The position numbers were made by a program, and so were the translations under genes. Shown in pieces: positions 1 through 64,000 of a stretch of DNA of 64,000 bases (its first letter is position 1; every line of letters begins with the position of its first letter). Below the pieces are notes generated by a model, which saw only the letters and a list, made by a program, of their open reading frames with translations, was not told the DNA's origin and did no database searches. This DNA comes from Roseicyclus persicicus. Lineage in GTDB: Bacteria; Pseudomonadota; Alphaproteobacteria; Rhodobacterales; Rhodobacteraceae. The stretch is taken from assembly GCF_012395815.1 (NCBI RefSeq), contig NZ_JAAZQQ010000001.1, forward strand, positions 496,001 through 560,000. Reading direction: 5' to 3'.

Positions 1-926
1 TGCAGCTTGCGCACCAGCACCCGCAGCACCTCGGCGGCCAGCGGCACCAGCCGCATCCGCTCGGCGCTGGTGCCGGTGCGGGCGCGCAGTTCCTCGAGGT
101 CGGTCTTGCCGATGTACTTGATCGTGTCGAGGATGCCCTTGGGTGTCATCCGGTACTCGTGCAGCACCTTGAGCGGGTAGCCGCGCCGCTCCATGTCGAT
201 GCGCGCGATCGCCCGCCACGACCCGCCGACCAGGAACAGCCGCCCGGGTTCCTCGGGGAAGCCCTTGGTCAGTTCCGCGAGCTCGGCCTTGATGTGGGCC
301 CTCAGCGCCTTCTTGCCGCCGGTGATCCCCATCAGCTTGAGCGGCCCGAGGTCCGAGGTGGCGCGCTGGCCGACCTTGCCCGAGCCCTTCAGCTCGGCCA
401 ATTCCATGGACGAGCCGCCGATGTCGCAGATCAGACCGTGCGCGCCGGGCCAGCCCAGAAGCACCCCCTGCGCCGACAGCCGCGCCTCCTCGGCGCCGTC
501 GATCACGTGGATGTCCAGCCCCGCCTCGGCCAGCACCCGGTCGCGGAATTCCTGCCCGTCCTCGGCGTCGCGCACCGCGGCCGTGGCGACGGCGAGCAGC
601 GGCGAGACCTCGGCCGCCTTGGCCAGCCGGGCAAAGCGGCGCAGCGCCGCCAGCGCGCGGATCTTGCCCTCGGGGTTCAGGCGCCGGGTCTCGGCGAAAC
701 CGGCGCCGAGGCCGCAGAGGATCTTTTCGTTGAAGAAGTAGGCGGGGCTCCGGGCCGCGCCGTCGAAGATCACCATGCGGACCGAGTTCGACCCGATGTC
801 GATCACGCCGACCCGCTGCAGCGACTGCGCCTCGGGGCCGTCGAACAGCGGCACGCCGAACGGGCCCCACTCGGGGTGGTGCTCGGGGCCGTCGGGCGAG
901 GTTTCGGCGTGCATCTGCCTCGTCAT
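1..926 (-). CDS. ppx: Ppx/GppA family exopolyphosphatase (partial, runs off left edge)
   Basis: Cytosolic phosphatase that trims terminal phosphate from polyphosphate or pppGpp. Only the N-terminal 308 codons are visible; the C-terminus lies outside the window. The actin/hexokinase-like fold shows as the phosphate-1 loop DIGSNSVRM (residues 43-51), the segment ATAAVRDAEDG (about 113-123) and phosphate-2 DIGGSSMEL (168-176). Start ATG at 926; about 38 poorly conserved residues precede the core, so a start at the second Met (residue 5) is possible. It lies 55 nt downstream of ppk on the same strand, the usual polyphosphate pair, which favours Ppx over GppA; the two cannot be separated from sequence alone. 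Confidence 0.9.
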   Translation of the reverse strand, partial: MTRQMHAETSPDGPEHHPEWGPFGVPLFDGPEAQSLQRVGVIDIGSNSVRMVIFDGAARSPAYFFNEKILCGLGAGFAETRRLNPEGKIRALAALRRFARLAKAAEVSPLLAVATAAVRDAEDGQEFRDRVLAEAGLDIHVIDGAEEARLSAQGVLLGWPGAHGLICDIGGSSMELAELKGSGKVGQRATSDLGPLKLMGITGGKKALRAHIKAELAELTKGFPEEPGRLFLVGGSWRAIARIDMERRGYPLKVLHEYRMTPKGILDTIKYIGKTDLEELRARTGTSAERMRLVPLAAEVLRVLVRKL

Positions 927-981
927 GGCTCGACCTTGTGCATGGCGCCCCCCCGCGCGTCAATTGCGGGGGTGTCGCGGC

Positions 982-3156
<2,175 letters not shown>

Positions 3157-3236
3157 GGGCGGGGCGTAATCCGGGTGGGTAACGGTCAGGTGACGGCCGC
3201 CATTCTGCGCGGGCGGCGGCGCGGCGTCGAGGGGGC

Positions 3237-3914
3237 TCAGGCCTGCAGCCGCGCCAGCACCGCCTTGACGTGACGCAGGCCGGGTTTCTGCTGATGGGCC
3301 AGCGCCTCGGCATCGAGCGCGGCGACCACCGCCTGCACCATGCCGAGCGACCGGTCGATCCGGGGCAGGATGTAGGCCACCACCGCCGGGCTGAGTGCCA
3401 GCTGGCGGTCGGCGGCGAGCTTGACCAGAACGGCCGCCACCAGCGCGTCGTCGGGGGGCGACAGGGCCACCAGCCCCGCCTGCTGCATCCGGCTGGCGAG
3501 GTCGGGCAGGGCGAGGCCCCAGCGCGCCGGCGCCGCCCGCGCGGTCAGGAGGAGCGGCGTGCCGCGCCCGGCGGCGGCGTTGTGCAGGTGGAACAGCGCC
3601 TCCTCGGCGCACGCGTCGCCGGCGATGCGGTCGGCGTCCTCGACGGCCAGCGCCGGGGCCTCGGCCATCGACGCGGGGTCATGGCCGGGCAGGTCGGCGG
3701 CGGGCAGGATGCGCGCGCCCGCCTGCGCGGCGAAGACATGGGCGAGGTGCGTCTTGCCCGACCCCGCCGGGCCGGTCAGCACCAGCTTGGCGCCGGGCCA
3801 GCTGCGCCAGCCGTCCAGCGCCGCGACCGCGGCGGCGTTGGCCTCGGAGACGAAGAAATCCGCCCGCCCCATCGCCGCGCGGAACGGCAGGTCGAGCACC
3901 AGCTGCTCGGCCAT
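3237..3914 (-). CDS. hdaA: HdaA-type DnaA-related regulatory inactivator
   Basis: Short DnaA-like AAA+ protein of 225 residues without the DNA-binding domain IV. In alphaproteobacteria this family (Hda/HdaA) works with the sliding clamp to stimulate ATP hydrolysis by DnaA and so limits re-initiation. The N-terminal QLVLDLPF (about 4-11) resembles the clamp-binding motif of Hda. Walker A is GPAGSGKT (48-55), and the Walker B region reads AVEDADRI. The start ATG shares one base with the stop of the upstream permease gene (TGATG at 3912-3916), implying translational coupling. The position before ppk matches the alphaproteobacterial arrangement I know. Confusion with full DnaA is excluded by length. 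Confidence 0.88.
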
Positions 3915-4996
3915 CACGCCTCTCCGTCGTCGGCCTCCGCGCGGCCCGCGAGGCCGCGGTAGAGCAGCCCCTGCTGGTACTGCGCGAGGAAGAAGCGGAC
4001 GAGCACGCCGATCGCGGCCGCGACCGGCACCGCGACCAGCATTCCGACGAAGCCGAACAGCGTGCCGAAGGCCGACAGCGCGAAGATCAGCGTCACCGGG
4101 TGCAGGCCCACGGAGGAGCCCACCAGCTTGGGCGTCAGGATGTTGCCCTCGAACATCTGGCCGACCTGGAAGATCGCGGCGACGGCCACGATCAGCCACC
4201 AGTCGCCCCAGAACTGGAACAGGGCAAGTCCCACCGACAGGGCGCCGCCCACCAGCGCGCCGACGTAGGGGATGAAGGTCAGAAGCCCCGCGATCAGCCC
4301 CACCACCAGACCGAACTGCAGCCCCACCACCATCAGCGCCACCGCATAGAAGGTGCCGAGGATCAGGCAGACCGTGCCCTGCCCGCGGACGAAGCTGGCC
4401 AGCGTCTTGTCGATCTCGCCGGCGAGGTGCCGGATCACCGGGGCGTGGTCGCGCGGCAGGAGGTCGTCGATGCGGGCGACCATGTGGTCCCAGTCCATCA
4501 GCATGTAGAAGGCGACGACAGGCACCACGACGAGGAACACCACCACGTTCACCACGCCCGCGGCCGAGCTGAGGACCTGCTGCAGGAAGGCGCCGCCACG
4601 CGATTCGATGGTGGTGCCGATCGAGGCGAGCGACTGGCGCAGCGGCGAGCCCTCCTCCATCACCTGCGGGAACTGCTCGGTCAGCCAGTTGCGCAGCTGC
4701 TCGAACAGGGTGGGGGCGGACCGGATCAGGTCGTTGGCCTGCTGGATCACCAGCGGCACGATCACCAGCAGGGCAAGGATCACGACGGTGATCAGCACCA
4801 CGAAGATGATCACGGTCGCCAGGATGCGCGACATGCCCATCCGTTCCAGGCGGTCCGCGACGGGATCGAGGAAATAGGCCACCGCGCCGCCGACGAGGAA
4901 GGGCAGGATCACCCCGCCGAGTGCCCAGAGCAGGAACAGGAACACCGCCGTGGCGAGGCCCCAGTAGGTGAGTTGCTGACGGACGGGCAGGGCCAT
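3914..4996 (-). CDS. AI-2E/PerM family transporter
   Basis: Polytopic inner-membrane protein of 360 residues of the AI-2E transporter (PerM/TqsA) family. An N-terminal hydrophobic pair (about 10-45) is followed by a hydrophobic stretch near 58-85, a long soluble segment (about 90-140) and a C-terminal block of helices with the family signature around FIPYVGALVGG and NILTPKLVGSS. Substrates of the family vary (autoinducer-2 export, Na+/H+ exchange), so none is assigned. It is the first gene of the run into hdaA, with which it overlaps by one base. Just upstream lie three tandem palindromes (5081-5147) that separate it from mcmA. Confidence 0.85.
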   Translation of the reverse strand: MALPVRQQLTYWGLATAVFLFLLWALGGVILPFLVGGAVAYFLDPVADRLERMGMSRILATVIIFVVLITVVILALLVIVPLVIQQANDLIRSAPTLFEQLRNWLTEQFPQVMEEGSPLRQSLASIGTTIESRGGAFLQQVLSSAAGVVNVVVFLVVVPVVAFYMLMDWDHMVARIDDLLPRDHAPVIRHLAGEIDKTLASFVRGQGTVCLILGTFYAVALMVVGLQFGLVVGLIAGLLTFIPYVGALVGGALSVGLALFQFWGDWWLIVAVAAIFQVGQMFEGNILTPKLVGSSVGLHPVTLIFALSAFGTLFGFVGMLVAVPVAAAIGVLVRFFLAQYQQGLLYRGLAGRAEADDGEA

Positions 4997-5080
4997 CGGT
5001 GCGCCTCCTTCGCTCCGCCCCTAGATGCGTCAGGGGGCGCGGCCGGGCAAGGGGCAGCGTGCATCCCGCCCCGTGCCATG

Positions 5081-5147
5081 GCGGAAAACTCGAGTTTTCC
5101 GCGGGGGAAAACTGCAGTTTTCCCTCACGAAAAACTGCAGTTTTTCG
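5081..5147. repeat. Tandem cluster of three perfect palindromes (GGAAAAC...GTTTTCC family)
   Basis: Three loopless palindromes stand side by side: 5081-5102 (22 bp, centre CTCGAG, arms GCGGAAAA/TTTTCCGC), 5105-5124 (20 bp, arms GGGAAAA/TTTTCCC, centre CTGCAG) and 5128-5147 (20 bp, arms CGAAAAA/TTTTTCG, centre CTGCAG). They begin 7 nt after the mcmA stop and lie 84 nt before the permease start, so they probably end or process the mcmA transcript. The same family recurs at 38878-38946 and 56843-56883. Confidence 0.85.
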
Positions 5148-5154
5148 GTCGCCC

Positions 5155-7287
<2,133 letters not shown>

Positions 7288-7413
7288 CGGGGTCGTCCTC
7301 TTCCTTGTCCTGTCGGGCGCAGGGGTCCGGCCCCGCCCGTCTCCGTGCCGTGCGGCGCCCGCGCCGCGATCTCGTCCCGCCGGGTGCGCGTGGCCGCACC
7401 CCGGGCAAATCCC

Positions 7414-7442
7414 TTCGCTTTCCCGGGGGGCGTGCCTATATC
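7414..7442 (+). promoter_or_regulatory. Candidate sigma70-type promoter for the DUF4174 gene
   Basis: TTCGCT (7414-7419), 17 nt spacer, TATATC (7437-7442), then GGAGG 4 nt before the ATG at 7462. Only the -10 and spacing are good; the -35 is weak. Confidence 0.35.
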
Positions 7443-7461
7443 TCCCCCGAACGGAGGATGA

Positions 7462-7950
7462 ATGCGACCGACCCCCCTTGCCCTGACCGCCGCCCTGCTG
7501 CTGGCGATGCCGGCGCTGGCCCAGACCGCCGCCGACGCCGTCGCCGTGGCCGCCGCCGACGCGCCCGAGACCGGGATCGAGGCGGTAGACCCGATGGAGC
7601 CGCGCAACGCCGCCGACGTGACGCTGGAGGAATTCATCTGGATCGCCCGTCCGGTCATCGTCTTTGCCGACACCCCCGCCGACCCGCGCTTCATCGAGCA
7701 GATGGAGATGCTGGCCGCGCGCCCCGAGCCGCTGATCGAACGCGACGTGGTCATCATCGTCGACACCGACCCGGCCGCCCGCACCGCGATCCGGCAGGCG
7801 CTGCGCCCGCGCGGCTTTGCGCTGGTGGTGATGCAGAAGGACGGCAACGTCGGTTTCCGCCGGCCCAGCCCCCGCGACGTGCGCGAGATCACGCGCGGCA
7901 TCGACAACTTCCAGTTCCGACAGGAAGAACTGCGGTCCCAGGGGCGGTAG
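7462..7950 (+). CDS. DUF4174 family secreted protein
   Basis: 162-residue protein with a Sec signal peptide (hydrophobic 5-19, cleavage near ALA/QTA at about 20). The DUF4174 core runs from about 58 to 160: an opening [10 protein letters not shown], a central block of acidic and hydrophobic residues (DVVIIVDTD), then [17 protein letters not shown] and a terminal [10 protein letters not shown]. These fit the family pattern of a small thioredoxin-like fold without CxxC. Function of the family is unknown. The start is fixed by GGAGG at 7453-7457. It is the only plus-strand gene between mcmA and pccA and ends 46 nt before the pccA stop, so it probably has its own promoter. Confidence 0.75.
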
Positions 7951-7996
7951 CCCCCGGGTTCCCCGTCGATCTCCGGCGCGGTGCTGGGCATCGGCT

Positions 7997-10042
<2,046 letters not shown>

Positions 10043-10086
10043 GGGTCAGCGTCCCTTCCTTGCGGGGCTTGGGCCCCGTTCTGGTG

Positions 10087-10128
10087 CAAAACGGCAAAAG
10101 GCCACCGGGGGCTGTCCGCCCCGGTGGC
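10087..10128 (-). terminator. Rho-independent terminator after the small lipoprotein gene
   Basis: Perfect 10-bp stem (10101-10110 with 10119-10128, GCCACCGGGG), 8-nt loop. Read on the minus strand it is followed by CTTTTGCCGTTTT. It lies between the lipoprotein stop (10185) and pccA. Confidence 0.85.
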
Positions 10129-10184
10129 CCGATGTGTGGCTGGTTCGGCTCAGGCCGCGCGCGCGGCCCGGGCGGTGCGCGGCG

Positions 10185-10397
10185 TCAGCAGAAGCCGATG
10201 TCGTCGCACAATGCCCCGCCCGCCGCACCGATGAGGATGCCGGTGCCGACATTCCCGTTGAACGCGGCTGCGGTGACGCCGCCCGCAGCGGCGCCGATGC
10301 CGGCGCGCTCGAGGTCGGACGTGACGCAGCCCGACAGCCCGAGGGCTGCGGCGAACAGGGCGGCGGTGAGGGAAGTCTTGGTGATGGTGGCGCGCAT
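10185..10397 (-). CDS. Small glycine-zipper lipoprotein
   Basis: 70-residue protein starting MRATITKTS. The signal peptide ends in the lipobox LSGC, so it should be acylated and anchored in the outer or inner membrane. The mature part is rich in Gly and Ala (GIGAAAGG, GTGILIGAAGG), the glycine-zipper pattern of small outer-membrane lipoproteins, and ends CDDIGFC with two cysteines that could pair. A longer reading from 10436 adds 13 charged residues ahead of the signal peptide and is less likely. It has its own terminator (10101-10128) and lies in a 300-nt promoter region of its own. Function unknown. Confidence 0.7.
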   Translation of the reverse strand: MRATITKTSLTAALFAAALGLSGCVTSDLERAGIGAAAGGVTAAAFNGNVGTGILIGAAGGALCDDIGFC

Positions 10398-10695
10398 TTT
10401 GCGTCTGCTCCTGTCGATGTGCCTCGTGCCGGACATCCTACACGGGTTCCGGGCACGCCGATAGTGCGGCTATCCCCACCCTCCGCCGCGGCGGAAAAAG
10501 GCGGCCGGCGCAGCAAGCTGGCCGGCCGCTTCGAAGGGGAAGGGTAACACGTCTTGTCGTCACCGGCCGAAGAGATGCTGGGGACATTGGCCGGCGCAGT
10601 CACATTGCCACGGAAATCGCCCCGCGAAAGGGTCTTGCGCGGGGCACCCCCGCCATGCGCACGAAACCGCGCAACACCGGACAGCGCTGGCAAGA
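10398..10695. other. Intergenic region with one minus-strand terminator, possible small RNA
   Basis: No convincing protein gene. A minus-strand intrinsic terminator sits at 10494-10529, 167 nt downstream of the gene ending at 10696. Either that gene has a long 3' UTR or an unrecognised transcript ends here. The rest should carry the promoter of the small lipoprotein gene. Confidence 0.4.
10494..10529 (-). terminator. Rho-independent terminator, minus strand
   Basis: Perfect 9-bp stem GCGGCCGGC (10501-10509) with GCCGGCCGC (10521-10529), 11-nt loop, followed on the minus strand by CTTTTTCC. Confidence 0.75.
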
Positions 10696-11070
10696 TCATG
10701 CCGATCGGCCCTCCCACAGCCCGTCGCCGTCGAAGGCCTCGGGGAAGGCGGCGCGCGCGCGGTCCTCGTCGATGACCAGAAGGGCCTCGTAGCTTTCAGG
10801 GTCGAACGGGTCCTCGGCGGGCAGCACCTCGCGGCCGAACAGCCACGACAGCCGGCCCGCGTCGAGGTTGCCGCGCTCGAAGGGCTCGGTGCCGAAGTAG
10901 AGCCACAGCGCCTCCATGAAGGCGGCGTCGGCGCGGCGGTCGGCGGGTTTGCGGTCGGCGTAGCGCTCGCGGCGGATCAGCTTCGTCGCCCCGTCCGCGT
11001 TCCCGCGGCGGATGGTGAACTGGTAGTCCGTGCCCGGCAGGCGCGAGGGAAAGCCCTTGTGCTTGATCAT
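10696..11070 (-). CDS. Hypothetical protein, 124 aa
   Basis: Not recognised. 124 residues, soluble, no signal peptide or membrane segment. It is charged, with an Arg/Lys-rich N-terminal third (TIRRGNADGATKLIRRERYA, about 19-38) and an acidic C-terminal half (PAEDPFDPESYE, LVIDEDRARAAFPE). Codon use and GC3 match the real neighbours, which supports coding. It lies on the same strand between a small lipoprotein gene and the terminator at 10494-10529. Confidence 0.6.
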   Translation of the reverse strand: MIKHKGFPSRLPGTDYQFTIRRGNADGATKLIRRERYADRKPADRRADAAFMEALWLYFGTEPFERGNLDAGRLSWLFGREVLPAEDPFDPESYEALLVIDEDRARAAFPEAFDGDGLWEGRSA

Positions 11071-11142
11071 GCGCGCAGCTCCCGGGCCGGGGCGGGCGCG
11101 AAGACCCGGGCGACGCGCTGGCGCCGCCCGGTCAGGGGGTCG

Positions 11143-11289
11143 TCAGTCGTACTTGTTGTAGACCGGCTCGTGTACGATCGGGGCCGGTTCGATGAAGATG
11201 ATCTCTTCCTGCTCGGGCGCCGGTGCGGCGCAAGCTGCAACACCTGCCACAAGGCCCAGGGCAAGAAGCGCTTGGATGATGCGCGACAT
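11143..11289 (-). CDS. Very small lipoprotein, 48 aa
   Basis: Short gene reading MSRIIQALLALGLVAG then VAAC at residues 17-20, a lipobox with the acylated Cys at 20. The mature peptide is about 28 residues, rich in Pro and Glu (PAPEQEE, FIEPAPIV), and ends EPVYNKYD. AGGAG lies 7 nt before the ATG, supporting the start. Peptides with this lipobox and a VYNKY-like tail recur in Rhodobacteraceae in my memory, but no function is known. It stands alone between DUF6497 (205 nt upstream) and the 124-aa hypothetical gene. Confidence 0.65.
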   Translation of the reverse strand: MSRIIQALLALGLVAGVAACAAPAPEQEEIIFIEPAPIVHEPVYNKYD

Positions 11290-11494
11290 CTCGCTCTCCT
11301 TTGGTTTTGGACCGTGACCGGATCGAGCGACCCGGCCACGGCCAGAGGTACAGCTGCACGGGGGCAGCTGGGGCCGAGGATACCGCGCGGGGCCGTTTCT
11401 CCACAGGAGTTTCCACAGGCTCCGGGCGCCTGTGACTGGCTTGCATCAAACCGGGGGGCGCTTGAACGTCGCGCCGCAAGATGTTGTGCGGGCA

Positions 11495-11908
11495 TCAGAA
11501 AAGCTCCCAAATGCAGATGGGCCCTTCGAGCCGGTAGGTCTCGAACAGGCGCCGGATGTCGGGGGTGGGCTCGCCGCGCGGGGCGGGGGCGGCCATCATC
11601 TCGACCACCACCCAGTCGGGCGGGCTGGCCAGCGTGCCGGCGGCGGGCAGGCCCCAGGTGTCGCAGGCCCAGTCCATGTCGCCGCGGATCACGGTGTAGA
11701 GCATGGTCTCGTCGGCGATGGCGGGCGCCAGCAGCCGGACCACCACCTGCAACTCGCCCGACCACGGGTTTTCCTCGAACAGCAGCTCGTCCAGCGCCAC
11801 CGCCTGCCCCGAGGGCGCCGCCACCTCGCCGGTCGGCCAGGCGTCCGCCGCCGCGGTCAGCGGGGCGAAGGCCATCAGGGCGGCGACGGGGGCGGGGCCG
11901 AGGATCAC
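11495..11908 (-). CDS. DUF6497 family secreted protein
   Basis: 137-residue protein with a short N-terminal signal peptide (about 1-21, ending near AAADA). The mature part has the DUF6497 pattern: PSGQAVALDELL (about 32-43), VVVRLLAPAIA, a central Cys-Trp element (DWACDTWGLP), VVVEMMA, and a closing LEGPICIWELF whose Cys and Trp recur in the family. The two Cys may form a disulphide in the periplasm. Its ATG overlaps the stop of the upstream ridA-like gene by 4 nt (ATGA at 11905-11908), so the two are co-translated. Function of the family is unknown; it is found mainly in Rhodobacterales as far as I know. Confidence 0.75.
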   Translation of the reverse strand: MILGPAPVAALMAFAPLTAAADAWPTGEVAAPSGQAVALDELLFEENPWSGELQVVVRLLAPAIADETMLYTVIRGDMDWACDTWGLPAAGTLASPPDWVVVEMMAAPAPRGEPTPDIRRLFETYRLEGPICIWELF

Positions 11909-12315
11909 GGGCGCGCGCCCTCCGGCCGGCGGGCGATGCAGTCGATTTCGACCAGCGCGCCGACGGCCAGCGCGGTCACGCCCACCGTGGTGCGCGCCGG
12001 GCGCCGGTCGGGCGGGAAGAAGGACTGGTAGGTCTCGTTGAAGGCGGCGTAGTCGCGCTCGAACTCGGTCAGGTAGGCGCGCATCTGCACGACGTGGGAC
12101 AGGTCGAGGCCGACGCCCTGCAGGATCAGGCGCAGGTTCTCCATCACTCGGACGGTCTGCGCCGCCACCCCTTCAGGCAGGGGCGCGTCGGGGGCGGCGG
12201 GGTCGGTCGGCATCTGGCCGGTCAGGATCACCCAGCCGTCGGTCTCGACCGCGTGCGAGAACGGCGCCACGGGGCGCGGGCCGCCGGAGATCATGTGGAA
12301 GATGGGGTCGGTCAT
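11905..12315 (-). CDS. RidA family (YjgF/YER057c/UK114) protein
   Basis: 136-residue RidA-fold protein. Family members are trimers that hydrolyse reactive enamine/imine intermediates or related small molecules in the cytosol. Visible marks are PFSHAVETDGWVILTGQMP (about 18-36) and the C-terminal ARTTVGVTAL (about 105-114), which contains the conserved substrate-binding Arg, with VEIDCIA at the end. The start ATG at 12315 lies 53 nt downstream of the pccB stop, so it may be the second gene of a pccB-ridA-DUF6497 unit. Whether it is true RidA or a paralogous subgroup cannot be told. Confidence 0.88.
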   Translation of the reverse strand: MTDPIFHMISGGPRPVAPFSHAVETDGWVILTGQMPTDPAAPDAPLPEGVAAQTVRVMENLRLILQGVGLDLSHVVQMRAYLTEFERDYAAFNETYQSFFPPDRRPARTTVGVTALAVGALVEIDCIARRPEGARP

Positions 12316-12367
12316 GTCAGGCTCCGTAGGGCGGGGCTTGTCCCGCCGCGCCGGCCGGGTCGGCCGG

Positions 12368-13900
12368 TCACAGCGGAATGTTGTCGTGCTTCTTCCACGG
12401 CATCTGCTTGCGCTTCGTACGCAGCTGCGCGAAGGCCCGGCAGACCCGCTTCCGCGTCGACCGCGGCTGGATCACCTCGTCGATGAAGCCGCGTTCCGCC
12501 GCCACGAAGGGGTTGGCGAAGCGGTCCTCGTATTCCTTGGTGTGCGCCGCGATCTTTTCCGGCTGGCCGAGGTCGGCCCGGTGCAGGATCTCCACGGCCC
12601 CCTTGGCGCCCATCACCGCGATCTCCGAGGTCGGCCAGGCGTAGTTGATGTCGCCGCGCAGGTGCTTGGACGACATCACCACGTAGGCGCCGCCATAGGC
12701 CTTGCGGGTGATGACCGTCACCTTCGGCACCGTCGCCTCGCCATAGGCGAAGAGCAGCTTCGCGCCGTGCTTGATGACACCGTTGTATTCCTGCGTCGTC
12801 CCCGGCAGGAAGCCCGGCACGTCGACGAAGGTCAGCAGCGGGATCTCGAAGCAGTCGCAGAACCGCACGAAGCGTGCCGCCTTGCGCGCGCTGTCGATGT
12901 CGAGCACGCCGGCCAGAACCATCGGCTGGTTGGCCACCACGCCCACCGTCTGCCCCTCGAGCCGGATGAAGCCGGTAATTATGTTCTTCGCGAAATCCTC
13001 CTGGATCTCGTAGAAATCCCCCTCGTCCGCGACCTTCAGGATCAGTTCCTTCATGTCGTAGGGCTTGTTGGGGTTGTCGGGGACCAGCGTGTCGAGGCTT
13101 TCCTCGATCCGGCCGGGGTCGTCGTAGAAGGGCCGCACCGGGGGCTTCTCGCGGTTCGACAGCGGCAGGAAGTCGATCAGCCGCCGCACCTCGGCCAGCG
13201 CCTCGACGTCGTTCTCGAAGGCGCCGTCGGCGACGGACGACTTGCGGGTATGCGTGCTGGCGCCGCCCAGCTCCTCGGCGGTCACCACCTCGTTCGTCAC
13301 CGTCTTGACCACGTCGGGGCCGGTCACGAACATGTAGGAGCTGTCCTTCACCATGAAGATGAAGTCGGTCATCGCGGGGCTGTAGACCGCGCCGCCGGCG
13401 CAGGGGCCCATGATAAGGCTGATCTGCGGCACCACGCCCGACGCCTCGATGTTGCGCTGGAACACCTCGCCGTAGGCCGCGAGCGAGCTGACGCCCTCCT
13501 GGATCCGCGCGCCGCCGCTGTCGTTGATGCCGATGACGGGCGCGCCGTTCTGCATCGCCATGTCCATGATCTTGCAGATCTTGGCGGCGTGGGTCTCGGA
13601 CACCGACCCGCCCAGCACGGTGAAATCCTGGCTGAACACGTAGACCATGCGGCCGTTCACGGTGCCCCAGCCGGTGACCACGCCGTCGCCGCGGGGCTTG
13701 GATTTCTCCATGCCGAAATCGACGCAGCGGTGGGTGACGAACATGTCGTATTCCTCGAAGGACCCCTCGTCGAGCAAGAGCTCGATCCGTTCCCGCGCGG
13801 TCAGCTTGCCCTTGGCGTGCTGCGCCTCGATCCGCTTCTGGCCGCCGCCGAGCCGCGCTTCGCCGCGGCGCTGTTCCAGCTCCTGCAGGATGTCCTTCAT
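12368..13900 (-). CDS. pccB: Propionyl-CoA carboxylase beta (carboxyltransferase) subunit
   Basis: Transfers the carboxyl group from biotin to propionyl-CoA. It has 510 residues, the standard length of PccB. Start ATG at 13900 ([12 protein letters not shown]); a longer frame upstream runs across the operator region and is unlikely. Two crotonase-like halves are visible. The N half has the [11 protein letters not shown] and [13 protein letters not shown] elements, the latter forming an oxyanion hole; the C half has [14 protein letters not shown] and [14 protein letters not shown]. The C-terminus ends KKHDNIPL as in other PccB. TTTGCAAA-type sites 113 nt upstream of the ATG are probably bound by PccR encoded at 15845. 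Confidence 0.95.
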
Positions 13901-14012
13901 GTCCGTCCCTTCCCGAGTGTTCCGGTCTTTTCCCCTGCGTAGCGCAAGCCACCCCGGATTGTCGCGGACCCTATGGCCGCAGGGGCCGGTCCGGCGAGTC
14001 GGAAAGCGCATA

Positions 14013-14032
14013 TTTGCAAATCACTTTGCGGT
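14013..14032. promoter_or_regulatory. Candidate PccR operator upstream of pccB
   Basis: TTTGCAAA-TCAC-TTTGCGGT: a perfect 8-mer, a 4-nt spacer and a partial second copy. This is the same spacing I recall for the PccR site of Rhodobacter sphaeroides. Further look-alikes, TTTGCGAA (14045) and ATTGCTAA (14053), follow. The site lies 113 nt before the pccB ATG in an AT-rich island. Confidence 0.7.
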
Positions 14033-14141
14033 CGGTTTGAATATTTTGCGAAATTGCTAATCCCTTGCGCCGCGCCTCCCCGCCCGCGGCGCGGCGGGCT
14101 ACACCGGCCGCACCCGCCCCAGCCCCGCCCGGTGCCCACCC

Positions 14142-14495
14142 ATGCCGCAGATCCCCGTTCCCGTCACCACCATCGGCCTGTTGATCCTGTCGAACGTCTT
14201 CATGACCTTCGCCTGGTACGGCCACCTCAAGTTCAAGACCGCGCCGCTCTTCGCCGTCATCCTGATCAGCTGGGGCATCGCCTTTTTCGAGTATCTGCTG
14301 CAGGTGCCGGCGAACCGGATCGGCCACGGGCATTTCTCGGCGGCCGAGCTCAAGACCATCCAGGAGGTCATCACCCTGACGGTCTTCGGCATCTTCTCGG
14401 TGCTCTACCTGCGCGAGCCGCTGGCCTGGAACCACCTTGTCGGCTTCGCCCTGATCGCCGCGGGCGCCTTCTTCGTGTTCCACCGCTGGACCTGA
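14142..14495 (+). CDS. DUF486 (DMT-superfamily) membrane protein
   Basis: 117-residue inner-membrane protein with four predicted helices (about 8-28, 35-55, 70-88, 94-114). It has the DUF486 signature TFAWYGHLKF (about 22-31), the FEYLLQVPANR loop (about 49-59) and LKTIQEVITL. DUF486 belongs to the drug/metabolite transporter superfamily and resembles one half of an SMR protein; substrate unknown. It is divergent from pccB, with the PccR operator region between them, so it may share that control, but this is inference. Confidence 0.85.
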   Translation: MPQIPVPVTTIGLLILSNVFMTFAWYGHLKFKTAPLFAVILISWGIAFFEYLLQVPANRIGHGHFSAAELKTIQEVITLTVFGIFSVLYLREPLAWNHLVGFALIAAGAFFVFHRWT

Positions 14496-14570
14496 CCGCA
14501 CAGGCCCCCGTGCGCCCCTGCACCGCACGGGGTCTGGACCGCGGCGCCGGATCGGCCTAGTTCCGTTGCC

Positions 14571-15785
14571 ATGGCAACGACCGATCCCGTGCGGTTCCTC
14601 GACCGCACCTCCCCGCCCCACATCTTCACGCTCATCGCGCTGACCGGCATCGGCGCGCTGTCGATGAACATCTTCCTGCCGTCGCTGCCGCAGATGACCG
14701 AGTATTTCGCCACCGACTACCGGCTGATGCAGCTGTCGGTCGCGCTGTATCTCGCCGTGAACGCGATGCTGCAGATCGTGATCGGCCCGGTGTCCGACCG
14801 CTACGGCCGGCGCCCGGTGCTGCTGGCATCGATCGTGCTGTTCCTGGTCGCCACGCTGGGCTGCATCCTTGCGCCCACGGTCGAGACCTTCCTGTTCTTC
14901 CGCATGATGCAGGCGGTGATCGTCGCGGGCCTCGTGCTCGGCCGTGCCGTGGTGCGCGACATGTACCCGGCCGACCAGGCGGCCAGCCAGATCGGCTACG
15001 TCACCATGGGCATGGCCGTGGTGCCGATGATCGGCCCGGTGATCGGGGGCATGCTGGACGAGACCTTCGGCTGGCACGCGAATTTCTGGCTGCTGTTCGG
15101 CCTCGGCGCGCTGGTGCTGGCGCTGGTCTGGCGCGACCTGGGCGAGACGGCGCGCACCAGCGGCGGCAGCTTCGCCGCGCAGTTCCGGGAATACCCGGTC
15201 CTTTTCGCCTCGCGCCGGTTCTGGGGCTACTGCCTGTCCGCGGCCTTCGCCTCGGGCGCCTTCTTCGCCTATCTCGGCGGGGCGCCCTATGTCGGGTCCG
15301 AGGTGTTCGGCCTGTCGCCCGCGGTGGTCGGCTTCTTCTTCGGCGCGCCCGCGCTGGGCTACTTCTTCGGCAACTGGATCTCGGGCCGCTTCTCGGTCCG
15401 GGCCGGGATCAACGCGATGATCCTCTGGGGGTCGGCGATCTCGGCCCTCGGCCTTCTCCTGTCGCTCCTGCTGTTCCTCGCGGGGTTCAAGACGGCCTAT
15501 GTCTTCTTCGGCTTCATGACCTTCGTGGGCTTCGGCAACGGCATGGTCCTGCCCAACGCGACCTCGGGCATGTTGTCGGTGCGCCCGCAGCTGGCCGGCA
15601 CCGCCTCGGGCCTCGGGGGCGCCATCATGATCGGCGGCGGCGCGGCGCTGTCGGCGCTGGCCGGCGCGCTGCTGACGGGCGGCAACGGGGCCTATCCGCT
15701 GATCGGGATCATGCTGCTGACCTCGTCGCTGGGGGTGGCGTCGATCCTCTACACCATCCGGCGCGAGCGGCAGGTCGCGGGCTGA
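14571..15785 (+). CDS. MFS drug-resistance transporter, Bcr/CflA type
   Basis: 404-residue inner-membrane protein with 12 predicted helices. The opening PPHIFTLIALTGIGALSMN and FLPSLPQM (about 17-45) is characteristic of the Bcr/CflA proton-driven efflux group. Motif A appears as GPVSDRYGRRPVLL (about 71-84) and motif C-like GPVIGGMLDE near 155-165. Substrates of the group include bicyclomycin and sulfonamides, but none can be assigned. It lies 75 nt after DUF486 and 59 nt before pccR on the same strand. The PccR-like half-sites at 15800-15828 separate it from pccR. Confidence 0.88.
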   Translation: MATTDPVRFLDRTSPPHIFTLIALTGIGALSMNIFLPSLPQMTEYFATDYRLMQLSVALYLAVNAMLQIVIGPVSDRYGRRPVLLASIVLFLVATLGCILAPTVETFLFFRMMQAVIVAGLVLGRAVVRDMYPADQAASQIGYVTMGMAVVPMIGPVIGGMLDETFGWHANFWLLFGLGALVLALVWRDLGETARTSGGSFAAQFREYPVLFASRRFWGYCLSAAFASGAFFAYLGGAPYVGSEVFGLSPAVVGFFFGAPALGYFFGNWISGRFSVRAGINAMILWGSAISALGLLLSLLLFLAGFKTAYVFFGFMTFVGFGNGMVLPNATSGMLSVRPQLAGTASGLGGAIMIGGGAALSALAGALLTGGNGAYPLIGIMLLTSSLGVASILYTIRRERQVAG

Positions 15786-15799
15786 GGCTTGCCAGCGGC

Positions 15800-15828
15800 T
15801 TTGCAAACCCGCAGAACGGGATTGCAAA
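15800..15828. promoter_or_regulatory. Candidate PccR operator upstream of pccR (autoregulation)
   Basis: TTTGCAAA (15800-15807) and ATTGCAAA (15821-15828), 13 nt between, i.e. 21 nt start to start (two helical turns), 17 nt before the pccR ATG. The spacing differs from the 4-nt gap at pccB. Confidence 0.6.
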
Positions 15829-15844
15829 CCGTACCGGAGGCCCG

Positions 15845-17239
15845 ATGTCCCCCCGCAAGCTCTATGCCGGCGCCAAGCTGCGCGAGATCCGCACCCGCCT
15901 GGGCCTGACGCAGAAGGATTTCGCGGGCAAGCTGGCGGTGTCGCTGCCCTACCTGAACCAGATGGAGAACAACAACCGCCCGGTCTCCACGGCGGTTGTC
16001 CTTGGGCTGGCGCAGGAATTCGGCGTCGATGTCACGGAACTGCGCGCCGGTGACGCCGAGCGGCTGGTGTCCGACATGCGCGAGGCGCTGGCCGACCCGG
16101 TCTTTGCCGATGCGGCGCCGCCGCTCGCCGACCTGCGGCTGGCGGCCTCCAACGCGCCCGCGCTGGCGCGCGCCTTTCTCGACCTGCACCGCGCCTACCG
16201 CCAGACGCACGAGCGGCTGGCGTCCCTCGACGAGGCGCTGGGGCAGGAGCGGCTGGCCGCGCCCAGCCCGTGGGAGGAGGTGCGCGACTTCTTCCACTAC
16301 TGCGACAACTACATCGACGCCGTGGACCGCGCCGCCGAACGCTTTGCCGAGAAGGCCGAGGGCGACCTTGCCGCCCACACGCAGGCCGTGCTGGGGGCGA
16401 TGGGCGTCACGATCCGGCACGAGGCGGGGCAGGGCGTGCGCGCCTATGACCCCGCCACCCGTGTGCTCACCCTGTCCCCCCGCGCCGCGCCGACGACCCA
16501 GCGGTTCCAGCTCCTGCACCAGTATGCGCTGCTGGGCCAGGCGCAGCTGATCGAGGCGACGCTGGACCTTGCGCGGTTCCAGTCCGACACCAGCCGCGAG
16601 ATCGCCCGCATCGGCATGGCCAACTATTTCGCCGGCGCGGTGCTGATGCCCTACACCCGCTTCGCCGCCGCCGCGCGCGAGACGCGGCACGATCTGGAAC
16701 GGCTGTCGATCCAGTTCGGCGCCTCGATCGAGCAGGTGGCCCACCGCCTGTCCACCCTCCAACGGCCCGGCGCCAAGGGGATCCCCTTCTTCTTCGCCCG
16801 CGTCGACCAGGCGGGCACGGTCACGAAACGCCATTCCGCCACGCGGCTGCAATTCGCCCGCTTCGGCGGGGCCTGCCCGCTCTGGAACGTGCACCAGGCC
16901 TTCGAAACGCCCACCCGCTTCCTGCGCCAGCTGGCCGAGACGCCGGACGGGGTGCGCTACGTCATCCTCGCCCGCGACGTGTCGAAATCGGGCGGGGCCT
17001 GGGGCACGCCGACGCGCCGCTTCGCCATCTCGCTGGGGTGCGAGGTGCGCCACGCGCCCGACCTCGTCTATGCCGACGGGCTCGACCTCGACCGCGATGC
17101 GGCGTTCCAGCCCATCGGCATCTCCTGCCGCATCTGCGAGCGCACCCACTGCCACCAGCGCGCGGTGCCGCCGCTGGAACGGCAGCTGACGGTCGACCCC
17201 AACCGCCGCGACGTGCTGCCCTACGAGATCAGGCGTTGA
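15845..17239 (+). CDS. pccR: Short-chain acyl-CoA regulator (ScfR family), PccR
   Basis: 464-residue regulator with an N-terminal XRE-type helix-turn-helix (about 8-62, LREIRTRLGLTQKDFAGKL and LPYLNQMENNNRPVS). An IrrE/ImmA-like middle part follows (about 160-310), then a C-terminal domain with a Cys/His cluster SCRICERTHCHQRA near 430. This is the architecture of RamB, PrpC regulator-like ScfR proteins that sense acyl-CoA esters. In R. sphaeroides the homologue PccR controls pccB in response to propionyl-CoA. The AGG-rich SD (CCGGAGG) and operator-like repeats lie directly upstream. Assignment as PccR rests on family plus neighbourhood: pccB, pccA and mcmA in the same cluster and shared TTTGCAAA sites. 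Confidence 0.88.
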   Translation: MSPRKLYAGAKLREIRTRLGLTQKDFAGKLAVSLPYLNQMENNNRPVSTAVVLGLAQEFGVDVTELRAGDAERLVSDMREALADPVFADAAPPLADLRLAASNAPALARAFLDLHRAYRQTHERLASLDEALGQERLAAPSPWEEVRDFFHYCDNYIDAVDRAAERFAEKAEGDLAAHTQAVLGAMGVTIRHEAGQGVRAYDPATRVLTLSPRAAPTTQRFQLLHQYALLGQAQLIEATLDLARFQSDTSREIARIGMANYFAGAVLMPYTRFAAAARETRHDLERLSIQFGASIEQVAHRLSTLQRPGAKGIPFFFARVDQAGTVTKRHSATRLQFARFGGACPLWNVHQAFETPTRFLRQLAETPDGVRYVILARDVSKSGGAWGTPTRRFAISLGCEVRHAPDLVYADGLDLDRDAAFQPIGISCRICERTHCHQRAVPPLERQLTVDPNRRDVLPYEIRR

Positions 17240-17295
17240 CGCGGCGGCGCCTGCGCCGCTACGCCTGACCCCGGTCCGAGACGGAGGGAGACCCC

Positions 17296-17763
17296 ATGGA
17301 GCTGCACGCCACCCGCACCATCGCCGCCGACCGCATGACGGTCTGGGCCGCGCTGAACGACCCCGAGGTGCTCAAGGCCTGCATCCCCGGCTGCAGCGAG
17401 CTGACCGGCTCGCCCGAGGACGGCTTCGAGGCGGTGGTGACGCAGAAGGTCGGCCCGGTGAAGGCGACCTTCAAGGGCGCCGTCACCCTGACCGACGTGG
17501 TGCCGGGCACCAGCTACACCATCTCGGGCGAGGGCAAGGGCGGCGTCGCGGGCTTTGCCAAGGGCGCGGCGCAGGTGTCGCTGTCGGACGCCGAGGGCGG
17601 CGGAACCGATCTGCATTACGACGTCGAGGCCAAGGTGGGCGGCAAGCTCGCCCAGCTGGGGTCGCGTCTGGTGGACAGCTTCGCGCAGAAGATGGCCGAC
17701 CAGTTCTTCGAGCGCTTCCAGGCCCGTCTCGAAGGACCGGCCGAGGACGGCGCCGGGGCCTGA
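17296..17763 (+). CDS. CoxG-like SRPBCC family protein
   Basis: 155-residue START/SRPBCC-fold protein of the CoxG (carbon monoxide dehydrogenase subunit G) family. Marks: opening LHATRTIAADRMTVWAALN (about 3-21), PEVLKACIPGC (about 24-34), GPVKATFKG, and a C-terminal amphipathic helix (SRLVDSFAQKMADQFFERF, about 120-138). CoxG-type proteins help place molybdenum hydroxylases at the membrane. A molybdopterin oxidoreductase pair is present at 53.6-56.4 kb but is far away, so a partnership is speculation. An SD, ACGGAGGGAG, lies before the ATG. Confidence 0.85.
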   Translation: MELHATRTIAADRMTVWAALNDPEVLKACIPGCSELTGSPEDGFEAVVTQKVGPVKATFKGAVTLTDVVPGTSYTISGEGKGGVAGFAKGAAQVSLSDAEGGGTDLHYDVEAKVGGKLAQLGSRLVDSFAQKMADQFFERFQARLEGPAEDGAGA

Positions 17764-17791
17764 CCCGGCGCCTCCCCGCGGCCGTCCCGCG

Positions 17792-18031
17792 TCAGGCCTT
17801 GGCGAGGATCGTCGCGATCTGGTCCTTCAGGGCCATGCGTTCCTTGCGCATCTTCTGGTCGGTGAAGTCGTCCACCGGCTCCACCCCGCTCTCGGCGCGG
17901 TGCACGGCGCGGTTCACCTCGTGGTAGGCGTCCATCAGCTTGGCGAAATGCGCGTCCGACGTCTTGAGCGCGTGGATCTTCGCCGCGTCCTGCGGGAACT
18001 CCTCGGCCAGCTCGTGGGGGGTGTGCGACAT
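17792..18031 (-). CDS. DUF465 (YdcH family) small protein
   Basis: 79-residue soluble protein, all-helical and highly charged, of the YdcH/DUF465 family: HTPHELAEEFPQDAAKIHAL at the N-terminus, HFAKLMDAYHEVNRAVHRAE (about 28-47), then a basic KMRKERMALKDQI helix. Family members are coiled-coil hairpins of unknown function. The start is set at 18031 because the longer reading has no homology-like sequence. An FNR-type dyad TTGAG-CCAG-ATCAA sits 65 nt upstream, suggesting oxygen-dependent expression. Confidence 0.87.
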   Translation of the reverse strand: MSHTPHELAEEFPQDAAKIHALKTSDAHFAKLMDAYHEVNRAVHRAESGVEPVDDFTDQKMRKERMALKDQIATILAKA

Positions 18032-18095
18032 GGGTGTCTCCTTCCTCGCGTTCCTGTGCGAGGCAGAGACTAGGCGCCGCGCGCCCCGCCCGACC

Positions 18096-18109
18096 TTGAG
18101 CCAGATCAA
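18096..18109. promoter_or_regulatory. FNR/FnrL-type box
   Basis: TTGAG-CCAG-ATCAA, 9 of 10 positions of the TTGAT-N4-ATCAA consensus. It lies 65 nt upstream of the DUF465 start at 18031 and just before the stop of the HAD-like gene. Confidence 0.55.
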
Positions 18110-18131
18110 CCGGCCGGCGCTTTCCGTGCCG

Positions 18132-18824
18132 TCACTCGGCGGCCTGGCTCTTGGCGCCGCTCCAGGCCGCGGTCAGCCCCTCGGGGCTCAGGACATGCGC
18201 CATCGGGGCGCCGCCGAAGACCTCGGGCTCGGCCTCGGCCAGCCGGCCCGGGAAGGCCAGCACCGGCAGCCCCGCCGCCCGCGCGGCCTCCAGCGCCACG
18301 TTGGTGTCGACCACCGCCACCGCGCGGCCCTGCCCGATGCCAAGCGCCGTCACCGCCGCCACCATCGCCTCGGGGTGCGGCGCCATCCGCTCCACGTCGT
18401 CGCGCAGCACCGCCACGTCGAACGAGGCACCGCCCCGCTCCCGCGCCGTCGCCTTCAGAAGCGCGCGCACCGGCTCGACTTCGGACCGGCTGACCAGCGC
18501 CAGCTTCACGCCGCCGCGCGCCGCCCAGTTCATCACCCGGGCCACCCCGGGCCGCAGCGGCACGCCGCCGGCCAGCATGGTGGCGAAGTGTTTCTGGTGG
18601 GTGCGGTCGAGCGCCCCGGCCTCGACCACCTGTCCCAGATGCGCGGCGTAGCGCGCGGCCAGCTGCCGGTCGCCGCCGGGCCGCATCAGCTCGGAATAGG
18701 TGTCCCAGGACCATGACCACGGCACGCCGTGGGCCCGAAAGGCCGCGTTCCAGGCAGCCCGGTCGATGTCGGCCACCTCCGCCAGGGTGCCGATGCCCAC
18801 AAAGATCAGTGCTTCCAATGTCAT
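18132..18824 (-). CDS. HAD-like protein lacking the catalytic aspartates
   Basis: 230-residue protein with the overall HAD subfamily IA (CbbY/PgmB-like) layout: motif I region at 7-14, a helical cap (about 16-85), motif II LVSRS, and a terminal Rossmann half. Motif I, normally DxDGT, reads IFVGIGTL, so nucleophile and acid/base Asp are Val and Ile. Motif III lacks its Lys (MAPHPEAM). Motif IV keeps one Asp (VAVVDTNVA). It is therefore unlikely to be a phosphatase by the HAD mechanism. Similar proteins with an F-x-x-IGTL start exist in other Rhodobacterales as I recall. Start ATG at 18824 (MTLEALIF). Confidence 0.75.
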   Translation of the reverse strand: MTLEALIFVGIGTLAEVADIDRAAWNAAFRAHGVPWSWSWDTYSELMRPGGDRQLAARYAAHLGQVVEAGALDRTHQKHFATMLAGGVPLRPGVARVMNWAARGGVKLALVSRSEVEPVRALLKATARERGGASFDVAVLRDDVERMAPHPEAMVAAVTALGIGQGRAVAVVDTNVALEAARAAGLPVLAFPGRLAEAEPEVFGGAPMAHVLSPEGLTAAWSGAKSQAAE

Positions 18825-18974
18825 CAGGTGCCTCCGCCCCACCATCGGAGCGGAGCCTGCGGCCGGCACAAGCGGCACGCCCGGCTTGCTGCGGCGCGGC
18901 AAGGGGCTTTGTCTCAGGCCTGTGCGCGGGGCCGGGGCGTTGCACAGTTTGCAGGCGAAACGAAAAGCGGCCAT

Positions 18975-19904
18975 TCAAGCGCCGGGTGCATCGGGCGGCG
19001 GCGTCACCGGGCGTTTGCGGCGCGCCTCGCGCCAGGTCACCACGCTGATCGCCGCGATGATCATGGCGCCGCCCAGCATCACGAAGCCGTCCGCCGCCTC
19101 GCCGAACACCACCACGCCCAGCAGCGTCGCCCAGACCAGCTGCAGGAAGGTCACCGGCTGCGTCACCGTCAGCGGCGCCGCCGTGAAGGCGAGCGTCATG
19201 GTGTAGTGCCCCGCCGTGGCGAAGCAGGCGGTCAGGAACAGCCAGCCCAGCTGTTCCCAGCTGACCGGCACCCAGACCGCCACCGCGTAGGGCAACAGTA
19301 CCACCGGCACGATGGCCGACAGCATGAACACCACCACCTGCGGCCTGGCCCGCCCCGACAGCAGTTTCGCCATGAAGTAGCTGCCCGCCATGGCGGCGGC
19401 CGTGAACAGCATGGCGATGTGGCCCACGTCGATCTCGCGGAAGCCGGGCCGCACGATCACCAGCGTGCCGAGAAAGGCCACCCCGACCGCCCCGATCCGC
19501 CACGGCCCCAGCCGTTCGCCCAGGAACAGCACCGCCAGCAGCATGACGTAGATAGGGTTGAGGTAGTTCAGCGCGGTGACATCCGCGATCGGGATGCGGG
19601 TCATCGCGTAGAACCACAGGATCACCGCCGCCGAGTGGCAGACCCCGCGCAGCCCGAACAGCACCCACGTGCCGCGGTCGAGCCGCGCGGCGCGCATCGC
19701 GGGCCACATCGGGATCAGGAACACCAGCCCGAGCGCGTAGCGCAGGAAGGCCGACTGCGGCGCCGGCACCTCGGTGCCGACCATCTTCACGCTCGCCGTC
19801 ACCGCGACGAAGCACAGGCCCGTCAGGATCATCCACAAGACGCCCGCGACCGGCCGCGCGGCTGCGGCGGCGGGGGGGCGGGCGGTGTCGGGGGCGGCGG
19901 TCAT
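18975..19904 (-). CDS. EamA/DMT family transporter
   Basis: 309-residue inner-membrane protein with ten predicted helices in two EamA repeats (about 20-150 and 165-295). Recognisable pieces are PAPQSAFLRYALGLVFLIP (first repeat) and ALNYLNPIYVMLLAVLFLGE, typical of DMT exporters; the second repeat ends with VTFLQLVWATLLGVVVFGE. The substrate is unknown; many such proteins export amino acids or metabolites. The start at 19904 follows a Pro/Ala-rich cytosolic lead. It lies 40 nt downstream of the LysE-type exporter gene on the same strand. Confidence 0.86.
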   Translation of the reverse strand: MTAAPDTARPPAAAAARPVAGVLWMILTGLCFVAVTASVKMVGTEVPAPQSAFLRYALGLVFLIPMWPAMRAARLDRGTWVLFGLRGVCHSAAVILWFYAMTRIPIADVTALNYLNPIYVMLLAVLFLGERLGPWRIGAVGVAFLGTLVIVRPGFREIDVGHIAMLFTAAAMAGSYFMAKLLSGRARPQVVVFMLSAIVPVVLLPYAVAVWVPVSWEQLGWLFLTACFATAGHYTMTLAFTAAPLTVTQPVTFLQLVWATLLGVVVFGEAADGFVMLGGAMIIAAISVVTWREARRKRPVTPPPDAPGA

Positions 19905-19944
19905 GCCCCCGACATGGCGCAGCGCCGCGGGACTGTCCAGCCGG

Positions 19945-20550
19945 TTACCCGGCCAGCGCCAGCTTGGCCGCCAGTGCCAGCATGGTGACGCCGACGACCG
20001 CGTCCAGCACCCGCCACGCCGCGGGCCGCGCGAACAGCGGCGCCAGCGCCCGCGCACCGTAGCCGAGAAGGACGAAGAACAGCACCGAAGCCGACAGCGC
20101 GCCCGCGCCGAACACCCAGCGCGCCGGGCCGTAGGTGGTGGCGACGGCCCCGATCAGCCCCACGGTATCCAGGTAGACATGCGGGTTGGCCCAGGTCAGC
20201 ACCAGCGCCGTGCCGACCGCGGCCCGCAGGGACTGCACCGCCGCGCCGCCCGTATCCAGCGCCTCGGCCGCGCCCCAGGCCGCCCGCAGGCTGCGCAGCC
20301 CGTAGGCCACGAGAAAGGCCGCCCCGCCCCAGCGCATCGCCTCGATCGCCCAGGGCGCGCGGGCGGCCAGCGCGCCGAACCCGGCCACACCCGCAAAGAT
20401 CAGCACCCCCTCGGAGACGCAGCAGACGGCGACCACCGCGCCCAGATGCGCGCGCCGCAGCCCCTGCCGCAGGACAAAGGCGTTCTGCGCCCCGATGGCG
20501 AGGATCAGGCTGAAGGACAGGGCGAAACCGGCAAGCCAGGCGGCGGTCAT
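19945..20550 (-). CDS. LysE/ArgO family amino-acid exporter
   Basis: 201-residue inner-membrane protein with six predicted helices. Family signatures are LAIGAQNAFVLRQGLRR (about 18-34) and TWANPHVYLDTVGLIGA (about 118-134), which identify LysE/ArgO-type exporters of basic amino acids. It is divergent from a LysR gene of the ArgP/LysG group (20641), the classical exporter-activator pair: intracellular Lys/Arg excess acts through the regulator to switch on export. Specificity between lysine and arginine cannot be read from the sequence. Confidence 0.9.
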   Translation of the reverse strand: MTAAWLAGFALSFSLILAIGAQNAFVLRQGLRRAHLGAVVAVCCVSEGVLIFAGVAGFGALAARAPWAIEAMRWGGAAFLVAYGLRSLRAAWGAAEALDTGGAAVQSLRAAVGTALVLTWANPHVYLDTVGLIGAVATTYGPARWVFGAGALSASVLFFVLLGYGARALAPLFARPAAWRVLDAVVGVTMLALAAKLALAG

Positions 20551-20622
20551 CGGGGGCTCCGTGAAGGCGGACCGGCGCGGGGTAGCCGCCCTGTGCGCAT
20601 CGGTCTAGCGAAATAAAGTTGT

Positions 20623-20636
20623 GCAGCATAAGCTGC
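20623..20636. promoter_or_regulatory. Dyad in the lysE/argP intergenic region
   Basis: GCAGC-ATAA-GCTGC, directly before the regulator start and in the divergent 90-nt gap; a possible ArgP/LysG binding site. Position and symmetry are the only evidence. Confidence 0.35.
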
Positions 20637-20640
20637 GCTG

Positions 20641-21516
20641 ATGATCGACCGCGCCGCCCTCGCCGCCTTTGCCGCCGTGCTGCAGACCGGCTCCTTCGAG
20701 GGGGCGGCGGGGCAGCTCGGCGTGACCCAGTCGGCGGTGTCGCAGCGGATCAAGGCGCTGGAGGAGGCGCTGGGCACCGCGCTCGTCCGCCGCAGCCGCC
20801 CCGCCACGCCGACCGGGGCCGGGCGCCGCCTGATGGCCCATGCCGAGGCGGTGGGCCTGCTGGAACGCGATCTCAGGCGCGACCTCGCGCTGGCCCGCCC
20901 CGATCCCGGCACGCCGGTGCGCATCGCCGTCACCGCCGACAGCCTCGCCACCTGGGTCATCCCGGCCCTCGCCGCGGTCGAGGGGCTGCTCTACGACCTC
21001 GTCATCGACGACCAGGACCATTCCGCCGAACTGCTGCGCGCGGGCGAGGTGGCCGCCGCGATCACCGCGTCGGACCGCCCGGTTCCGGGCTGCGACGTGC
21101 GGCCCCTCGGCGCGATCCGCTACCTCGCCTTCGCGTCCCCCGGCTTCGTCGCGCGCCACTTTCCCGACGGTGTCACCGCCCCGGCGCTGGCCCGTGCGCC
21201 GGCGCTGACCTTCAACCGCAAGGACAGGCTGCAGCGCGCCTGGGCCGAGGCGGCGACGGGGGAACGGGTGTTTCCCGTCACCCACTACCTCGGGTCCACC
21301 CATGGCATCACCGACGCGGCGCTGGCGGGCCTCGGCTGGGCGGTGAACCCCGAGCCGCTGGTCGCGCCGCTGGTGGCCGAGGGTCGGCTCGTCGACCTCG
21401 ACCCGGCGGTGCGGATCGACACGGCCCTCTATTGGCAGGTGCCGCGGCAGGGGGCGGCCGCGCTGGCGGACCTCACCCGCGCGCTGCGGCGCGCGGGGGC
21501 GGATCAGGGCAGGTAG
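20641..21516 (+). CDS. argP: LysR family regulator, ArgP/LysG type
   Basis: 291-residue LysR-type activator. The winged HTH (about 1-60) contains GSFEGAAGQLGVTQSAVSQRIKALE, with the ArgP-like LVRRSRPATPTGAGRRL after it; the effector domain (about 90-290) has the RVFPVTHYLGSTHG element typical of the ArgP group. It should activate the divergent LysE-type exporter in response to lysine or arginine. The ATG has no clear SD and follows a dyad (20623-20636), so binding there could also repress the regulator itself. The 3' end overlaps the convergent NlpD-like gene by 13 nt. Confidence 0.88.
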   Translation: MIDRAALAAFAAVLQTGSFEGAAGQLGVTQSAVSQRIKALEEALGTALVRRSRPATPTGAGRRLMAHAEAVGLLERDLRRDLALARPDPGTPVRIAVTADSLATWVIPALAAVEGLLYDLVIDDQDHSAELLRAGEVAAAITASDRPVPGCDVRPLGAIRYLAFASPGFVARHFPDGVTAPALARAPALTFNRKDRLQRAWAEAATGERVFPVTHYLGSTHGITDAALAGLGWAVNPEPLVAPLVAEGRLVDLDPAVRIDTALYWQVPRQGAAALADLTRALRRAGADQGR

Positions 21517-22607
21517 CGGGTGGGGTTCACCGCCTCGAAGCCGCGGCGGACCTCGAAATGCAGGAAGGGCGGGTCGCCCGCGCCGACCTCGGCGATGGTC
21601 TGCCCTTGGGTGACGCTGTCGCCGCGGGCCACGCGGATGTTGCGGATGTTGGCATAGACCGTCAGCAGCCCGTCGGGGTGGCGCACCACGAGGATCGGGA
21701 TCTGGTCGGTGTCCTGCGTGATCGCCGCGACCTCGCCGTCGCCCGCCGCGCGCACCGCGGTGCCGGTGGCCGCGCCGATGTCGATGCCCTCGTTGCCGTT
21801 GCCGTAGGGCCGGATGATGCTGCCCGCGACGGGCTGGATGAAGCGCGTCGTGGCGGCGGGCGCCGCGGGTGCGGGGGCCGGGGCGGGTGCCGCCTGTGTG
21901 CCCGGCGCCGGCAGCGGCGCCTGCGAGATCGGCTCGGGCAGCGGCGACGCCGCCGAGGGCGGCAGGGGCGCCACGGTCGTGCCAGGGGCCGAGCCGGCGG
22001 GGGCCGCGGCCTCCTCGATCACGATCGGGATGATGAGGTATTGCCCCTCGCGCACCGCGAGGTCGGGGCCGAGGCCGTTCCATTCCGCCAGCGACCGCAC
22101 CGACACGCTGTAGAGCCGGGCGATGGAATAGGCGGTCTCGCCGCGGCCGACGCGGTGGCGGATCGGCTCCTGCCCGGGCTGCAGCGCGACCGGCGCGGCC
22201 CCGCCGGCGCCCTGCCGCGCCTCGGCGGCCGCGATGGCGCCCGAGGCGATGGCGGCGATGTCGGTGCCGCCGCCGGCGCCGGGGCTGACCCGGCGGGGCA
22301 GGGCCAGCACCTCGTCGGGCCGCAGCAGGTCGGAGGACGTGCGCCCGTTGAAGCGGGCCAGTTCCTCGGGGTCCATGCCGATGCGGCGGGCGACGTCGCT
22401 GACGGTGTCGCCGCGGCGGGCCACGACCATCTGGTAACTTTCGTAGGTGATCAGGCCGTTGGCGTCGGGCTCGGGGCGCGGCGCCGTCTCGCCCGCGCCG
22501 CGGGTGCTGATGCGGTCGGGGCGCAGGTCGAAGTCGATGTCCGACGACACGCAGCCGGCAAGCAGCGGCAGGCACAATCCGAGGGCAATCAGGGAGGCGC
22601 GGGGCAT
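21504..22607 (-). CDS. NlpD-like LysM/M23 lipoprotein (degenerate peptidase)
   Basis: 367-residue lipoprotein with signal peptide and lipobox LLAGC (Cys 19), two LysM repeats (about 60-90, YQMVVARRGDTVSDVARRIG; about 150-180, HRVGRGETAYSIARLY), a long Pro/Ala-rich linker and a C-terminal LytM/M23 domain (about 260-365). The zinc ligands are lost: the usual HxxxD reads NEGID, and the terminal HxH reads FLHFE. Such proteins (NlpD, EnvC) do not cut peptidoglycan but activate amidases at division. ATG 22607 is preferred over 22628 because GAGGAAG lies at proper distance before it. It follows surE-pcm, the common order surE-pcm-nlpD. Confidence 0.88.
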   Translation of the reverse strand: MPRASLIALGLCLPLLAGCVSSDIDFDLRPDRISTRGAGETAPRPEPDANGLITYESYQMVVARRGDTVSDVARRIGMDPEELARFNGRTSSDLLRPDEVLALPRRVSPGAGGGTDIAAIASGAIAAAEARQGAGGAAPVALQPGQEPIRHRVGRGETAYSIARLYSVSVRSLAEWNGLGPDLAVREGQYLIIPIVIEEAAAPAGSAPGTTVAPLPPSAASPLPEPISQAPLPAPGTQAAPAPAPAPAAPAATTRFIQPVAGSIIRPYGNGNEGIDIGAATGTAVRAAGDGEVAAITQDTDQIPILVVRHPDGLLTVYANIRNIRVARGDSVTQGQTIAEVGAGDPPFLHFEVRRGFEAVNPTRYLP

Positions 22608-22765
22608 CGCTCGGGTCTTCCTCAACATCGTCGGCCGGTGACTGGCCGTTCCACCAACACGTCACAGCCCCGTGGACCGGGGTCTCGGGCTGTCCCGCTT
22701 CTACATCGAAACCGCGCCGCGGATAAAGCCCCGCAGGCGGACAATCGCCGGGCGCGGCCGTGGCG

Positions 22766-23416
22766 TCAGTCGCGCGGCAGCCCGTCCACCAGCGGCACGA
22801 AGCGCACCGGCATCAGCTCGTCGTAGTCGAAGCCGCTGCCGTCCTCGCGCCGGGTCACGCGGATCAGGCTCTGCACCGCGTCGGACTGGCCCACGGGCAC
22901 GACCATGACGCCGCCGGGCTTCAGCTGCTGCAGGAGCGGCCCGGGCGGGTCCTCGGCGGCGGCGGTGACGAGGATGCGGTCGAAGGGCCCCTGTTCCGGC
23001 AGGCCGAAGCTTCCGTCGCCGGTGAGCACCGTGATGTTCACGAGGCCCATCTTGGTGAACAGGATCTCGGCCTCGCGGGTCAGCGTGCGGTAGCGGTCGA
23101 TGGTGTAGACCCGGCGCGCCAGCTGCCCGAGGATCGCCGCCTGGTAGCCCGAGCCGGTCCCGATCTCGAGCACGGTGTCGCGCGGCTGCACCTGCAGGGC
23201 CTGGGTCATCAGGCCCACCACCGAGGGCTGGCTGATCGTCTGCCCGGACGCGATGGGCAGGGGCATGTCGTCATAGGCGCGGTCGGCGAAATGCCCGCGC
23301 ACGAAGGCGCCCCGGTCGATCACCTCCATCGCCTTGAGCACGCGCAGGTCCGTCACGCCCTTCTGGCGGAGGTGGAACAGGAACTGCATCTTGCGCGTGG
23401 CGTCCTCGGGCGTCAT
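22766..23416 (-). CDS. pcm: Protein-L-isoaspartate O-methyltransferase
   Basis: SAM-dependent repair of isoaspartyl residues in damaged proteins, cytosolic. It has 216 residues, the usual length. It shows the entry block [16 protein letters not shown] (about 35-50), [14 protein letters not shown] (about 61-74) that shapes the substrate site, and SAM motif [10 protein letters not shown] (84-92), with VTAAAEDPP later. The start ATG overlaps the surE stop (4 nt, ATGA at 23413-23416), so surE and pcm are translationally coupled, as in many proteobacteria. The 158-nt gap before the NlpD-like gene leaves room for a separate promoter. Confidence 0.95.
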
Positions 23417-24198
23417 TCCAGCGCGGCCCTCAACGCCTCCAGCCGGTCATGCGCCGTCAGGTCCACCCGCATCGGCGTGACCGAGATGTAGCCCTGCAGG
23501 TTCGCATGGGCGTCGGTGCCGGGCGCCGTCGGGACGTCCTGCCGCCCGCCCTTGATCCAGAGGAACCGCCGCCCGTTGGGCGCGACATGCGGCTCCACGC
23601 CAAAGCGCGTCTCGCGGCGGTAGCCCTGGGCCACGACGCGGGTGCCGCGCACCTCGGCGGCGGGCAGCGGCGGGAAATTCACGTTGTAGAAGATGCGGTA
23701 GTCGGTCTCGTCCCAGTGCCCGCTGTCGAGCAGCTTGCGGATCACGCCCGCGCCGTGGCGGGCGGCGGCCTCGAAGCTGTTGCCCAGGGTGACGTTGCCG
23801 GGGCCGTAGTACTGCGACAGGGCGATGGCGGGCAGGCCCTGCAGGGCGGCCTCCATCGCGCCGCCGATGGTGCCGGAGTAGAGCACGTTCTCGGCCGCGT
23901 TGTTGCCCCGGTTCACGCCCGACAGCACGAGATCGGGCGTGCGGCCCTTCATCACGTCGTAGAGGCCCGCCAGCACGCAGTCGGCCGGCGAGCCCTCGGC
24001 GGCGAAGCGGCGGGGGCCGAGCTCGGCGATCATGGTGGGGTGGACGTAGGAGATGCAGTGCCCGACGCCCGACTGCTCGAAGGCGGGGGCGACGGTCCAG
24101 ACCTCGCCGCCCGGCCCCGCGATCTCGGCGGCGATGGCCTCCAGCACCTTGAGGCCGGGGGCGTTGATGCCGTCGTCGTTGGTGATGAGGATGCGCAT
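23413..24198 (-). CDS. surE: 5'/3'-nucleotidase SurE
   Basis: Metal-dependent nucleotidase (nucleoside monophosphates, short polyphosphate) linked to stationary-phase survival. It has 261 residues. The N-terminal [14 protein letters not shown] (2-15) holds the metal-binding Asp pair D8/D9; [18 protein letters not shown] (about 96-113) is the second diagnostic block, with NVNFP downstream. It is coupled to pcm by an ATGA overlap. A dispersed intergenic element (24285-24349) with two hairpins separates it from the TspO-like gene upstream. Confidence 0.95.
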
Positions 24199-24284
24199 GG
24201 GGTCGTCCGTCGGCAGGAGTCGGGTCAGGGTCTAGCGGCTGGGTCCCCCATGGGCAAGCCGTGCGCGGGCGGCAGGCGGCGGAT

Positions 24285-24349
24285 GGGGGCTCTGCCCCCG
24301 TCGCGGCCCTGGGCCGCGCCTCCCCCGGAGTATTTTTCAAGCAAAGATG
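24285..24349. repeat. Dispersed intergenic element, copy 1 (GAGTATTT...AAGCAAAGATG)
   Basis: Two hairpins, GGGGGC-TCT-GCCCCC (24285-24299) and CGCGGCCC-T-GGGCCGCG (24302-24318), are followed by CTCCCCCGGAG TATTTTTC AAGCAAAGATG. It starts 3 nt after the TspO-like stop and may end that transcript. Related copies lie at 40019-40051 and 47903-47950, all on the same (plus) orientation. Confidence 0.75.
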
Positions 24350-24352
24350 TGA

Positions 24353-25093
24353 TCAGGCGCGCGATTGTTTCAGCGCAAGGCAGATGAGGCCCGCCGCACC
24401 ACCGGCCGCCGCACCCGCCAGCGCGGGGGCAGTCGTGGCATTGGCCGCGACGACGCCGATCAGCGCCCAGGCCACGGCGATGGGGTAGGTGGGCACCCGC
24501 AGCCGCAGGGTCAGGGGGACGGCGAGGGCGAGTGCCAGCGCGAGGCCCGCCCAGCTGAGCGCCGTCTCGCCGCCGAGGCCGTGGCCCATGGCGACGGTGC
24601 CGAGCGCGACGCAGGACGCCGCCGTCAGCCAGCCGGCGTAGAGGCCCAGCGGCAGGGCGTTCCACCCCCGGTCGCGGGCCGGCGCGCGCATCAGCGCCCA
24701 GAGCGCGCCGCCGAGCATGATCCAGATGAACAGGGTCGCCGTGACCGGCGCCGTCAGCGCCACGCCGATCCAGGACGCGCCGAGGGCGGTGCTGAGGAAC
24801 AGGCCCCAGCGCCCCGCGTCCCAGTCGGGCGCGGTGTCGCGCTTCACGAGACCGTAGCCCGCCGCGGCCAGCAGCCACAGGTAGATCACGCCCCAGATCG
24901 AGAAGGCATAGCCCGCGGGCTGGATCGGGGGTTGCTCGACCGGCACGGGCAGCAGCTCGGGCGGGAACCCGGTGAAGGGCTGGGTCAGGAGCGGCGAGAG
25001 CACGAAGGCGATCGTCGCCACCAGCACCAGCACGGCCTTGAGCCGGGCGGTATCCCTGGGGTCGTCGGGGCGTTCGAGGTCGAGATCAGGCAA
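24353..25093 (-). CDS. TspO/tryptophan-rich sensory protein-like membrane protein
   Basis: 246-residue inner-membrane protein with seven or more predicted helices. The block [20 protein letters not shown] (about 54-73) resembles the W/P-rich core of TspO/MBR proteins in an elongated variant that Rhodobacteraceae annotation often calls tryptophan-rich sensory protein. Several Trp residues lie in helices ([35 protein letters not shown]). Ligands of TspO include tetrapyrroles and cholesterol; none can be assigned. Its start overlaps the serS stop by 8 nt, so it is probably co-translated with serS. Family assignment is moderate. Confidence 0.6.
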
Positions 25094-26378
25094 GCTGCCC
25101 CTCCGGCGTGATGCGGGTCATGCCCCCGATGTAGGGGTGCAGCGCGGCCGGGAGAAGCACCGAGCCGTCGCCCTGCTGGCCGTTCTCCAGCACCGCGATC
25201 AGGCAGCGGCCCACGGCGAGGCCGGAGCCGTTCAGGGTGTGCAGGAACTCGGGCTTGCCGCCGCCGGCGGGGCGGAAGCGGGCGTTCATCCGCCGCGCCT
25301 GGAAGTCGCCGCAGGTCGAGACCGAGCTGATCTCGCGGTAGGTGTCCTGGCCCGGCAGCCAGGCCTCGATGTCGTAGGTCCGCCGCGCGCCGAAGCCCAT
25401 GTCACCCGTGCAGAGCACGACGGTTCTGTAAGGAATCCCAAGGCGTTCGAGGATGCCCTCGGCGCAGCGGAGCATCCGCTTCTGCTCGTCGTCCGAGGCG
25501 TCGGGGTGGGTAATCGAGACCATCTCGACCTTCTCGAACTGGTGCTGGCGCAGCATTCCGGCGGTGTCGCGGCCCGCGCTGCCGGCCTCGGAGCGGAAGC
25601 ACAGCGAGTGGGCGGTGAAGCGGAGGGGCAGCTGCGCCTCGTCGAGGATCTCGCCCGCGACGATGTTGGTCAGGCTGACCTCGGAGGTGGGGATGAGCCA
25701 CCAGCCGTTGGTGGTCTCGTAGCTGTCCTCGCCGAATTTGGGCAGCTGGCCGGTGCCGAACATGGTTTCGGGGCGCACCAGAACGGGGCCGTTCACTTCG
25801 GTCAGGCCGTTCTCAAGTGTATGAACATCCAGCATGAATTGCGCCAGCGCCCGGTGCAGGCGGGCGACGGCGCCCTGCATCACGACGAAGCGCGCGCCCG
25901 AGAGCTTGGCCGCCGTCTCGAAGTCGAGGAGCCGGGCCACGCCCGCGATCTCGTAATGCTCCTTCGGCGTGAAATCGAAGGTGCGGGGCGTGCCCCAGCG
26001 GTTGATCTCGACGTTGCCGGCCTCGTCCTCGCCGTCGGGGACGTCGGCGTAGGGCAGGTTGGGGATGCCGGCGAGCAGGTCGCGCAGCTCGGCGTCCCTG
26101 GCCTTGGCCTCCTCCTCGAGCCGGGCGATTTCGTCTTTCTTTTCAGCGACAAGGGCGCGGAGGCGCTCGAACTCGGCGTCGTCGCCGCGGGCCTTGGCGG
26201 CGCCCACTTCCCTGGAGGCGGCGTTGCGGTCGGCCTGCGCGGTCTCGGCGGCGAGGATGCAGGCGCGGCGGGCCTCGTCGAGCGACAGGATGGCGGGCGA
26301 CTGCGGCGCGAGGCCCCGGCGGGCCAGCGCGGCGTCGAAGGCGGCGGGGGTCTCGCGGATCGCGCGGATGTCGTGCAT
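25086..26378 (-). CDS. serS: Seryl-tRNA synthetase
   Basis: Class II aminoacyl-tRNA synthetase of 430 residues charging tRNA-Ser (and tRNA-Sec where present). The N-terminal antiparallel coiled coil (about 30-100, many Glu/Ala/Arg) grips the tRNA variable arm. Motif 2 shows as [19 protein letters not shown] (about 263-281) and motif 3 as [10 protein letters not shown] near 380. The start is ATG 26378 ([11 protein letters not shown]). Downstream it overlaps the TspO-like gene. The 400-nt region upstream, shared with yajC in the opposite direction, should hold its promoter. Confidence 0.97.
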
Positions 26379-26781
26379 CGGGGGGCCTCGGGTCTTGGGT
26401 CTCGGGCGGGGTATGCCAGAGGGGGCAGGGATGGGGAAGGCCCCGGTTGCGGGGCGTCACACCCCGTGCACGGGGCGTACACAGGCTGTGCATACGTTGT
26501 GCGCGCACGGGAAGCGGGGTGTTTGGGTGAGTCTGTGCGGATATTCGGGGTGCCGGAGGCGAGGCGGCGGGTCTTTCGCGGCCCGCGCAGCCCCCGCGAT
26601 CCGGCCCCGGCGGGGTGCGCCCGGCCCCTCCGGCCACACCCCCCTTGCCCCCGTCCGCCCCTGCGCCCATCTGCCCCTGACCGCGCCTTGCCTTCGCCCA
26701 TGGCCGCCAGTAGGGTGCGCCGACTTTTTCCCGGGGGGGCTCCGTCGCCCCCGACCGCCGTACCAGAGGACCGCGCCGCAC
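26379..26781. other. 403-nt divergent intergenic region between serS and yajC
   Basis: No gene seen. It must contain the serS and yajC promoters. The stretch 26455-26512 is unusual for its clustered GTGCAC, GTACAC, GTGCAT and GTGCGC words, some of them self-complementary; a binding site or leader structure is possible, but no known motif is recognised. Confidence 0.4.
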
Positions 26782-27063
26782 ATGGAAGCCTTCGCCCAGT
26801 TCGTCCCCCTGATCCTGATCTTCGTGATCATGTACTTCCTGCTCATCCGCCCGCAGCAGAAGCGGGTGAAGGAGCACCAGGCCATGGTCGCGGCGCTGCG
26901 CCGGGGCGACGAGGTGGTCACCCAGGGCGGGCTGATCGGCAAGGTCACCAAGGTGAAGGACGACGCCGAGCTGGAGGTCGAGCTGGCCGAGGGCGTCCGC
27001 GTCCGCGTCGTGCGCCCGACCATCGCGCAGGTGCGCTCCAAGACCGAGCCGGCCAAGGACTGA
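26782..27063 (+). CDS. yajC: Preprotein translocase subunit YajC
   Basis: 93-residue accessory subunit of the SecDF-YajC complex in the inner membrane. One N-terminal helix (about 5-24, LILIFVIMYFLLIRPQQKR with the typical RPQQKR after it) precedes a small cytosolic domain (GDEVVTQGGLIGKVTKV). The ATG at 26782 opens MEAFAQFVP; upstream in-frame sequence is long and low-complexity and is not part of the gene. It lies 56 nt before secD on the same strand. Confidence 0.95.
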   Translation: MEAFAQFVPLILIFVIMYFLLIRPQQKRVKEHQAMVAALRRGDEVVTQGGLIGKVTKVKDDAELEVELAEGVRVRVVRPTIAQVRSKTEPAKD

Positions 27064-27119
27064 GCCGGCGCCGCGCCGCCTGACCTGACCGACACGGACC
27101 GGCCGAAAGGGCCCGAGAC

Positions 27120-28787
27120 ATGCTGCAGATCCCGCTCTGGAACCGGCTGATGATCGTCCTGGTGGTGCTGGCGGGGGTTTCCTTCGCCATGCCCAACCTG
27201 TTCTACGACCGGGTCGAGCGGCACAACGACGCCGTCGCCGCGATCGAGGAGACGGGCGCCACCACCGACGCGCTGGCCGCAGACCGGGCGCTGTGGCCCG
27301 ACTGGCTGCCGTCGACGCTGGTGAACCTCGGGCTCGACCTGCGGGGCGGCGCGCATCTGCTGGCCGAGGTGCAGGTCGCCGACGTCTACGAGGCGCGGAT
27401 GGACGGGCTGTGGCCGGAGGTGCGCGACGCGCTGCGCGACGTGCGCGACCAGGTCGGCACGATCCGCCGGCAGGACGCGCCGGCGGGCGAGCTGCATGTG
27501 CGCATCAGCCAGCCCGAGGGCCTGGCCGCCGGCGTGGCCGCGGTGCGCACGCTGGCCCAGCCGGTGGTCAGCCTGACCGGCGTGGGATCGCCCACCCTGG
27601 AGGTCAGCGGCACCGGCGACCTGATCGTCGTCACCCTGTCCGAGGCCGAGCGCCAGGCCACCGACGACCGCACCATGCAGCAGTCGGTCGAGATCGTGCG
27701 CCGCCGCGTCGACGAGGCCGGCACCCGCGAGCCGACGATCCAGCGCCAGGGGCAGGACCGCATCCTGATCCAGGTGCCCGGCATCGGCAGCGCGCAGGAG
27801 CTGAAGGACCTGATCGGCACCACCGCGCGGCTGACCTTCCACCCGGTGGTGGGCCGCACGCAGGACCCCGAGGCCGATGTCGAGGCGCGCCAGCTGCTGC
27901 TGCCGTCGATGGACGAGGACGGGGTGTTCTACATCCTGGAGCAGACCCCGGTGGTCACCGGCGACGACCTGGTCGACAGCCAGCCGGCCTTCGACCAGCA
28001 GACCGGGCAGCCCTCGGTCACCTTCCGGTTCAACCCCGCCGGCGCGCGCGATTTCGGCGACTACACGGCCGCCAACGTGGGCGCACCCTTTGCCATCGTG
28101 CTGGACAACGAGGTGATCTCGGCCCCGGTGATCCGGCAGGCGATCACCGGCGGGTCGGGGCAGATCACCGGCAACTTCACCGTCGAGACCTCGACCGAGC
28201 TGGCCGTGCTGTTGCGCGCGGGCGCGCTGCCGGCCGAGATGGTGTTCCTGGAGGAGCGGACCATCGGCCCCGAGCTGGGGGCCGACTCGATCGAGGCGGG
28301 CGAGATGGCGGCGCTGGTCGCCTTTGCCGCGGTGCTGGTGTTCATGGTGCTGAGCTACGGCCTGTTCGGGGTCTTCGCCTGCATCGCGCTGGTGCTGAAC
28401 GTGGGGCTGATCTTCGGCATCCTGTCGGTGATCGGGGCCACCCTGACGCTGCCGGGCATCGCGGGCATCGTGCTGACCATCGGCATGGCGGTCGACGCCA
28501 ACGTGCTGGTGTTCGAGCGCATCCGCGAGGAGCTGAAGACCGCCAAGGGCCCCGCCCGCGCCATCGAGCTGGGCTACAGCCGCGCGCTGAGCGCCATCGT
28601 CGACGCCAACCTGACCACTTTCATCATCGCGGTGATCCTGTTCACGCTGGGCTCGGGCCCGGTGCGGGGCTTCTCGGTCACGCTGGGGATCGGGATCATC
28701 ACCTCGGTCTTCACCGCGATCTACGTGACCCGCCTTCTGATCGTGACCTGGTTCGACCGGCGTCGCCCCAAGACAATCGAGGTCTGA
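27120..28787 (+). CDS. secD: Protein translocase subunit SecD
   Basis: 555-residue RND-type subunit that uses the proton gradient to pull exported proteins out of SecYEG. The first helix is at about 10-27. A large periplasmic P1 region (about 60-375) follows, with LGLDLRGGAHLLAEV (about 70-84) at its start and VRRRVDEAGTREPTIQRQG in the middle. Then five helices (about 390-545) include the GIVLTIGMAVDANVLVFER block that carries the conserved Asp in helix 4. secF starts 4 nt after its stop. Confidence 0.97.
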   Translation: MLQIPLWNRLMIVLVVLAGVSFAMPNLFYDRVERHNDAVAAIEETGATTDALAADRALWPDWLPSTLVNLGLDLRGGAHLLAEVQVADVYEARMDGLWPEVRDALRDVRDQVGTIRRQDAPAGELHVRISQPEGLAAGVAAVRTLAQPVVSLTGVGSPTLEVSGTGDLIVVTLSEAERQATDDRTMQQSVEIVRRRVDEAGTREPTIQRQGQDRILIQVPGIGSAQELKDLIGTTARLTFHPVVGRTQDPEADVEARQLLLPSMDEDGVFYILEQTPVVTGDDLVDSQPAFDQQTGQPSVTFRFNPAGARDFGDYTAANVGAPFAIVLDNEVISAPVIRQAITGGSGQITGNFTVETSTELAVLLRAGALPAEMVFLEERTIGPELGADSIEAGEMAALVAFAAVLVFMVLSYGLFGVFACIALVLNVGLIFGILSVIGATLTLPGIAGIVLTIGMAVDANVLVFERIREELKTAKGPARAIELGYSRALSAIVDANLTTFIIAVILFTLGSGPVRGFSVTLGIGIITSVFTAIYVTRLLIVTWFDRRRPKTIEV

Positions 28788-28791
28788 TCCC

Positions 28792-29760
28792 ATGCGCCTG
28801 CGGCTTGTCCCCGACCAGACCAGCATCGACTTCTTCAAGTATGCCCGGCTGACCTTCGGCGCCTCGGTCGTCGCCATGGTGCTGTCGTTGGGCGTCTGGC
28901 TGAGCATGGGCCTGAACTTCGGCATCGACTTCCTCGGCGGCACGACGATCCGCACGGAATCGGCCGAGGCTGTCGACGTGGGCGTCTACCGCGACGCGCT
29001 GGCGCCGCTGGCCTTGGGCGACGTGTCGATCACCGAGGTGTTCGACCCGACCTTCGGGCCCGACCAGAACGTCGCCATGATCCGCATCCAGGCGCAGGAC
29101 GGGGCCGAGGCGGTCACGCCCGAGACCATCGCCGCGGTCGAGGCGGCACTGGTCGCCGTGGTGCCGGACATCACCTTCCCCTCGGTCGAATCCGTGGGCC
29201 CCAAGGTGTCGGGCGAGCTGATCCAGACGGCGATCATCGCGGTGCTGGCCTCGCTGGGCGCGATCCTGGTCTACATCTGGCTGCGCTTCGAATGGCAGTT
29301 CTCGGTCGGGGCCGTGGTGGCGCTGGTGCATGACGTGATCCTGACCATCGGCATCTTCAGCCTGCTGCAGATCCGGTTCGACCTGGCCACCATCGCGGCG
29401 CTGCTGACGATCATCGGCTATTCGATCAACGACACCGTGGTGATCTTCGACCGGCTGCGCGAGAACCTGATCAAGTACAAGACGCGCGAGCTGCGCGACG
29501 TGATGAACCTGTCGGTGAACGAGACGCTGAGCCGCACGGTGATGACCTCGGGCACCACGCTGCTGGCGCTGCTGGCGCTGCTGGTGCTGGGCGGCGACGT
29601 GATCCGGGGCTTCGTTTTCGCGATCTTCTGGGGCGTGATCGTCGGCACCTATTCCTCGGTCTACGTCGCCAAGAACGTGGTGCTGTTCATCGGGGTCAAG
29701 CGCGACTGGTCCAAGCCCGACGCCAAGGCCGGCACGCAGTTCTCCAACATCGATGCCTGA
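28792..29760 (+). CDS. secF: Protein translocase subunit SecF
   Basis: 322-residue partner of SecD with six helices and a short periplasmic domain (about 40-135). Marks are GLNFGIDFLGGTTI (about 41-54), the helix block with GYSINDTVVIFDRLREN (about 207-223), and TSGTTLLALLALLVLGG near 250-266. It overlaps the next gene (TauE/SafE) by 8 nt, but that gene is not known as part of the translocase. Confidence 0.97.
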   Translation: MRLRLVPDQTSIDFFKYARLTFGASVVAMVLSLGVWLSMGLNFGIDFLGGTTIRTESAEAVDVGVYRDALAPLALGDVSITEVFDPTFGPDQNVAMIRIQAQDGAEAVTPETIAAVEAALVAVVPDITFPSVESVGPKVSGELIQTAIIAVLASLGAILVYIWLRFEWQFSVGAVVALVHDVILTIGIFSLLQIRFDLATIAALLTIIGYSINDTVVIFDRLRENLIKYKTRELRDVMNLSVNETLSRTVMTSGTTLLALLALLVLGGDVIRGFVFAIFWGVIVGTYSSVYVAKNVVLFIGVKRDWSKPDAKAGTQFSNIDA

Positions 29761-30505
29761 CGCCCTCGCGGCGGCGTTCGCGCTGCCGGGGCTCTGGGCG
29801 CTGATCGGGGCGATCCTCGTCTCGGGCACGGTCTACGGTTTCGCGGGCTTCGGCGCGGCGCTGGTGTTCCTGCCGGTGGCGGTGGCGCTGGTGCCGCCCG
29901 AGCTGGCGGTAGCGGCGTTTTCCCTGACGGCGGTGTCCTCGCTGGTGACGGTGGTGCCGCGCGCCTGGCCGATGACGGGCAAGCGCACGCTCGGCCTGAT
30001 GCTCGCGGGGGCGACGGCGGGGTTTCCGCTGGGGGTCTGGGTGCTGCGGGCGGCGGACGAGACGGCGATCCGCTGGGCGGTGTCGGGGCTGGTGCTGGCG
30101 ACGCTGGCGGCGCTGGTGGCGGGCTGGCGGATGCGGGCGGCGCCGGGCACGGGCGCGCTGTTGGGTGTCGGCGGGGCGACGGGGGTGATCGGCGGGGCGA
30201 CGGGGCTGACCGGGCCGGTCGTGATCCTGTTCAACCTCGGGGCGGGCGCGCCGGCGGCGGTGACGCGGGCGAACACGCTGGTGTTCCTGACACTGGCCTC
30301 GGCGCTGTTGCTGCCGCAGCTCTGGGCGCAGGGGCTGCTGCGGCCCGAGGCGCTGTGGCTGGGGCTGATCCTGATGGGGCCCTACGCGGTGGGCAACTGG
30401 ATCGGGCAGGCGATGTTTGACCCCGCGCGCGAGGCTTTGTATCGCCGGGTCGCCTACGCGATCATCGGGGCCTCGGCGCTGGCCGGGCTCCCGGTCTGGG
30501 ATTGA
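29753..30505 (+). CDS. TauE/SafE family permease
   Basis: 250-residue inner-membrane protein with eight predicted helices, of the TauE/SafE family (DUF81; sulfite or sulfoacetate exporter-like). Two half-repeats carry the Gly-rich GFAGFGAALVFLPVAVAL (about 24-41) and GGATGVIGGATGLTGPVVIL (about 140-159). Substrate cannot be told. The start overlaps secF by 8 nt, so it is probably expressed with the Sec genes without sharing their role. Confidence 0.85.
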   Translation: MPDALAAAFALPGLWALIGAILVSGTVYGFAGFGAALVFLPVAVALVPPELAVAAFSLTAVSSLVTVVPRAWPMTGKRTLGLMLAGATAGFPLGVWVLRAADETAIRWAVSGLVLATLAALVAGWRMRAAPGTGALLGVGGATGVIGGATGLTGPVVILFNLGAGAPAAVTRANTLVFLTLASALLLPQLWAQGLLRPEALWLGLILMGPYAVGNWIGQAMFDPAREALYRRVAYAIIGASALAGLPVWD

Positions 30506-30517
30506 GGGAGACGACAG

Positions 30518-30871
30518 ATGCGCATGAACGAGGTGAGCTTCGACGACAGCCGGCCGGTCGACGGCTACGGCCCGGGCTTCTTCCGCGTGGGCGGCGAGGT
30601 CGTGGCGGGCGCGGTGGTGATCCTGCCCTCGGGCGTCTCGGGCTGGGGCGGCTACGACGACCGGGCGCGGCTGCTGGAGCGGGCGGGGGAGATCGACGTG
30701 CTGTTCATCGGCACCGGGGCCGAGATCGCGCAGATCCCGGGCGACCTGCGCCGGGCGCTGGAGGCGGCGGGGATCGGCGTGGAGATCGCGGCGAGCCCGG
30801 CGGCCTGCCGGACCTACAACGTGCTGTTGTCCGAGGGGCGGCGCGTGGGGCTGGCGGCGTTGCCAGTTTAG
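30518..30871 (+). CDS. Mth938-like domain protein
   Basis: 117-residue soluble protein of the Mth938/NDUFAF3-like family (DUF498). The core shows VVAGAVVILPSGVSGWGG (about 28-45), IDVLFIGTGAEIAQIP (about 58-73), and VEIAASPAACRTYNVLLSEGR near 89-109. Eukaryotic relatives assist complex I assembly; bacterial function is unsettled. In many alphaproteobacteria a gene of this family follows secDF, which supports the call. SD GAGGGAGA precedes the ATG. Confidence 0.88.
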   Translation: MRMNEVSFDDSRPVDGYGPGFFRVGGEVVAGAVVILPSGVSGWGGYDDRARLLERAGEIDVLFIGTGAEIAQIPGDLRRALEAAGIGVEIAASPAACRTYNVLLSEGRRVGLAALPV

Positions 30872-30880
30872 CCGGTCGCG

Positions 30881-30950
30881 TGGTGCGCCAGACGGCGCAC
30901 CCTACGGATGCACAGACGCGGCGGTGCAGGGTGCGCCGTCTGGCGCACCA
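30881..30950. repeat. 23-bp perfect inverted repeat between convergent genes (REP-like)
   Basis: Left arm 30881-30903 and right arm 30928-30950 are exact reverse complements with 24 nt between. Each arm has its own small hairpin GGTGCGCC-AGAC-GGCGCACC and ends in ACCCT. It lies between convergent Mth938 and DUF1194 genes, so it can act as a two-way terminator. The ACCCTAC edge is shared with the element at 34199-34226. Confidence 0.85.
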
Positions 30951-30960
30951 GCGCCGCCCG

Positions 30961-31668
30961 TCACATCGGCAACGGCAGCTGCCCGGTGGGCAGGGCCAGC
31001 CCGCCGAGGATCATCACCCTGAGCTCGCGCTCCAGCTTGCGCCGCAGCGCCGCGGCGAATTCGTCGTGGCCCCGGGCGAATTCGACGAAGGCGCCGGGGC
31101 CGCGGATCACCTCGCGCTCGAAATACTCGGCGATGTCGTTCGACGCGCCGCCGATCGCCAGCCCGTTCACCGTGATCTCGTCGAAGGGGAAATGTTCATA
31201 GGCCGAGGCCGGCGGGAAGCCGTCGTTGTTCTGCCCGTCGCCCGACAGGTCGAGCGTCTGGAACAGGCAGGGCGGCGCCTCCTGGAAGCGGGTCGCGGCG
31301 AAGCCGAGCGCGTAGCCGATGGCGGTGGGGAAGTCCTGCGGCCCCCGCGTCTCGCGCGCCACGCGTTCGGCGATGCGGGTCAGGTCGGCCTCGGAGGTGA
31401 TCAGCGTCCAGTCGATGATCACGTCCTGCTGGAACCGCCCCGACCATTCGAAGATCGACAGCGCGACCGGGCCGGGTCCGTTCAGGAACGCCTCGACGAT
31501 CTCGGGCGCGATCAGGGCCGACGCGATCCCGGCGGTCTGCTGGAGATACTCGGCCTCGTCGACCGAGGCCGAGACGTCGAAACCCAGCTGGAGCGCGAGG
31601 CGGCACTGATCCTGGGCCGCGGCCGGTGCGGCGGCAAGACCCAGGATCAGCGCCGCCCCCCTTACCAA
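30961..31668 (-). CDS. DUF1194 secreted von Willebrand-type protein
   Basis: 235-residue protein with a Sec signal peptide (about 1-18, AAPAAAQD). A vWA-like fold begins with the MIDAS motif DVSAS (31-35), and DLSGDGQNN carries a further metal-type loop; GLAIGG follows. DUF1194 proteins are periplasmic or surface proteins of unknown role, common in Rhodobacterales. The start overlaps the end of the glyoxalase gene by 7 nt on the same strand. Confidence 0.85.
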   Translation of the reverse strand: MVRGAALILGLAAAPAAAQDQCRLALQLGFDVSASVDEAEYLQQTAGIASALIAPEIVEAFLNGPGPVALSIFEWSGRFQQDVIIDWTLITSEADLTRIAERVARETRGPQDFPTAIGYALGFAATRFQEAPPCLFQTLDLSGDGQNNDGFPPASAYEHFPFDEITVNGLAIGGASNDIAEYFEREVIRGPGAFVEFARGHDEFAAALRRKLERELRVMILGGLALPTGQLPLPM

Positions 31669-32090
31669 TGCCCGGTGTTCCCCATCGAGGCCCAGGGCTC
31701 GGCCGGGGCCAGCGCCTCGCCGGCCTGCAGCAGTTCCACCGAGATGTTGTCGGGCGACCGCACGAAGGCCATGCGCCCGTCGCGGGGCGGCCGGTTGATC
31801 GTGACGCCGTTCTCCATCAGGTGCCGGCAGGTCTCGTAGATGTTGTCGACGCGGTAGGCGAGGTGGCCGAAATGCCGGCTGTCCGACGGCAGCCCCTCGT
31901 CGCCGTCCCAGTTGTAGGTCAGTTCCACCGGGCAGTCCTCCTGGCCAGGGGGCGCCATGAAGACCAGCGTGAAGCGGCCCTGATCATTCTCGTAGCGCCG
32001 CGTCTCGCGCAGGCCCAGCAGCTCGTAGAAGGCCATAGAGGCCGCGAGGTCCTTTACCCTGACCATGGTGTGCAGATACCGGATGCCCAT
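31662..32090 (-). CDS. VOC family lactoylglutathione lyase-like protein
   Basis: 142-residue protein with two betaalphabetabetabeta repeats of the glyoxalase I fold. Visible metal-ligand candidates: the first His in RYLHTMVRVKDL (about 4-15), Glu in PVELTYNW, the His in FGHLAYRVD and Glu in ISVELLQ, which together fit GloA. GloA detoxifies methylglyoxal with glutathione. The MAFYELLGL block also matches. Start ATG at 32090; the longer reading runs through the divergent promoter. Upstream 190 nt are shared with thyX. Confidence 0.88.
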   Translation of the reverse strand: MGIRYLHTMVRVKDLAASMAFYELLGLRETRRYENDQGRFTLVFMAPPGQEDCPVELTYNWDGDEGLPSDSRHFGHLAYRVDNIYETCRHLMENGVTINRPPRDGRMAFVRSPDNISVELLQAGEALAPAEPWASMGNTGHW

Positions 32091-32206
32091 GGGCCGTCCT
32101 CCTGTCTTTCCTGTCTGCCGCGATCCTAGCGCGGCGGGGCGCAGGGCACAGCCCATTCGTCCGTAAATTTCCTGTGGGTAAATGACCCGCGGTGCGCCCC
32201 CTTTAT

Positions 32207-32221
32207 CTTGCGGTCCGCAAG
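32207..32221. promoter_or_regulatory. CTTGCGG-T-CCGCAAG palindrome upstream of thyX
   Basis: Perfect 7-bp arms around one base, 59 nt before the thyX ATG, nested in a longer ATCTTGC (32205) to GCAAGAT (32231) inverted repeat. A repressor site or a leader hairpin is possible. No known motif recognised. Confidence 0.4.
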
Positions 32222-32279
32222 GCGCGTGATGCAAGATGTTGGGGCACCCATCCCGTCCGACGACAGAAGGAGCCGCTCG

Positions 32280-33185
32280 ATGCCGCTCACCCCCGACGCC
32301 CAGGCCGAGATCGACGCCGCCCGCGCCACGCCCCGGCCCACGCTGCGCGCCGTCAGCGAGGGGATGGAGGCACATCTCTACACCGCCCACCCGGTGCTGG
32401 ATCACGGCTTTGTCCGGGTCATCGACTACATGGGCGACGACGCCGCCATCGTGCAGGCCGCCCGCGTCAGCTACGGCGCCGGCACCAGGAAGGCGCGCGA
32501 CGATGCGGGCCTGATCCGCTACCTGATGCGGCACTGGCACTCGACGCCGTTCGAGATGTGCGAGGTCAAGTTCCACGTCAAGCTGCCGGTCTTCGTGGCG
32601 CGGCAGTGGATCCGGCACCGCACCGCCAACGTGAACGAGTATTCCGCGCGCTACTCGATCCTCGACCGGGAGTTCTACATCCCCGCGCCCGAGAACCTGG
32701 CCGCGCAGTCCACCGTCAACAACCAGGGCCGGGGCGAGACCCTGTCGGGCCCCGAGGCGGCCCGGGTGCTGGAGATCCTCAAGGCCGACGCCGCCCGGTC
32801 CTACGACCATTACGAGGCGATGCTGAGCCAGGACGGCCAGCAGGGGCTGGCGCGCGAACTGGCGCGGATGAACCTGCCCGCCAACATCTACACCCAGTGG
32901 TACTGGAAGACCGACCTGCACAACCTGTTCCACTTCCTCCGGCTGCGCGCCGATGCCCACGCCCAGTACGAGATCCGGGTCTATGCCGAACTGATGTGCC
33001 GGCTGGTGGCCGACTGGGTGCCGGCGGCGTATTCGGCCTTCGAGGATTACCGCATGGGGGGCGTGTCGCTGTCGGCCAAGGGGGTGGAGGTGCTCCGCCG
33101 CCGGCTGGCGGGCGAGATCGTCACGCAGGAGACCAGCGGGATGAGCAAGGGCGAGTGGCGGGAGTTCGAGGAGGTGTTCGGGTGA
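32280..33185 (+). CDS. thyX: FAD-dependent thymidylate synthase ThyX
   Basis: Makes dTMP from dUMP using methylene-tetrahydrofolate and FAD/NADPH. It has 301 residues. The ThyX signature RHRx7S is complete: [11 protein letters not shown] (112-122), followed by [11 protein letters not shown]. The nucleotide-binding C-terminal half has [15 protein letters not shown] (about 208-222). SD AGAAGGAG before the ATG at 32280. The stop TGA shares its last base with the start of the next, foreign-looking gene (TGATG). Confidence 0.96.
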
Positions 33186-34168
33186 TGAGTGAATTGTCGA
33201 AGGGTGGAAATGGCTCGGACGTAGTTTCTGTCTCGGGAAAAGATGTAAGCATTCAACTTCTGCAGGATGTCTATCACTCCCTGACGGGAAAAACAGAGCA
33301 TCTGCAACGGTTCTTTTTTGATCCGCATGTGGTAAAGGCAGAAGACTTCAAGAACCTCCATACATTAATCCAGCAGGCGTTGGAGCAATATTATTGCTTA
33401 GACTTGGTTGACTCTTTCTTGGTTCGCTATGTGGGCGGAAGATCAGAAAGATTCAGTGGGTTTGGGCGCTTCTCTGCTCAGGCCTTCAATCGCAGTTTAT
33501 GTGTTGAAGAGGTTCAAATTGATTATGATTTTCTTATACACTTGCCTCAGTCTAAAGAGGCTAAGCCGTACAAGATATCTATCCGTCTGAGGAGCACACT
33601 CGCTACGTTGCAAGATGCACGGGATCGTAGCGCCAGCAATTCAGAGATAGACATGCTACTTCGCTTCACTCAAGTCACAGCGCACTTTGAAGTGCAATAT
33701 GTTGATATTGCGGTTGCCAGGGCCTTGGAGGCTCACTTTGAGGACTGGTATCGTAGCATTGCCAAGGTCAGATCAGGATTTTCCCGTTTCTGTTCGAAGG
33801 TTTCAGGGTTTGTAGATATTCTGATTAGAGTCCTTTCGATATTCTCTGCTGCGATTGTGCTTCTAGTCCTGTTTTCCGGATCGGTAGATGGTCAGGAGGC
33901 TCAATTTTCAGCAATTGTAGCTTCAATTGCTGTGCTGGCCGTAGTTCGCGTAGCTACTTTCCCCTTAGGTGATATCGCTGAAAGATGGTTGAAGGGGCTC
34001 TCACCTCAAAGCTCACTCTTGCTGTCATCGGCGGATCAAGACCTTGTCGATGCGCGCAACAAGTCAGTCGGTGTCATTGTTGTAAAGGTCTTCCTCAATG
34101 CGTTCTTTTCCATTGGTTGTGGTGTCGCTGCGGCGTTGCTCGGTTGGTGGATCGGAATTGGTTCGTAG
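33185..34168 (+). CDS. Low-GC orphan protein with C-terminal membrane segments
   Basis: Not recognised. 327 residues: a soluble N-terminal part (about 1-200) and a C-terminal membrane part with hydrophobic stretches at about 210-230, 241-260 and 296-324. The G+C content is much lower than in the neighbours (23 of 60 in 33361-33420, 29 of 60 in 33541-33600, against about 70% around it). It uses TTA and ATA codons that are nearly absent elsewhere here. Both point to recent acquisition. The ATG shares one base with the thyX stop, so it is read from thyX transcripts. No conserved enzyme motif is visible. Membrane-tethered effector, sensor or phage-defence roles are all open. Confidence 0.75.
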   Translation: MSELSKGGNGSDVVSVSGKDVSIQLLQDVYHSLTGKTEHLQRFFFDPHVVKAEDFKNLHTLIQQALEQYYCLDLVDSFLVRYVGGRSERFSGFGRFSAQAFNRSLCVEEVQIDYDFLIHLPQSKEAKPYKISIRLRSTLATLQDARDRSASNSEIDMLLRFTQVTAHFEVQYVDIAVARALEAHFEDWYRSIAKVRSGFSRFCSKVSGFVDILIRVLSIFSAAIVLLVLFSGSVDGQEAQFSAIVASIAVLAVVRVATFPLGDIAERWLKGLSPQSSLLLSSADQDLVDARNKSVGVIVVKVFLNAFFSIGCGVAAALLGWWIGIGS

Positions 34169-34198
34169 CAAGCGTAGGATAGGCTTACCCCTCCCCCC

Positions 34199-34226
34199 AC
34201 CATCGTGGGCAGAATGCCCACCCTAC
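34199..34226. repeat. REP-like hairpin with ACCCTAC edge
   Basis: GTGGGCA-GAA-TGCCCAC (34205-34221) with CCTAC on its right side. The form resembles the widespread GTAGGGTGGGCA hairpin elements. It begins 30 nt after the low-GC gene. Confidence 0.6.
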
Positions 34227-34317
34227 ACCCAGCCCCCGCGGGTCGGCGCAGCCCCGCAGCCTCGACTCCGCCCCCCGGCGCCCTACCTGCCCGGCGACCG
34301 TCTCGACCGGAGCCCCC

Positions 34318-34722
34318 ATGTCCCTTGCCGTCCTGTTCCTCGCCACCAGCGTGATCTTCCTCGTGGCCGATGCCGTCATGCTGCGGGCGGTGATCCAGCC
34401 CGCCTTTGCCCGCCACCTCGGCGACGGGCTCTACCCCGGCGGGTTCCGGCTGCTGCCGGCGGTGCTGTTCTATTTCACCTACATGGCGGGGGTGCTGTAT
34501 TTCGCCGGCTGGCCCGCCCTGCGCGACGGGGTGCCGGCGCAGGCGGCGCTGAACGGGGCGGTGCTGGGCTTCGTGGCCTACGGGACCTACGAGTTCACGT
34601 CCTGGGCGGTGATGCGCGACTGGCATCCGCAGATGGTCGCGCTGGACCTGGCCTGGGGCACGGCGGTCACGGCGCTGGCGGCCTGGGGCGGGGTCGTCGT
34701 GGCGCGGATGCTGGTGGGCTGA
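34318..34722 (+). CDS. DUF2177 membrane protein
   Basis: 134-residue inner-membrane protein with four predicted helices (about 2-24, 44-62, 78-98, 112-132). DUF2177 marks are YFTYMAGVLYFA (about 56-67), FVAYGTYEFTSWAVMRDW (about 85-102), and VALDLAWGTAVTALAAW at the end. Function unknown. It starts 92 nt after a REP-like hairpin and has its own SD-poor leader; it is the first host-like gene after the low-GC insertion. Confidence 0.87.
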   Translation: MSLAVLFLATSVIFLVADAVMLRAVIQPAFARHLGDGLYPGGFRLLPAVLFYFTYMAGVLYFAGWPALRDGVPAQAALNGAVLGFVAYGTYEFTSWAVMRDWHPQMVALDLAWGTAVTALAAWGGVVVARMLVG

Positions 34723-34790
34723 CGCGGCGCGGGATCATCGCGCCGCCGCGGGGGCGCCGGCGCTGCCGGGTCGGGGCGGGCAGGGGCCGG

Positions 34791-35000
34791 TCAGTCGGCC
34801 TTTTTCAGGTCCACCGCCGAGGCGCGCCCGTCGCGGCCCTCGCGCAGTTCGTAGCTGACCTTCATGTTGTCGGGGAGGCCGGTCATCCCGGCGCGCTCCA
34901 CGGCCGAGATGTGCACGAACACGTCCTTCCCGCCGCCATCGGGCGCGATGAAGCCATAACCTTTGGTGGTGTTGAACCATTTCACGGTGCCGGTGGGCAT
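34791..35000 (-). CDS. cspA: Cold-shock domain protein
   Basis: 69-residue single CSD protein, an RNA chaperone. MPTGTVKWFNTTKGYGFI holds RNP1 (KGYGFI, 13-18), and VFVHIS (27-32) is RNP2. An insert GMTGLPDN before KVSYEL is common in alphaproteobacterial members. Start ATG 35000. The upstream region to about 35200 is long and likely includes a structured 5' leader, typical of cold-shock genes; the AAGGA SD lies 12 nt before the ATG. Confidence 0.95.
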   Translation of the reverse strand: MPTGTVKWFNTTKGYGFIAPDGGGKDVFVHISAVERAGMTGLPDNMKVSYELREGRDGRASAVDLKKAD

Positions 35001-35252
35001 CGGTCTCAGTATCCTTCTCAACTCCAGTCCCGCCCGCGAACGCCGCGGCGGCGTGGTGCAGCAGGGGGCCCGAGTGACCGGTGTTCGGCCTTCTTGAGAG
35101 GGCGGTTCACGGGTTGAAACCTGACGTCACACAGAAAATGATGGCGCGGCCCGTCCAAAAAACAAGGGCGGCGTGCGGCGCCGGCGCGGGCTGGCCGGTT
35201 TTCGCGCGGCGCGTGTATGCGGGCCGGGCAGGATGCTGAAAGAGGGGGCAGG

Positions 35253-35567
35253 ATGAAGGTCTACGGGTTGAAGAATTGCGACACGTGCCGGGCCGCGGTG
35301 GCGGCGCTGCCGGGGGCGGAGCTGGTGGATGTCCGGGCGCTGCCGTTGTCGGAGGCCGACCGCGCGCGGTTCCTGGCGGCGTTCGGCGACGCGCTGGTGA
35401 ACCGGCGGTCGACCACCTGGCGCGGGCTGTCCGAGGCCGAGCGTGCGGGCGATCCCGCGGCGCTGCTGGCGGCGCACCCGGCGCTGATGAAGCGGCCGGT
35501 GATCGAGGCGGGCGGGCGGCTCTACCTCGGCTGGGACGCGGGGGTGAAGGCGGCGCTGTTGCCCTGA
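35253..35567 (+). CDS. ArsC/Spx-like thioredoxin-fold reductase (YffB type)
   Basis: 104-residue protein of the ArsC/Spx family. The N-terminal MKVYGLKNCDTC (1-12) holds the CxxC active-site motif; NRRSTTWRGLS (about 50-60) and LMKRPVIEAGGRLYLGW (about 77-93) complete the family pattern. YffB-type proteins are glutathione-linked reductases of uncertain substrate; arsenate reduction cannot be claimed. The ATG follows AGAGGGGG. The last 46 nt overlap the convergent DoxX gene. Confidence 0.86.
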   Translation: MKVYGLKNCDTCRAAVAALPGAELVDVRALPLSEADRARFLAAFGDALVNRRSTTWRGLSEAERAGDPAALLAAHPALMKRPVIEAGGRLYLGWDAGVKAALLP

Positions 35568-36088
35568 CGGCGGGCGAGGAGCGCGTCGAGCGACAGCGGG
35601 CCCGCGCCCTTGAGCACCAGGAGGATCAGCGGCAGGAGCCACAGGAGGCGGGTGTCGACCAGCCCGTCGGCGTGCCGGTCGAAGGGCAGGCCGAGGGCGA
35701 CCCCGTGGCCCAGCACGTCGACCCAGGTCTGCACCAGCACGAAGCCGATCATGCCGAGCGCCGACAGCCGGGTCAGGAGGCCCAAGGCGAGCAGGACGGG
35801 CAGGATCAGCTCGGCCCAGGTGCCGGCGACGACGATGGCCGTGGCGAGCGGCCCCAGCGCCGAGGGGTTGTAGCCCGCCGCCTCGAAGGCGCGGGGCAGG
35901 ATCTGGATGTAGGCGCCGGGGTCGGGGCTGAAGGGGCCGTCGCCGATCTTGGTCAGGCCCGAGCGCCAGTAGTAGGGCAGAAGGACGGCGGCGAAGGTCA
36001 GCCGCGCCAGCGTGGGCAGGAGCGCGGGCGCAAGCCGGGCCTCGAGCGCGCCGAAGACGCGGGCATGGAGCTGGGTCAGGGCCTGCAT
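35522..36088 (-). CDS. DoxX family membrane protein (bufferin operon)
   Basis: 188-residue inner-membrane protein with four predicted helices (about 25-45, 80-100, 105-125, 145-165) and the DoxX pattern YYWRSGLTKIGDGPF (about 39-53), VVAGTWAELILPVLLALGL. It starts 11 nt after bufC and is the last gene of bufA-bufB-bufC-doxX. DoxX genes often accompany DUF692 maturation enzymes; a role in electron supply or quinone-linked redox is a guess. Its 3' end overlaps the convergent ArsC-like gene by 46 nt; both reading frames look real by homology. Confidence 0.88.
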   Translation of the reverse strand: MQALTQLHARVFGALEARLAPALLPTLARLTFAAVLLPYYWRSGLTKIGDGPFSPDPGAYIQILPRAFEAAGYNPSALGPLATAIVVAGTWAELILPVLLALGLLTRLSALGMIGFVLVQTWVDVLGHGVALGLPFDRHADGLVDTRLLWLLPLILLVLKGAGPLSLDALLARRQGNSAAFTPASQPR

Positions 36089-36099
36089 GGCCGGTCCTT

Positions 36100-36837
36100 T
36101 CAGGCGGGGTCGGGCGTGAGCGCGCCCGAGGTCAGGAACAGGGTCAGGAGGGCCGCGGCATCGGCCCCGGGGTGATCCGCCAGCGCGCGGGTCAGCGCCT
36201 CGGACAGCGTCAGCCGGCCCTTGAGCGCGCGGGCGAAGGTCAGCCCGCCGGGCGGCAGGAGATGCGGGGCCGGGTCGTAGCCCGCCCGCGCGATCAGCAC
36301 GTCCTCGGGGCCCGGCGCGGGTTTGGGCGCGTCCGGGGCGTGGCTGAAGCGCCAGATGCCGTGCACCGGGTGGCGCGAGGACAGGACCAGCGTGGCGGGC
36401 GCGAGGCGCGGCTTCAGCGCCAGCACGGCGGCAGGCGCAAGCCCCGCGGTGTCGAAGGGCGCGGCGTCGGCGGCGTGGTAGGATTGCCGAAGCCCGAGGT
36501 CGAGCCGGGCGATGTCGGCGAGGTAGGGCAGGCGCGCGAGCGGCGGGAACCCCGCGACGAACCCCGGAAAGGTGGTGCCCCAGCTGGCGAGGCGGGGATC
36601 GGAGGGCGGGTGGGCGCGCAGGAACACGCCGGCGAGCGCCTTGAAGTAGGCGTCGCCCACCAGCCTGCGGACGGTGGGAAAGCCGGTTTCCAGCGCCTCG
36701 GTCAGCGAGACCGCGACGTTGTTGCGGTAGACGTCGAAGCGCTTGCCCGCGGGGCCGCCGAACGGGTCGCGGAGCCCCTCGGGCACCGGGGCCGATGGGT
36801 CGAGCAGCGCGGCGGCAAAGGCGGTCTGGCCGGTCAT
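36100..36837 (-). CDS. bufC: DUF2063 partner protein of MNIO enzyme (BufC)
   Basis: 245-residue cytosolic protein. The N-terminal DUF2063 domain (about 5-95) shows [16 protein letters not shown] (about 34-49) and [13 protein letters not shown] (about 53-65). The C-terminal half is a less conserved beta-rich part that ends in Leu-rich helices. DUF2063 proteins form complexes with DUF692 (MNIO) oxidases and help bind the precursor peptide. The ATG overlaps the bufB stop by 4 nt (ATGA, 36834-36837). Confidence 0.9.
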
Positions 36838-37694
36838 CGCGCGGCCTCCACCGGCGAGAGGAGCGCGCCGGCGCGGGCGGCCTCGGCCATCAGCGTGGGC
36901 AGGGGCGGCACGTCGGTGTCCCATTCGATCAGCGTGGGGCGCGGGCCGCCGCGGGCGAGCGTGTGGGCGTAGAGCGCCCAGACGGCGCCGACCACGGGGC
37001 GGCCGTGGCTGTCGATCAGGAGCGGGCGGCCGTGCTCGTCGCGGTCCTCGTCATGGCCGCCGAGGTGGATCTCGCCCACCGCGTCCAGCGGGAAGGCGTC
37101 GATGTAGGCGCGGGCGTCCCAGCCCTGGTTGGTGGCCGAGACGAACACGTTGTTCACGTCGAGCAGCAGCCCGCAGCCGGTGCGGCGGGCGATCTCGGAC
37201 AGGAACTCGACCTCGGTCCGGTCGCTCTCGGCGAAGGCGAGGTAGGTGGCGGGGTTTTCCAGGAGCATCCGGCGGCCCAGCACCTCCTGCACGCGGTCGA
37301 TGTGGGTGCAGACGCGGGCGAGCGTGGCGTCGGTGTAGGGCAGGGGCAGCAGGTCGTTCAGGAAGCCCGTGTCATGGGTCGACCAGGCGAGGTGCTCGGA
37401 GAAGCTGGCCGGTTGCAGCCAGTCGCAGAGGTGGCGGAGGCGAGCGAGGTGGTCGGCGTCGAGCGGGCGTTCGCCGCCGATCGACAGGCCGACGCCGTGG
37501 ACGGAGATGGGGAAGCGCTCGGCCAGCGCGCGCAGTTGCGCCAGCGGGCGGCCGCCGGCGCCCAGGTAGTTCTCGGCGTGGATTTCCAGCCAGCGGACCG
37601 GGCCGGGGTCGGCCATGAGGCCCGCGAAATGCTGCGGCTTGTAGCCGAGGCCGGCGGCCAGCGGCAGGCGGCGGGGGGCGGCGGTGTCGAGCAT
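36834..37694 (-). CDS. bufB: Multinuclear non-haem iron oxidase (DUF692, BufB)
   Basis: 286-residue TIM-barrel enzyme of the MNIO/DUF692 family that modifies cysteines of ribosomal peptides. Metal-site candidates run through the chain: EIHAEN (37-42), H66 in SVHGVG, EH (100-101) in FSEHLAW, EN (146-147), DVNN (179-182), EIHLGGH (208-214), DSH (228-230) and E257/D259/D261 in LIEWDTD. The precursor gene bufA lies 65 nt upstream and bufC overlaps downstream. In the described bufferin pathway the enzyme makes thiooxazole-type groups from Cys and the product binds copper. Start ATG 37694. Confidence 0.92.
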
Positions 37695-37759
37695 GGGGCG
37701 CGGGTCCGGTGTGCGGAAGGGGGGTGCGCCGCCCCGGGGGCGGGGCGGCGCGGTCGGGC

Positions 37760-38143
37760 TCACATGTCGAGCATCGAGGCCAGCGCGTCGGGCGCCATGT
37801 AGGTCGCCACCACGTCCGCCGCGACGCCCTCGGGCAGGTCGCGGTTGATGCCGGCGTAGCCCCACTCGGTCAGCTGGGTGTCGGTCGCGGCCATGCGGCC
37901 GTCGGGCAGCTCGATGTCGTTGCAGGTGCCGGCGGGCACCAGCGTCCAGGCGTTGCCCTGGTAGTCGACGGTCGAGGTGCCGGCGCAGGTGGTGCCGGGG
38001 CCGGCGGCGCAGTCGTTCTCGCCGGCGAGGCTGGCGCCGAAGCATTTTTCCTGCTCCTGCGCCTGGGCGCCGGTCACGCCGTGGGCGGTCAGGGCGGCGG
38101 TCACGGCGCCGAGGAGGGCGAGGGATTTCGTGGCGGTGGTCAT
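37760..38143 (-). CDS. bufA1: Bufferin-type precursor (DUF2282) with C-terminal extension
   Basis: 127-residue precursor. The signal peptide (1-28, cleavage near AQAQ) is followed by a four-cysteine core: Cys 34 (EKCFG), 45 (ENDCAAG), 53 (TTCAGTS) and 74 (PAGTCND), the spacing of DUF2282/BufA1. Mature core Cys would be modified by BufB and the peptide exported, where it is thought to chelate copper. Members I recall end soon after the fourth Cys; here 53 further residues follow (75-127), with no Cys and net acidic, including [14 protein letters not shown] and a terminal ASMLDM. The gene heads the operon and is 65 nt from bufB. Confidence 0.88.
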
Positions 38144-38504
38144 GGGTCTTTGGCTCCCGTTCTGCGATGCGTGCAGGGTTCTGGTTGTGTGATCCGGGCG
38201 GCTGCACCGGATGGCATCACCCTGCGCCGGGGCTGCCATCAACAGCCAATCACGGCCCCGTGGGACACGCGGGCGTGACGCGCCGCGAGGGCCCCGTGAG
38301 GCGGGCCGGAGCGGGGCGCCACGGGAAATCAACGGGTTGCGTCGCGGATGCGGCAGGGGCGCTGACCTTGCCACCGGCGCGATGTGTCGGGCGGCAAGGG
38401 GGAGGCCGGGGGAATGTTTCACCGCGGCCGCAGCCGCACCCGGGCCTTTCACGGGCGCCCGTCCCCGACTATGTGAACGGGACGGCAGGACAGGAGGCAG
38501 AGAC
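38144..38504. other. 361-nt divergent intergenic region before bufA
   Basis: No gene seen. It should hold the bufA-operon promoter (minus) and the promoter of the membrane protein at 38505 (plus). I find no metal-responsive operator that I can name; GC is high and no A/T-rich box stands out. Confidence 0.4.
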
Positions 38505-38873
38505 ATGCGCAACGCGGCGCTGGTGCTGGGGCTGATCGGGGGCGTGCTCGCCATGGTGGTGGGCTTCTTCGTCTACGGCTACGTCGTGTTCATCGACTGG
38601 TTCGGCGAGGTGCCCGACCTCGCGCGGCAGGTCGAGGACCCGCAGATGAAGCAGGCGGTGTCAGTGATCGCGCCTCTGGTCGGGATCGCGGGCGGCGCCA
38701 TGGCGCGGGCGCGCGCGCTGTGGGGCGGGGTGCTGATGCTGCTGGCGGCGGGCGGCATCTGGCACGGGCTGGGCTTTGGCGTGTTCACCATCTTCCCGAT
38801 CGCCTGCCTGGGGCTCGGCGGCCTGCTGGCGCTGGCGGCGGGCAAGCCCGACGAGGAAAAGGCGCATTTCTGA
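38505..38873 (+). CDS. Hypothetical four-helix membrane protein
   Basis: 122 residues with hydrophobic stretches at about 3-26, 53-68, 70-88 and 93-112, and a polar loop (about 30-50, [17 protein letters not shown]). Family not recognised. Start ATG 38505 with AGGAGGCAG 6 nt before it. The stop is followed within 5 nt by a cluster of overlapping palindromes. Confidence 0.7.
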
Positions 38874-38877
38874 GGGC

Positions 38878-38946
38878 GGCGGAAAACGCGCGTTTTCCGC
38901 CCGGGAAACCCCGGGGTTTCCCGGGCGGTTTCCCCGGGGAAACCGC
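38878..38946. repeat. Overlapping palindrome cluster (24, 32 and 22 bp)
   Basis: Three perfect palindromes share arms: 38878-38901 (24 bp, GGCGGAAAACGC half), 38897-38928 (32 bp, half CCGCCCGGGAAACCCC) and 38925-38946 (22 bp, half GCGGTTTCCCC). They sit between convergent genes (membrane protein ending 38873, oxidoreductase ending 38955) and belong to the family at 5081-5147. Confidence 0.85.
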
Positions 38947-38954
38947 GCCCGGCG

Positions 38955-39977
38955 CTACGCCGTGCGCCCGGTCCCGATCCCGATGCAGATGTTGCCGAAG
39001 ACGGCCTGCGCCTCCATCGCCCGGAATGCCTCCGGCGCCTCGGTGAAGGGGTAGACCCGCCCGACCACGGGGCGCAGCCCGTGCTGCGCGATGGCGCGGG
39101 CCATGGCCGCGAAGCCCTGTTTCGAGCCGACCGTGACCGACCTGAGCGTCAGTTGGCGCGTCAGGATCGCGGGCAGGAACAGCTCGGCCCTGTTGCCGGT
39201 GACGTTGCCGATCAGGATGACCTGCCCGCCCGTCCGGGTGCAGCGGATCGCGTCGGGCAGCGTGGCCGCGCCGCCCAGCTCCAGCACCCGGTCGACGCCG
39301 CCTGTCGCCGCGCGCACCTCGGCCGCCCAGTCGGGGGTCGCGCCGCGGTCGACGACGTAGTCGGCGCCGAGCGCCGCGATGCGCGCGGCCTTGTCGGGGG
39401 AGGAGGTGGTGACGATGACCGCCGCGCCGGCGGCCTTTGCCAGCAGCACCGCCATCAGCGCCACGCCGCCGGTGCCGAGGATCAGCACCGTCTCGCCGGG
39501 GCGGACGGGCGGGGCCGCCATCAGCGCGCTCCAGGCGGTCAGGCCGGCGCAGGGCAGCGTGGCGGCCTCGGCGTCGGTCAGGTGGTCGGGCACGGGGACG
39601 ACGCCGGCCGCCGGGAAAACGCGGTGGGTGGCGAGCACCCCGTCCAGCGGCCCGCCGAGGCGGCCGGAGTCGAGGTCGGCGGGCGGGTCGCCGCCGTCCC
39701 AGTTCTGGAAGAAGGCGGGGCAAACGCGGTCGCCGGGGGCGATGCCGGTGACGCCCGGGCCGGTGTCGGTCACGACGCCCACCCCGTCCGACAGCGGGAT
39801 CAGCGGCGGCTGCACGGCGCGGCCGTGCTGGCCGCGCAGGACGACGAGGTCGCGGTAGTTGAGCGAGGCGGCGCGCATCTCCAGCAGCAGCTCGCCGGGG
39901 CCGGGGCGGGGGGTGGGGCGGTCCTGCAGCGCCAGGTTCCCGAAGCCGAAGCCGGTCGTGAACGTCCATGCCTGCAT
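38955..39977 (-). CDS. MDR family NAD(P)-dependent oxidoreductase
   Basis: 340-residue medium-chain dehydrogenase/reductase. N-terminal GroES-like half has LNYRDLVVLRGQHG (about 39-52) and SDGVGVVTDTGPGV; the Rossmann half starts with VLILGTGGVALMAVLLAKA (about 165-183). It lacks the standard structural-zinc Cys set, and resembles the zinc-independent quinone-oxidoreductase/alcohol-dehydrogenase-like group. Substrate unknown. Start ATG 39977. The TetR/RibD pair lies upstream beyond a dispersed element (40019-40051). Confidence 0.85.
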   Translation of the reverse strand: MQAWTFTTGFGFGNLALQDRPTPRPGPGELLLEMRAASLNYRDLVVLRGQHGRAVQPPLIPLSDGVGVVTDTGPGVTGIAPGDRVCPAFFQNWDGGDPPADLDSGRLGGPLDGVLATHRVFPAAGVVPVPDHLTDAEAATLPCAGLTAWSALMAAPPVRPGETVLILGTGGVALMAVLLAKAAGAAVIVTTSSPDKAARIAALGADYVVDRGATPDWAAEVRAATGGVDRVLELGGAATLPDAIRCTRTGGQVILIGNVTGNRAELFLPAILTRQLTLRSVTVGSKQGFAAMARAIAQHGLRPVVGRVYPFTEAPEAFRAMEAQAVFGNICIGIGTGRTA

Positions 39978-40018
39978 GGGTGGCCCCCCTGTCCGCCGCT
40001 GCGCCCTGCGGCCAGCCT

Positions 40019-40051
40019 GCCTCCGGCGGGAGTATTTGGAAAGCAAAGATG
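40019..40051. repeat. Dispersed intergenic element, copy 2
   Basis: CCTCCGGCGGGAG hairpin, TATTTGG, AAGCAAAGATG; between the TetR gene (stop 40105) and the MDR gene. Same strand orientation as copies at 24285 and 47903. Confidence 0.7.
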
Positions 40052-40104
40052 GGGCGGCCGGGCCCCGGCAAGGGTGTGTGCGAAGCGGCACGGGTGCCGG
40101 TCTG

Positions 40105-40671
40105 TCATGGGCCGCCGCGAGGCGCGGGGGCGGCGGTGTCGAGCAGCCAGTCGAGCGTCGCGGCGTAGCGGGCCTGGAGCGCGGCCGCATCCTGCCCGGC
40201 GTGGCAGAGCGCGAGGATCGTGCCGTGGGCCTGATCGACGAGGATGTCGCGCAGGTGGCCGCCGGCCGCGGGGTCGCCCGTCAGGGCGGCGCAGTCCTGC
40301 GCGAGCGCCTCGCCCAGCCGCGACAGGTCGGGCCCGACCAGCGCCGGGTCGGCCAGCGTCAGCTGCATCAGCCGGGGGTGGCGCGCCGCGCGGGCGACGT
40401 AGGACAGGAGCGTGGCCCGCAGCCGGCCGCGCGGATCGCCGTCCGGGGACGGGGCGATGCCGGCGAAGACGCGCCCCGTCATGGCGCGGAGGAGCGCCGC
40501 GCTGTCGCCGACGTGGTGCCGGACGGCCATCGCGGTCACGCCCAGCTCGGCCCCGAGCGCGCGGAAGCTGATCGCCTCGCCCGCCTCGACCCGGCGGAGG
40601 CCTGCGTCGAGGATCGCGGCCCGCCCCGTGGCCGCCGCCCGCGCCGGGCGCCCGGGCCTGCGGTCGGTCAT
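40105..40671 (-). CDS. TetR family regulator
   Basis: 188-residue repressor. The N-terminal HTH (about 10-55) has AAILDAGLRRVE, AISFRALGAELGVTAMAVRHHVG; the C-terminal ligand domain is Ala/Leu-rich. The start overlaps the RibD-like gene stop by 4 nt (ATGA at 40668-40671), so both are made from one mRNA whose promoter carries a TTATAC-N3-GTATAA dyad (41229-41243), the likely autorepression site. Ligand unknown. Confidence 0.88.
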   Translation of the reverse strand: MTDRRPGRPARAAATGRAAILDAGLRRVEAGEAISFRALGAELGVTAMAVRHHVGDSAALLRAMTGRVFAGIAPSPDGDPRGRLRATLLSYVARAARHPRLMQLTLADPALVGPDLSRLGEALAQDCAALTGDPAAGGHLRDILVDQAHGTILALCHAGQDAAALQARYAATLDWLLDTAAPAPRGGP

Positions 40672-41207
40672 GGCGCGGGCACCGTCCAGGTGCTTTGCAC
40701 CAGCCCCGAGGGGAAGCTGCGCGTCGCCTCGTGCCGGAGCGCGATGTCGGGGCCGGTTCCGCCGAACAGGGGCCGCCCCGCCCCGATCAGCACCGGCAGG
40801 GTGGAGATGGTCATCCGCCGGATCAGCCCCGCGCCGAGGAAGGACCGGATCAGCGCCCCGCCGTCGACATAGGCGCGCCGCCAGCCTTCTGCCCCGAGGC
40901 GGGCCATCAGCGCCGCGGGCGGGTCGGCCAGGACGCGGACATGGGGGCGCAGCGCCGGGGGCAGGTCGGCCTCAGCCATCGACCGGCTGAGGACGACGAC
41001 AGGCAGGGCGTAGGGCCAGGGGTCGAAGCCCGCCACGGCGCGGAAGGTGCCGCTGCCCATGACGACCCCGTCCATGTCCGCGAGAAAGGCGTCGTAGCCG
41101 TGATCCTCGCCGCCGAAATCCCGCCCGGTCAGCCAGTCGAGCGCGTGGTCGGGCCGGGCGATGAAGCCGTCGAGGCTGGTGGCGATGAAGACATGGCCTT
41201 CGGTCAT
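40668..41207 (-). CDS. RibD C-terminal/dihydrofolate reductase-like protein
   Basis: 179-residue protein of the RibD_C/DHFR-like family: EGHVFIATSLDGFIARPDHA (about 3-22), GRDFGGEDHGYDAFLADMDGVVMGSGTF (split over about 27-55), and GALIRSFLGAGLIRRMTISTLPVLIG in the second half. Members are NADPH-dependent reductases of mostly unknown substrates (not folate synthesis here). Co-transcribed with the TetR gene. A near-perfect -10 (TATAAT) lies 20 nt before the ATG. Confidence 0.87.
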   Translation of the reverse strand: MTEGHVFIATSLDGFIARPDHALDWLTGRDFGGEDHGYDAFLADMDGVVMGSGTFRAVAGFDPWPYALPVVVLSRSMAEADLPPALRPHVRVLADPPAALMARLGAEGWRRAYVDGGALIRSFLGAGLIRRMTISTLPVLIGAGRPLFGGTGPDIALRHEATRSFPSGLVQSTWTVPAP

Positions 41208-41228
41208 GGGGCGCCCCTATCGCTGGAA

Positions 41229-41243
41229 TTATACACCGTATAA
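41229..41243 (-). promoter_or_regulatory. TetR-type operator overlapping -10 box
   Basis: TTATAC-ACC-GTATAA dyad. Read on the minus strand TATAAT falls at 41233-41228, 20 nt before the start of the RibD-like gene; the -35 (TTCGCG) is weak. Binding of the cognate TetR would block the promoter. Confidence 0.6.
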
Positions 41244-41250
41244 ATCAGGG

Positions 41251-41288
41251 CGCGAAAAAGGGCAACGGCCGTGCGCGCGTTGCCCTTT
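41251..41288 (-). terminator. thrS Rho-independent terminator
   Basis: 11-bp stem (41257-41267 with 41278-41288, AAAGGGCAACG), 10-nt loop, then TTTTTCGCG on the minus strand; 15 nt after the thrS stop at 41304. Confidence 0.85.
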
Positions 41289-41303
41289 CCCGTGGTTTGT
41301 CGC

Positions 41304-43262
41304 TCAGCGCAGGTCGGGCGGCACCGCGTCGGCTGCAAGCTCCGCCACCACCTCGGCCAGCGGCGCGACGCGGGTCTGGGTCTCGCCGAGGCGGCGCAGG
41401 GTGACCGTGCCGTCCTCGACCTCCTTGCGGCCGACGGCGAGGATGACGGGCACCTTGCCCACGGAGTGTTCGCGGATCTTGTAGTTGATCTTTTCGTTGC
41501 GGATGTCGGCCTCGGCGCGCACGCCGGCGGCCTGAAGCGCGGCCACCGCCTCCTGCACGAAGCCGTCGGCCTCGGACACGATGGAGGCGACGACGACCTG
41601 CCGGGGGGCGAGCCAGAACGGCAGCTTGCCCGCGTGTTCCTCAATCAGGATGCCGATGAAGCGCTCGAAGGAGCCGAGGCAGGCGCGGTGCAGCATAACC
41701 GGGCGGTGCTTCTCGCCGTCGGGGCCGATGTAGGAGGCGTCCAGCCGCTCGGGCAGGACGAAATCCACCTGGTGGGTGCCGCACTGCCATTTCCGGCCGA
41801 TGGCGTCGGTCAGGGTGAACTCGAGCTTGGGCCCGTAGAAGGCGCCTTCGCCGGGGTTCACCTTGGGCTCGATCCCCGCCGCGCGGGTGGCCGACAGGAG
41901 TGCCGCCTCGGCCTTGTCCCACACCTCGTCACTGCCGGCGCGCACGTCGGGGCGGGTCGAGAACAGCACCTCGAACTCGGGGAAGCCGAGGTCGCGGTAG
42001 ATGTTGGACAGGAAGTCGATGAAGCGCGCGGTCTCGGCCTCGATCTGCGCCTCGGTGCAGAAGATGTGGGCGTCGTCCTGGGTGAAGCCGCGCACCCGCA
42101 TGATACCGTGCAGCGCGCCCGAGGGCTCGTAGCGGTTGCAGGAGCCGAACTCGGCCATCCGCAGCGGCAGGTCGCGGTAGGATTTCAGGCCCACGTTGAA
42201 GATCTGCACGTGGCAGGGGCAATTCATCGGCTTGAGCGCGTTGATCGCCTTTTCGCGGGCGTGTTCCTCGTCGACTTCCACGAGGAACATGTTGTCCTGG
42301 TATTTCTCCCAGTGGCCCGAGGCCTCCCACAGCTTGCGGTCGACGACCTGGGGGGTGTTCACCTCGACGTAGCCGCCGCGCTTCTGCTGGCGGCGCATGT
42401 AGTCCTGCAGCGTGGTGTAGACGGTCCAGCCGTTGGGGTGCCAGAACACCTGGCCGCGGGCCTCCTCCTGCATGTGGAACAGGTCCATCTCGCGGCCGAG
42501 GCGGCGGTGGTCGCGCTTCTCCGCCTCCTCGAGGAAGGTCAGGTACGCCTTGAGCTGGTCGCGGTTCTGGAAGGCGACGCCGTAGATGCGCTGGAGCATG
42601 GGGCGGCTGGAATCGCCGCGCCAGTAGGCGCCAGCCACCTTCATCAGCTTGAAGGCGTCGGCGGGCAGCTGGCCGGTGTGCTGGAGATGCGGGCCGCGGC
42701 AGAGGTCCTGCCAGTGGCCGTGCCAGTACATGCGGATCGGCTGGCCCTCGGGGATCGCCTGCACCAGTTCGACCTTGTAGGGCTCGTTGTTTGCCTCGTA
42801 GTAGCGGATCGCGCGGTCGCGGTCCCAGATCTCGGTGGTGACCGGGTCGCGGCGGTTGATGATCTCGCGCATCTTGGCCTCGATCTGGCCGAGATCCTCG
42901 GGGGTGAAGGGCTCGGCGCGGTCGAAGTCGTAGTACCAGCCGTTCTCGATCACGGGGCCGATGGTGACCTTCACCTCGGGCCAGATCTCCTGCACCGCGC
43001 GGGCCATGACATGGGCGAGGTCGTGGCGGATCAGCTCCAGAGCCTGCGGCTCGTCCTTCATGGTGTGGAGCGCCAGCGTCGCGTCGGACGGGATCGGCCA
43101 CTGCAGGTCCCAGTGCTTGCCGTCGACGGTGGCGCTGATGGCCTTCTTCGCCAGCGAGGGCGAGATGTCGGCGGCGACCTCGGCGGGGGTGACGCCGGCG
43201 GGGTAGCTGCGGCGCGCGCCATCGGGAAGGGTCAGGGAAATCTGGGACTGGCCGTCAGGCAT
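41304..43262 (-). CDS. thrS: Threonyl-tRNA synthetase
   Basis: Class II synthetase of 652 residues with the full ThrRS layout: TGS domain (about 6-68), editing domain with [11 protein letters not shown] (about 78-88) and HLQHTG, catalytic core with [12 protein letters not shown] (zinc-ligand Cys), [21 protein letters not shown] and [19 protein letters not shown], and the C-terminal anticodon domain (about 545-650). The start at 43262 ([10 protein letters not shown]) is chosen since the extra upstream codons contain no TGS-like sequence. A terminator follows the stop. thrS leader control was not seen. Confidence 0.97.
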
Positions 43263-43373
43263 GGCCTCGTGCTCCTCGTCGGTCTGGCGCCCACGGAACG
43301 CCCGGTTGCGGGTTTGTCGTGCTGCGCTATCTGACCGGCGCACCCGGCGAAGTCAATCTCAGGGGGGCCGGCG

Positions 43374-44657
43374 ATGCCCGACAGCTTCGAGGAAACCGCC
43401 TTCGAGGCGCTGTTCGACACCGAGACGGCGGGCGACCTGCCCGATGCGCAGGCCGCGGCCGAGCCGCGGAACGCCCTGCGCGCCGCGGCCAGCCTGACGC
43501 TGACCAAGCTGGCCGACGGGCTGATCGACCCCAAGCTGGTGCTGTCCTGGCTGCTGACGGCGCTGGGCGCGCCGGCGCTGTTCGTGGGCCTTCTGGTGCC
43601 GATCCGCGAGGCCGGCGCGCTGTTGCCGCAGCTGGCCATCGCCGACCGGGTGCATGCCATGGCGCGGCGCAAATGGGTCTGGGTCGCGGGCAGCGCGGGG
43701 CAGGGCGTGGCGGCGGCGGGCATCGCGCTGGCGGCGCTGGCGCTGTCGGGGGCAGCGGCGGGGCTGGCGGTGTGCCTGTGCCTCGCGGCGCTGGCGGTGT
43801 CGCGCAGCCTGTGTTCGGTCAGCTTCAAGGACGTGCTGGGCAAGACCGTCGCCACCAGCCGCCGCGGCACGGTGACGGGGCTGGCCGGGTCGGTCGCCTC
43901 GGCGGGGGTGGTGGGGTTCGCGGTGCTGCTGATGACCGGATGGAGCGACCGCTACGTCCTGGTCGTGGCGGCGCTGGTGCTGGCGGCGGGGCTGTGGCTG
44001 GCCGGGGCGGCCCTGTTCGCGGGGCTGGCCGAGACCGCCTCGGAGCCCGGGGCGCCGGGTGGATCGCCGCTCCGCCACCTGGCGTTGTTGCGCGACGACC
44101 CGCAGCTGGCGCGCTTCGTGGCGGTGCGGGGGCTGTTGACGGGCACGGCGCTGGCGCCGCCCTTCCTGGTGCTGATGGCCAGCGGCGTGGCGGGGGCGGC
44201 CTTTGGCCAGCTGGGGGCGCTGCTGCTGGCCTCGGCGGCGGCGGCGACGCTGTCGTCCTATGTCTGGGGGCGGCTGTCGGACCGGTCCAGCCGCACGGTG
44301 CTGATCGCGGCGGGGGGCGTCGGGGCGCTGGCGCTGGCGGCGGCGGCGGGGCTGTCGGCGGCGGGGCTGTTCGACCGGGCCCTTGCCGTGGCGGCCTGCC
44401 TGTTCCCGCTGATGATCGCCTACCACGGCGTGCGCTCGGGGCGGTCGACCTACCTGGTCGACATGGCCCCGCCCGAGGCCCGCGCCGCCTATGCGGCGGT
44501 GTCGAACACGGTGATCGGCGGGATCCTGCTGGCCTCGGGCGGCTTCGGGGTGCTGGCGTCGCTGGCCGGTCCGGCCTTGCCGGTCTGGCTGTTCGCGGGG
44601 ATGTGCGCGCTGGCCAGCCTCGTCGCGCTGGGGCTGGACGAGGTCGAGGGCGCCTGA
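43374..44657 (+). CDS. MFS transporter, 427 aa
   Basis: Inner-membrane protein with a 35-residue acidic cytosolic N-terminus and 12 predicted helices. Signature parts are LGAPALFVGLLVPIREAGAL (about 63-82), the Arg-rich loop (VHAMARRKWVW), VSRSLCSVSFKDVLGKT, and the motif-A-like WGRLSDRSSRTVLIAAGG. The family is not one whose substrate I can name. Start ATG 43374 follows CAGGGGGG. Its last codons are 81 nt before the first hydrolase gene. Confidence 0.83.
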   Translation: MPDSFEETAFEALFDTETAGDLPDAQAAAEPRNALRAAASLTLTKLADGLIDPKLVLSWLLTALGAPALFVGLLVPIREAGALLPQLAIADRVHAMARRKWVWVAGSAGQGVAAAGIALAALALSGAAAGLAVCLCLAALAVSRSLCSVSFKDVLGKTVATSRRGTVTGLAGSVASAGVVGFAVLLMTGWSDRYVLVVAALVLAAGLWLAGAALFAGLAETASEPGAPGGSPLRHLALLRDDPQLARFVAVRGLLTGTALAPPFLVLMASGVAGAAFGQLGALLLASAAAATLSSYVWGRLSDRSSRTVLIAAGGVGALALAAAAGLSAAGLFDRALAVAACLFPLMIAYHGVRSGRSTYLVDMAPPEARAAYAAVSNTVIGGILLASGGFGVLASLAGPALPVWLFAGMCALASLVALGLDEVEGA

Positions 44658-44737
44658 CGCCGCGCCGGGGATTGCCCCCCGTGCGGGCTTGGCGCAGGTT
44701 GCGCCTGCGCTGACCACGACCCCGGACGGAGACCGCC

Positions 44738-45487
44738 ATGGCCGAGCCCCAGTTCCTCGACACGCCGCAGGGCCGCCGCCTCGCGTGGCACCGGTTCTCG
44801 GGGCGGGAGCCGGGGGTGGTGTTCCTCGGCGGGCTCAGGTCGGACATGACGGGCACCAAGGCGATGCACCTGGAGGACTGGGCGCGGCGGACCGGCCGGG
44901 CGTTTCTGCGGTTCGACTATTCGGGCCACGGGGCGAGCGGCGGCAGCTTCACGGACGGCTGCATCGGCGACTGGGCCGAGGACGCCGCGGCCGCCATCGC
45001 CGCGCTGACCGAGGGGCCGCAGGTGCTGGTCGGCTCGTCGATGGGCGGCTGGATCAGCCTGCTCCTTGCCCGGTCCATGCCCGGGCGCGTCGCGGGCCTC
45101 GTGACCATCGCCGCGGCGCCGGATTTCACCGAGGACGGGATGTGGGCCGAGTGGTCGGACGACCAGCGCAGGGCCTGCATGGAGGAGGGGCAGGTCGCGC
45201 TGCCGTCCGAGTACGGCGAGGACATGATCATCACCCGCCGCATGATCGAGGACGGGCGCGACCACCTGGTGCTGCGCACGCCGCTGGCCCTGCCGGTGCC
45301 GGTGCGGATGCTGCAGGGCACCGCCGACCCCGACGTGCCGATGGCGGTGGCGCTGCGGCTGTTGGATCACCTCGAGGGGCCCGACATCCGGCTGGAACTG
45401 GTGAAGGGGGCCGACCACCGGTTTTCGGACCCGGCCTGCCTGGAGACCATTCCCCGTGCCGTCGAGGAGGTGCTGGCCCGTGCGTAA
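44738..45487 (+). CDS. Alpha/beta hydrolase
   Basis: 249-residue soluble hydrolase. The nucleophile elbow is GSSMGG (about 102-107, Ser at 104), the catalytic His region is VKGADHRFSDP (about 225-235), and the oxyanion element is FLGGLRSD (about 29-36). This resembles the ABHD10-type/carboxylesterase group; substrate unknown. ACGGAGA precedes the ATG. The next hydrolase gene overlaps its end by 8 nt. Confidence 0.87.
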   Translation: MAEPQFLDTPQGRRLAWHRFSGREPGVVFLGGLRSDMTGTKAMHLEDWARRTGRAFLRFDYSGHGASGGSFTDGCIGDWAEDAAAAIAALTEGPQVLVGSSMGGWISLLLARSMPGRVAGLVTIAAAPDFTEDGMWAEWSDDQRRACMEEGQVALPSEYGEDMIITRRMIEDGRDHLVLRTPLALPVPVRMLQGTADPDVPMAVALRLLDHLEGPDIRLELVKGADHRFSDPACLETIPRAVEEVLARA

Positions 45488-46451
45488 CCTGACGCGGATC
45501 CTGCTGGTCCTGGTGATCCTCGGGGGGCTGATGGCGGGCCTCGGCCCGCGCGAGCCCGCGGTGCGGACCCCGGGCGCGGCGCCGGGACAGACCGCCGACC
45601 CCGCGGTTCTTGCCGCGCGCGAGGCGGCCCTTCCCGACATCGTGCCGGGCGCCGAGGCGCGGGTGGTCTGGGCGGGCGAGGCGGGCGCGGTGACGCCCTG
45701 GTCGGTGCTGTACCTGCACGGCTTCTCGGCCAGTTCCGAGGAAATCCGCCCCGTGCCCGACCGCGTGGCCGCGGCGCTGGGCGCCAACCTGGTCTTTGCC
45801 CGCCTGCCCGGCCATGGCCGCAGCGCGGAGGCGATGGCCGAGGCGACGGCGGGCGACTGGCTGGACGACACCGACCTGATGCTGGACGTGGCCCGCGCGG
45901 TGGGCGAGCGCGTGCTGGTGATCGGCACCTCGACCGGCGGCACGCTGGCCGCCTGGGCCGCGACCGAGCCCGACATGGCCGACCGGATCGCGGGCGTCGT
46001 GCTGGTGTCGCCGAACTTCGCCGTGGCCGACCCGGCGGGGGTCCTGCTGGAATGGCCCTTCGCCGCGGTCTTCGTGCCCTGGATCGTCGGGCCCGAGCGC
46101 GGCTTCGAGCCGCTGAACGAGGCGCAGGCGACCTACTGGACGGAACGCTACCCCAGCATCGCCACGGTGCGGCTGGGCGCGCTCTTGCGCGAGCTGCGGG
46201 GGCGCGACCTTGGCACGGCGGGGATGCCGGTGCTGGTCCTGTTCTCGGAGGCCGACAGCGTGGTGTCGGTGGCCGCGACCCGGGCCGCCGCGGCGCGCTG
46301 GGGCGGGCCGGTCACGCTGGCGCCGCAGGTCCTGCCCGGGACCGGCGTCGACCCCTCGGCCCATGTCATCGCCGGCGACATCGTGAGCCCCGCGATGACC
46401 GGGCCGGTGACCGACGCGATCCTGGGCTGGGTGGCGGAACTGCCGCGCTGA
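45480..46451 (+). CDS. Membrane-anchored alpha/beta hydrolase
   Basis: 323-residue protein with a single N-terminal helix (about 5-22) that should tether it to the inner membrane or serve as signal peptide. The hydrolase domain has [17 protein letters not shown] (about 79-95) and the nucleophile elbow GTSTGGT (Ser at about 146), with DPSAHV near the C-terminus for the His. I take the GTG at 45480 since GAGGAGG lies before it; a GTG at 45456 would lengthen it by 8 residues. It overlaps the upstream hydrolase gene, so the two are coupled. Esterase or monoglyceride lipase-like activity is inferred. Confidence 0.83.
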
Positions 46452-46456
46452 GCGGG

Positions 46457-46474
46457 TTTGCAAACGTATGCAAA
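46457..46474. promoter_or_regulatory. LacI-type palindrome TTTGCAAACGTATGCAAA
   Basis: 16 of 18 positions symmetric around a central CG, the usual form of LacI-family operators; 7 nt upstream of the -35 of the following promoter. Confidence 0.55.
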
Positions 46475-46480
46475 TTCCGC

Positions 46481-46508
46481 TTGCGAAGGCCGTTGGCCCT
46501 TGTATCCT
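46481..46508 (+). promoter_or_regulatory. Candidate promoter of the HisD-family gene
   Basis: TTGCGA (46481-46486), 16-nt spacer, TATCCT (46503-46508), 28 nt before the ATG at 46537. Confidence 0.5.
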
Positions 46509-46536
46509 TGAGCGGGTCACAGCGGGAGGAGCAGCC

Positions 46537-47862
46537 ATGGCGGAGTATCTGAAACGCGGCAAGCCGGCCGAGGCGCGGGCGGAGGACGACGCCAAGGTGC
46601 GCGCCACCGTGGAGGGCATCCTGGCCGATGTCACGGCGCGCGGCGACGCGGCGGTGCGCGAGCTGTCGGCCAAGTTCGACGGCTACGCGCCGGCCGCCTT
46701 TCGCCTGACGCCGTCCGAGATCGAGGCGGCGATGCAGAAGGTGACGGCCCGCGAGATGGCCGACATCCGCTTTGCCCAGGCCCAGATCCGGCGCTTTGCC
46801 GAGGCGCAGAAGGCGTCGATGCGCGACATCGAGGTCGAGACGCTGCCGGGCGTGATCCTCGGCCACCGCAACATCCCGGTGAATTCCGTGGGCTGCTACG
46901 TGCCGGGCGGCAAGTTCCCGATGGTCGCTTCGGCGCACATGTCGGTGCTGACGGCCAAGGTGGCGGGGGTGAAGCGAATCGTGGCGAGCGCGCCGCCGGT
47001 CAAGGGCGCGCCGCACCCGGCCATCGTGGCGGCGATGCACGAGGGCGGCGCGGACGAGATCCTGGTGCTGGGCGGCGTGCAGGCGGTGGCGGCGATGGCG
47101 CTGGGCACCGAGACCATCGCGCCGGTCGACATGCTGGTCGGCCCCGGCAACGCCTTCGTGGCCGAGGCCAAGCGCCAGCTGTTCGGGCGCGTCGGGATCG
47201 ACCTGTTCGCCGGGCCGACCGAGACCATGGTGATCGCCGACGACACGGTCGACGCCGAGATGGTGGCGACCGACCTGCTGGGGCAGGCCGAACACGGCTA
47301 CAACTCGCCCGCCTGCCTGATCACCAATTCCCGCAAGCTGGCCGAGGCGGTGCTTGCCGAGGTCGATCGGCTGCTGGCGATCCTGCCCACGGCCGAGACC
47401 GCGGCGGTCAGCTGGCGCGACTACGGCGACGTGATCCTGTGCGCCGACCACGACGAGATGCTGCGCGTGTCCGAGGAGATGGCCTACGAGCACGTGCAGG
47501 TGATGACGGACCGGGACGACTGGTACCTTGAGCACATGACGAACTACGGGGCGCTGTTCCTCGGGCCGCGGACCAACGTGGCGAACGGCGACAAGGTGAT
47601 CGGGACGAACCACACCCTGCCGACCAAGCGGGCGGGGCGGTACACCGGCGGGCTCTGGGTTGGCAAGTTCATCAAGACGCATTCCTACCAGCGGGTGCTG
47701 ACCGACGAGGCGGCGACGCTGGTCGGCGAATACGGCTCGCGGCTGTGCATGTTGGAGGGCTTCGTCGGGCATGCGGAGCAGTGCAACGTGCGGGTGCGGC
47801 GGTATGGCGGGATCAACGTGCCCTATGGCGAGGGCGCGCCCTACCGGGAGGCGGCGGAGTGA
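46537..47862 (+). CDS. HisD-family dehydrogenase, HpsN-like (sulfopropanediol/polyol type)
   Basis: 441-residue NAD-dependent dehydrogenase of the histidinol dehydrogenase family. It shows [19 protein letters not shown] (about 123-141), [42 protein letters not shown] (zinc-site Gln/His) and YEHVQVMTD (catalytic Glu-His). The SGD/polyol-type variants with KFPMVASA and the C-terminal [13 protein letters not shown] resemble HpsN and related non-biosynthetic HisD paralogues rather than HisD proper. No his genes are near; an SDR gene follows and a LacI-type palindrome precedes. Role: oxidation of an alcohol to an acid in catabolism (sulfopropanediol is one candidate). SD GGGAGGAG. Confidence 0.82.
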
Positions 47863-47869
47863 GTTAGTG

Positions 47870-47902
47870 GGGGTGGGCGGGCCCGCCCGCCCACCCCTTT
47901 TT
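47870..47902 (+). terminator. Rho-independent terminator after the HisD-family gene
   Basis: 13-bp stem (47870-47882 with 47885-47897; GGGGTGGGCGGGC), then TTTTT. It lies 7 nt after the stop. Confidence 0.85.
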
Positions 47903-47950
47903 GGGGGCTTTGCCCCCTTGCCCCCCAGAGTATTTTGGGAAGCAAAGATG
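47903..47950. repeat. Dispersed intergenic element, copy 3
   Basis: GGGGGC-TTT-GCCCCC hairpin (47903-47917), then CCCCCCAGAG TATTTTGGG AAGCAAAGATG. Same orientation as copies 1 and 2 although the flanking genes here are on the plus strand. Confidence 0.75.
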
Positions 47951-48032
47951 GGGAATGCGGTGTGACGCACCGTGACACACAGGCTTGTCCACAAGGCTTC
48001 TTGTAGTTCTCCAACCTGACGGGAGGTCTCCC

Positions 48033-48788
48033 ATGCAGCTGCCCCGCACCCCCTCCTTCCGCCTCGACGGCCGCCGCGCGCTGGTGACGGGGGCGTCGCG
48101 CGGGATCGGCTTGGGCTGCGCGGTGGCGCTGGCCGAGGCGGGGGCCGAGGTGGTGATGGTCGCCCGCGGCGCGGCGCAGCTGGAGGCGGCGGTGGCGGCG
48201 ATGCGGGCCGCGGGGCTGACGGCCGAGGGTCACGCGCTCGACATCACTGATCGGGGCGCGGTGGCGGCGCTGCTCGACGCCGTGGGGCCGGTGGACATCC
48301 TGTGCAACTCGGCCGGCCTCGCGCGGCACGCGCCCGCGCTGGAGACGGCCGAGGCGGACTATGACGCGGTGATGGAGATCAACGTGAAGGCCGCCTATTT
48401 CCTGGCGACCGCGGTCGCGGCGCGGATGGGGCGGGGCGGCTCGATCCTTCAGGTGTCGAGCCAGATGGGCCATGTGGGCGGGATCGACCGGGCGGTCTAC
48501 TGCGCGTCGAAGCACGCGCTGGAGGGCATGACCAAGGCGATGGCGATCGAGTGGGGCAAGCGCGGCATCCGGGTCAACACGATCTGCCCGACCTTCGTGC
48601 GGACCGAGCTGACGGCGGCGACCTTTGCCGACCCGGCCAAGCGCGCCTGGATCGAGGGCAAGATCAAGCTGCCCCGCGTGGCCGAGGTGGAGGACCTGAT
48701 GGGCGCCGTCGTGTTCCTGGCGTCCGACGCGGGCGCCATGGTGACGGGCAGCGCCTTGATGGTCGACGGCGGCTGGACGGCGGGCTGA
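48033..48788 (+). CDS. Short-chain dehydrogenase/reductase
   Basis: 251-residue SDR. The cofactor loop TGASRGIG lies at about 19-26, NSAG near 91, catalytic Ser in SSQMGHVGG, YxxxK as YCASK (about 156-160), and a C-terminal VTGSALMVDGGW. The pattern is that of classical 3-oxoacyl reductase-type or polyol dehydrogenase SDRs, NAD(P)H preference not determined. It follows the HisD-family gene by 170 nt, so a two-step polyol or alcohol oxidation is likely. ATG 48033 after GGGAGG. Confidence 0.88.
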   Translation: MQLPRTPSFRLDGRRALVTGASRGIGLGCAVALAEAGAEVVMVARGAAQLEAAVAAMRAAGLTAEGHALDITDRGAVAALLDAVGPVDILCNSAGLARHAPALETAEADYDAVMEINVKAAYFLATAVAARMGRGGSILQVSSQMGHVGGIDRAVYCASKHALEGMTKAMAIEWGKRGIRVNTICPTFVRTELTAATFADPAKRAWIEGKIKLPRVAEVEDLMGAVVFLASDAGAMVTGSALMVDGGWTAG

Positions 48789-48797
48789 GGCGCGCGG

Positions 48798-50060
48798 TCA
48801 GCCGACCACGCGCACCGGCGATTTCGGCACGCTGCAGTTGGCGTCGATGAAGTCGAGCACCAGCGGCCGGATCTTGTCGCGCCAGCTCTTGCCGGCGAAG
48901 ATGCCGTAGTGGCCGGCGTTCGGCTCCAGGTAGCTCGCCTTCTTGTGGTCGGGCAGGCCGGTGCAGAGGTCGAGCGCCGCGACGCACTGGCCGGGGGCCG
49001 AGATGTCGTCCTTGCCGCCCTCGACGGTCTTGACCGCCACGGTGGTGATCTTGCCGATGTCCACCTTCTTGCCGTTCACGGTGAAGCGGTTCTGCGCCAC
49101 CTCGAGGCCCTTGAAGATGCGCTCGACGGTCGAGAGGTAGAACTCGGCCGTCATGTCCATCACGGCGAGGTATTCGTCGTAGAACTTGTTGTGCTTGTCG
49201 TGGTCCGAGGCCTGGCCCTTGGCGACGCGCAGGATCTGGTTCGAGAAGGCGGTCGCATGCTTTTCCGCGTTCATCGCCATGAAGGAGGTCAGCTGCTGCA
49301 GGCCCGGGTAGACCATGCGGCCGGCGCCCGCGTATTTGAAGCCGACGCGCTGGACGACGAATTTCTCGAGCTGGCCCATGGTGACGCGGCGGCCGAAGTC
49401 GGTGACGTCGGTCGCGGCGGCGTCGGGGTTGATCGGGCCGCCGATCAGCGTGAGGGTGCGGGGCTGTGCCGCGGGGTCTTCCTCGGCGAGGTAGGCGGTG
49501 GCGGCCAGCGCCAGCGGCGCGGGCTGGCAGACGGCGATGACATGGGTGTCGGGCCCCATGACGCGCAGGAAGTCGACGAGGTAGAGGGTGTAGTCCTCGA
49601 CGTCGAACTTGCCGGCCGAGACCGGGATGTCACGGGCGTTGTGCCAGTCCGTCACATAGACGTCGCAGTCGGGCAGCAGACTGAGCACCGTGGAGCGGAG
49701 GAGAGTCGCGTAATGCCCCGACATCGGCGCGACGAGCAGCACCTTGCGCCCGGTCGGCGCGCGGCCCTGCACCTTGAAGCGGATCAGGTCGCCGAAGGGG
49801 CGGGGGACGACGCGTTCGACGCTGACGCTGTGGTCGCGGCCGTCGTCGGCGGGAATCGAGTAGATGCCCCAGTCGGGCTTGGTGACCATGCGGGCGAAGC
49901 TGCGCTCGGTCACTTCGCCCCAGGCGGCGGTAAGCTTGATCATCGGGTTCGCGTAGAGCCCGAGCTGCGGGTAGGAACACATCGCGCGGGCCGTGGATCC
50001 GAACCACTGGTTCGTCACGCGCAAGGATTCCATGAAATCATAGGTGAGCATGTAGCGCAT
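48798..50060 (-). CDS. phaZ: Intracellular PHA depolymerase
   Basis: 420-residue intracellular polyhydroxyalkanoate depolymerase that mobilises storage granules. The family-type nucleophile is Cys in VIAVCQPAPLAL (about 170-181); YVTDWHNARDIPVSAGKFD (about 132-150) and a C-terminal SYLEPNAGHYGIFAGKSW with the catalytic His are also typical. The start ATG 50060 (MRYMLTYD) fits homologues and has GGAG before it. It is divergent from phaC, the common alphaproteobacterial layout, and converges with the SDR gene (9 nt gap). Confidence 0.94.
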   Translation of the reverse strand: MRYMLTYDFMESLRVTNQWFGSTARAMCSYPQLGLYANPMIKLTAAWGEVTERSFARMVTKPDWGIYSIPADDGRDHSVSVERVVPRPFGDLIRFKVQGRAPTGRKVLLVAPMSGHYATLLRSTVLSLLPDCDVYVTDWHNARDIPVSAGKFDVEDYTLYLVDFLRVMGPDTHVIAVCQPAPLALAATAYLAEEDPAAQPRTLTLIGGPINPDAAATDVTDFGRRVTMGQLEKFVVQRVGFKYAGAGRMVYPGLQQLTSFMAMNAEKHATAFSNQILRVAKGQASDHDKHNKFYDEYLAVMDMTAEFYLSTVERIFKGLEVAQNRFTVNGKKVDIGKITTVAVKTVEGGKDDISAPGQCVAALDLCTGLPDHKKASYLEPNAGHYGIFAGKSWRDKIRPLVLDFIDANCSVPKSPVRVVG

Positions 50061-50209
50061 CGACGTCTCCTGCCTGAGCACCGGGGGGGTTGGCACGCCC
50101 CCGGATCAAATCGTCGCTTTGCCCCCTCACCGTGGCGCAGCTAGGCTTCTAGGTGAACCAAACACGGGGTAAAATCAAGGTGGCACAGGATGACGCACAG
50201 GAGCACGCG

Positions 50210-51988
50210 ATGGGTGAGAGCCTGGACCGCCTGAACCAGAACCTCGCGAAGATCGAGAATCTGTCCAAGCGCCTCGTGGCGGCGCTGAGCGCGCGCAAGC
50301 CCGGCGACGCGGGCCTCGAGGGCCCCGGGCAGGACCTGTTCCTGAAAACCGGCATGGCGCTGTGGCAGGAGGCACTGACCAATCCCGCCCGGCTCATGGA
50401 GCGCCAGGTGGAATATTGGGGCCAGGCGCTGACCCATTACGCCGAGGTGCAGAAGGAGCTGGCCAAGGGGCACCTTGCGCTGGAGGGCGAGCCGGCCGCC
50501 GGCCCCGAGGACAAGCGGTTCGCGAACCCGCTGTGGCGCACGCACCCCTATTTCAACTTCGTCAAGAACCAGTACCTGATCTCGGCCGAGGCGATGAAGA
50601 AGGCGGTCGAGGACCTGGAGGGCCTGACCCCCCGCGACCGCAAGCGGGTGGAGTTCTTCGCCGGCCAGATCATCGAGATGTTCTCGCCCACCAACTACTT
50701 CGCCACCAACCCCGACGCGCTGGAGAAGGCGGTGGAGACCGAGGGCGAGAGCCTGGTGAAGGGGCTGGAGAACCTGGTGCGCGACCTCGAGGCGCGGCAC
50801 GGCGAGCTGTTGCCGGTACTGGCCGACCCCAACGCCTTCACCGTGGGCGAGAACCTGGCCACCGCGCAGGGCGCGGTCGTCTACCGCAACGCGATGATGG
50901 AGCTGATCCAGTACACGCCCACCACCGAGCAGGTGCACAAGACGCCGCTGGTGATCTTCCCGCCCTGGATCAACAAGTTCTACATCCTCGACCTCAAGCC
51001 GCAGAACTCGCTGATCCGCTGGGTGGTCGACCAGGGCTACACGCTGTTCGTCGTGAGCTGGAAGAACCCCGACGAGACCTACGCCGACACCGGCTTCGAG
51101 ACCTACATCGAGGAGGGGTATCTCAAGGCGATCGACGTCGCCTGCGAGATCACCGGGGAAAAGCAGATCAACGCGGTGGGCTACTGCGTGGCGGGCACCA
51201 CGCTGGCGCTGACGCTGGCGCTCAAGGCCAAGCGCGGGCAGGCGCGGGTGAAGTCGGCCACCTTCTTCACCACGCTGACCGATTTCACCGACCAGGGGGA
51301 ATTCACGCCGTTCCTCGACGACAGCTTCGTCGACGCGATCGAGCGGCAGGTGGACGCCGAGGGCTACCTGGACAGCCACTACATGTCCAAGACCTTCTCC
51401 TACCTGCGGCCCAAGGACCTGGTCTACGGCCCCGCCATCCGCAGCTACATGATGGGTGAGCCGCCGCCGGCCTTCGACCTGCTGTACTGGAACGGCGACT
51501 CGACCAACCTGCCCGGCAAGATGACGGTGCAGTACCTGCGCGGCCTGTGCCAGGCCAACGGCTTTGCCGCCGACGGCTTCGACCTGATGGGCGAGCGGCT
51601 GCATGTGTCGGACGTGACGCTGCCGATCTGCGCCATCGCCTGCGAGACCGACCACATCGCCGCGTGGAAGGACAGCTTCCGCGGGGTGGTGCAGATGGGA
51701 TCGAAGGACAAGACCTTCATCCTGTCCGAGTCGGGCCACATCGCCGGCATCGTGAACCCGCCCTCCAAGAAGAAGTACGGCCACTGGCGCGGCCCCGAGG
51801 CGATCGGCACGCCGGACGCCTGGAAGGCCGCGTCCACCTACCACGAAGGGTCCTGGTGGCCGTTCTGGGACGAGTGGCTGTCGCAGCGGTCGGGCAAGAT
51901 GGTTCCGGCCCGCCAACCGGGGTCCGAGTCGCACCCGGTGCTGGCCGCCGCGCCCGGCACCTATGTTCGCGAAACGGTAAAGGGCTGA
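50210..51988 (+). CDS. phaC: Class I PHA synthase
   Basis: Polymerises (R)-3-hydroxyacyl-CoA into PHA at the granule surface. 592 residues from ATG 50210 (AGGAG 9 nt before it); an earlier GTG at 50153 would add 19 residues. Domains: N-terminal dimerisation/granule region (about 1-200), then an alpha/beta hydrolase core with lipase-box-like GYCVAGT, giving catalytic Cys326, plus Asp in ETDHIAAWKD and His in SGHIAGIVNPP. The length fits class I (no PhaE). phaP and phaR follow, with a PhaR-type operator between. Confidence 0.95.
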   Translation: MGESLDRLNQNLAKIENLSKRLVAALSARKPGDAGLEGPGQDLFLKTGMALWQEALTNPARLMERQVEYWGQALTHYAEVQKELAKGHLALEGEPAAGPEDKRFANPLWRTHPYFNFVKNQYLISAEAMKKAVEDLEGLTPRDRKRVEFFAGQIIEMFSPTNYFATNPDALEKAVETEGESLVKGLENLVRDLEARHGELLPVLADPNAFTVGENLATAQGAVVYRNAMMELIQYTPTTEQVHKTPLVIFPPWINKFYILDLKPQNSLIRWVVDQGYTLFVVSWKNPDETYADTGFETYIEEGYLKAIDVACEITGEKQINAVGYCVAGTTLALTLALKAKRGQARVKSATFFTTLTDFTDQGEFTPFLDDSFVDAIERQVDAEGYLDSHYMSKTFSYLRPKDLVYGPAIRSYMMGEPPPAFDLLYWNGDSTNLPGKMTVQYLRGLCQANGFAADGFDLMGERLHVSDVTLPICAIACETDHIAAWKDSFRGVVQMGSKDKTFILSESGHIAGIVNPPSKKKYGHWRGPEAIGTPDAWKAASTYHEGSWWPFWDEWLSQRSGKMVPARQPGSESHPVLAAAPGTYVRETVKG

Positions 51989-52014
51989 TCCGCCGATACA
52001 ATCTCAGGGCGATG

Positions 52015-52025
52015 CTGCGGTGCAG
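52015..52025. promoter_or_regulatory. PhaR-type site CTGC-GGT-GCAG
   Basis: CTGC-N3-GCAG, the motif I recall for PhaR of Rhodobacter. It lies 9 nt upstream of the phaP -35. Confidence 0.6.
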
Positions 52026-52033
52026 AAAAACAC

Positions 52034-52062
52034 TTGACTTGCTGCACTGCAGCATTCATATA
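52034..52062 (+). promoter_or_regulatory. phaP promoter
   Basis: TTGACT (52034-52039), 17-nt spacer holding the second PhaR site, -10 region CATATATG around 52057-52064; about 54 nt before the ATG. Confidence 0.65.
52040..52054. promoter_or_regulatory. PhaR-type site TGCTGC-ACT-GCAGCA
   Basis: 15-bp perfect dyad containing CTGC-ACT-GCAG (52042-52052), placed between -35 and -10 of phaP, a repressing position. Confidence 0.7.
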
Positions 52063-52115
52063 TGTGGCATACGCAGCAATGCCCCGGCGCTCGGGGCCCA
52101 GCCCGGAGAAGACCC

Positions 52116-52571
52116 ATGGCCGCCAAGACCAACGATTTCACCAAGACCATGACCGAGATGATGTCCGCCTTCCCGATGGACATGTCCGCCATGAACGACG
52201 CCTTCAAATCCTCGGCCGCGATGGGCGAGAAGATGTCGAAGGTCATGCTCGACGCCGCCGAGAAGTCGACCGACATCTCGTCGAAGTTCACCAAGGACAC
52301 GATCGCCAAGCTGGCCCACGTGACCGCCGTCAAGTCCGAGCCGACCGACTACACCAAGGCGATGACCGACTTCGCCTCGGCCCAGGCCGAGATGGCCGCC
52401 GAGACCATGGCCGCCTTCGCCGAAGTGGCCAAGAAGGTGCAGATGGAAACCGTCGAGCTGATGATGGCCGCCGGCAAGGAAGCCACCGAGGAAGCGACCG
52501 CCGCCGTCAAGAAGGCGACCGCCGAGGTGACGACCGCCGCCAAGAAGGCCACCGCCGCCGCCGCCAAGTGA
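52116..52571 (+). CDS. phaP: Phasin (PHA granule protein)
   Basis: 151-residue amphipathic, Met- and Ala-rich helical protein that coats PHA granules. The opening MAAKTNDFTKTMTEMMSAF and the AMGEKMSKVMLDAAEKST segment fit alphaproteobacterial phasins; the C-terminal tail is Lys/Ala-Thr-rich (KKATAEVTTAAKK), like histone-H1-type tails seen in other phasins. No signal peptide. GGAGA precedes the ATG at 52116. Its promoter carries two PhaR-type dyads, so expression should follow polymer build-up that titrates PhaR off the DNA. Confidence 0.9.
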   Translation: MAAKTNDFTKTMTEMMSAFPMDMSAMNDAFKSSAAMGEKMSKVMLDAAEKSTDISSKFTKDTIAKLAHVTAVKSEPTDYTKAMTDFASAQAEMAAETMAAFAEVAKKVQMETVELMMAAGKEATEEATAAVKKATAEVTTAAKKATAAAAK

Positions 52572-52633
52572 GCGGACGGCCCTCGGGCCACAGGAATTTC
52601 GTGCCAGTGTCCTCCCCACCGGCATGAATGACA

Positions 52634-52672
52634 GAAGGGCGAGCCTCCTCCCGGCTCGCCCTTCGCGCTTTC
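52634..52672 (+). terminator. Terminator after phaP
   Basis: 12-bp stem GAAGGGCGAGCC (52634-52645) with 52653-52664, 7-nt loop, then GCGCTTTCT; T-tract short, so efficiency uncertain. Confidence 0.65.
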
Positions 52673-52690
52673 TGCCCCTGCACAATGAAT

Positions 52691-52737
52691 TTGCATTTCC
52701 CGCCCATAGGCGTAGGCTCGCCGGTGCTGCACTGCGG
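52691..52737 (+). promoter_or_regulatory. phaR promoter region with PhaR half-dyad
   Basis: TTGCAT (52691-52696), 16 nt, TAGGCT (52713-52718), then TGCTGC-ACT-GCGG (52725-52737), near-identical to the phaP dyad; it suggests autorepression. Confidence 0.45.
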
Positions 52738-52753
52738 GAAGGGAGGGCAGGAC

Positions 52754-53314
52754 ATGGCGGGCAAGAGCGAACCGCTCCTCATCAAACGGTATGCGAGCCG
52801 CCGGCTCTACAATACCGAGACCTCCGACTACGTCACGCTCGAGGACATCGCGGGGTTCATCCGCACCGGCCGCGACGTGAAGATCGTCGACCTGAAGTCC
52901 GGCGACGACCTGACGCGCCAGTATCTGCTGCAGATCATCGCCGAGCATGAAAGCCGCGGCGAGAACGTGCTGCCGATCACCGTGCTGACCGACCTGGTGC
53001 GCAGCTACACCACCCAGACCGGGTCGGTGGTGCCCGATTTCCTCGCCATGTCCTTCGAGATGCTCAAGCAGGGGCAGTCGAAGATGATGGAGAACATGAC
53101 CGTGATGAACCCGATGGCCAAGATGCCGGGGTTCGAGGCCATGCGCGCCCAGCAGGAGGCCTTCATCAAGGCGATGACCGGCGGGCTCGGCGCCCAGTGG
53201 TCCGGCCCTGCCGCCGACGACGCCGAGGAGGGCGCCGACAAGTCGGCCGCCGACGAGCTGGACGACATCAAGCGCCAGCTGGCCGACCTGCAATCGAAAC
53301 TCAGCCGGATGTGA
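52754..53314 (+). CDS. phaR: PHA synthesis repressor PhaR
   Basis: 186-residue regulator that binds DNA and PHA granules. The N-terminal PhaR DNA-binding domain (about 9-70) reads LIKRYASRRLYNTETSDYVT; a second accumulation-regulatory domain (about 75-110) has FLAMSFEMLKQGQSKMMENM downstream. The C-terminal helix (DELDDIKRQLADLQSKL) may form a coiled coil. The ATG 52754 follows GGGAAGGGAGGG. Released when polymer forms, it derepresses phaP. TGATG couples it to the next gene. Confidence 0.94.
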   Translation: MAGKSEPLLIKRYASRRLYNTETSDYVTLEDIAGFIRTGRDVKIVDLKSGDDLTRQYLLQIIAEHESRGENVLPITVLTDLVRSYTTQTGSVVPDFLAMSFEMLKQGQSKMMENMTVMNPMAKMPGFEAMRAQQEAFIKAMTGGLGAQWSGPAADDAEEGADKSAADELDDIKRQLADLQSKLSRM

Positions 53315-53628
53315 TGCCCGCCCGCCTGGTCCGCCCCGCCCTGGCCGCGCTGGTCGCGGCGCCGCTCCTGTCGGGATGCGCGCTGTTCGGCTTCGGGCCG
53401 CGCCCGGCGCCCGCCGACCCGTCCGAGACCGTCTACCGCGCCGCGATGGAGGATCTGTCGCTGTGCATCACCGCGGCGGACCCCGCCGCGCGGGTGGCCG
53501 CCGCCGCCCGTCTGGCCGAGGCCGCGGCGCTGATGCAGGCCGAGACCCGGCCCACCAACCCCGACCATTTCTACATGGCCGACCGCGTCGCCGCCGGCGC
53601 GGCCTTCTGCGCCGACGAGATCGGCTGA
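53314..53628 (+). CDS. Small lipoprotein downstream of phaR
   Basis: 104-residue lipoprotein with lipobox LLSGC (Cys 22) after an Arg-Ala-rich start. The mature part is Ala-rich helix with two further cysteines (near 51 and 99, LCITAADPAAR and FCADEIG). Family not recognised. It overlaps the phaR stop by one base (TGATG at 53312-53316) and converges 4 nt before the oxidoreductase gene. A role in PHA metabolism is not implied by a membrane location. Confidence 0.72.
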   Translation: MPARLVRPALAALVAAPLLSGCALFGFGPRPAPADPSETVYRAAMEDLSLCITAADPAARVAAAARLAEAAALMQAETRPTNPDHFYMADRVAAGAAFCADEIG

Positions 53629-53632
53629 CCCG

Positions 53633-55882
53633 TCAGGCGACGAAGCGCACCCACCGGTTCAGCGGCAGGTCGCGGATGCGTTCGCCGGTCAGGTCGAACA
53701 CCGCGTTGGCGAGCGCCGGCATCGACGGCGGCGTCGCGGGTTCGCCCACGCCGCCGATGTGGTCCTGCGTCTGCAGGATGCGGACTTCGACCTCCGGCAC
53801 CTGGTGGATGCGCAGCGCGTCGTAGTCGGGGTAGTTCCACTGCTGCACCTCGCCGCCGGCGAAGGTGATTTCCTCCATCATCGCCGCCGACAGGCCGAAG
53901 AACAGGCCCGAGACCATCTGCGCCTCGATGATCGAGGGGTCGAGCGCGGTGCCCACGTCGCAGGCGACCCAGGCCCGCGTCAGCGCGACGGCGCCGTCCC
54001 GGTCCGCGACCTCGATGACCACGGCGACGGGGGTGTGGAAGGAATGGGTCATCGCCACGCCCATGCCGGTGCCCGCGGGGCGCGGCGCGGACCAGGCCGA
54101 CATCTCGGCCACCGCGCGCAGCACGCCGGCCGTGGGCGCGTGTTCCGCCTCGGCCAGCTCCAGCCGGAACCCCAGCGGGTCGCGGCCCGCCGACAGCGCC
54201 ATCTCGTCGATGAAGCTTTCCATGAAGAAGCCGTTGAAGGAATTGCCGACCGACCGCCAGAACCCGACCGGCACGGCGAGATCGGCAAGGTGGCCTGTCA
54301 CCCGGTAGTTCGGGATGGCGTAGGGCTGGTTGAACAGGCCCTCGACATGCCCCTTGTCGGGCCCGGGCGGTGCGCTTCCGGTCAGCCGCCGCATCGACTG
54401 CCGCGTGACCGAGGGCGCGGCGACGCGCCCCTCCAGCGCATGGGCAAAGCCGTTGCGCAGCACGCCCCGCATCCGCGCCGCCGCGGCGGGGCGGTAGAAG
54501 TCGTGGCGCATGTCCTCCTCGCGCGACCAGGTGACCTGCACCGGCGTGCCCTGCATCGCCTGCGCGACGCGGGCGGCCAGCACGGCGTAGTCCACCTCGC
54601 CCCGGCGCCCGAAGCCGCCGCCGAGATAGGTGACGTGCACCGTCACCTGATCGGGGTCCAGCCCCACGGCCGCGGCCGCCGCCAGCTCGGCAAAGCCCGG
54701 CGACTGGCTGCCGGTCCAGATTTCCAGCCGGTCGCCGTGGTGCAGGGCGGCCGCGCTCATCGGCTCCATCGTGGCGTGGGCGAGCCAGGGCACGGTGTAC
54801 TCGGCCTCGATCACCCGGTCGGACGGGTCCACGTCCATCGCGTCGACGTCGCCGTCGTCGCGCAGGGTGGAATTCGGGGGGTCGTCCAGCGCGGCGCGGA
54901 TCACCTCCATCAGCGCGTCCGAGGTCTCGGGGTAGGGGGCGGGGCCCCATTCGATCGCCACCGCCTCGGCGGCCCGCATGGCGAGCCAGGTGTTCGTCGC
55001 CACCACCGCGATCCCGGTGCCGAGGTCGATCACCCGCTCGACCCCCGGCATCGCCTCGGCGGCGGAGGCGTCGAAGGACACCATCCCGCCGCCCAGCCGC
55101 GGGCTCATCCGCACGGTCGCAAAGCGCATCCCCGGCAGCCGCACGTCGATGCCGAACTCGGCCGTGCCGGTGACCTTGGCCACCATGTCGGTGCGCGGCA
55201 TCGACCGGCCGAGGTAGCGCCAGCGCGACGCCGGGCGCAGCTCGACCCGGCGGGGCGGGTCGATGGCGGCGGCCTCGACGGCCAGTTCCTGGTAGGTCAG
55301 TTCCAGCCCGCCCGGCGCGATGACGCGGCCGTCGCGGGTCTCCAGGCTGCCGACCGGCAGGCCCAGCCGCGCGGCAGCGGCCTGTTTCAGCGTCTCGCGC
55401 GCCGTGGCGCCGGCCTGGCGCAGCTTGTCGTAGGCGTCCAGCGTCGAGGTGGAGCCGCCGGTGACCTGCAGGCCGATCATCCGGGGCAGGACCGACATCG
55501 CCTCGATCATCACCTCCTGGAACCCGGTGCGATCGTAGTCGGTCGTGGGCAGGGCGTGGCTCATCAGCCCGGCGTTGTAATAGGCCTGCGCGGCGGGGCC
55601 GTGGATGACGCGCACGTCCTCCCAGGCGACATCCAGTTCCTCGGCGATCAGGGCGGGCAGGGTGGTGTAGACGCCCTGGCCCATCTCGGCGCGGGCGGCG
55701 ACCAGCGTCACGCCCTGCTGGTCGATGATGATCCAGGGGTTCAGCGTGACCTCGCCCTCGCCGGGCTGCAGGGGGTTCGGCAGCTCGCGGCGGTACTGCC
55801 AGACGCCGAAGGCGACGCCGCCCGCCACGGCGGCCGAGCCGGTCAGGAAGGTGCGGCGCGCGATCTTGCCCCAGCTGGCCAT
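53633..55882 (-). CDS. Molybdopterin-binding subunit, xanthine dehydrogenase family (IorB-like)
   Basis: 749-residue large subunit of a periplasmic two-subunit molybdenum hydroxylase. N-terminal Tat signal with RRTFLTG (9-15). The two half-domains of the Mo-binding fold follow; GRSMPRTDMVAKVTG (about 225-239), GGFGRRGEVDYAVLAARVA (about 425-443) and GVGEPATPPSMPALANAVFD near 710-729, where the Glu is the catalytic residue, are visible. It pairs with the 2Fe-2S subunit upstream (3 nt gap). No FAD subunit is present, so electrons probably pass to a cytochrome. Substrate (isoquinoline, aldehyde or other N-heterocycle) unknown. Confidence 0.87.
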   Translation of the reverse strand: MASWGKIARRTFLTGSAAVAGGVAFGVWQYRRELPNPLQPGEGEVTLNPWIIIDQQGVTLVAARAEMGQGVYTTLPALIAEELDVAWEDVRVIHGPAAQAYYNAGLMSHALPTTDYDRTGFQEVMIEAMSVLPRMIGLQVTGGSTSTLDAYDKLRQAGATARETLKQAAAARLGLPVGSLETRDGRVIAPGGLELTYQELAVEAAAIDPPRRVELRPASRWRYLGRSMPRTDMVAKVTGTAEFGIDVRLPGMRFATVRMSPRLGGGMVSFDASAAEAMPGVERVIDLGTGIAVVATNTWLAMRAAEAVAIEWGPAPYPETSDALMEVIRAALDDPPNSTLRDDGDVDAMDVDPSDRVIEAEYTVPWLAHATMEPMSAAALHHGDRLEIWTGSQSPGFAELAAAAAVGLDPDQVTVHVTYLGGGFGRRGEVDYAVLAARVAQAMQGTPVQVTWSREEDMRHDFYRPAAAARMRGVLRNGFAHALEGRVAAPSVTRQSMRRLTGSAPPGPDKGHVEGLFNQPYAIPNYRVTGHLADLAVPVGFWRSVGNSFNGFFMESFIDEMALSAGRDPLGFRLELAEAEHAPTAGVLRAVAEMSAWSAPRPAGTGMGVAMTHSFHTPVAVVIEVADRDGAVALTRAWVACDVGTALDPSIIEAQMVSGLFFGLSAAMMEEITFAGGEVQQWNYPDYDALRIHQVPEVEVRILQTQDHIGGVGEPATPPSMPALANAVFDLTGERIRDLPLNRWVRFVA

Positions 55883-55885
55883 GGC

Positions 55886-56350
55886 TCAGCCCTCCCGCAG
55901 GGCCGCGGCGGCGGCATGGATGGCGGCGCGGATGCGCGGGTAGGTGCCGCAGCGGCAGAGGTTGCCGGACATGGCGGCGTCGATGTCGTCGTCGGTGGGC
56001 GCGGGCGTCTGCGACAGCAGCGCGGCCGCCTGCAGGATCTGCCCCGACTGGCAGTAGCCGCATTGCGCCACCTGGTGCTCGACCCAGGCCGCCTGCACGG
56101 CGTGAAGCGCGTCGGGCGTGCCCAGCCCCTCGATGGTGGTGACGGGCCCCCAGACATCGGCCAGCGCCACCTGGCAGGAGCGCACGGCCTCGCCGTCGAT
56201 CTGCACGGTGCAGGCGCCGCAGGCCGCGACGCCGCAGCCGTATTTCGTGCCGGTCAGGCCCAGCTCGTCGCGCAGCACCCACAGGAGCGGCACGTCGTCG
56301 GGCAGGTCGATCTGGTGCGTCGTGCCGTTGACGGTGAGGGGGGTGGCCAT
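55886..56350 (-). CDS. [2Fe-2S] subunit of molybdenum hydroxylase (IorA-like)
   Basis: 154-residue iron-sulfur protein with two clusters. Plant-type cluster ligands: Cys 39, 44, 47 and 59 ([15 protein letters not shown]); helical-domain cluster: Cys 97, 100, 132 and 134 ([21 protein letters not shown]). No signal peptide of its own; it would be exported in complex with the Tat-bearing large subunit. The pair is organised small-large as in isoquinoline 1-oxidoreductase. Confidence 0.92.
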
Positions 56351-56432
56351 GGCTCCTCCGCTGGGCTGCCTCGGATCCTAGCCTAGAGGTGGCGCCGGCG
56401 CCGTCAACGCGCAAGGCCCCCGCGCCGTGTCG

Positions 56433-56759
56433 TCAGTGGGCGGCGCCCGACCAGAGGTTCAGCACCAGCACGCCCGCCACGATCAGCGCGATGCCCAGCA
56501 CCGCCGGCCCGTCAAGGCGCTGGCCGTAGACCAGCCAGCCGATCAGCGTGACCGCCGCGACGCCCGCGCCCGACCAGATGGCATAGGCGATGCCGAGCGG
56601 GATCGTGCGCAGCACCTGGGCCAGCAGGTAGAAGGCCACGCCGTAGCCCAGCACCACCATCAGGCTGGGCCAGAGCCGGGTGAACCCGTCGGACGCCTTG
56701 AGGGCGGAGGTGGCGACGACCTCGCCGGCGATGGCGAGGGTCAGGTAGAGCCAGGGCAT
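56433..56759 (-). CDS. SMR family multidrug efflux protein
   Basis: 108-residue four-helix inner-membrane protein. The conserved membrane Glu is E13 (LAIAGEVVATSALK, about 8-21); AYAIWSGAGVAAVTLIGW and the last helix GIALIVAGVLVLNL complete the family. EmrE/SugE group; the GEVVATSALK form is nearer the drug (EmrE) group, but guanidinium transport by SugE-like forms is possible. It lies 125 nt downstream of dppC-like gene, past two palindromes. Confidence 0.9.
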   Translation of the reverse strand: MPWLYLTLAIAGEVVATSALKASDGFTRLWPSLMVVLGYGVAFYLLAQVLRTIPLGIAYAIWSGAGVAAVTLIGWLVYGQRLDGPAVLGIALIVAGVLVLNLWSGAAH

Positions 56760-56842
56760 GGGGGCGGGCCTTTGCGGGTGGGGTCGGACCCGGCTTAGGA
56801 TGCCCGGACGTGGCCGGGCAAGCGCAGCGGTGCCGCAGCGGC

Positions 56843-56883
56843 CGGAAAACTCAAGTTTTCCGCGGAAACCGCGCGGTTTCCGC
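56843..56883. repeat. Palindrome pair (GGAAAAC...GTTTTCC family)
   Basis: 56843-56862 (9-bp arms, 2-nt imperfect centre, half CGGAAAACT) and 56862-56883 (22-bp perfect, half GCGGAAACCGC), ending 1 nt before the permease stop codon (56885-56887). Confidence 0.85.
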
Positions 56884-56884
56884 C

Positions 56885-57823
56885 TTACCGCCCCCGGATC
56901 CGCGGGTCGAGCGCGTCGCGCAGGCCGTCGCCGATGTAGTTCACCGACAGCACCGTCAGGGAAATGGCGAGGCCCGGCCAGATCACCCGCTCGGGGTTCT
57001 GCGTCAGCCAGTCGGTGGCGTCGAACAGCAGCCGCCCCCAGGTCGGGAAGTCGGACGGGAAGCCGAGCCCGAGGAAGGACAGCGCCGATTCGGTTATGAT
57101 CGCGTTGGCGATGCCCAGCGTCGCCGACACCATGATGGGCGACATCACGTTGGGCAGCAGGTGCCGCGTGATCATCCGGTGGCTCGGGGTGCCGATCGAC
57201 CTGGCCGCCAGCACGAACTCGCGTTCCTTGAGCGCGAGCACCTCGGCGCGCACCACCCGCGCGGTCTGCATCCAGGAGGTCACGCCGATCATCACCACGA
57301 TCAGGATGAAGATGCCGCCCTCGGGCCCGAAGCTGGCGCGCAGCGGGTCGCGGAACAGCATGATGGTGACCAGCAGCAGCGGCAGCAGCGGCATGGCGAG
57401 GAACAGGTCCGTCGTCCGCATCAGCAGGCCGTCGAGCTTCTTGAAATAGCCCGCCATCACCCCGATCAACGACCCGAGGAACAGGGCCAGCGCCATCGCC
57501 GTCAGGCCCACCGCGATCGAGGTCTGACCGCCCGCCATCATCCGCGCCATGGTGTCCCGGCCCAGCTGGTCGGTGCCCATCGGGTGCGCCCAGGTGGGGC
57601 CCGAGTTGCGCGCGCGGATGTCGATGAACTGCGGGTCGATCCGCCACACGAGCGGCCCGAGATAGACGAACAGCAGCGCGAAGATGAAGAAGCCCAGCCC
57701 GAACAGCGCGCCCTTGTGGGTCTTGAACTGGTCCCAGACGTCCCACCACTGGTTGCGGGGGGCGCGGTAGGTCTCGAACTCCATCGCCGGGGGCGGGGTC
57801 GGGCGGTCCGTCGTGTCAGTCAT
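56885..57823 (-). CDS. ABC transporter permease, DppC-like
   Basis: 312-residue inner-membrane permease with an N-terminal helix (about 38-58), a short periplasmic loop and a five-helix BPD_transp_1 domain (about 100-300), including the EAA-like ATPase contact VVRAEVLALKEREFVLAARSIG (about 197-218) and GRDTMARMMAGGQTSIAVGL. It pairs with the DppB-like permease whose stop overlaps its start by 8 nt. Last gene of the ABC operon. Confidence 0.93.
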   Translation of the reverse strand: MTDTTDRPTPPPAMEFETYRAPRNQWWDVWDQFKTHKGALFGLGFFIFALLFVYLGPLVWRIDPQFIDIRARNSGPTWAHPMGTDQLGRDTMARMMAGGQTSIAVGLTAMALALFLGSLIGVMAGYFKKLDGLLMRTTDLFLAMPLLPLLLVTIMLFRDPLRASFGPEGGIFILIVVMIGVTSWMQTARVVRAEVLALKEREFVLAARSIGTPSHRMITRHLLPNVMSPIMVSATLGIANAIITESALSFLGLGFPSDFPTWGRLLFDATDWLTQNPERVIWPGLAISLTVLSVNYIGDGLRDALDPRIRGR

Positions 57824-58823
57824 AGCGGATCCTCGGGTCGAGCACGCCGTACAGGAGATCGGCGATCAGGCTGAACAGCACGATCAGCACGGCGAAGATG
57901 AAGCTGACGGTCTGCACCACGGGCACGTCGCCGCTCTGGATCGCGATGATCAGGAGCTGGCCGATGCCGTTCACCTTGAACACCTGCTCGGTGATGATCG
58001 CGCCGCCGAACACCGCCGGCACGTTCAGCGCGATGACGGTGACGACCGGGATCATCGAGTTCTTGAGCACGTGCACCAGCACCACGACGCGCTCGTTCAG
58101 GCCCTTGGCGCGCGCGGTGCGGACGTAGTCCTGGTTGAGGTTGTCGAGCATCGAGGCGCGCAGGTAGCGGCTGATCTGGCTGGCGTTGTAGAGGCCGAGC
58201 ACCATCACCGGCATGATGATCTGCTTGAGCTGCACCACGAAGCTGTCCCAGTCCGTCACCTCGTGGGTGGTGTCGTAGACCGAGGGGAACCAGCCGAGGT
58301 TGACCGCGAAGATCACGATGAACAGGACGCCGGTGAAGAAGGTGGGGACCGAGAAGCCGACCATCGAGATGAAGGTGCCGACCTGGTCGAACACCGAATA
58401 CTGCCGGTAGGCCGAGATGATGCCGAGGGGCAGGGCGATCAGGATGCCGACGATGTAGGAGGTGCCCACCACCCACAGCGTCTGCGGCAGGCGTTGGATG
58501 ATCAGCTCCATCACCGGGCTGCGGGTCTGGTAGGAGATGATCCGCGGCCCCTCGGGGGCGACCTGCCAGCCGGTGGCGTTCTCGATCAGGTGCAGGGGTT
58601 CGTCCCACACCATCAGCTTGAGCCACTTGAAATACTGCACCAGCACCGGGTCGTTCACCCCGAGGCTTTCGCGGATCTGCTCGCGCACCTCCGGCGGGAT
58701 GGTCAGGGGCAGGCCGGCCGTGGGGTCGGAGGGCGACAGCTTCACGATCAGGAAGATGATGAAACTGATGAACAGAAGCGTCGGGATCGCGAGGATCAGT
58801 CGTCGGATCGTGTAGGTCAGCAT
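57816..58823 (-). CDS. ABC transporter permease, DppB-like
   Basis: 335-residue inner-membrane permease. The N-terminal helix (about 9-29, LILAIPTLLFISFIIFLIV) and TAGLPLTIPPEVREQIRESLG are typical of DppB/OppB. The BPD domain has SRYLRASMLDNLNQDYVRTARAKGL (EAA loop, about 222-246) and TEQVFKVNGIGQLL. It lies 96 nt after the substrate-binding protein gene, across a stable hairpin (58871-58899). Confidence 0.94.
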   Translation of the reverse strand: MLTYTIRRLILAIPTLLFISFIIFLIVKLSPSDPTAGLPLTIPPEVREQIRESLGVNDPVLVQYFKWLKLMVWDEPLHLIENATGWQVAPEGPRIISYQTRSPVMELIIQRLPQTLWVVGTSYIVGILIALPLGIISAYRQYSVFDQVGTFISMVGFSVPTFFTGVLFIVIFAVNLGWFPSVYDTTHEVTDWDSFVVQLKQIIMPVMVLGLYNASQISRYLRASMLDNLNQDYVRTARAKGLNERVVVLVHVLKNSMIPVVTVIALNVPAVFGGAIITEQVFKVNGIGQLLIIAIQSGDVPVVQTVSFIFAVLIVLFSLIADLLYGVLDPRIRYD

Positions 58824-58870
58824 GGGCCAACGCCTCGGGTCAGAAGTTTTCTTGATCTTGCCTGCGAAAT

Positions 58871-58899
58871 GGCCCGCGCCACTTGGGGCGGCGCGGGCC
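58871..58899 (-). terminator. Intercistronic hairpin downstream of the binding-protein gene
   Basis: 10-bp perfect stem GGCCCGCGCC (58871-58880) with 58890-58899, 9-nt loop, no T-run on the minus strand. Probably protects or attenuates the message, giving more binding protein than permease. Confidence 0.7.
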
Positions 58900-58919
58900 G
58901 GTCGTGTCGGGTCAGGACG

Positions 58920-60626
58920 TCACTGGGCGCGACGCCAGTCCATGATGTTCCACAGCTCCGAGTCCCAGTCGGACATCAGGATGCCCTCGAGGGTCACGGC
59001 ATGGGCCGAGACGCCGCCGCGGTGCACCAGCGGGATGATCGAGTAGCTCTGGACGAGCATGTCGTTCATCTCGCGCGCGATGCGGCCGCGCTCCTGCAGG
59101 TCGGCGGTGCCGGCCAGCTCTTCGATGAGGGCGTCGTACTCTTCCATGCAGAAGCGCTGGATGTTCGAGCCCTGCCACTGGGTGTCGGGGCCCGGCCACT
59201 CGTCGCAGGCCCAGTTGGCCATGTAGGCCTGCGGGTCCACACCGGCGAAGTTGTTGGTGTACATCTCGATGTCGGCATAGAACTTCTGGAAGGTGTCGGG
59301 CGAGGCCGGGTCACCGCCGAAGAAGACCGACGCGTCGATGTTGCGCAGCTCGGCGTCGATGCCGATCTCGGCCCACCACTGCTTGATCAGCGCCTGGGTG
59401 TCCTGGCGGACGGCGTTGGTCGAGGTCTGGTAGAGCACGCGCAGCGGGATGCCGTTGTACTCGCGGATGCCGTCGCCGTCGGTGTCGACGATGCCGGCGC
59501 CGTCAAGCAGCGCGATGGCGCCGGGGATGTCCTGCACGAGGCAGGCATCGTTGGCGGTCGAGGCATAGAGCTCGGGCGCGGGCAGCACGTTGCAGGTCGG
59601 CTGGCCGCCGGCGCCGTAGCCGATCTCGGTGATCAGCGCGCGGTCGATGGCCATCGACATCGCCTGGCCGACGATCGGGTCGGTCAGGAACGGGTGCGGG
59701 CCGGCCTCGGCCGTCGAGCGGATGTCACCCAGCGCCGGGTCGGGGTTGGTCTGGTTCAGGTGCAGACGCTCGACCGAGGTGCCGAAGGCGGTGACCACGT
59801 TGCAGCGGCCCTGCGCTTCCATCTGCGCCAGGATCGTCGGGTCGATCTGCAGGTTCCAGGCGTAGTCGAACTCGCCGGTCTCGCAGACAGAACGCGCCGC
59901 CGCGGTGGCGTCGCCGCCGCCCTTGAAGGTCACGGTGGCGAAGTACGGACGATCCGGGAAGCGGAAGTTCGGGTTCGCCGACATCTCGATCACGTCGTTC
60001 GGGCGGAACTCGTCCACCACGAAGGGGCCGGTGCCGATCGGGCCGAAGTTGGCGTCGGTGCACTCGGGCGCGCGGGCGCCGAGGCAGTCCGCGAACTGCG
60101 CCGCCTGGATCACCGGGCTCTCGGAGCCGACGAAGGCGGTGTAGGGGAAGGGCGTCGGCGCGCCGAAGGTCACGCGGACCTGGTTGTCGCCCACGGCCTC
60201 GACGTTGGTCACGCCGTCATAGGAGCTCGCCTGCGCGCAGCCGCCCTCGGGATGGGTGCAGTACTGCCAGGTGAAGATGAAGTCGGCGGGCGTGAGCGGC
60301 GTGCCGTCCGACCAGGTGATGCCGTCGCCGATCGTCCAGGTGATCGAGGTCAGGTCCTCGGAGACGCCGCCGTTCTCGATGGTCGGGATCTCGGAGGCCA
60401 GCCACGGCACCATGTTGCCGTCCTGGTCGAAGCGGGCCATCGACTCGAGGATCAGCGAGGCCGATTCCACCTCTTTCGTGCCGCCCGAGAGATACGGGTT
60501 CAGGGTCGAGGGCGCCTGCCAGTAGATGATGTTCAGGTGGCCCGACGACCCGCGCTCGGCCATCGCGGCGGCCGGCGCAAGCGCCAGCGCGGCCGCGCCG
60601 AGCAGAAGGGAATATCGTTTTTTCAT
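58920..60626 (-). CDS. ABC transporter substrate-binding protein, peptide/nickel type
   Basis: 568-residue SBP_bac_5 (family 5) periplasmic binding protein. Signal peptide (MKKRYSLLLGAAALALAPAA then AMA, about 1-23). Family marks: IIYWQAPSTLNPYLSGGTK (about 40-58), FTWQYCTHPEGG, and the DxD-rich segment DGAGIVDTDGDGIRE (about 375-389). Ligand unknown (oligopeptide, dipeptide or opine). The start at 60626 is set by the signal peptide. Heads the permease part of the operon; the two ATPase genes come first. Confidence 0.92.
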   Translation of the reverse strand: MKKRYSLLLGAAALALAPAAAMAERGSSGHLNIIYWQAPSTLNPYLSGGTKEVESASLILESMARFDQDGNMVPWLASEIPTIENGGVSEDLTSITWTIGDGITWSDGTPLTPADFIFTWQYCTHPEGGCAQASSYDGVTNVEAVGDNQVRVTFGAPTPFPYTAFVGSESPVIQAAQFADCLGARAPECTDANFGPIGTGPFVVDEFRPNDVIEMSANPNFRFPDRPYFATVTFKGGGDATAAARSVCETGEFDYAWNLQIDPTILAQMEAQGRCNVVTAFGTSVERLHLNQTNPDPALGDIRSTAEAGPHPFLTDPIVGQAMSMAIDRALITEIGYGAGGQPTCNVLPAPELYASTANDACLVQDIPGAIALLDGAGIVDTDGDGIREYNGIPLRVLYQTSTNAVRQDTQALIKQWWAEIGIDAELRNIDASVFFGGDPASPDTFQKFYADIEMYTNNFAGVDPQAYMANWACDEWPGPDTQWQGSNIQRFCMEEYDALIEELAGTADLQERGRIAREMNDMLVQSYSIIPLVHRGGVSAHAVTLEGILMSDWDSELWNIMDWRRAQ

Positions 60627-60655
60627 TGGTCTGTCTCTCTCTCCTTGTTGGATGC

Positions 60656-61685
<1,030 letters not shown>

Positions 61686-61693
<8 letters not shown>

Positions 61694-62693
61694 TCCGCGG
61701 CGCTCCTGCCTTGAAGTCCCAGAAACAGGCCGCGTCGTGGCTGGGGCCGACATCGTGGCGCGCCGGGTTCTCGCGCGCGCAGCGGTCGAAGGCCTGCGGG
61801 CAGCGGGCGCGGAACGGGCAGCTTTCGGGCGCCTTGGACAGGATCGGCGGCTGGCCCTGGATCACCCGCAGCTTCTGCTGCCGCTCGCCGCGGATGTGCG
61901 GCACGGTCTCCAGCAGCATCCGGGTGTAGGGGTGCTGCGGGTTGGCGAACAGCTCGCGCACGGGCGCCTGTTCCACCACCTGCCCGCCGTACATCACCAT
62001 CACCCGGTCGGCGATGCCCGCGATCACGCCCAGGTCGTGGGTGATCCAGACGATGGCCATGCCGAGCTTCTGGCGCAGCTCCTTGATCAGCTCGAGGATC
62101 TGCGCCTGGATCGTCACGTCGAGCGCGGTCGTCGGCTCGTCCGCGATCAGCACCTTGGGGTCGCAGGCCAGCGCGATGGCGATCATCACGCGCTGCCGCA
62201 TCCCGCCCGAGAACTGGTGCGGGTAGTCGTCGAGCCGCCGCCGCGCGTCGGGGATGCCGACCAGCTCCAGCAGCTCCACCGCCCGGTCGGCCGCCTGCGC
62301 CTTGTTCAGGCCCATGTGCGTGCGCAGGGGTTCGGTGATCTGGTAGCCCACGGTGAACACCGGGTTCAGGCTGGTCATCGGGTCCTGGAACACCATGCCG
62401 ATGCGGGCGCCGCGGATGGCGCGCATCGTGTCCTCGGGGACGCGGGCGAGGTCCTGGCCCTCGAACATCACGCTGCCGCCGCGGATCTCGGCGGGCGGCA
62501 TCGGCAGGAGCCGGATCAGCGACATCATCGTCACCGACTTGCCCGAGCCCGACTCGCCCACCACGCCCAGCAATTCGCCGGGCTTGAGCGTGAAACTGAC
62601 ATTGTTGACCGCGTGCACCTCGCCGCCACGCGTGCGAAAAACGGTCTTCAGGTCCTTGACATCAAGGACGAAGGGCGTGGCCCCGTCGGGCAT
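61686..62693 (-). CDS. ABC transporter ATP-binding protein, DppD-like
   Basis: 335-residue ATPase. Walker A GESGSGKS (46-53), [14 protein letters not shown], signature [15 protein letters not shown], Walker [14 protein letters not shown]. The C-terminal Cys motif [14 protein letters not shown] marks the DppD/OppD group. GAGGAG precedes the ATG 62693. First gene of the operon; its promoter should lie in the 236-nt divergent gap with the argE-like gene, which contains two copies of GCTGCAATCG. Confidence 0.94.
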
Positions 62694-62746
62694 CGGCAGA
62701 TGCTCCTCAACCTGTTGGTGCGCCGCCTCTTGTCGATGCACGGGCG

Positions 62747-62800
62747 GCTGCAATCGTTAATGACGCTAACATGAAAAAACTCGCCCGCAAGCTGCAATCG
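62747..62800. repeat. Direct repeat GCTGCAATCG (62747-62756, 62791-62800)
   Basis: Two exact 10-mers 44 nt apart (about four helical turns), each followed by TGACG 4-5 nt later, in the divergent gap between the ABC operon and the argE-like gene. Possible regulator sites. Confidence 0.45.
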
Positions 62801-62929
62801 GTCGCTGACGGGCTGACCTTGCGTGCAGTTTCGGCAGATGCCCATACCTTGGGCAGACACGCCCCGACCGGGCTTGACGACCCCGCGCCGCTGGCACAGG
62901 CTCCGGCCCGTGTCCATCCGGAGCATCCC

Positions 62930-64000
62930 ATGACCGACGTGTTGAGCCCGCGGGCTCTGCTCGACAAGCTCGTGTCCTTCCCGACCGTCAGCCGCGACTC
63001 GAACCTCGCGCTGGTGGACTGGGTGCAGGACTACCTCGCCGGCCACGGCATCGCGTCGTGGCGCGACTACGACGAGACCGGGCAGAAGGCGAGCCTCTAT
63101 GCCCATGTCGGCCCCGCCATCGAGGGCGGCGTGATCCTGTCGGGCCACACCGACGTGGTGCCGGTCGACGGGCAGGACTGGGTCACCGACCCCTTCACCG
63201 TGGTGGAGAAGGACGGCAAGCTCTACGGCCGGGGCACCTGCGACATGAAGGGCTTCGACGCGCTTGCCCTCTGGGCCACGGTCGAGGCGCACCGCCGGGG
63301 TGTGAAGCGGCCGCTGCAGCTGTGCCTGTCGCGCGACGAGGAGATCGGCTGCACCGGCGCGCCGCCGATGATCGAGGCGATGCAGGCCCACATGCCGCGC
63401 GCGTCGATGGCCATCATCGGCGAGCCGACGGAATGGGGCATCGTCAACGGCCACAAGGGCGGCGTCGGCTTCGACCTGCATTTCCGGGGTTTCGAGGTGC
63501 ATTCCTCGATCGCCTACACCGGCGTGTCCGCGATCATGGAGGCCGCCCGCCTGATCGACTGGGCCAACGACGTGAACGTCGAGAACGCCGCCAAGGCCGA
63601 CCCGGCCAACGCCTACGACCCGCCCTACACGTCGCTGCATGTCGGCATGATCAAGGGCGGCACCGCGCACAACATCACCGCCAAGGACTGCACCTTCGTG
63701 CTGTCGGCGCGCACGATCCCCGCCGAGCCCAACGCCGAGTGGGCCGCGCGCATCCGGGCCGAGATCGACCGCATCGCCGCCGGCATGACCGCCGTGCGCC
63801 CCGAGGCCGGCATCACCGCGGTGCCGCGCTGGGACGTGCCGGGCCTGAAGGCCGAGGTCGAGGGCGAGGCCGAGGCGCTGGTGCGCCGGCTGACGGGCGA
63901 GAACGGGTCGGGCGTCGTCAGCTACGGCACCGAGGCCGGGCAGTTCCAGGCGGCGGGCTATTCGGCGGTGGTCTGCGGGCCGGGCAACATCGCCCAGGCC
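62930..64000 (+). CDS. argE: Acetylornithine deacetylase-like M20 peptidase (partial, runs off right edge)
   Basis: 357 visible codons; no stop reached. M20 metallohydrolase with all zinc-site motifs: H73 in SGHTDVV, D105 in GRGTCDMKGF, the catalytic/ligand Glu in RDEEIG (E137/E138) and E165 in IGEPTEWG; the dimerisation domain follows (about 175-290, with SSIAYTGVSAIM). The GTEAGQF segment near 345 resembles ArgE. The enzyme would remove acetyl from acetylornithine or a related acyl amino acid in the cytosol. Divergent peptide-type ABC genes suggest it may serve in uptake and use of acylated amino acids or peptides. Confidence 0.87.
   Translation, partial: MTDVLSPRALLDKLVSFPTVSRDSNLALVDWVQDYLAGHGIASWRDYDETGQKASLYAHVGPAIEGGVILSGHTDVVPVDGQDWVTDPFTVVEKDGKLYGRGTCDMKGFDALALWATVEAHRRGVKRPLQLCLSRDEEIGCTGAPPMIEAMQAHMPRASMAIIGEPTEWGIVNGHKGGVGFDLHFRGFEVHSSIAYTGVSAIMEAARLIDWANDVNVENAAKADPANAYDPPYTSLHVGMIKGGTAHNITAKDCTFVLSARTIPAEPNAEWAARIRAEIDRIAAGMTAVRPEAGITAVPRWDVPGLKAEVEGEAEALVRRLTGENGSGVVSYGTEAGQFQAAGYSAVVCGPGNIAQA

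Follow-up and report, generated by a model that had tools for sequence, protein, structure and literature searches.

The window analysed here, a 64,000-nt stretch of the Roseicyclus persicicus genome, carries a Buf1-type bufferin operon whose precursor continues for 53 residues after its fourth Cys, and the mature peptide probably keeps this tail as a C-terminal appendage, which may tune its stability or metal handling. Bufferins are a very large family that was described recently. In the literature searched, peptide content beyond the four Cys and bufferin induction outside Caulobacter have been little explored. The tail variant offers a natural comparison on the first point, with long and short forms in one genus under the same kind of promoter element. 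New here is that element, a double TCACG-N4-CGTGA-like palindrome upstream of bufA genes. Among the matches listed in the literature searched, we met no description of the palindrome or its regulon, nor of Met-rich bufferins or a bufferin tail, and the print record may hold some.

A Buf1-type bufferin operon

The genes and their parts are as follows.

37760..38143 (minus strand): bufA, Buf1-type bufferin precursor, an ORF of 127 aa plus stop (Pfam DUF2282, 1.4e-22)
38060..38143 (minus strand): bufA signal peptide, residues 1–28, proposed by inspection
37922..38044 (minus strand): four-Cys core, C34 to C74, read from the bufA translation
37726..37751 (minus strand): 11-bp G+C hairpin between bufA and bufB
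36834..37694 (minus strand): bufB, MNIO bufferin maturase, 286 aa
36100..36837 (minus strand): bufC, DUF2063 plus RRE-like partner protein, 245 aa
35522..36088 (minus strand): doxX, DoxX membrane protein, 188 aa (Pfam DoxX, 3.2e-9)

A preliminary description made from the sequence had placed a bufA-bufB-bufC-doxX operon here. The operon is real and was placed correctly, all on the minus strand, and Pfam and NCBIfam confirmed its families. The bufA product scored 79.8 bits against DUF2282 (cut-off 22.4) over residues 32–79 and has Cys at positions 34, 45, 53, and 74; its N-terminus, judged by eye, shows an n-region and a hydrophobic stretch, with AQA at the proposed cleavage point. The bufB gene starts 65 nt downstream of the bufA stop. 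Its product scored 380.8 bits against NCBIfam MNIO_BufB (NF050167, curated cut-off 310) and matched 3bww (E 5.2e-47), and residues H66, H101, E146, D179, H210, D228, H230, and E257, in a motif aligned with 3bww, had a conservation of 1.00 across 186 rows. The bufC start at 36837 overlaps the bufB stop as ATGA, and its product scored 87.3 bits against DUF2063 (cut-off 27.2). The BufC structure model (pLDDT 94.1) matched 8hi7 (5.9e-6) and 3dee (2.2e-4) in Foldseek, neither of which was recovered for BufC by sequence searches of the PDB; the predicted fold resembles TglI and 3dee and includes an RRE-like domain. The doxX gene follows 11 nt past bufC, with a DoxX score of 37.7 bits (cut-off 23.6).

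The bufferin assignment made earlier holds because the DUF2282, BufB, DUF2063, and DoxX families and the gene order match: the precursor is a four-Cys DUF2282 protein, BufB exceeds its MNIO cut-off and matches 3bww, and the predicted BufC fold includes an RRE-like part. One locus each for DUF2282 and MNIO was found in this assembly. When related loci were searched with the window's proteins (tblastn), bufB and bufC were present at 78 of 80, the contigs of the other two ending just after bufA, and a recognisable doxX was present at 63 of 80, some loci being incomplete. The 68-nt gap between bufA and bufB, stop codon included, had a folding energy of -31.7 kcal/mol (z -2.5), and z was below -2 in 49 of 73 related gaps (mononucleotide shuffles). 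The hairpin may shield the bufA mRNA or damp downstream expression.

Excerpts of published work report that the central Cys of Buf1 become Cys-derived thiooxazoles while a disulphide joins its first Cys to its last (PMC12452194), and that the Sec signal peptide of a bufferin precursor acts as leader (work cited in PMC13419390). Carrying the modification, copper binding, and leader role over from these relatives to this standard operon, BufC would bind the precursor, chiefly through the signal peptide, and BufB, acting in the cytoplasm, would oxidise both middle Cys to thiooxazoles. Sec would then export and trim the peptide, whose mature form would chelate excess periplasmic copper, with DoxX presumably assisting.

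Anatomy of the long tail

The tail and its parts are as follows.

37763..37921 (minus strand): 53-residue tail after the fourth Cys, from the bufA translation and tail alignments
37850..37876 (minus strand): 9-residue insert, residues 90–98, that ordinary short tails lack (25 of 41 rows of alignment A3 have a gap here)
37763..37825 (minus strand): distal add-on, residues 107–127, with Met116, Met124, and Met127 (alignment A3; Met count)

As described earlier, none of the 53 residues is a Cys, and short tails are indeed usual, ordinary ones having 17–30 residues and long ones 40–70. The AlphaFold2 model of the bufA product was fair overall (mean pLDDT 70.7, pTM 0.59, five models at 57–71), with residues 71–127 at 80–90 and a helix at residues 88–93. 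Judged from the alignments and this model, the long tail is an ordinary 17–30-residue tail lengthened by a helical insert of 9 residues and by an add-on at its distal end. The insert sits before a conserved RDLP. R83, R101, and D102 were invariant in all 41 rows of alignment A3, short and long tails together, and one P, one R, two G, and RDLP were invariant in the 22 long tails of alignment A2. Variants included, the motif of the insert, L..xGY.G[IL].RDLP, turns up again in BufB lineages distant from one another. The window's tail has just three distal Met, spaced apart.

A separate C-terminal domain, one of the possibilities raised in the preliminary description, gave way to this elaboration of the ordinary tail. 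No Pfam family matched more than one of the 22 tails (best E 0.038), the PDB sequence search gave a single short weak match (E 0.031), and the sole Foldseek match of the bufA model had E 7.5.

Distribution of the long tail

In a sample of the family ranked by score, 7 of 112 precursors had a long tail. Among 12 members of the genus, seven had long tails and five had short tails. A tail-profile search, which had been proposed as a check, covered 390 genomes of the order and matched 19, every one of them in the window's family, where they fell in 10 of 139 genera. Across 385 class genomes, the window's own genome was the sole match, and on plasmids the sole match (E 0.6) was a ParA protein. Long-tail loci also occurred in a Novosphingobium record (L058) and a Maritalea record (L045); G406, a genome from the same family as the window, has exactly the tail of L045.

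On the BufB tree, for which the 40-residue limit for a long tail had been fixed beforehand, a grouping of all long tails in one clade was rejected (p-AU 1e-52). Tail type changed nine times on this tree, and the starred branches by themselves force two changes. On these sequence comparisons, the long tail is a minority variant scattered among relatives. The tail is indeed uncommon, though it is not confined to this genome. The same tail in many DUF2282 proteins had been said to make it ordinary, and this was borne out in part, by its presence in 7 of 12 genus members and in other genera of the family; it is still a minority form.

Constraint on the tail and its possible roles

Pooled over the seven long-tail genus members, pN/pS was 0.21 for the signal peptide, 0.05 for the core, and 0.71 for the tail, from few sites in close relatives. 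In these genomes the tail is more variable than the signal peptide and is therefore not the conserved element for recognition. The preliminary description had considered a follower or a partner-binding tail. A role as a removable follower, or as an element bound by BufC during modification, is very unlikely, although R and RDLP are conserved in short and long tails and BufC has an RRE-like domain. The signal peptide is the more constrained part in the long-tail members (not in the four short-tail ones, at 0.38 against 0.30 for the tail), the published leader role belongs to the signal peptide (via an excerpt of PMC13419390), and five congeners have a short tail. RDLP itself, highly conserved in both tail types, could be a partner contact.

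The high tail pN/pS would also fit a tail without any role of its own, an exposed peptide end whose length varies almost neutrally, as would lengths of 40–70 residues and a patchy spread with nine changes on the BufB tree. We consider such variation rather unlikely as the explanation, as pN/pS fell to 0.36 in the five genus members with 40–43-residue tails, the tail was modelled at pLDDT 80–90, and the insert motif recurs in distant BufB lineages. Somewhat less probable still is a second metal site, at which Met thioethers in the distal tail would bind Cu(I) beside the thiooxazole core and be repaired by an exported MsrA sharing the palindrome. Across 22 unique distal parts, Met accounted for 49 of 355 residues; in the last 20 residues of the other proteins at long-tail loci, it was 2/480 for BufB, 1/300 for BufC, and 1/160 for DoxX. 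Several tails end in YMPTMM-like or MMDDDMM-like stretches, and all 7 genus orthologues of the exported MsrA, counting the one in the window's genome, have the palindrome upstream. The enrichment, however, comes from related rows and not from independent events. Short tails are Met-rich too (7.4% overall; 197/3060 in the last 20 residues of short-tail precursors against 48/440 in long-tail ones), distal Met are absent from 3 of 24 long tails, and the window's tail has only its three spaced Met. In addition, the Met/His-rich extension of C. sphaeroides PcuC did not coordinate copper in the structure (PMC12860648, excerpt). Since short tails are Met-rich and the rows related, a function for Met was not accepted from enrichment alone; the distal Met permit extra Cu(I) ligands rather than demonstrate them.

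We therefore favour a retained appendage. The mature peptide would keep an ordinary tail, a short helix before RDLP, and a loosely constrained, often Met-rich end, the likeliest effect of which would be on stability or metal handling rather than recognition. The tail could also be proteolysed.

Promoter element and a candidate regulon

38245..38278 (minus strand): promoter element, a double TCACG-N4-CGTGA-like palindrome, its two copies 15 bp apart and TTGGC coming next (all 23 of the specified bases match)

In the whole genome, the 16-base double core had a zero-mismatch match at bufA only; elsewhere there was one place with one mismatch and 14 with two, and the backward control gave 10. The double element (at least 17 of 23 bases) was found in 120 of 190 bufA upstream regions and in 0 of 190 shuffled ones. 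We claim no link between tail type and promoter element, because all 12 genus members have the element. The sigma-F motif of Caulobacter is GTAACC-N16-CGAA (PMC3511200, excerpt), and its best match within 600 nt upstream of the window's bufA was 7 of 10 bases. Matches of at least 9 of 10 occurred in none of the 120 promoters that carry the new element, in 17 of the 70 that lack it, and in 3 of 190 shuffled regions; the double element and a sigma-F-type site never occurred together among the 190 bufA promoters.

A single palindrome was also present upstream of three unlinked genes, for exported MsrA, DUF305, and FAS1 proteins. It preceded 24 of 24 congeneric orthologues of these genes, or 27 of 27 with the window's genome, and 1 of 24 paralogues, a count that includes L278, uninformative because masked. 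The scan covered 260 nt for paralogues and about 215 nt for orthologues, and left out rows without the locus, the weak DUF305 rows L262–L264, and one short MsrA fragment. The exact 14-mer occurred at eight genome sites, against 3.4 expected given the base composition of the window (P 0.02) and none in the reversed control. Five sites are between called genes, two are in ORFs, and one is immediately ahead of the DUF305 gene, where it overlaps the end of the ORF upstream. The bufA promoter is not among them, each of its palindromes being one base off. The contrast between orthologues and paralogues is stronger evidence against chance than this site count.

A Crp/Fnr-type gene adjoins msrA and also adjoins a small gene, which we take to be DUF2892; the Crp/Fnr gene may serve this neighbour instead of the palindrome genes. 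As a speculation that we think improbable, many Rhodobacteraceae bufferin operons would have left sigma-F-type control for an undescribed envelope-stress regulon with TCACG-N4-CGTGA palindromes, covering exported MsrA, DUF305, and FAS1, with the long tail as a Met-based Cu(I) extension kept reduced by MsrA and the Crp/Fnr-type protein as candidate regulator. Photooxidative stress in Rhodobacter raises MsrA proteins and a fasciclin gene (PMC7074977), the excerpt of which has no mention of DUF2282, DUF692, or copper. The palindrome gives a direct handle on the regulator and would tie copper buffering to the repair of oxidised envelope methionine.

Comparison with known systems

The captophorins, or oxazolin HvfABCX systems (PMC13097082 and PMC13419390, excerpts), share a cassette of MNIO, PME1, and a DoxX-like protein with the window's operon. 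An oxazolin identity was rejected: the window's precursor is without EGKCG repeats, and the Hvf-type models scored below their cut-offs (HvfC 38.9 of 142 bits, HvfX 27.7 of 80, PRK05409/HvfB-family 236.3 of 360). The PcuC copper chaperones (PMC12860648, excerpt) are alike in being periplasmic copper proteins with a Met-enriched tail, in PcuC a Met/His-rich C-terminal extension, but have no family in common with bufA. For C. sphaeroides PcuC, the authors keep a model in which a second, low-affinity copper moves along the extension (same excerpt).

The closest likeness is to the Buf1 (DUF2282) bufferins of Caulobacter vibrioides and Cupriavidus metallidurans (PMC12452194, in which the terms 'C-terminal extension', 'Met-rich', and 'methionine' do not occur), with the same four-Cys DUF2282 core, BufB, DUF2063 partner, and DoxX, and with a likely Sec signal peptide, judged by eye here. 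As differences, no sigma factor or NrsF family was found among the eight neighbouring ORFs scanned, and the window's tail has 53 residues where ordinary family members have 17–30.

The window holds a standard bufferin operon

The operon named in the preliminary description consists of four genes, and its coordinates and description proved correct against the open reading frames, Pfam and the curated bufferin-maturase model.

Features of the operon and its candidate control
35522–38143, minus strand: operon of four genes
bufA, minus strand: 127 aa; signal peptide (by eye), then four-Cys core, then 53 Cys-free residues (the tail)
bufB, minus strand: MNIO maturase; starts 65 nt after bufA; 380.8 bits against the curated bufferin-maturase cut-off of 310
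bufC, minus strand: ATGA overlap with bufB; carries DUF2063
doxX, minus strand: 11 nt downstream of bufC
38245–38278, minus strand: promoter element, 23 of 23 specified bases
L290 (a separate locus), 5095–5682, plus strand: Crp/Fnr-type regulator gene near msrA

The four-Cys core of BufA scored 79.8 bits against Pfam DUF2282. BufB matched the MNIO structure 3bww over residues 13–218 and 221–271 (E = 5.2e-47), and its His/Asp/Glu motif residues were invariant or nearly so in 186 aligned BufB rows, including that of the window. For BufC, neither phmmer (E below 0.1) nor a profile search (E below 0.01) gave a PDB sequence match. Its AlphaFold2 model (pLDDT 94.1) retrieved TglI (8hi7, E = 5.9e-6) and 3dee (E = 2.2e-4) in Foldseek, the latter being the DUF2063-RRE partner fold according to the available text of PMC12452194. 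Hvf-type models stayed below their cut-offs on the window's proteins, and the assembly contains one DUF2282 locus and one MNIO locus. The testable defining features of a bufferin cluster are present, with the signal peptide judged by eye only. The operon is of the standard bufferin kind, its tail being a minority variant, and the novelty claimed earlier for its precursor is real but modest.

A strong G+C hairpin lies in the bufA–bufB gap (37726–37751), and comparable low-energy folds occurred in 49 of 73 related gaps. Tandem bufA copies were seen in some relatives (loci L118, L074, L075 and L163). A divergent hydrophobic protein of 123 aa, encoded at 38504–38873 on the plus strand, matched nothing in Pfam or NCBIfam at E 1.

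Distribution and possible role of the long tail

DUF2282 was carried by 279 of the 394 genomes sampled in the Rhodobacteraceae. Precursors were read at 110 loci of a score-ranked family list (its top 30 rows plus 80 from those below, with six listed genomes skipped), and 7 of the 112 precursors had long tails (40 or more residues) while the rest had 17–29; the list was ordered by core score, so these precursors are not a random sample. The extended set's 80 nearest loci, picked for that likeness, gave 83 precursors, 15 with long tails and the others with 22–30 residues. Within the genus, bufA was present in 12 of 13 genomes, with tails of 53 (two, including the window's), 43 (three), 41 (one), 40 (one) and 22 residues (five). 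When aligned, the long tail equals the short tail with two additions, nine residues that separate 'GRMG' from 'RDLP' and a further stretch following RDLP.

The preliminary description had regarded the extension as unusual. A tail-only HMM found it beyond the window, in 19 of 390 genomes across the order (10 of 139 genera), while among 385 genomes of the class only the window's own matched. All 19, the window's own counted, belong to the Rhodobacteraceae. Loci were obtained for 12 of these 19 genomes, and the core motif preceded the tail in 11; the twelfth (L210), missed by the core pattern, and L136, where the core was found, are one and the same gene.

A tail that served the enzyme as a handle would be expected to be under tighter constraint than the signal peptide. 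Pooled pN/pS values for signal peptide, core and tail were 0.21, 0.05 and 0.71 in the seven long-tail genus members, and 0.14, 0.025 and 0.36 in the five with tails of 40–43 residues. In four short-tail members (a fifth, with an uncertain start, was left out) they were 0.38, 0.18 and 0.30, with signal and tail not separated. Because of these values, and because the leader role belongs to the signal peptide in the available text of PMC13419390 and PMC12452194, the tail is more likely part of the mature peptide. The BufA model was fair as a whole and no solved fold matching it was found; the tail may pack, since its model confidence was 80–90.

Met made up 49 of 355 residues in the distal part of the tail across 22 unique strings, compared to less than 1% for the C-terminal 20 residues of BufB, BufC and DoxX (1.2–2.2% in the whole proteins). 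These Met residues could possibly act as extra Cu(I) ligands. Three points speak against a special role: 3 of 24 long tails have no distal Met, short tails are Met-rich as well (197 Met among 3060 C-terminal residues, 20 per precursor), and PcuC, in the source text available, carries a Met-rich extension without copper binding in its structure.

The BufB tree comprised 99 rows, 24 long and 75 of 161 short, of which the five genus rows were kept and the others drawn randomly. The long-tail label needed 9 changes versus 21.8 for shuffled labels, and the starred branches force at least 2 changes of tail type. A single group of long-tail rows was rejected (p-AU 1e-52). The insert motif seems too particular to have been invented repeatedly, from which we infer repeated loss or recombination, the BufB tree being blind to gain versus loss. 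A contig recorded as Novosphingobium sp. MW5 (L058) also holds a bufA–bufB pair that closely resembles the one from Pararhodobacter (L064), reflecting either recent transfer or a mislabelled contig.

A promoter element and its candidate regulon

All 12 genus bufA sequences shared an upstream block at 21–23 of 23 specified bases, composed of two TCACG-N4-CGTGA-like palindromes 15 bp apart and then TTGGC. No mismatch-free match to its 16-base core was found elsewhere in the window's genome. At 17 or more of 23 bases, the element occurred in 120 of 190 non-redundant bufA upstream regions and in none of 190 shuffled controls; the pattern itself derives from the genus, and excluding those 12 genus sequences left 108 of 178. 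By tail type, it preceded 20 of 23 long-tail and 100 of 167 short-tail genes. Downstream of it, TA-N3-T was moderately kept (60–72% per base) in the 120 aligned promoters. The element is a general feature of the family's bufferin promoters and is not tied to the long tail; together with its shared use, we consider it a more useful lead than the tail variant.

The exact 14-base palindrome had 8 sites in the window's genome (reversed control, 0), none of them at bufA, where each palindrome is one base off. Neighbouring genes (Pfam; loci L222–L228) include those for a metallo-beta-lactamase-fold protein, DUF305, FAS1 and MsrA, all with export signals by eye. The site, at 9 or more of 10 bases, stood upstream of genus orthologues of MsrA (7/7), DUF305 (12/12) and FAS1 (8/8), against shuffled rates of 1.4%, 0.4% and 0.6%; the counts include the window's genome and are not independent, since congeners share descent. 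Among 12 FAS1 paralogues, one of them uninformative, a single one had it, and among 12 MsrA paralogues none did. The palindrome likely marks a regulon with the exported MsrA, DUF305 and FAS1 genes, as judged from site conservation.

The Crp/Fnr-type gene lies beside this msrA in all seven genus genomes where a full or split copy of that msrA was found; at L290 it is also next to a small gene that we take to be DUF2892. A 5-N4-5 palindrome is one format of Crp/Fnr family sites. This format and the adjacency to msrA make the protein a candidate regulator, and no more. Upstream of the DUF305 gene, several of loci L250–L259 have a CTTCC...GGAAG-like repeat after the palindrome, which presumably resembles CueR sites and, if truly so, would tie this gene to copper.

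Two promoter types and comparison with Caulobacter

The sigma-F motif, with its consensus taken from Caulobacter and matched at a minimum of 9 of 10 bases, was found in 0 of 120 promoters with the element, 17 of 70 without it and 3 of 190 shuffled sequences (Fisher P 1e-8 for the exclusion, among related rows). Fifteen of these 17 start with GTAAC, 74–105 nt from the start codon, and the form in bufA promoters is GTAAC-N17-CGAA (upstream regions of loci L002–L203). Short tails lay behind all 17, and the other 53 of the 190 promoters fit neither type. Since element and motif did not coincide, bufferin control in the family seems to be of at least two exclusive kinds. In Caulobacter, according to the available text of PMC3511200, both bufferin operons are under sigma-F control, as is a gene for a YedY-type oxidoreductase, and the same work saw no effect on msrA.
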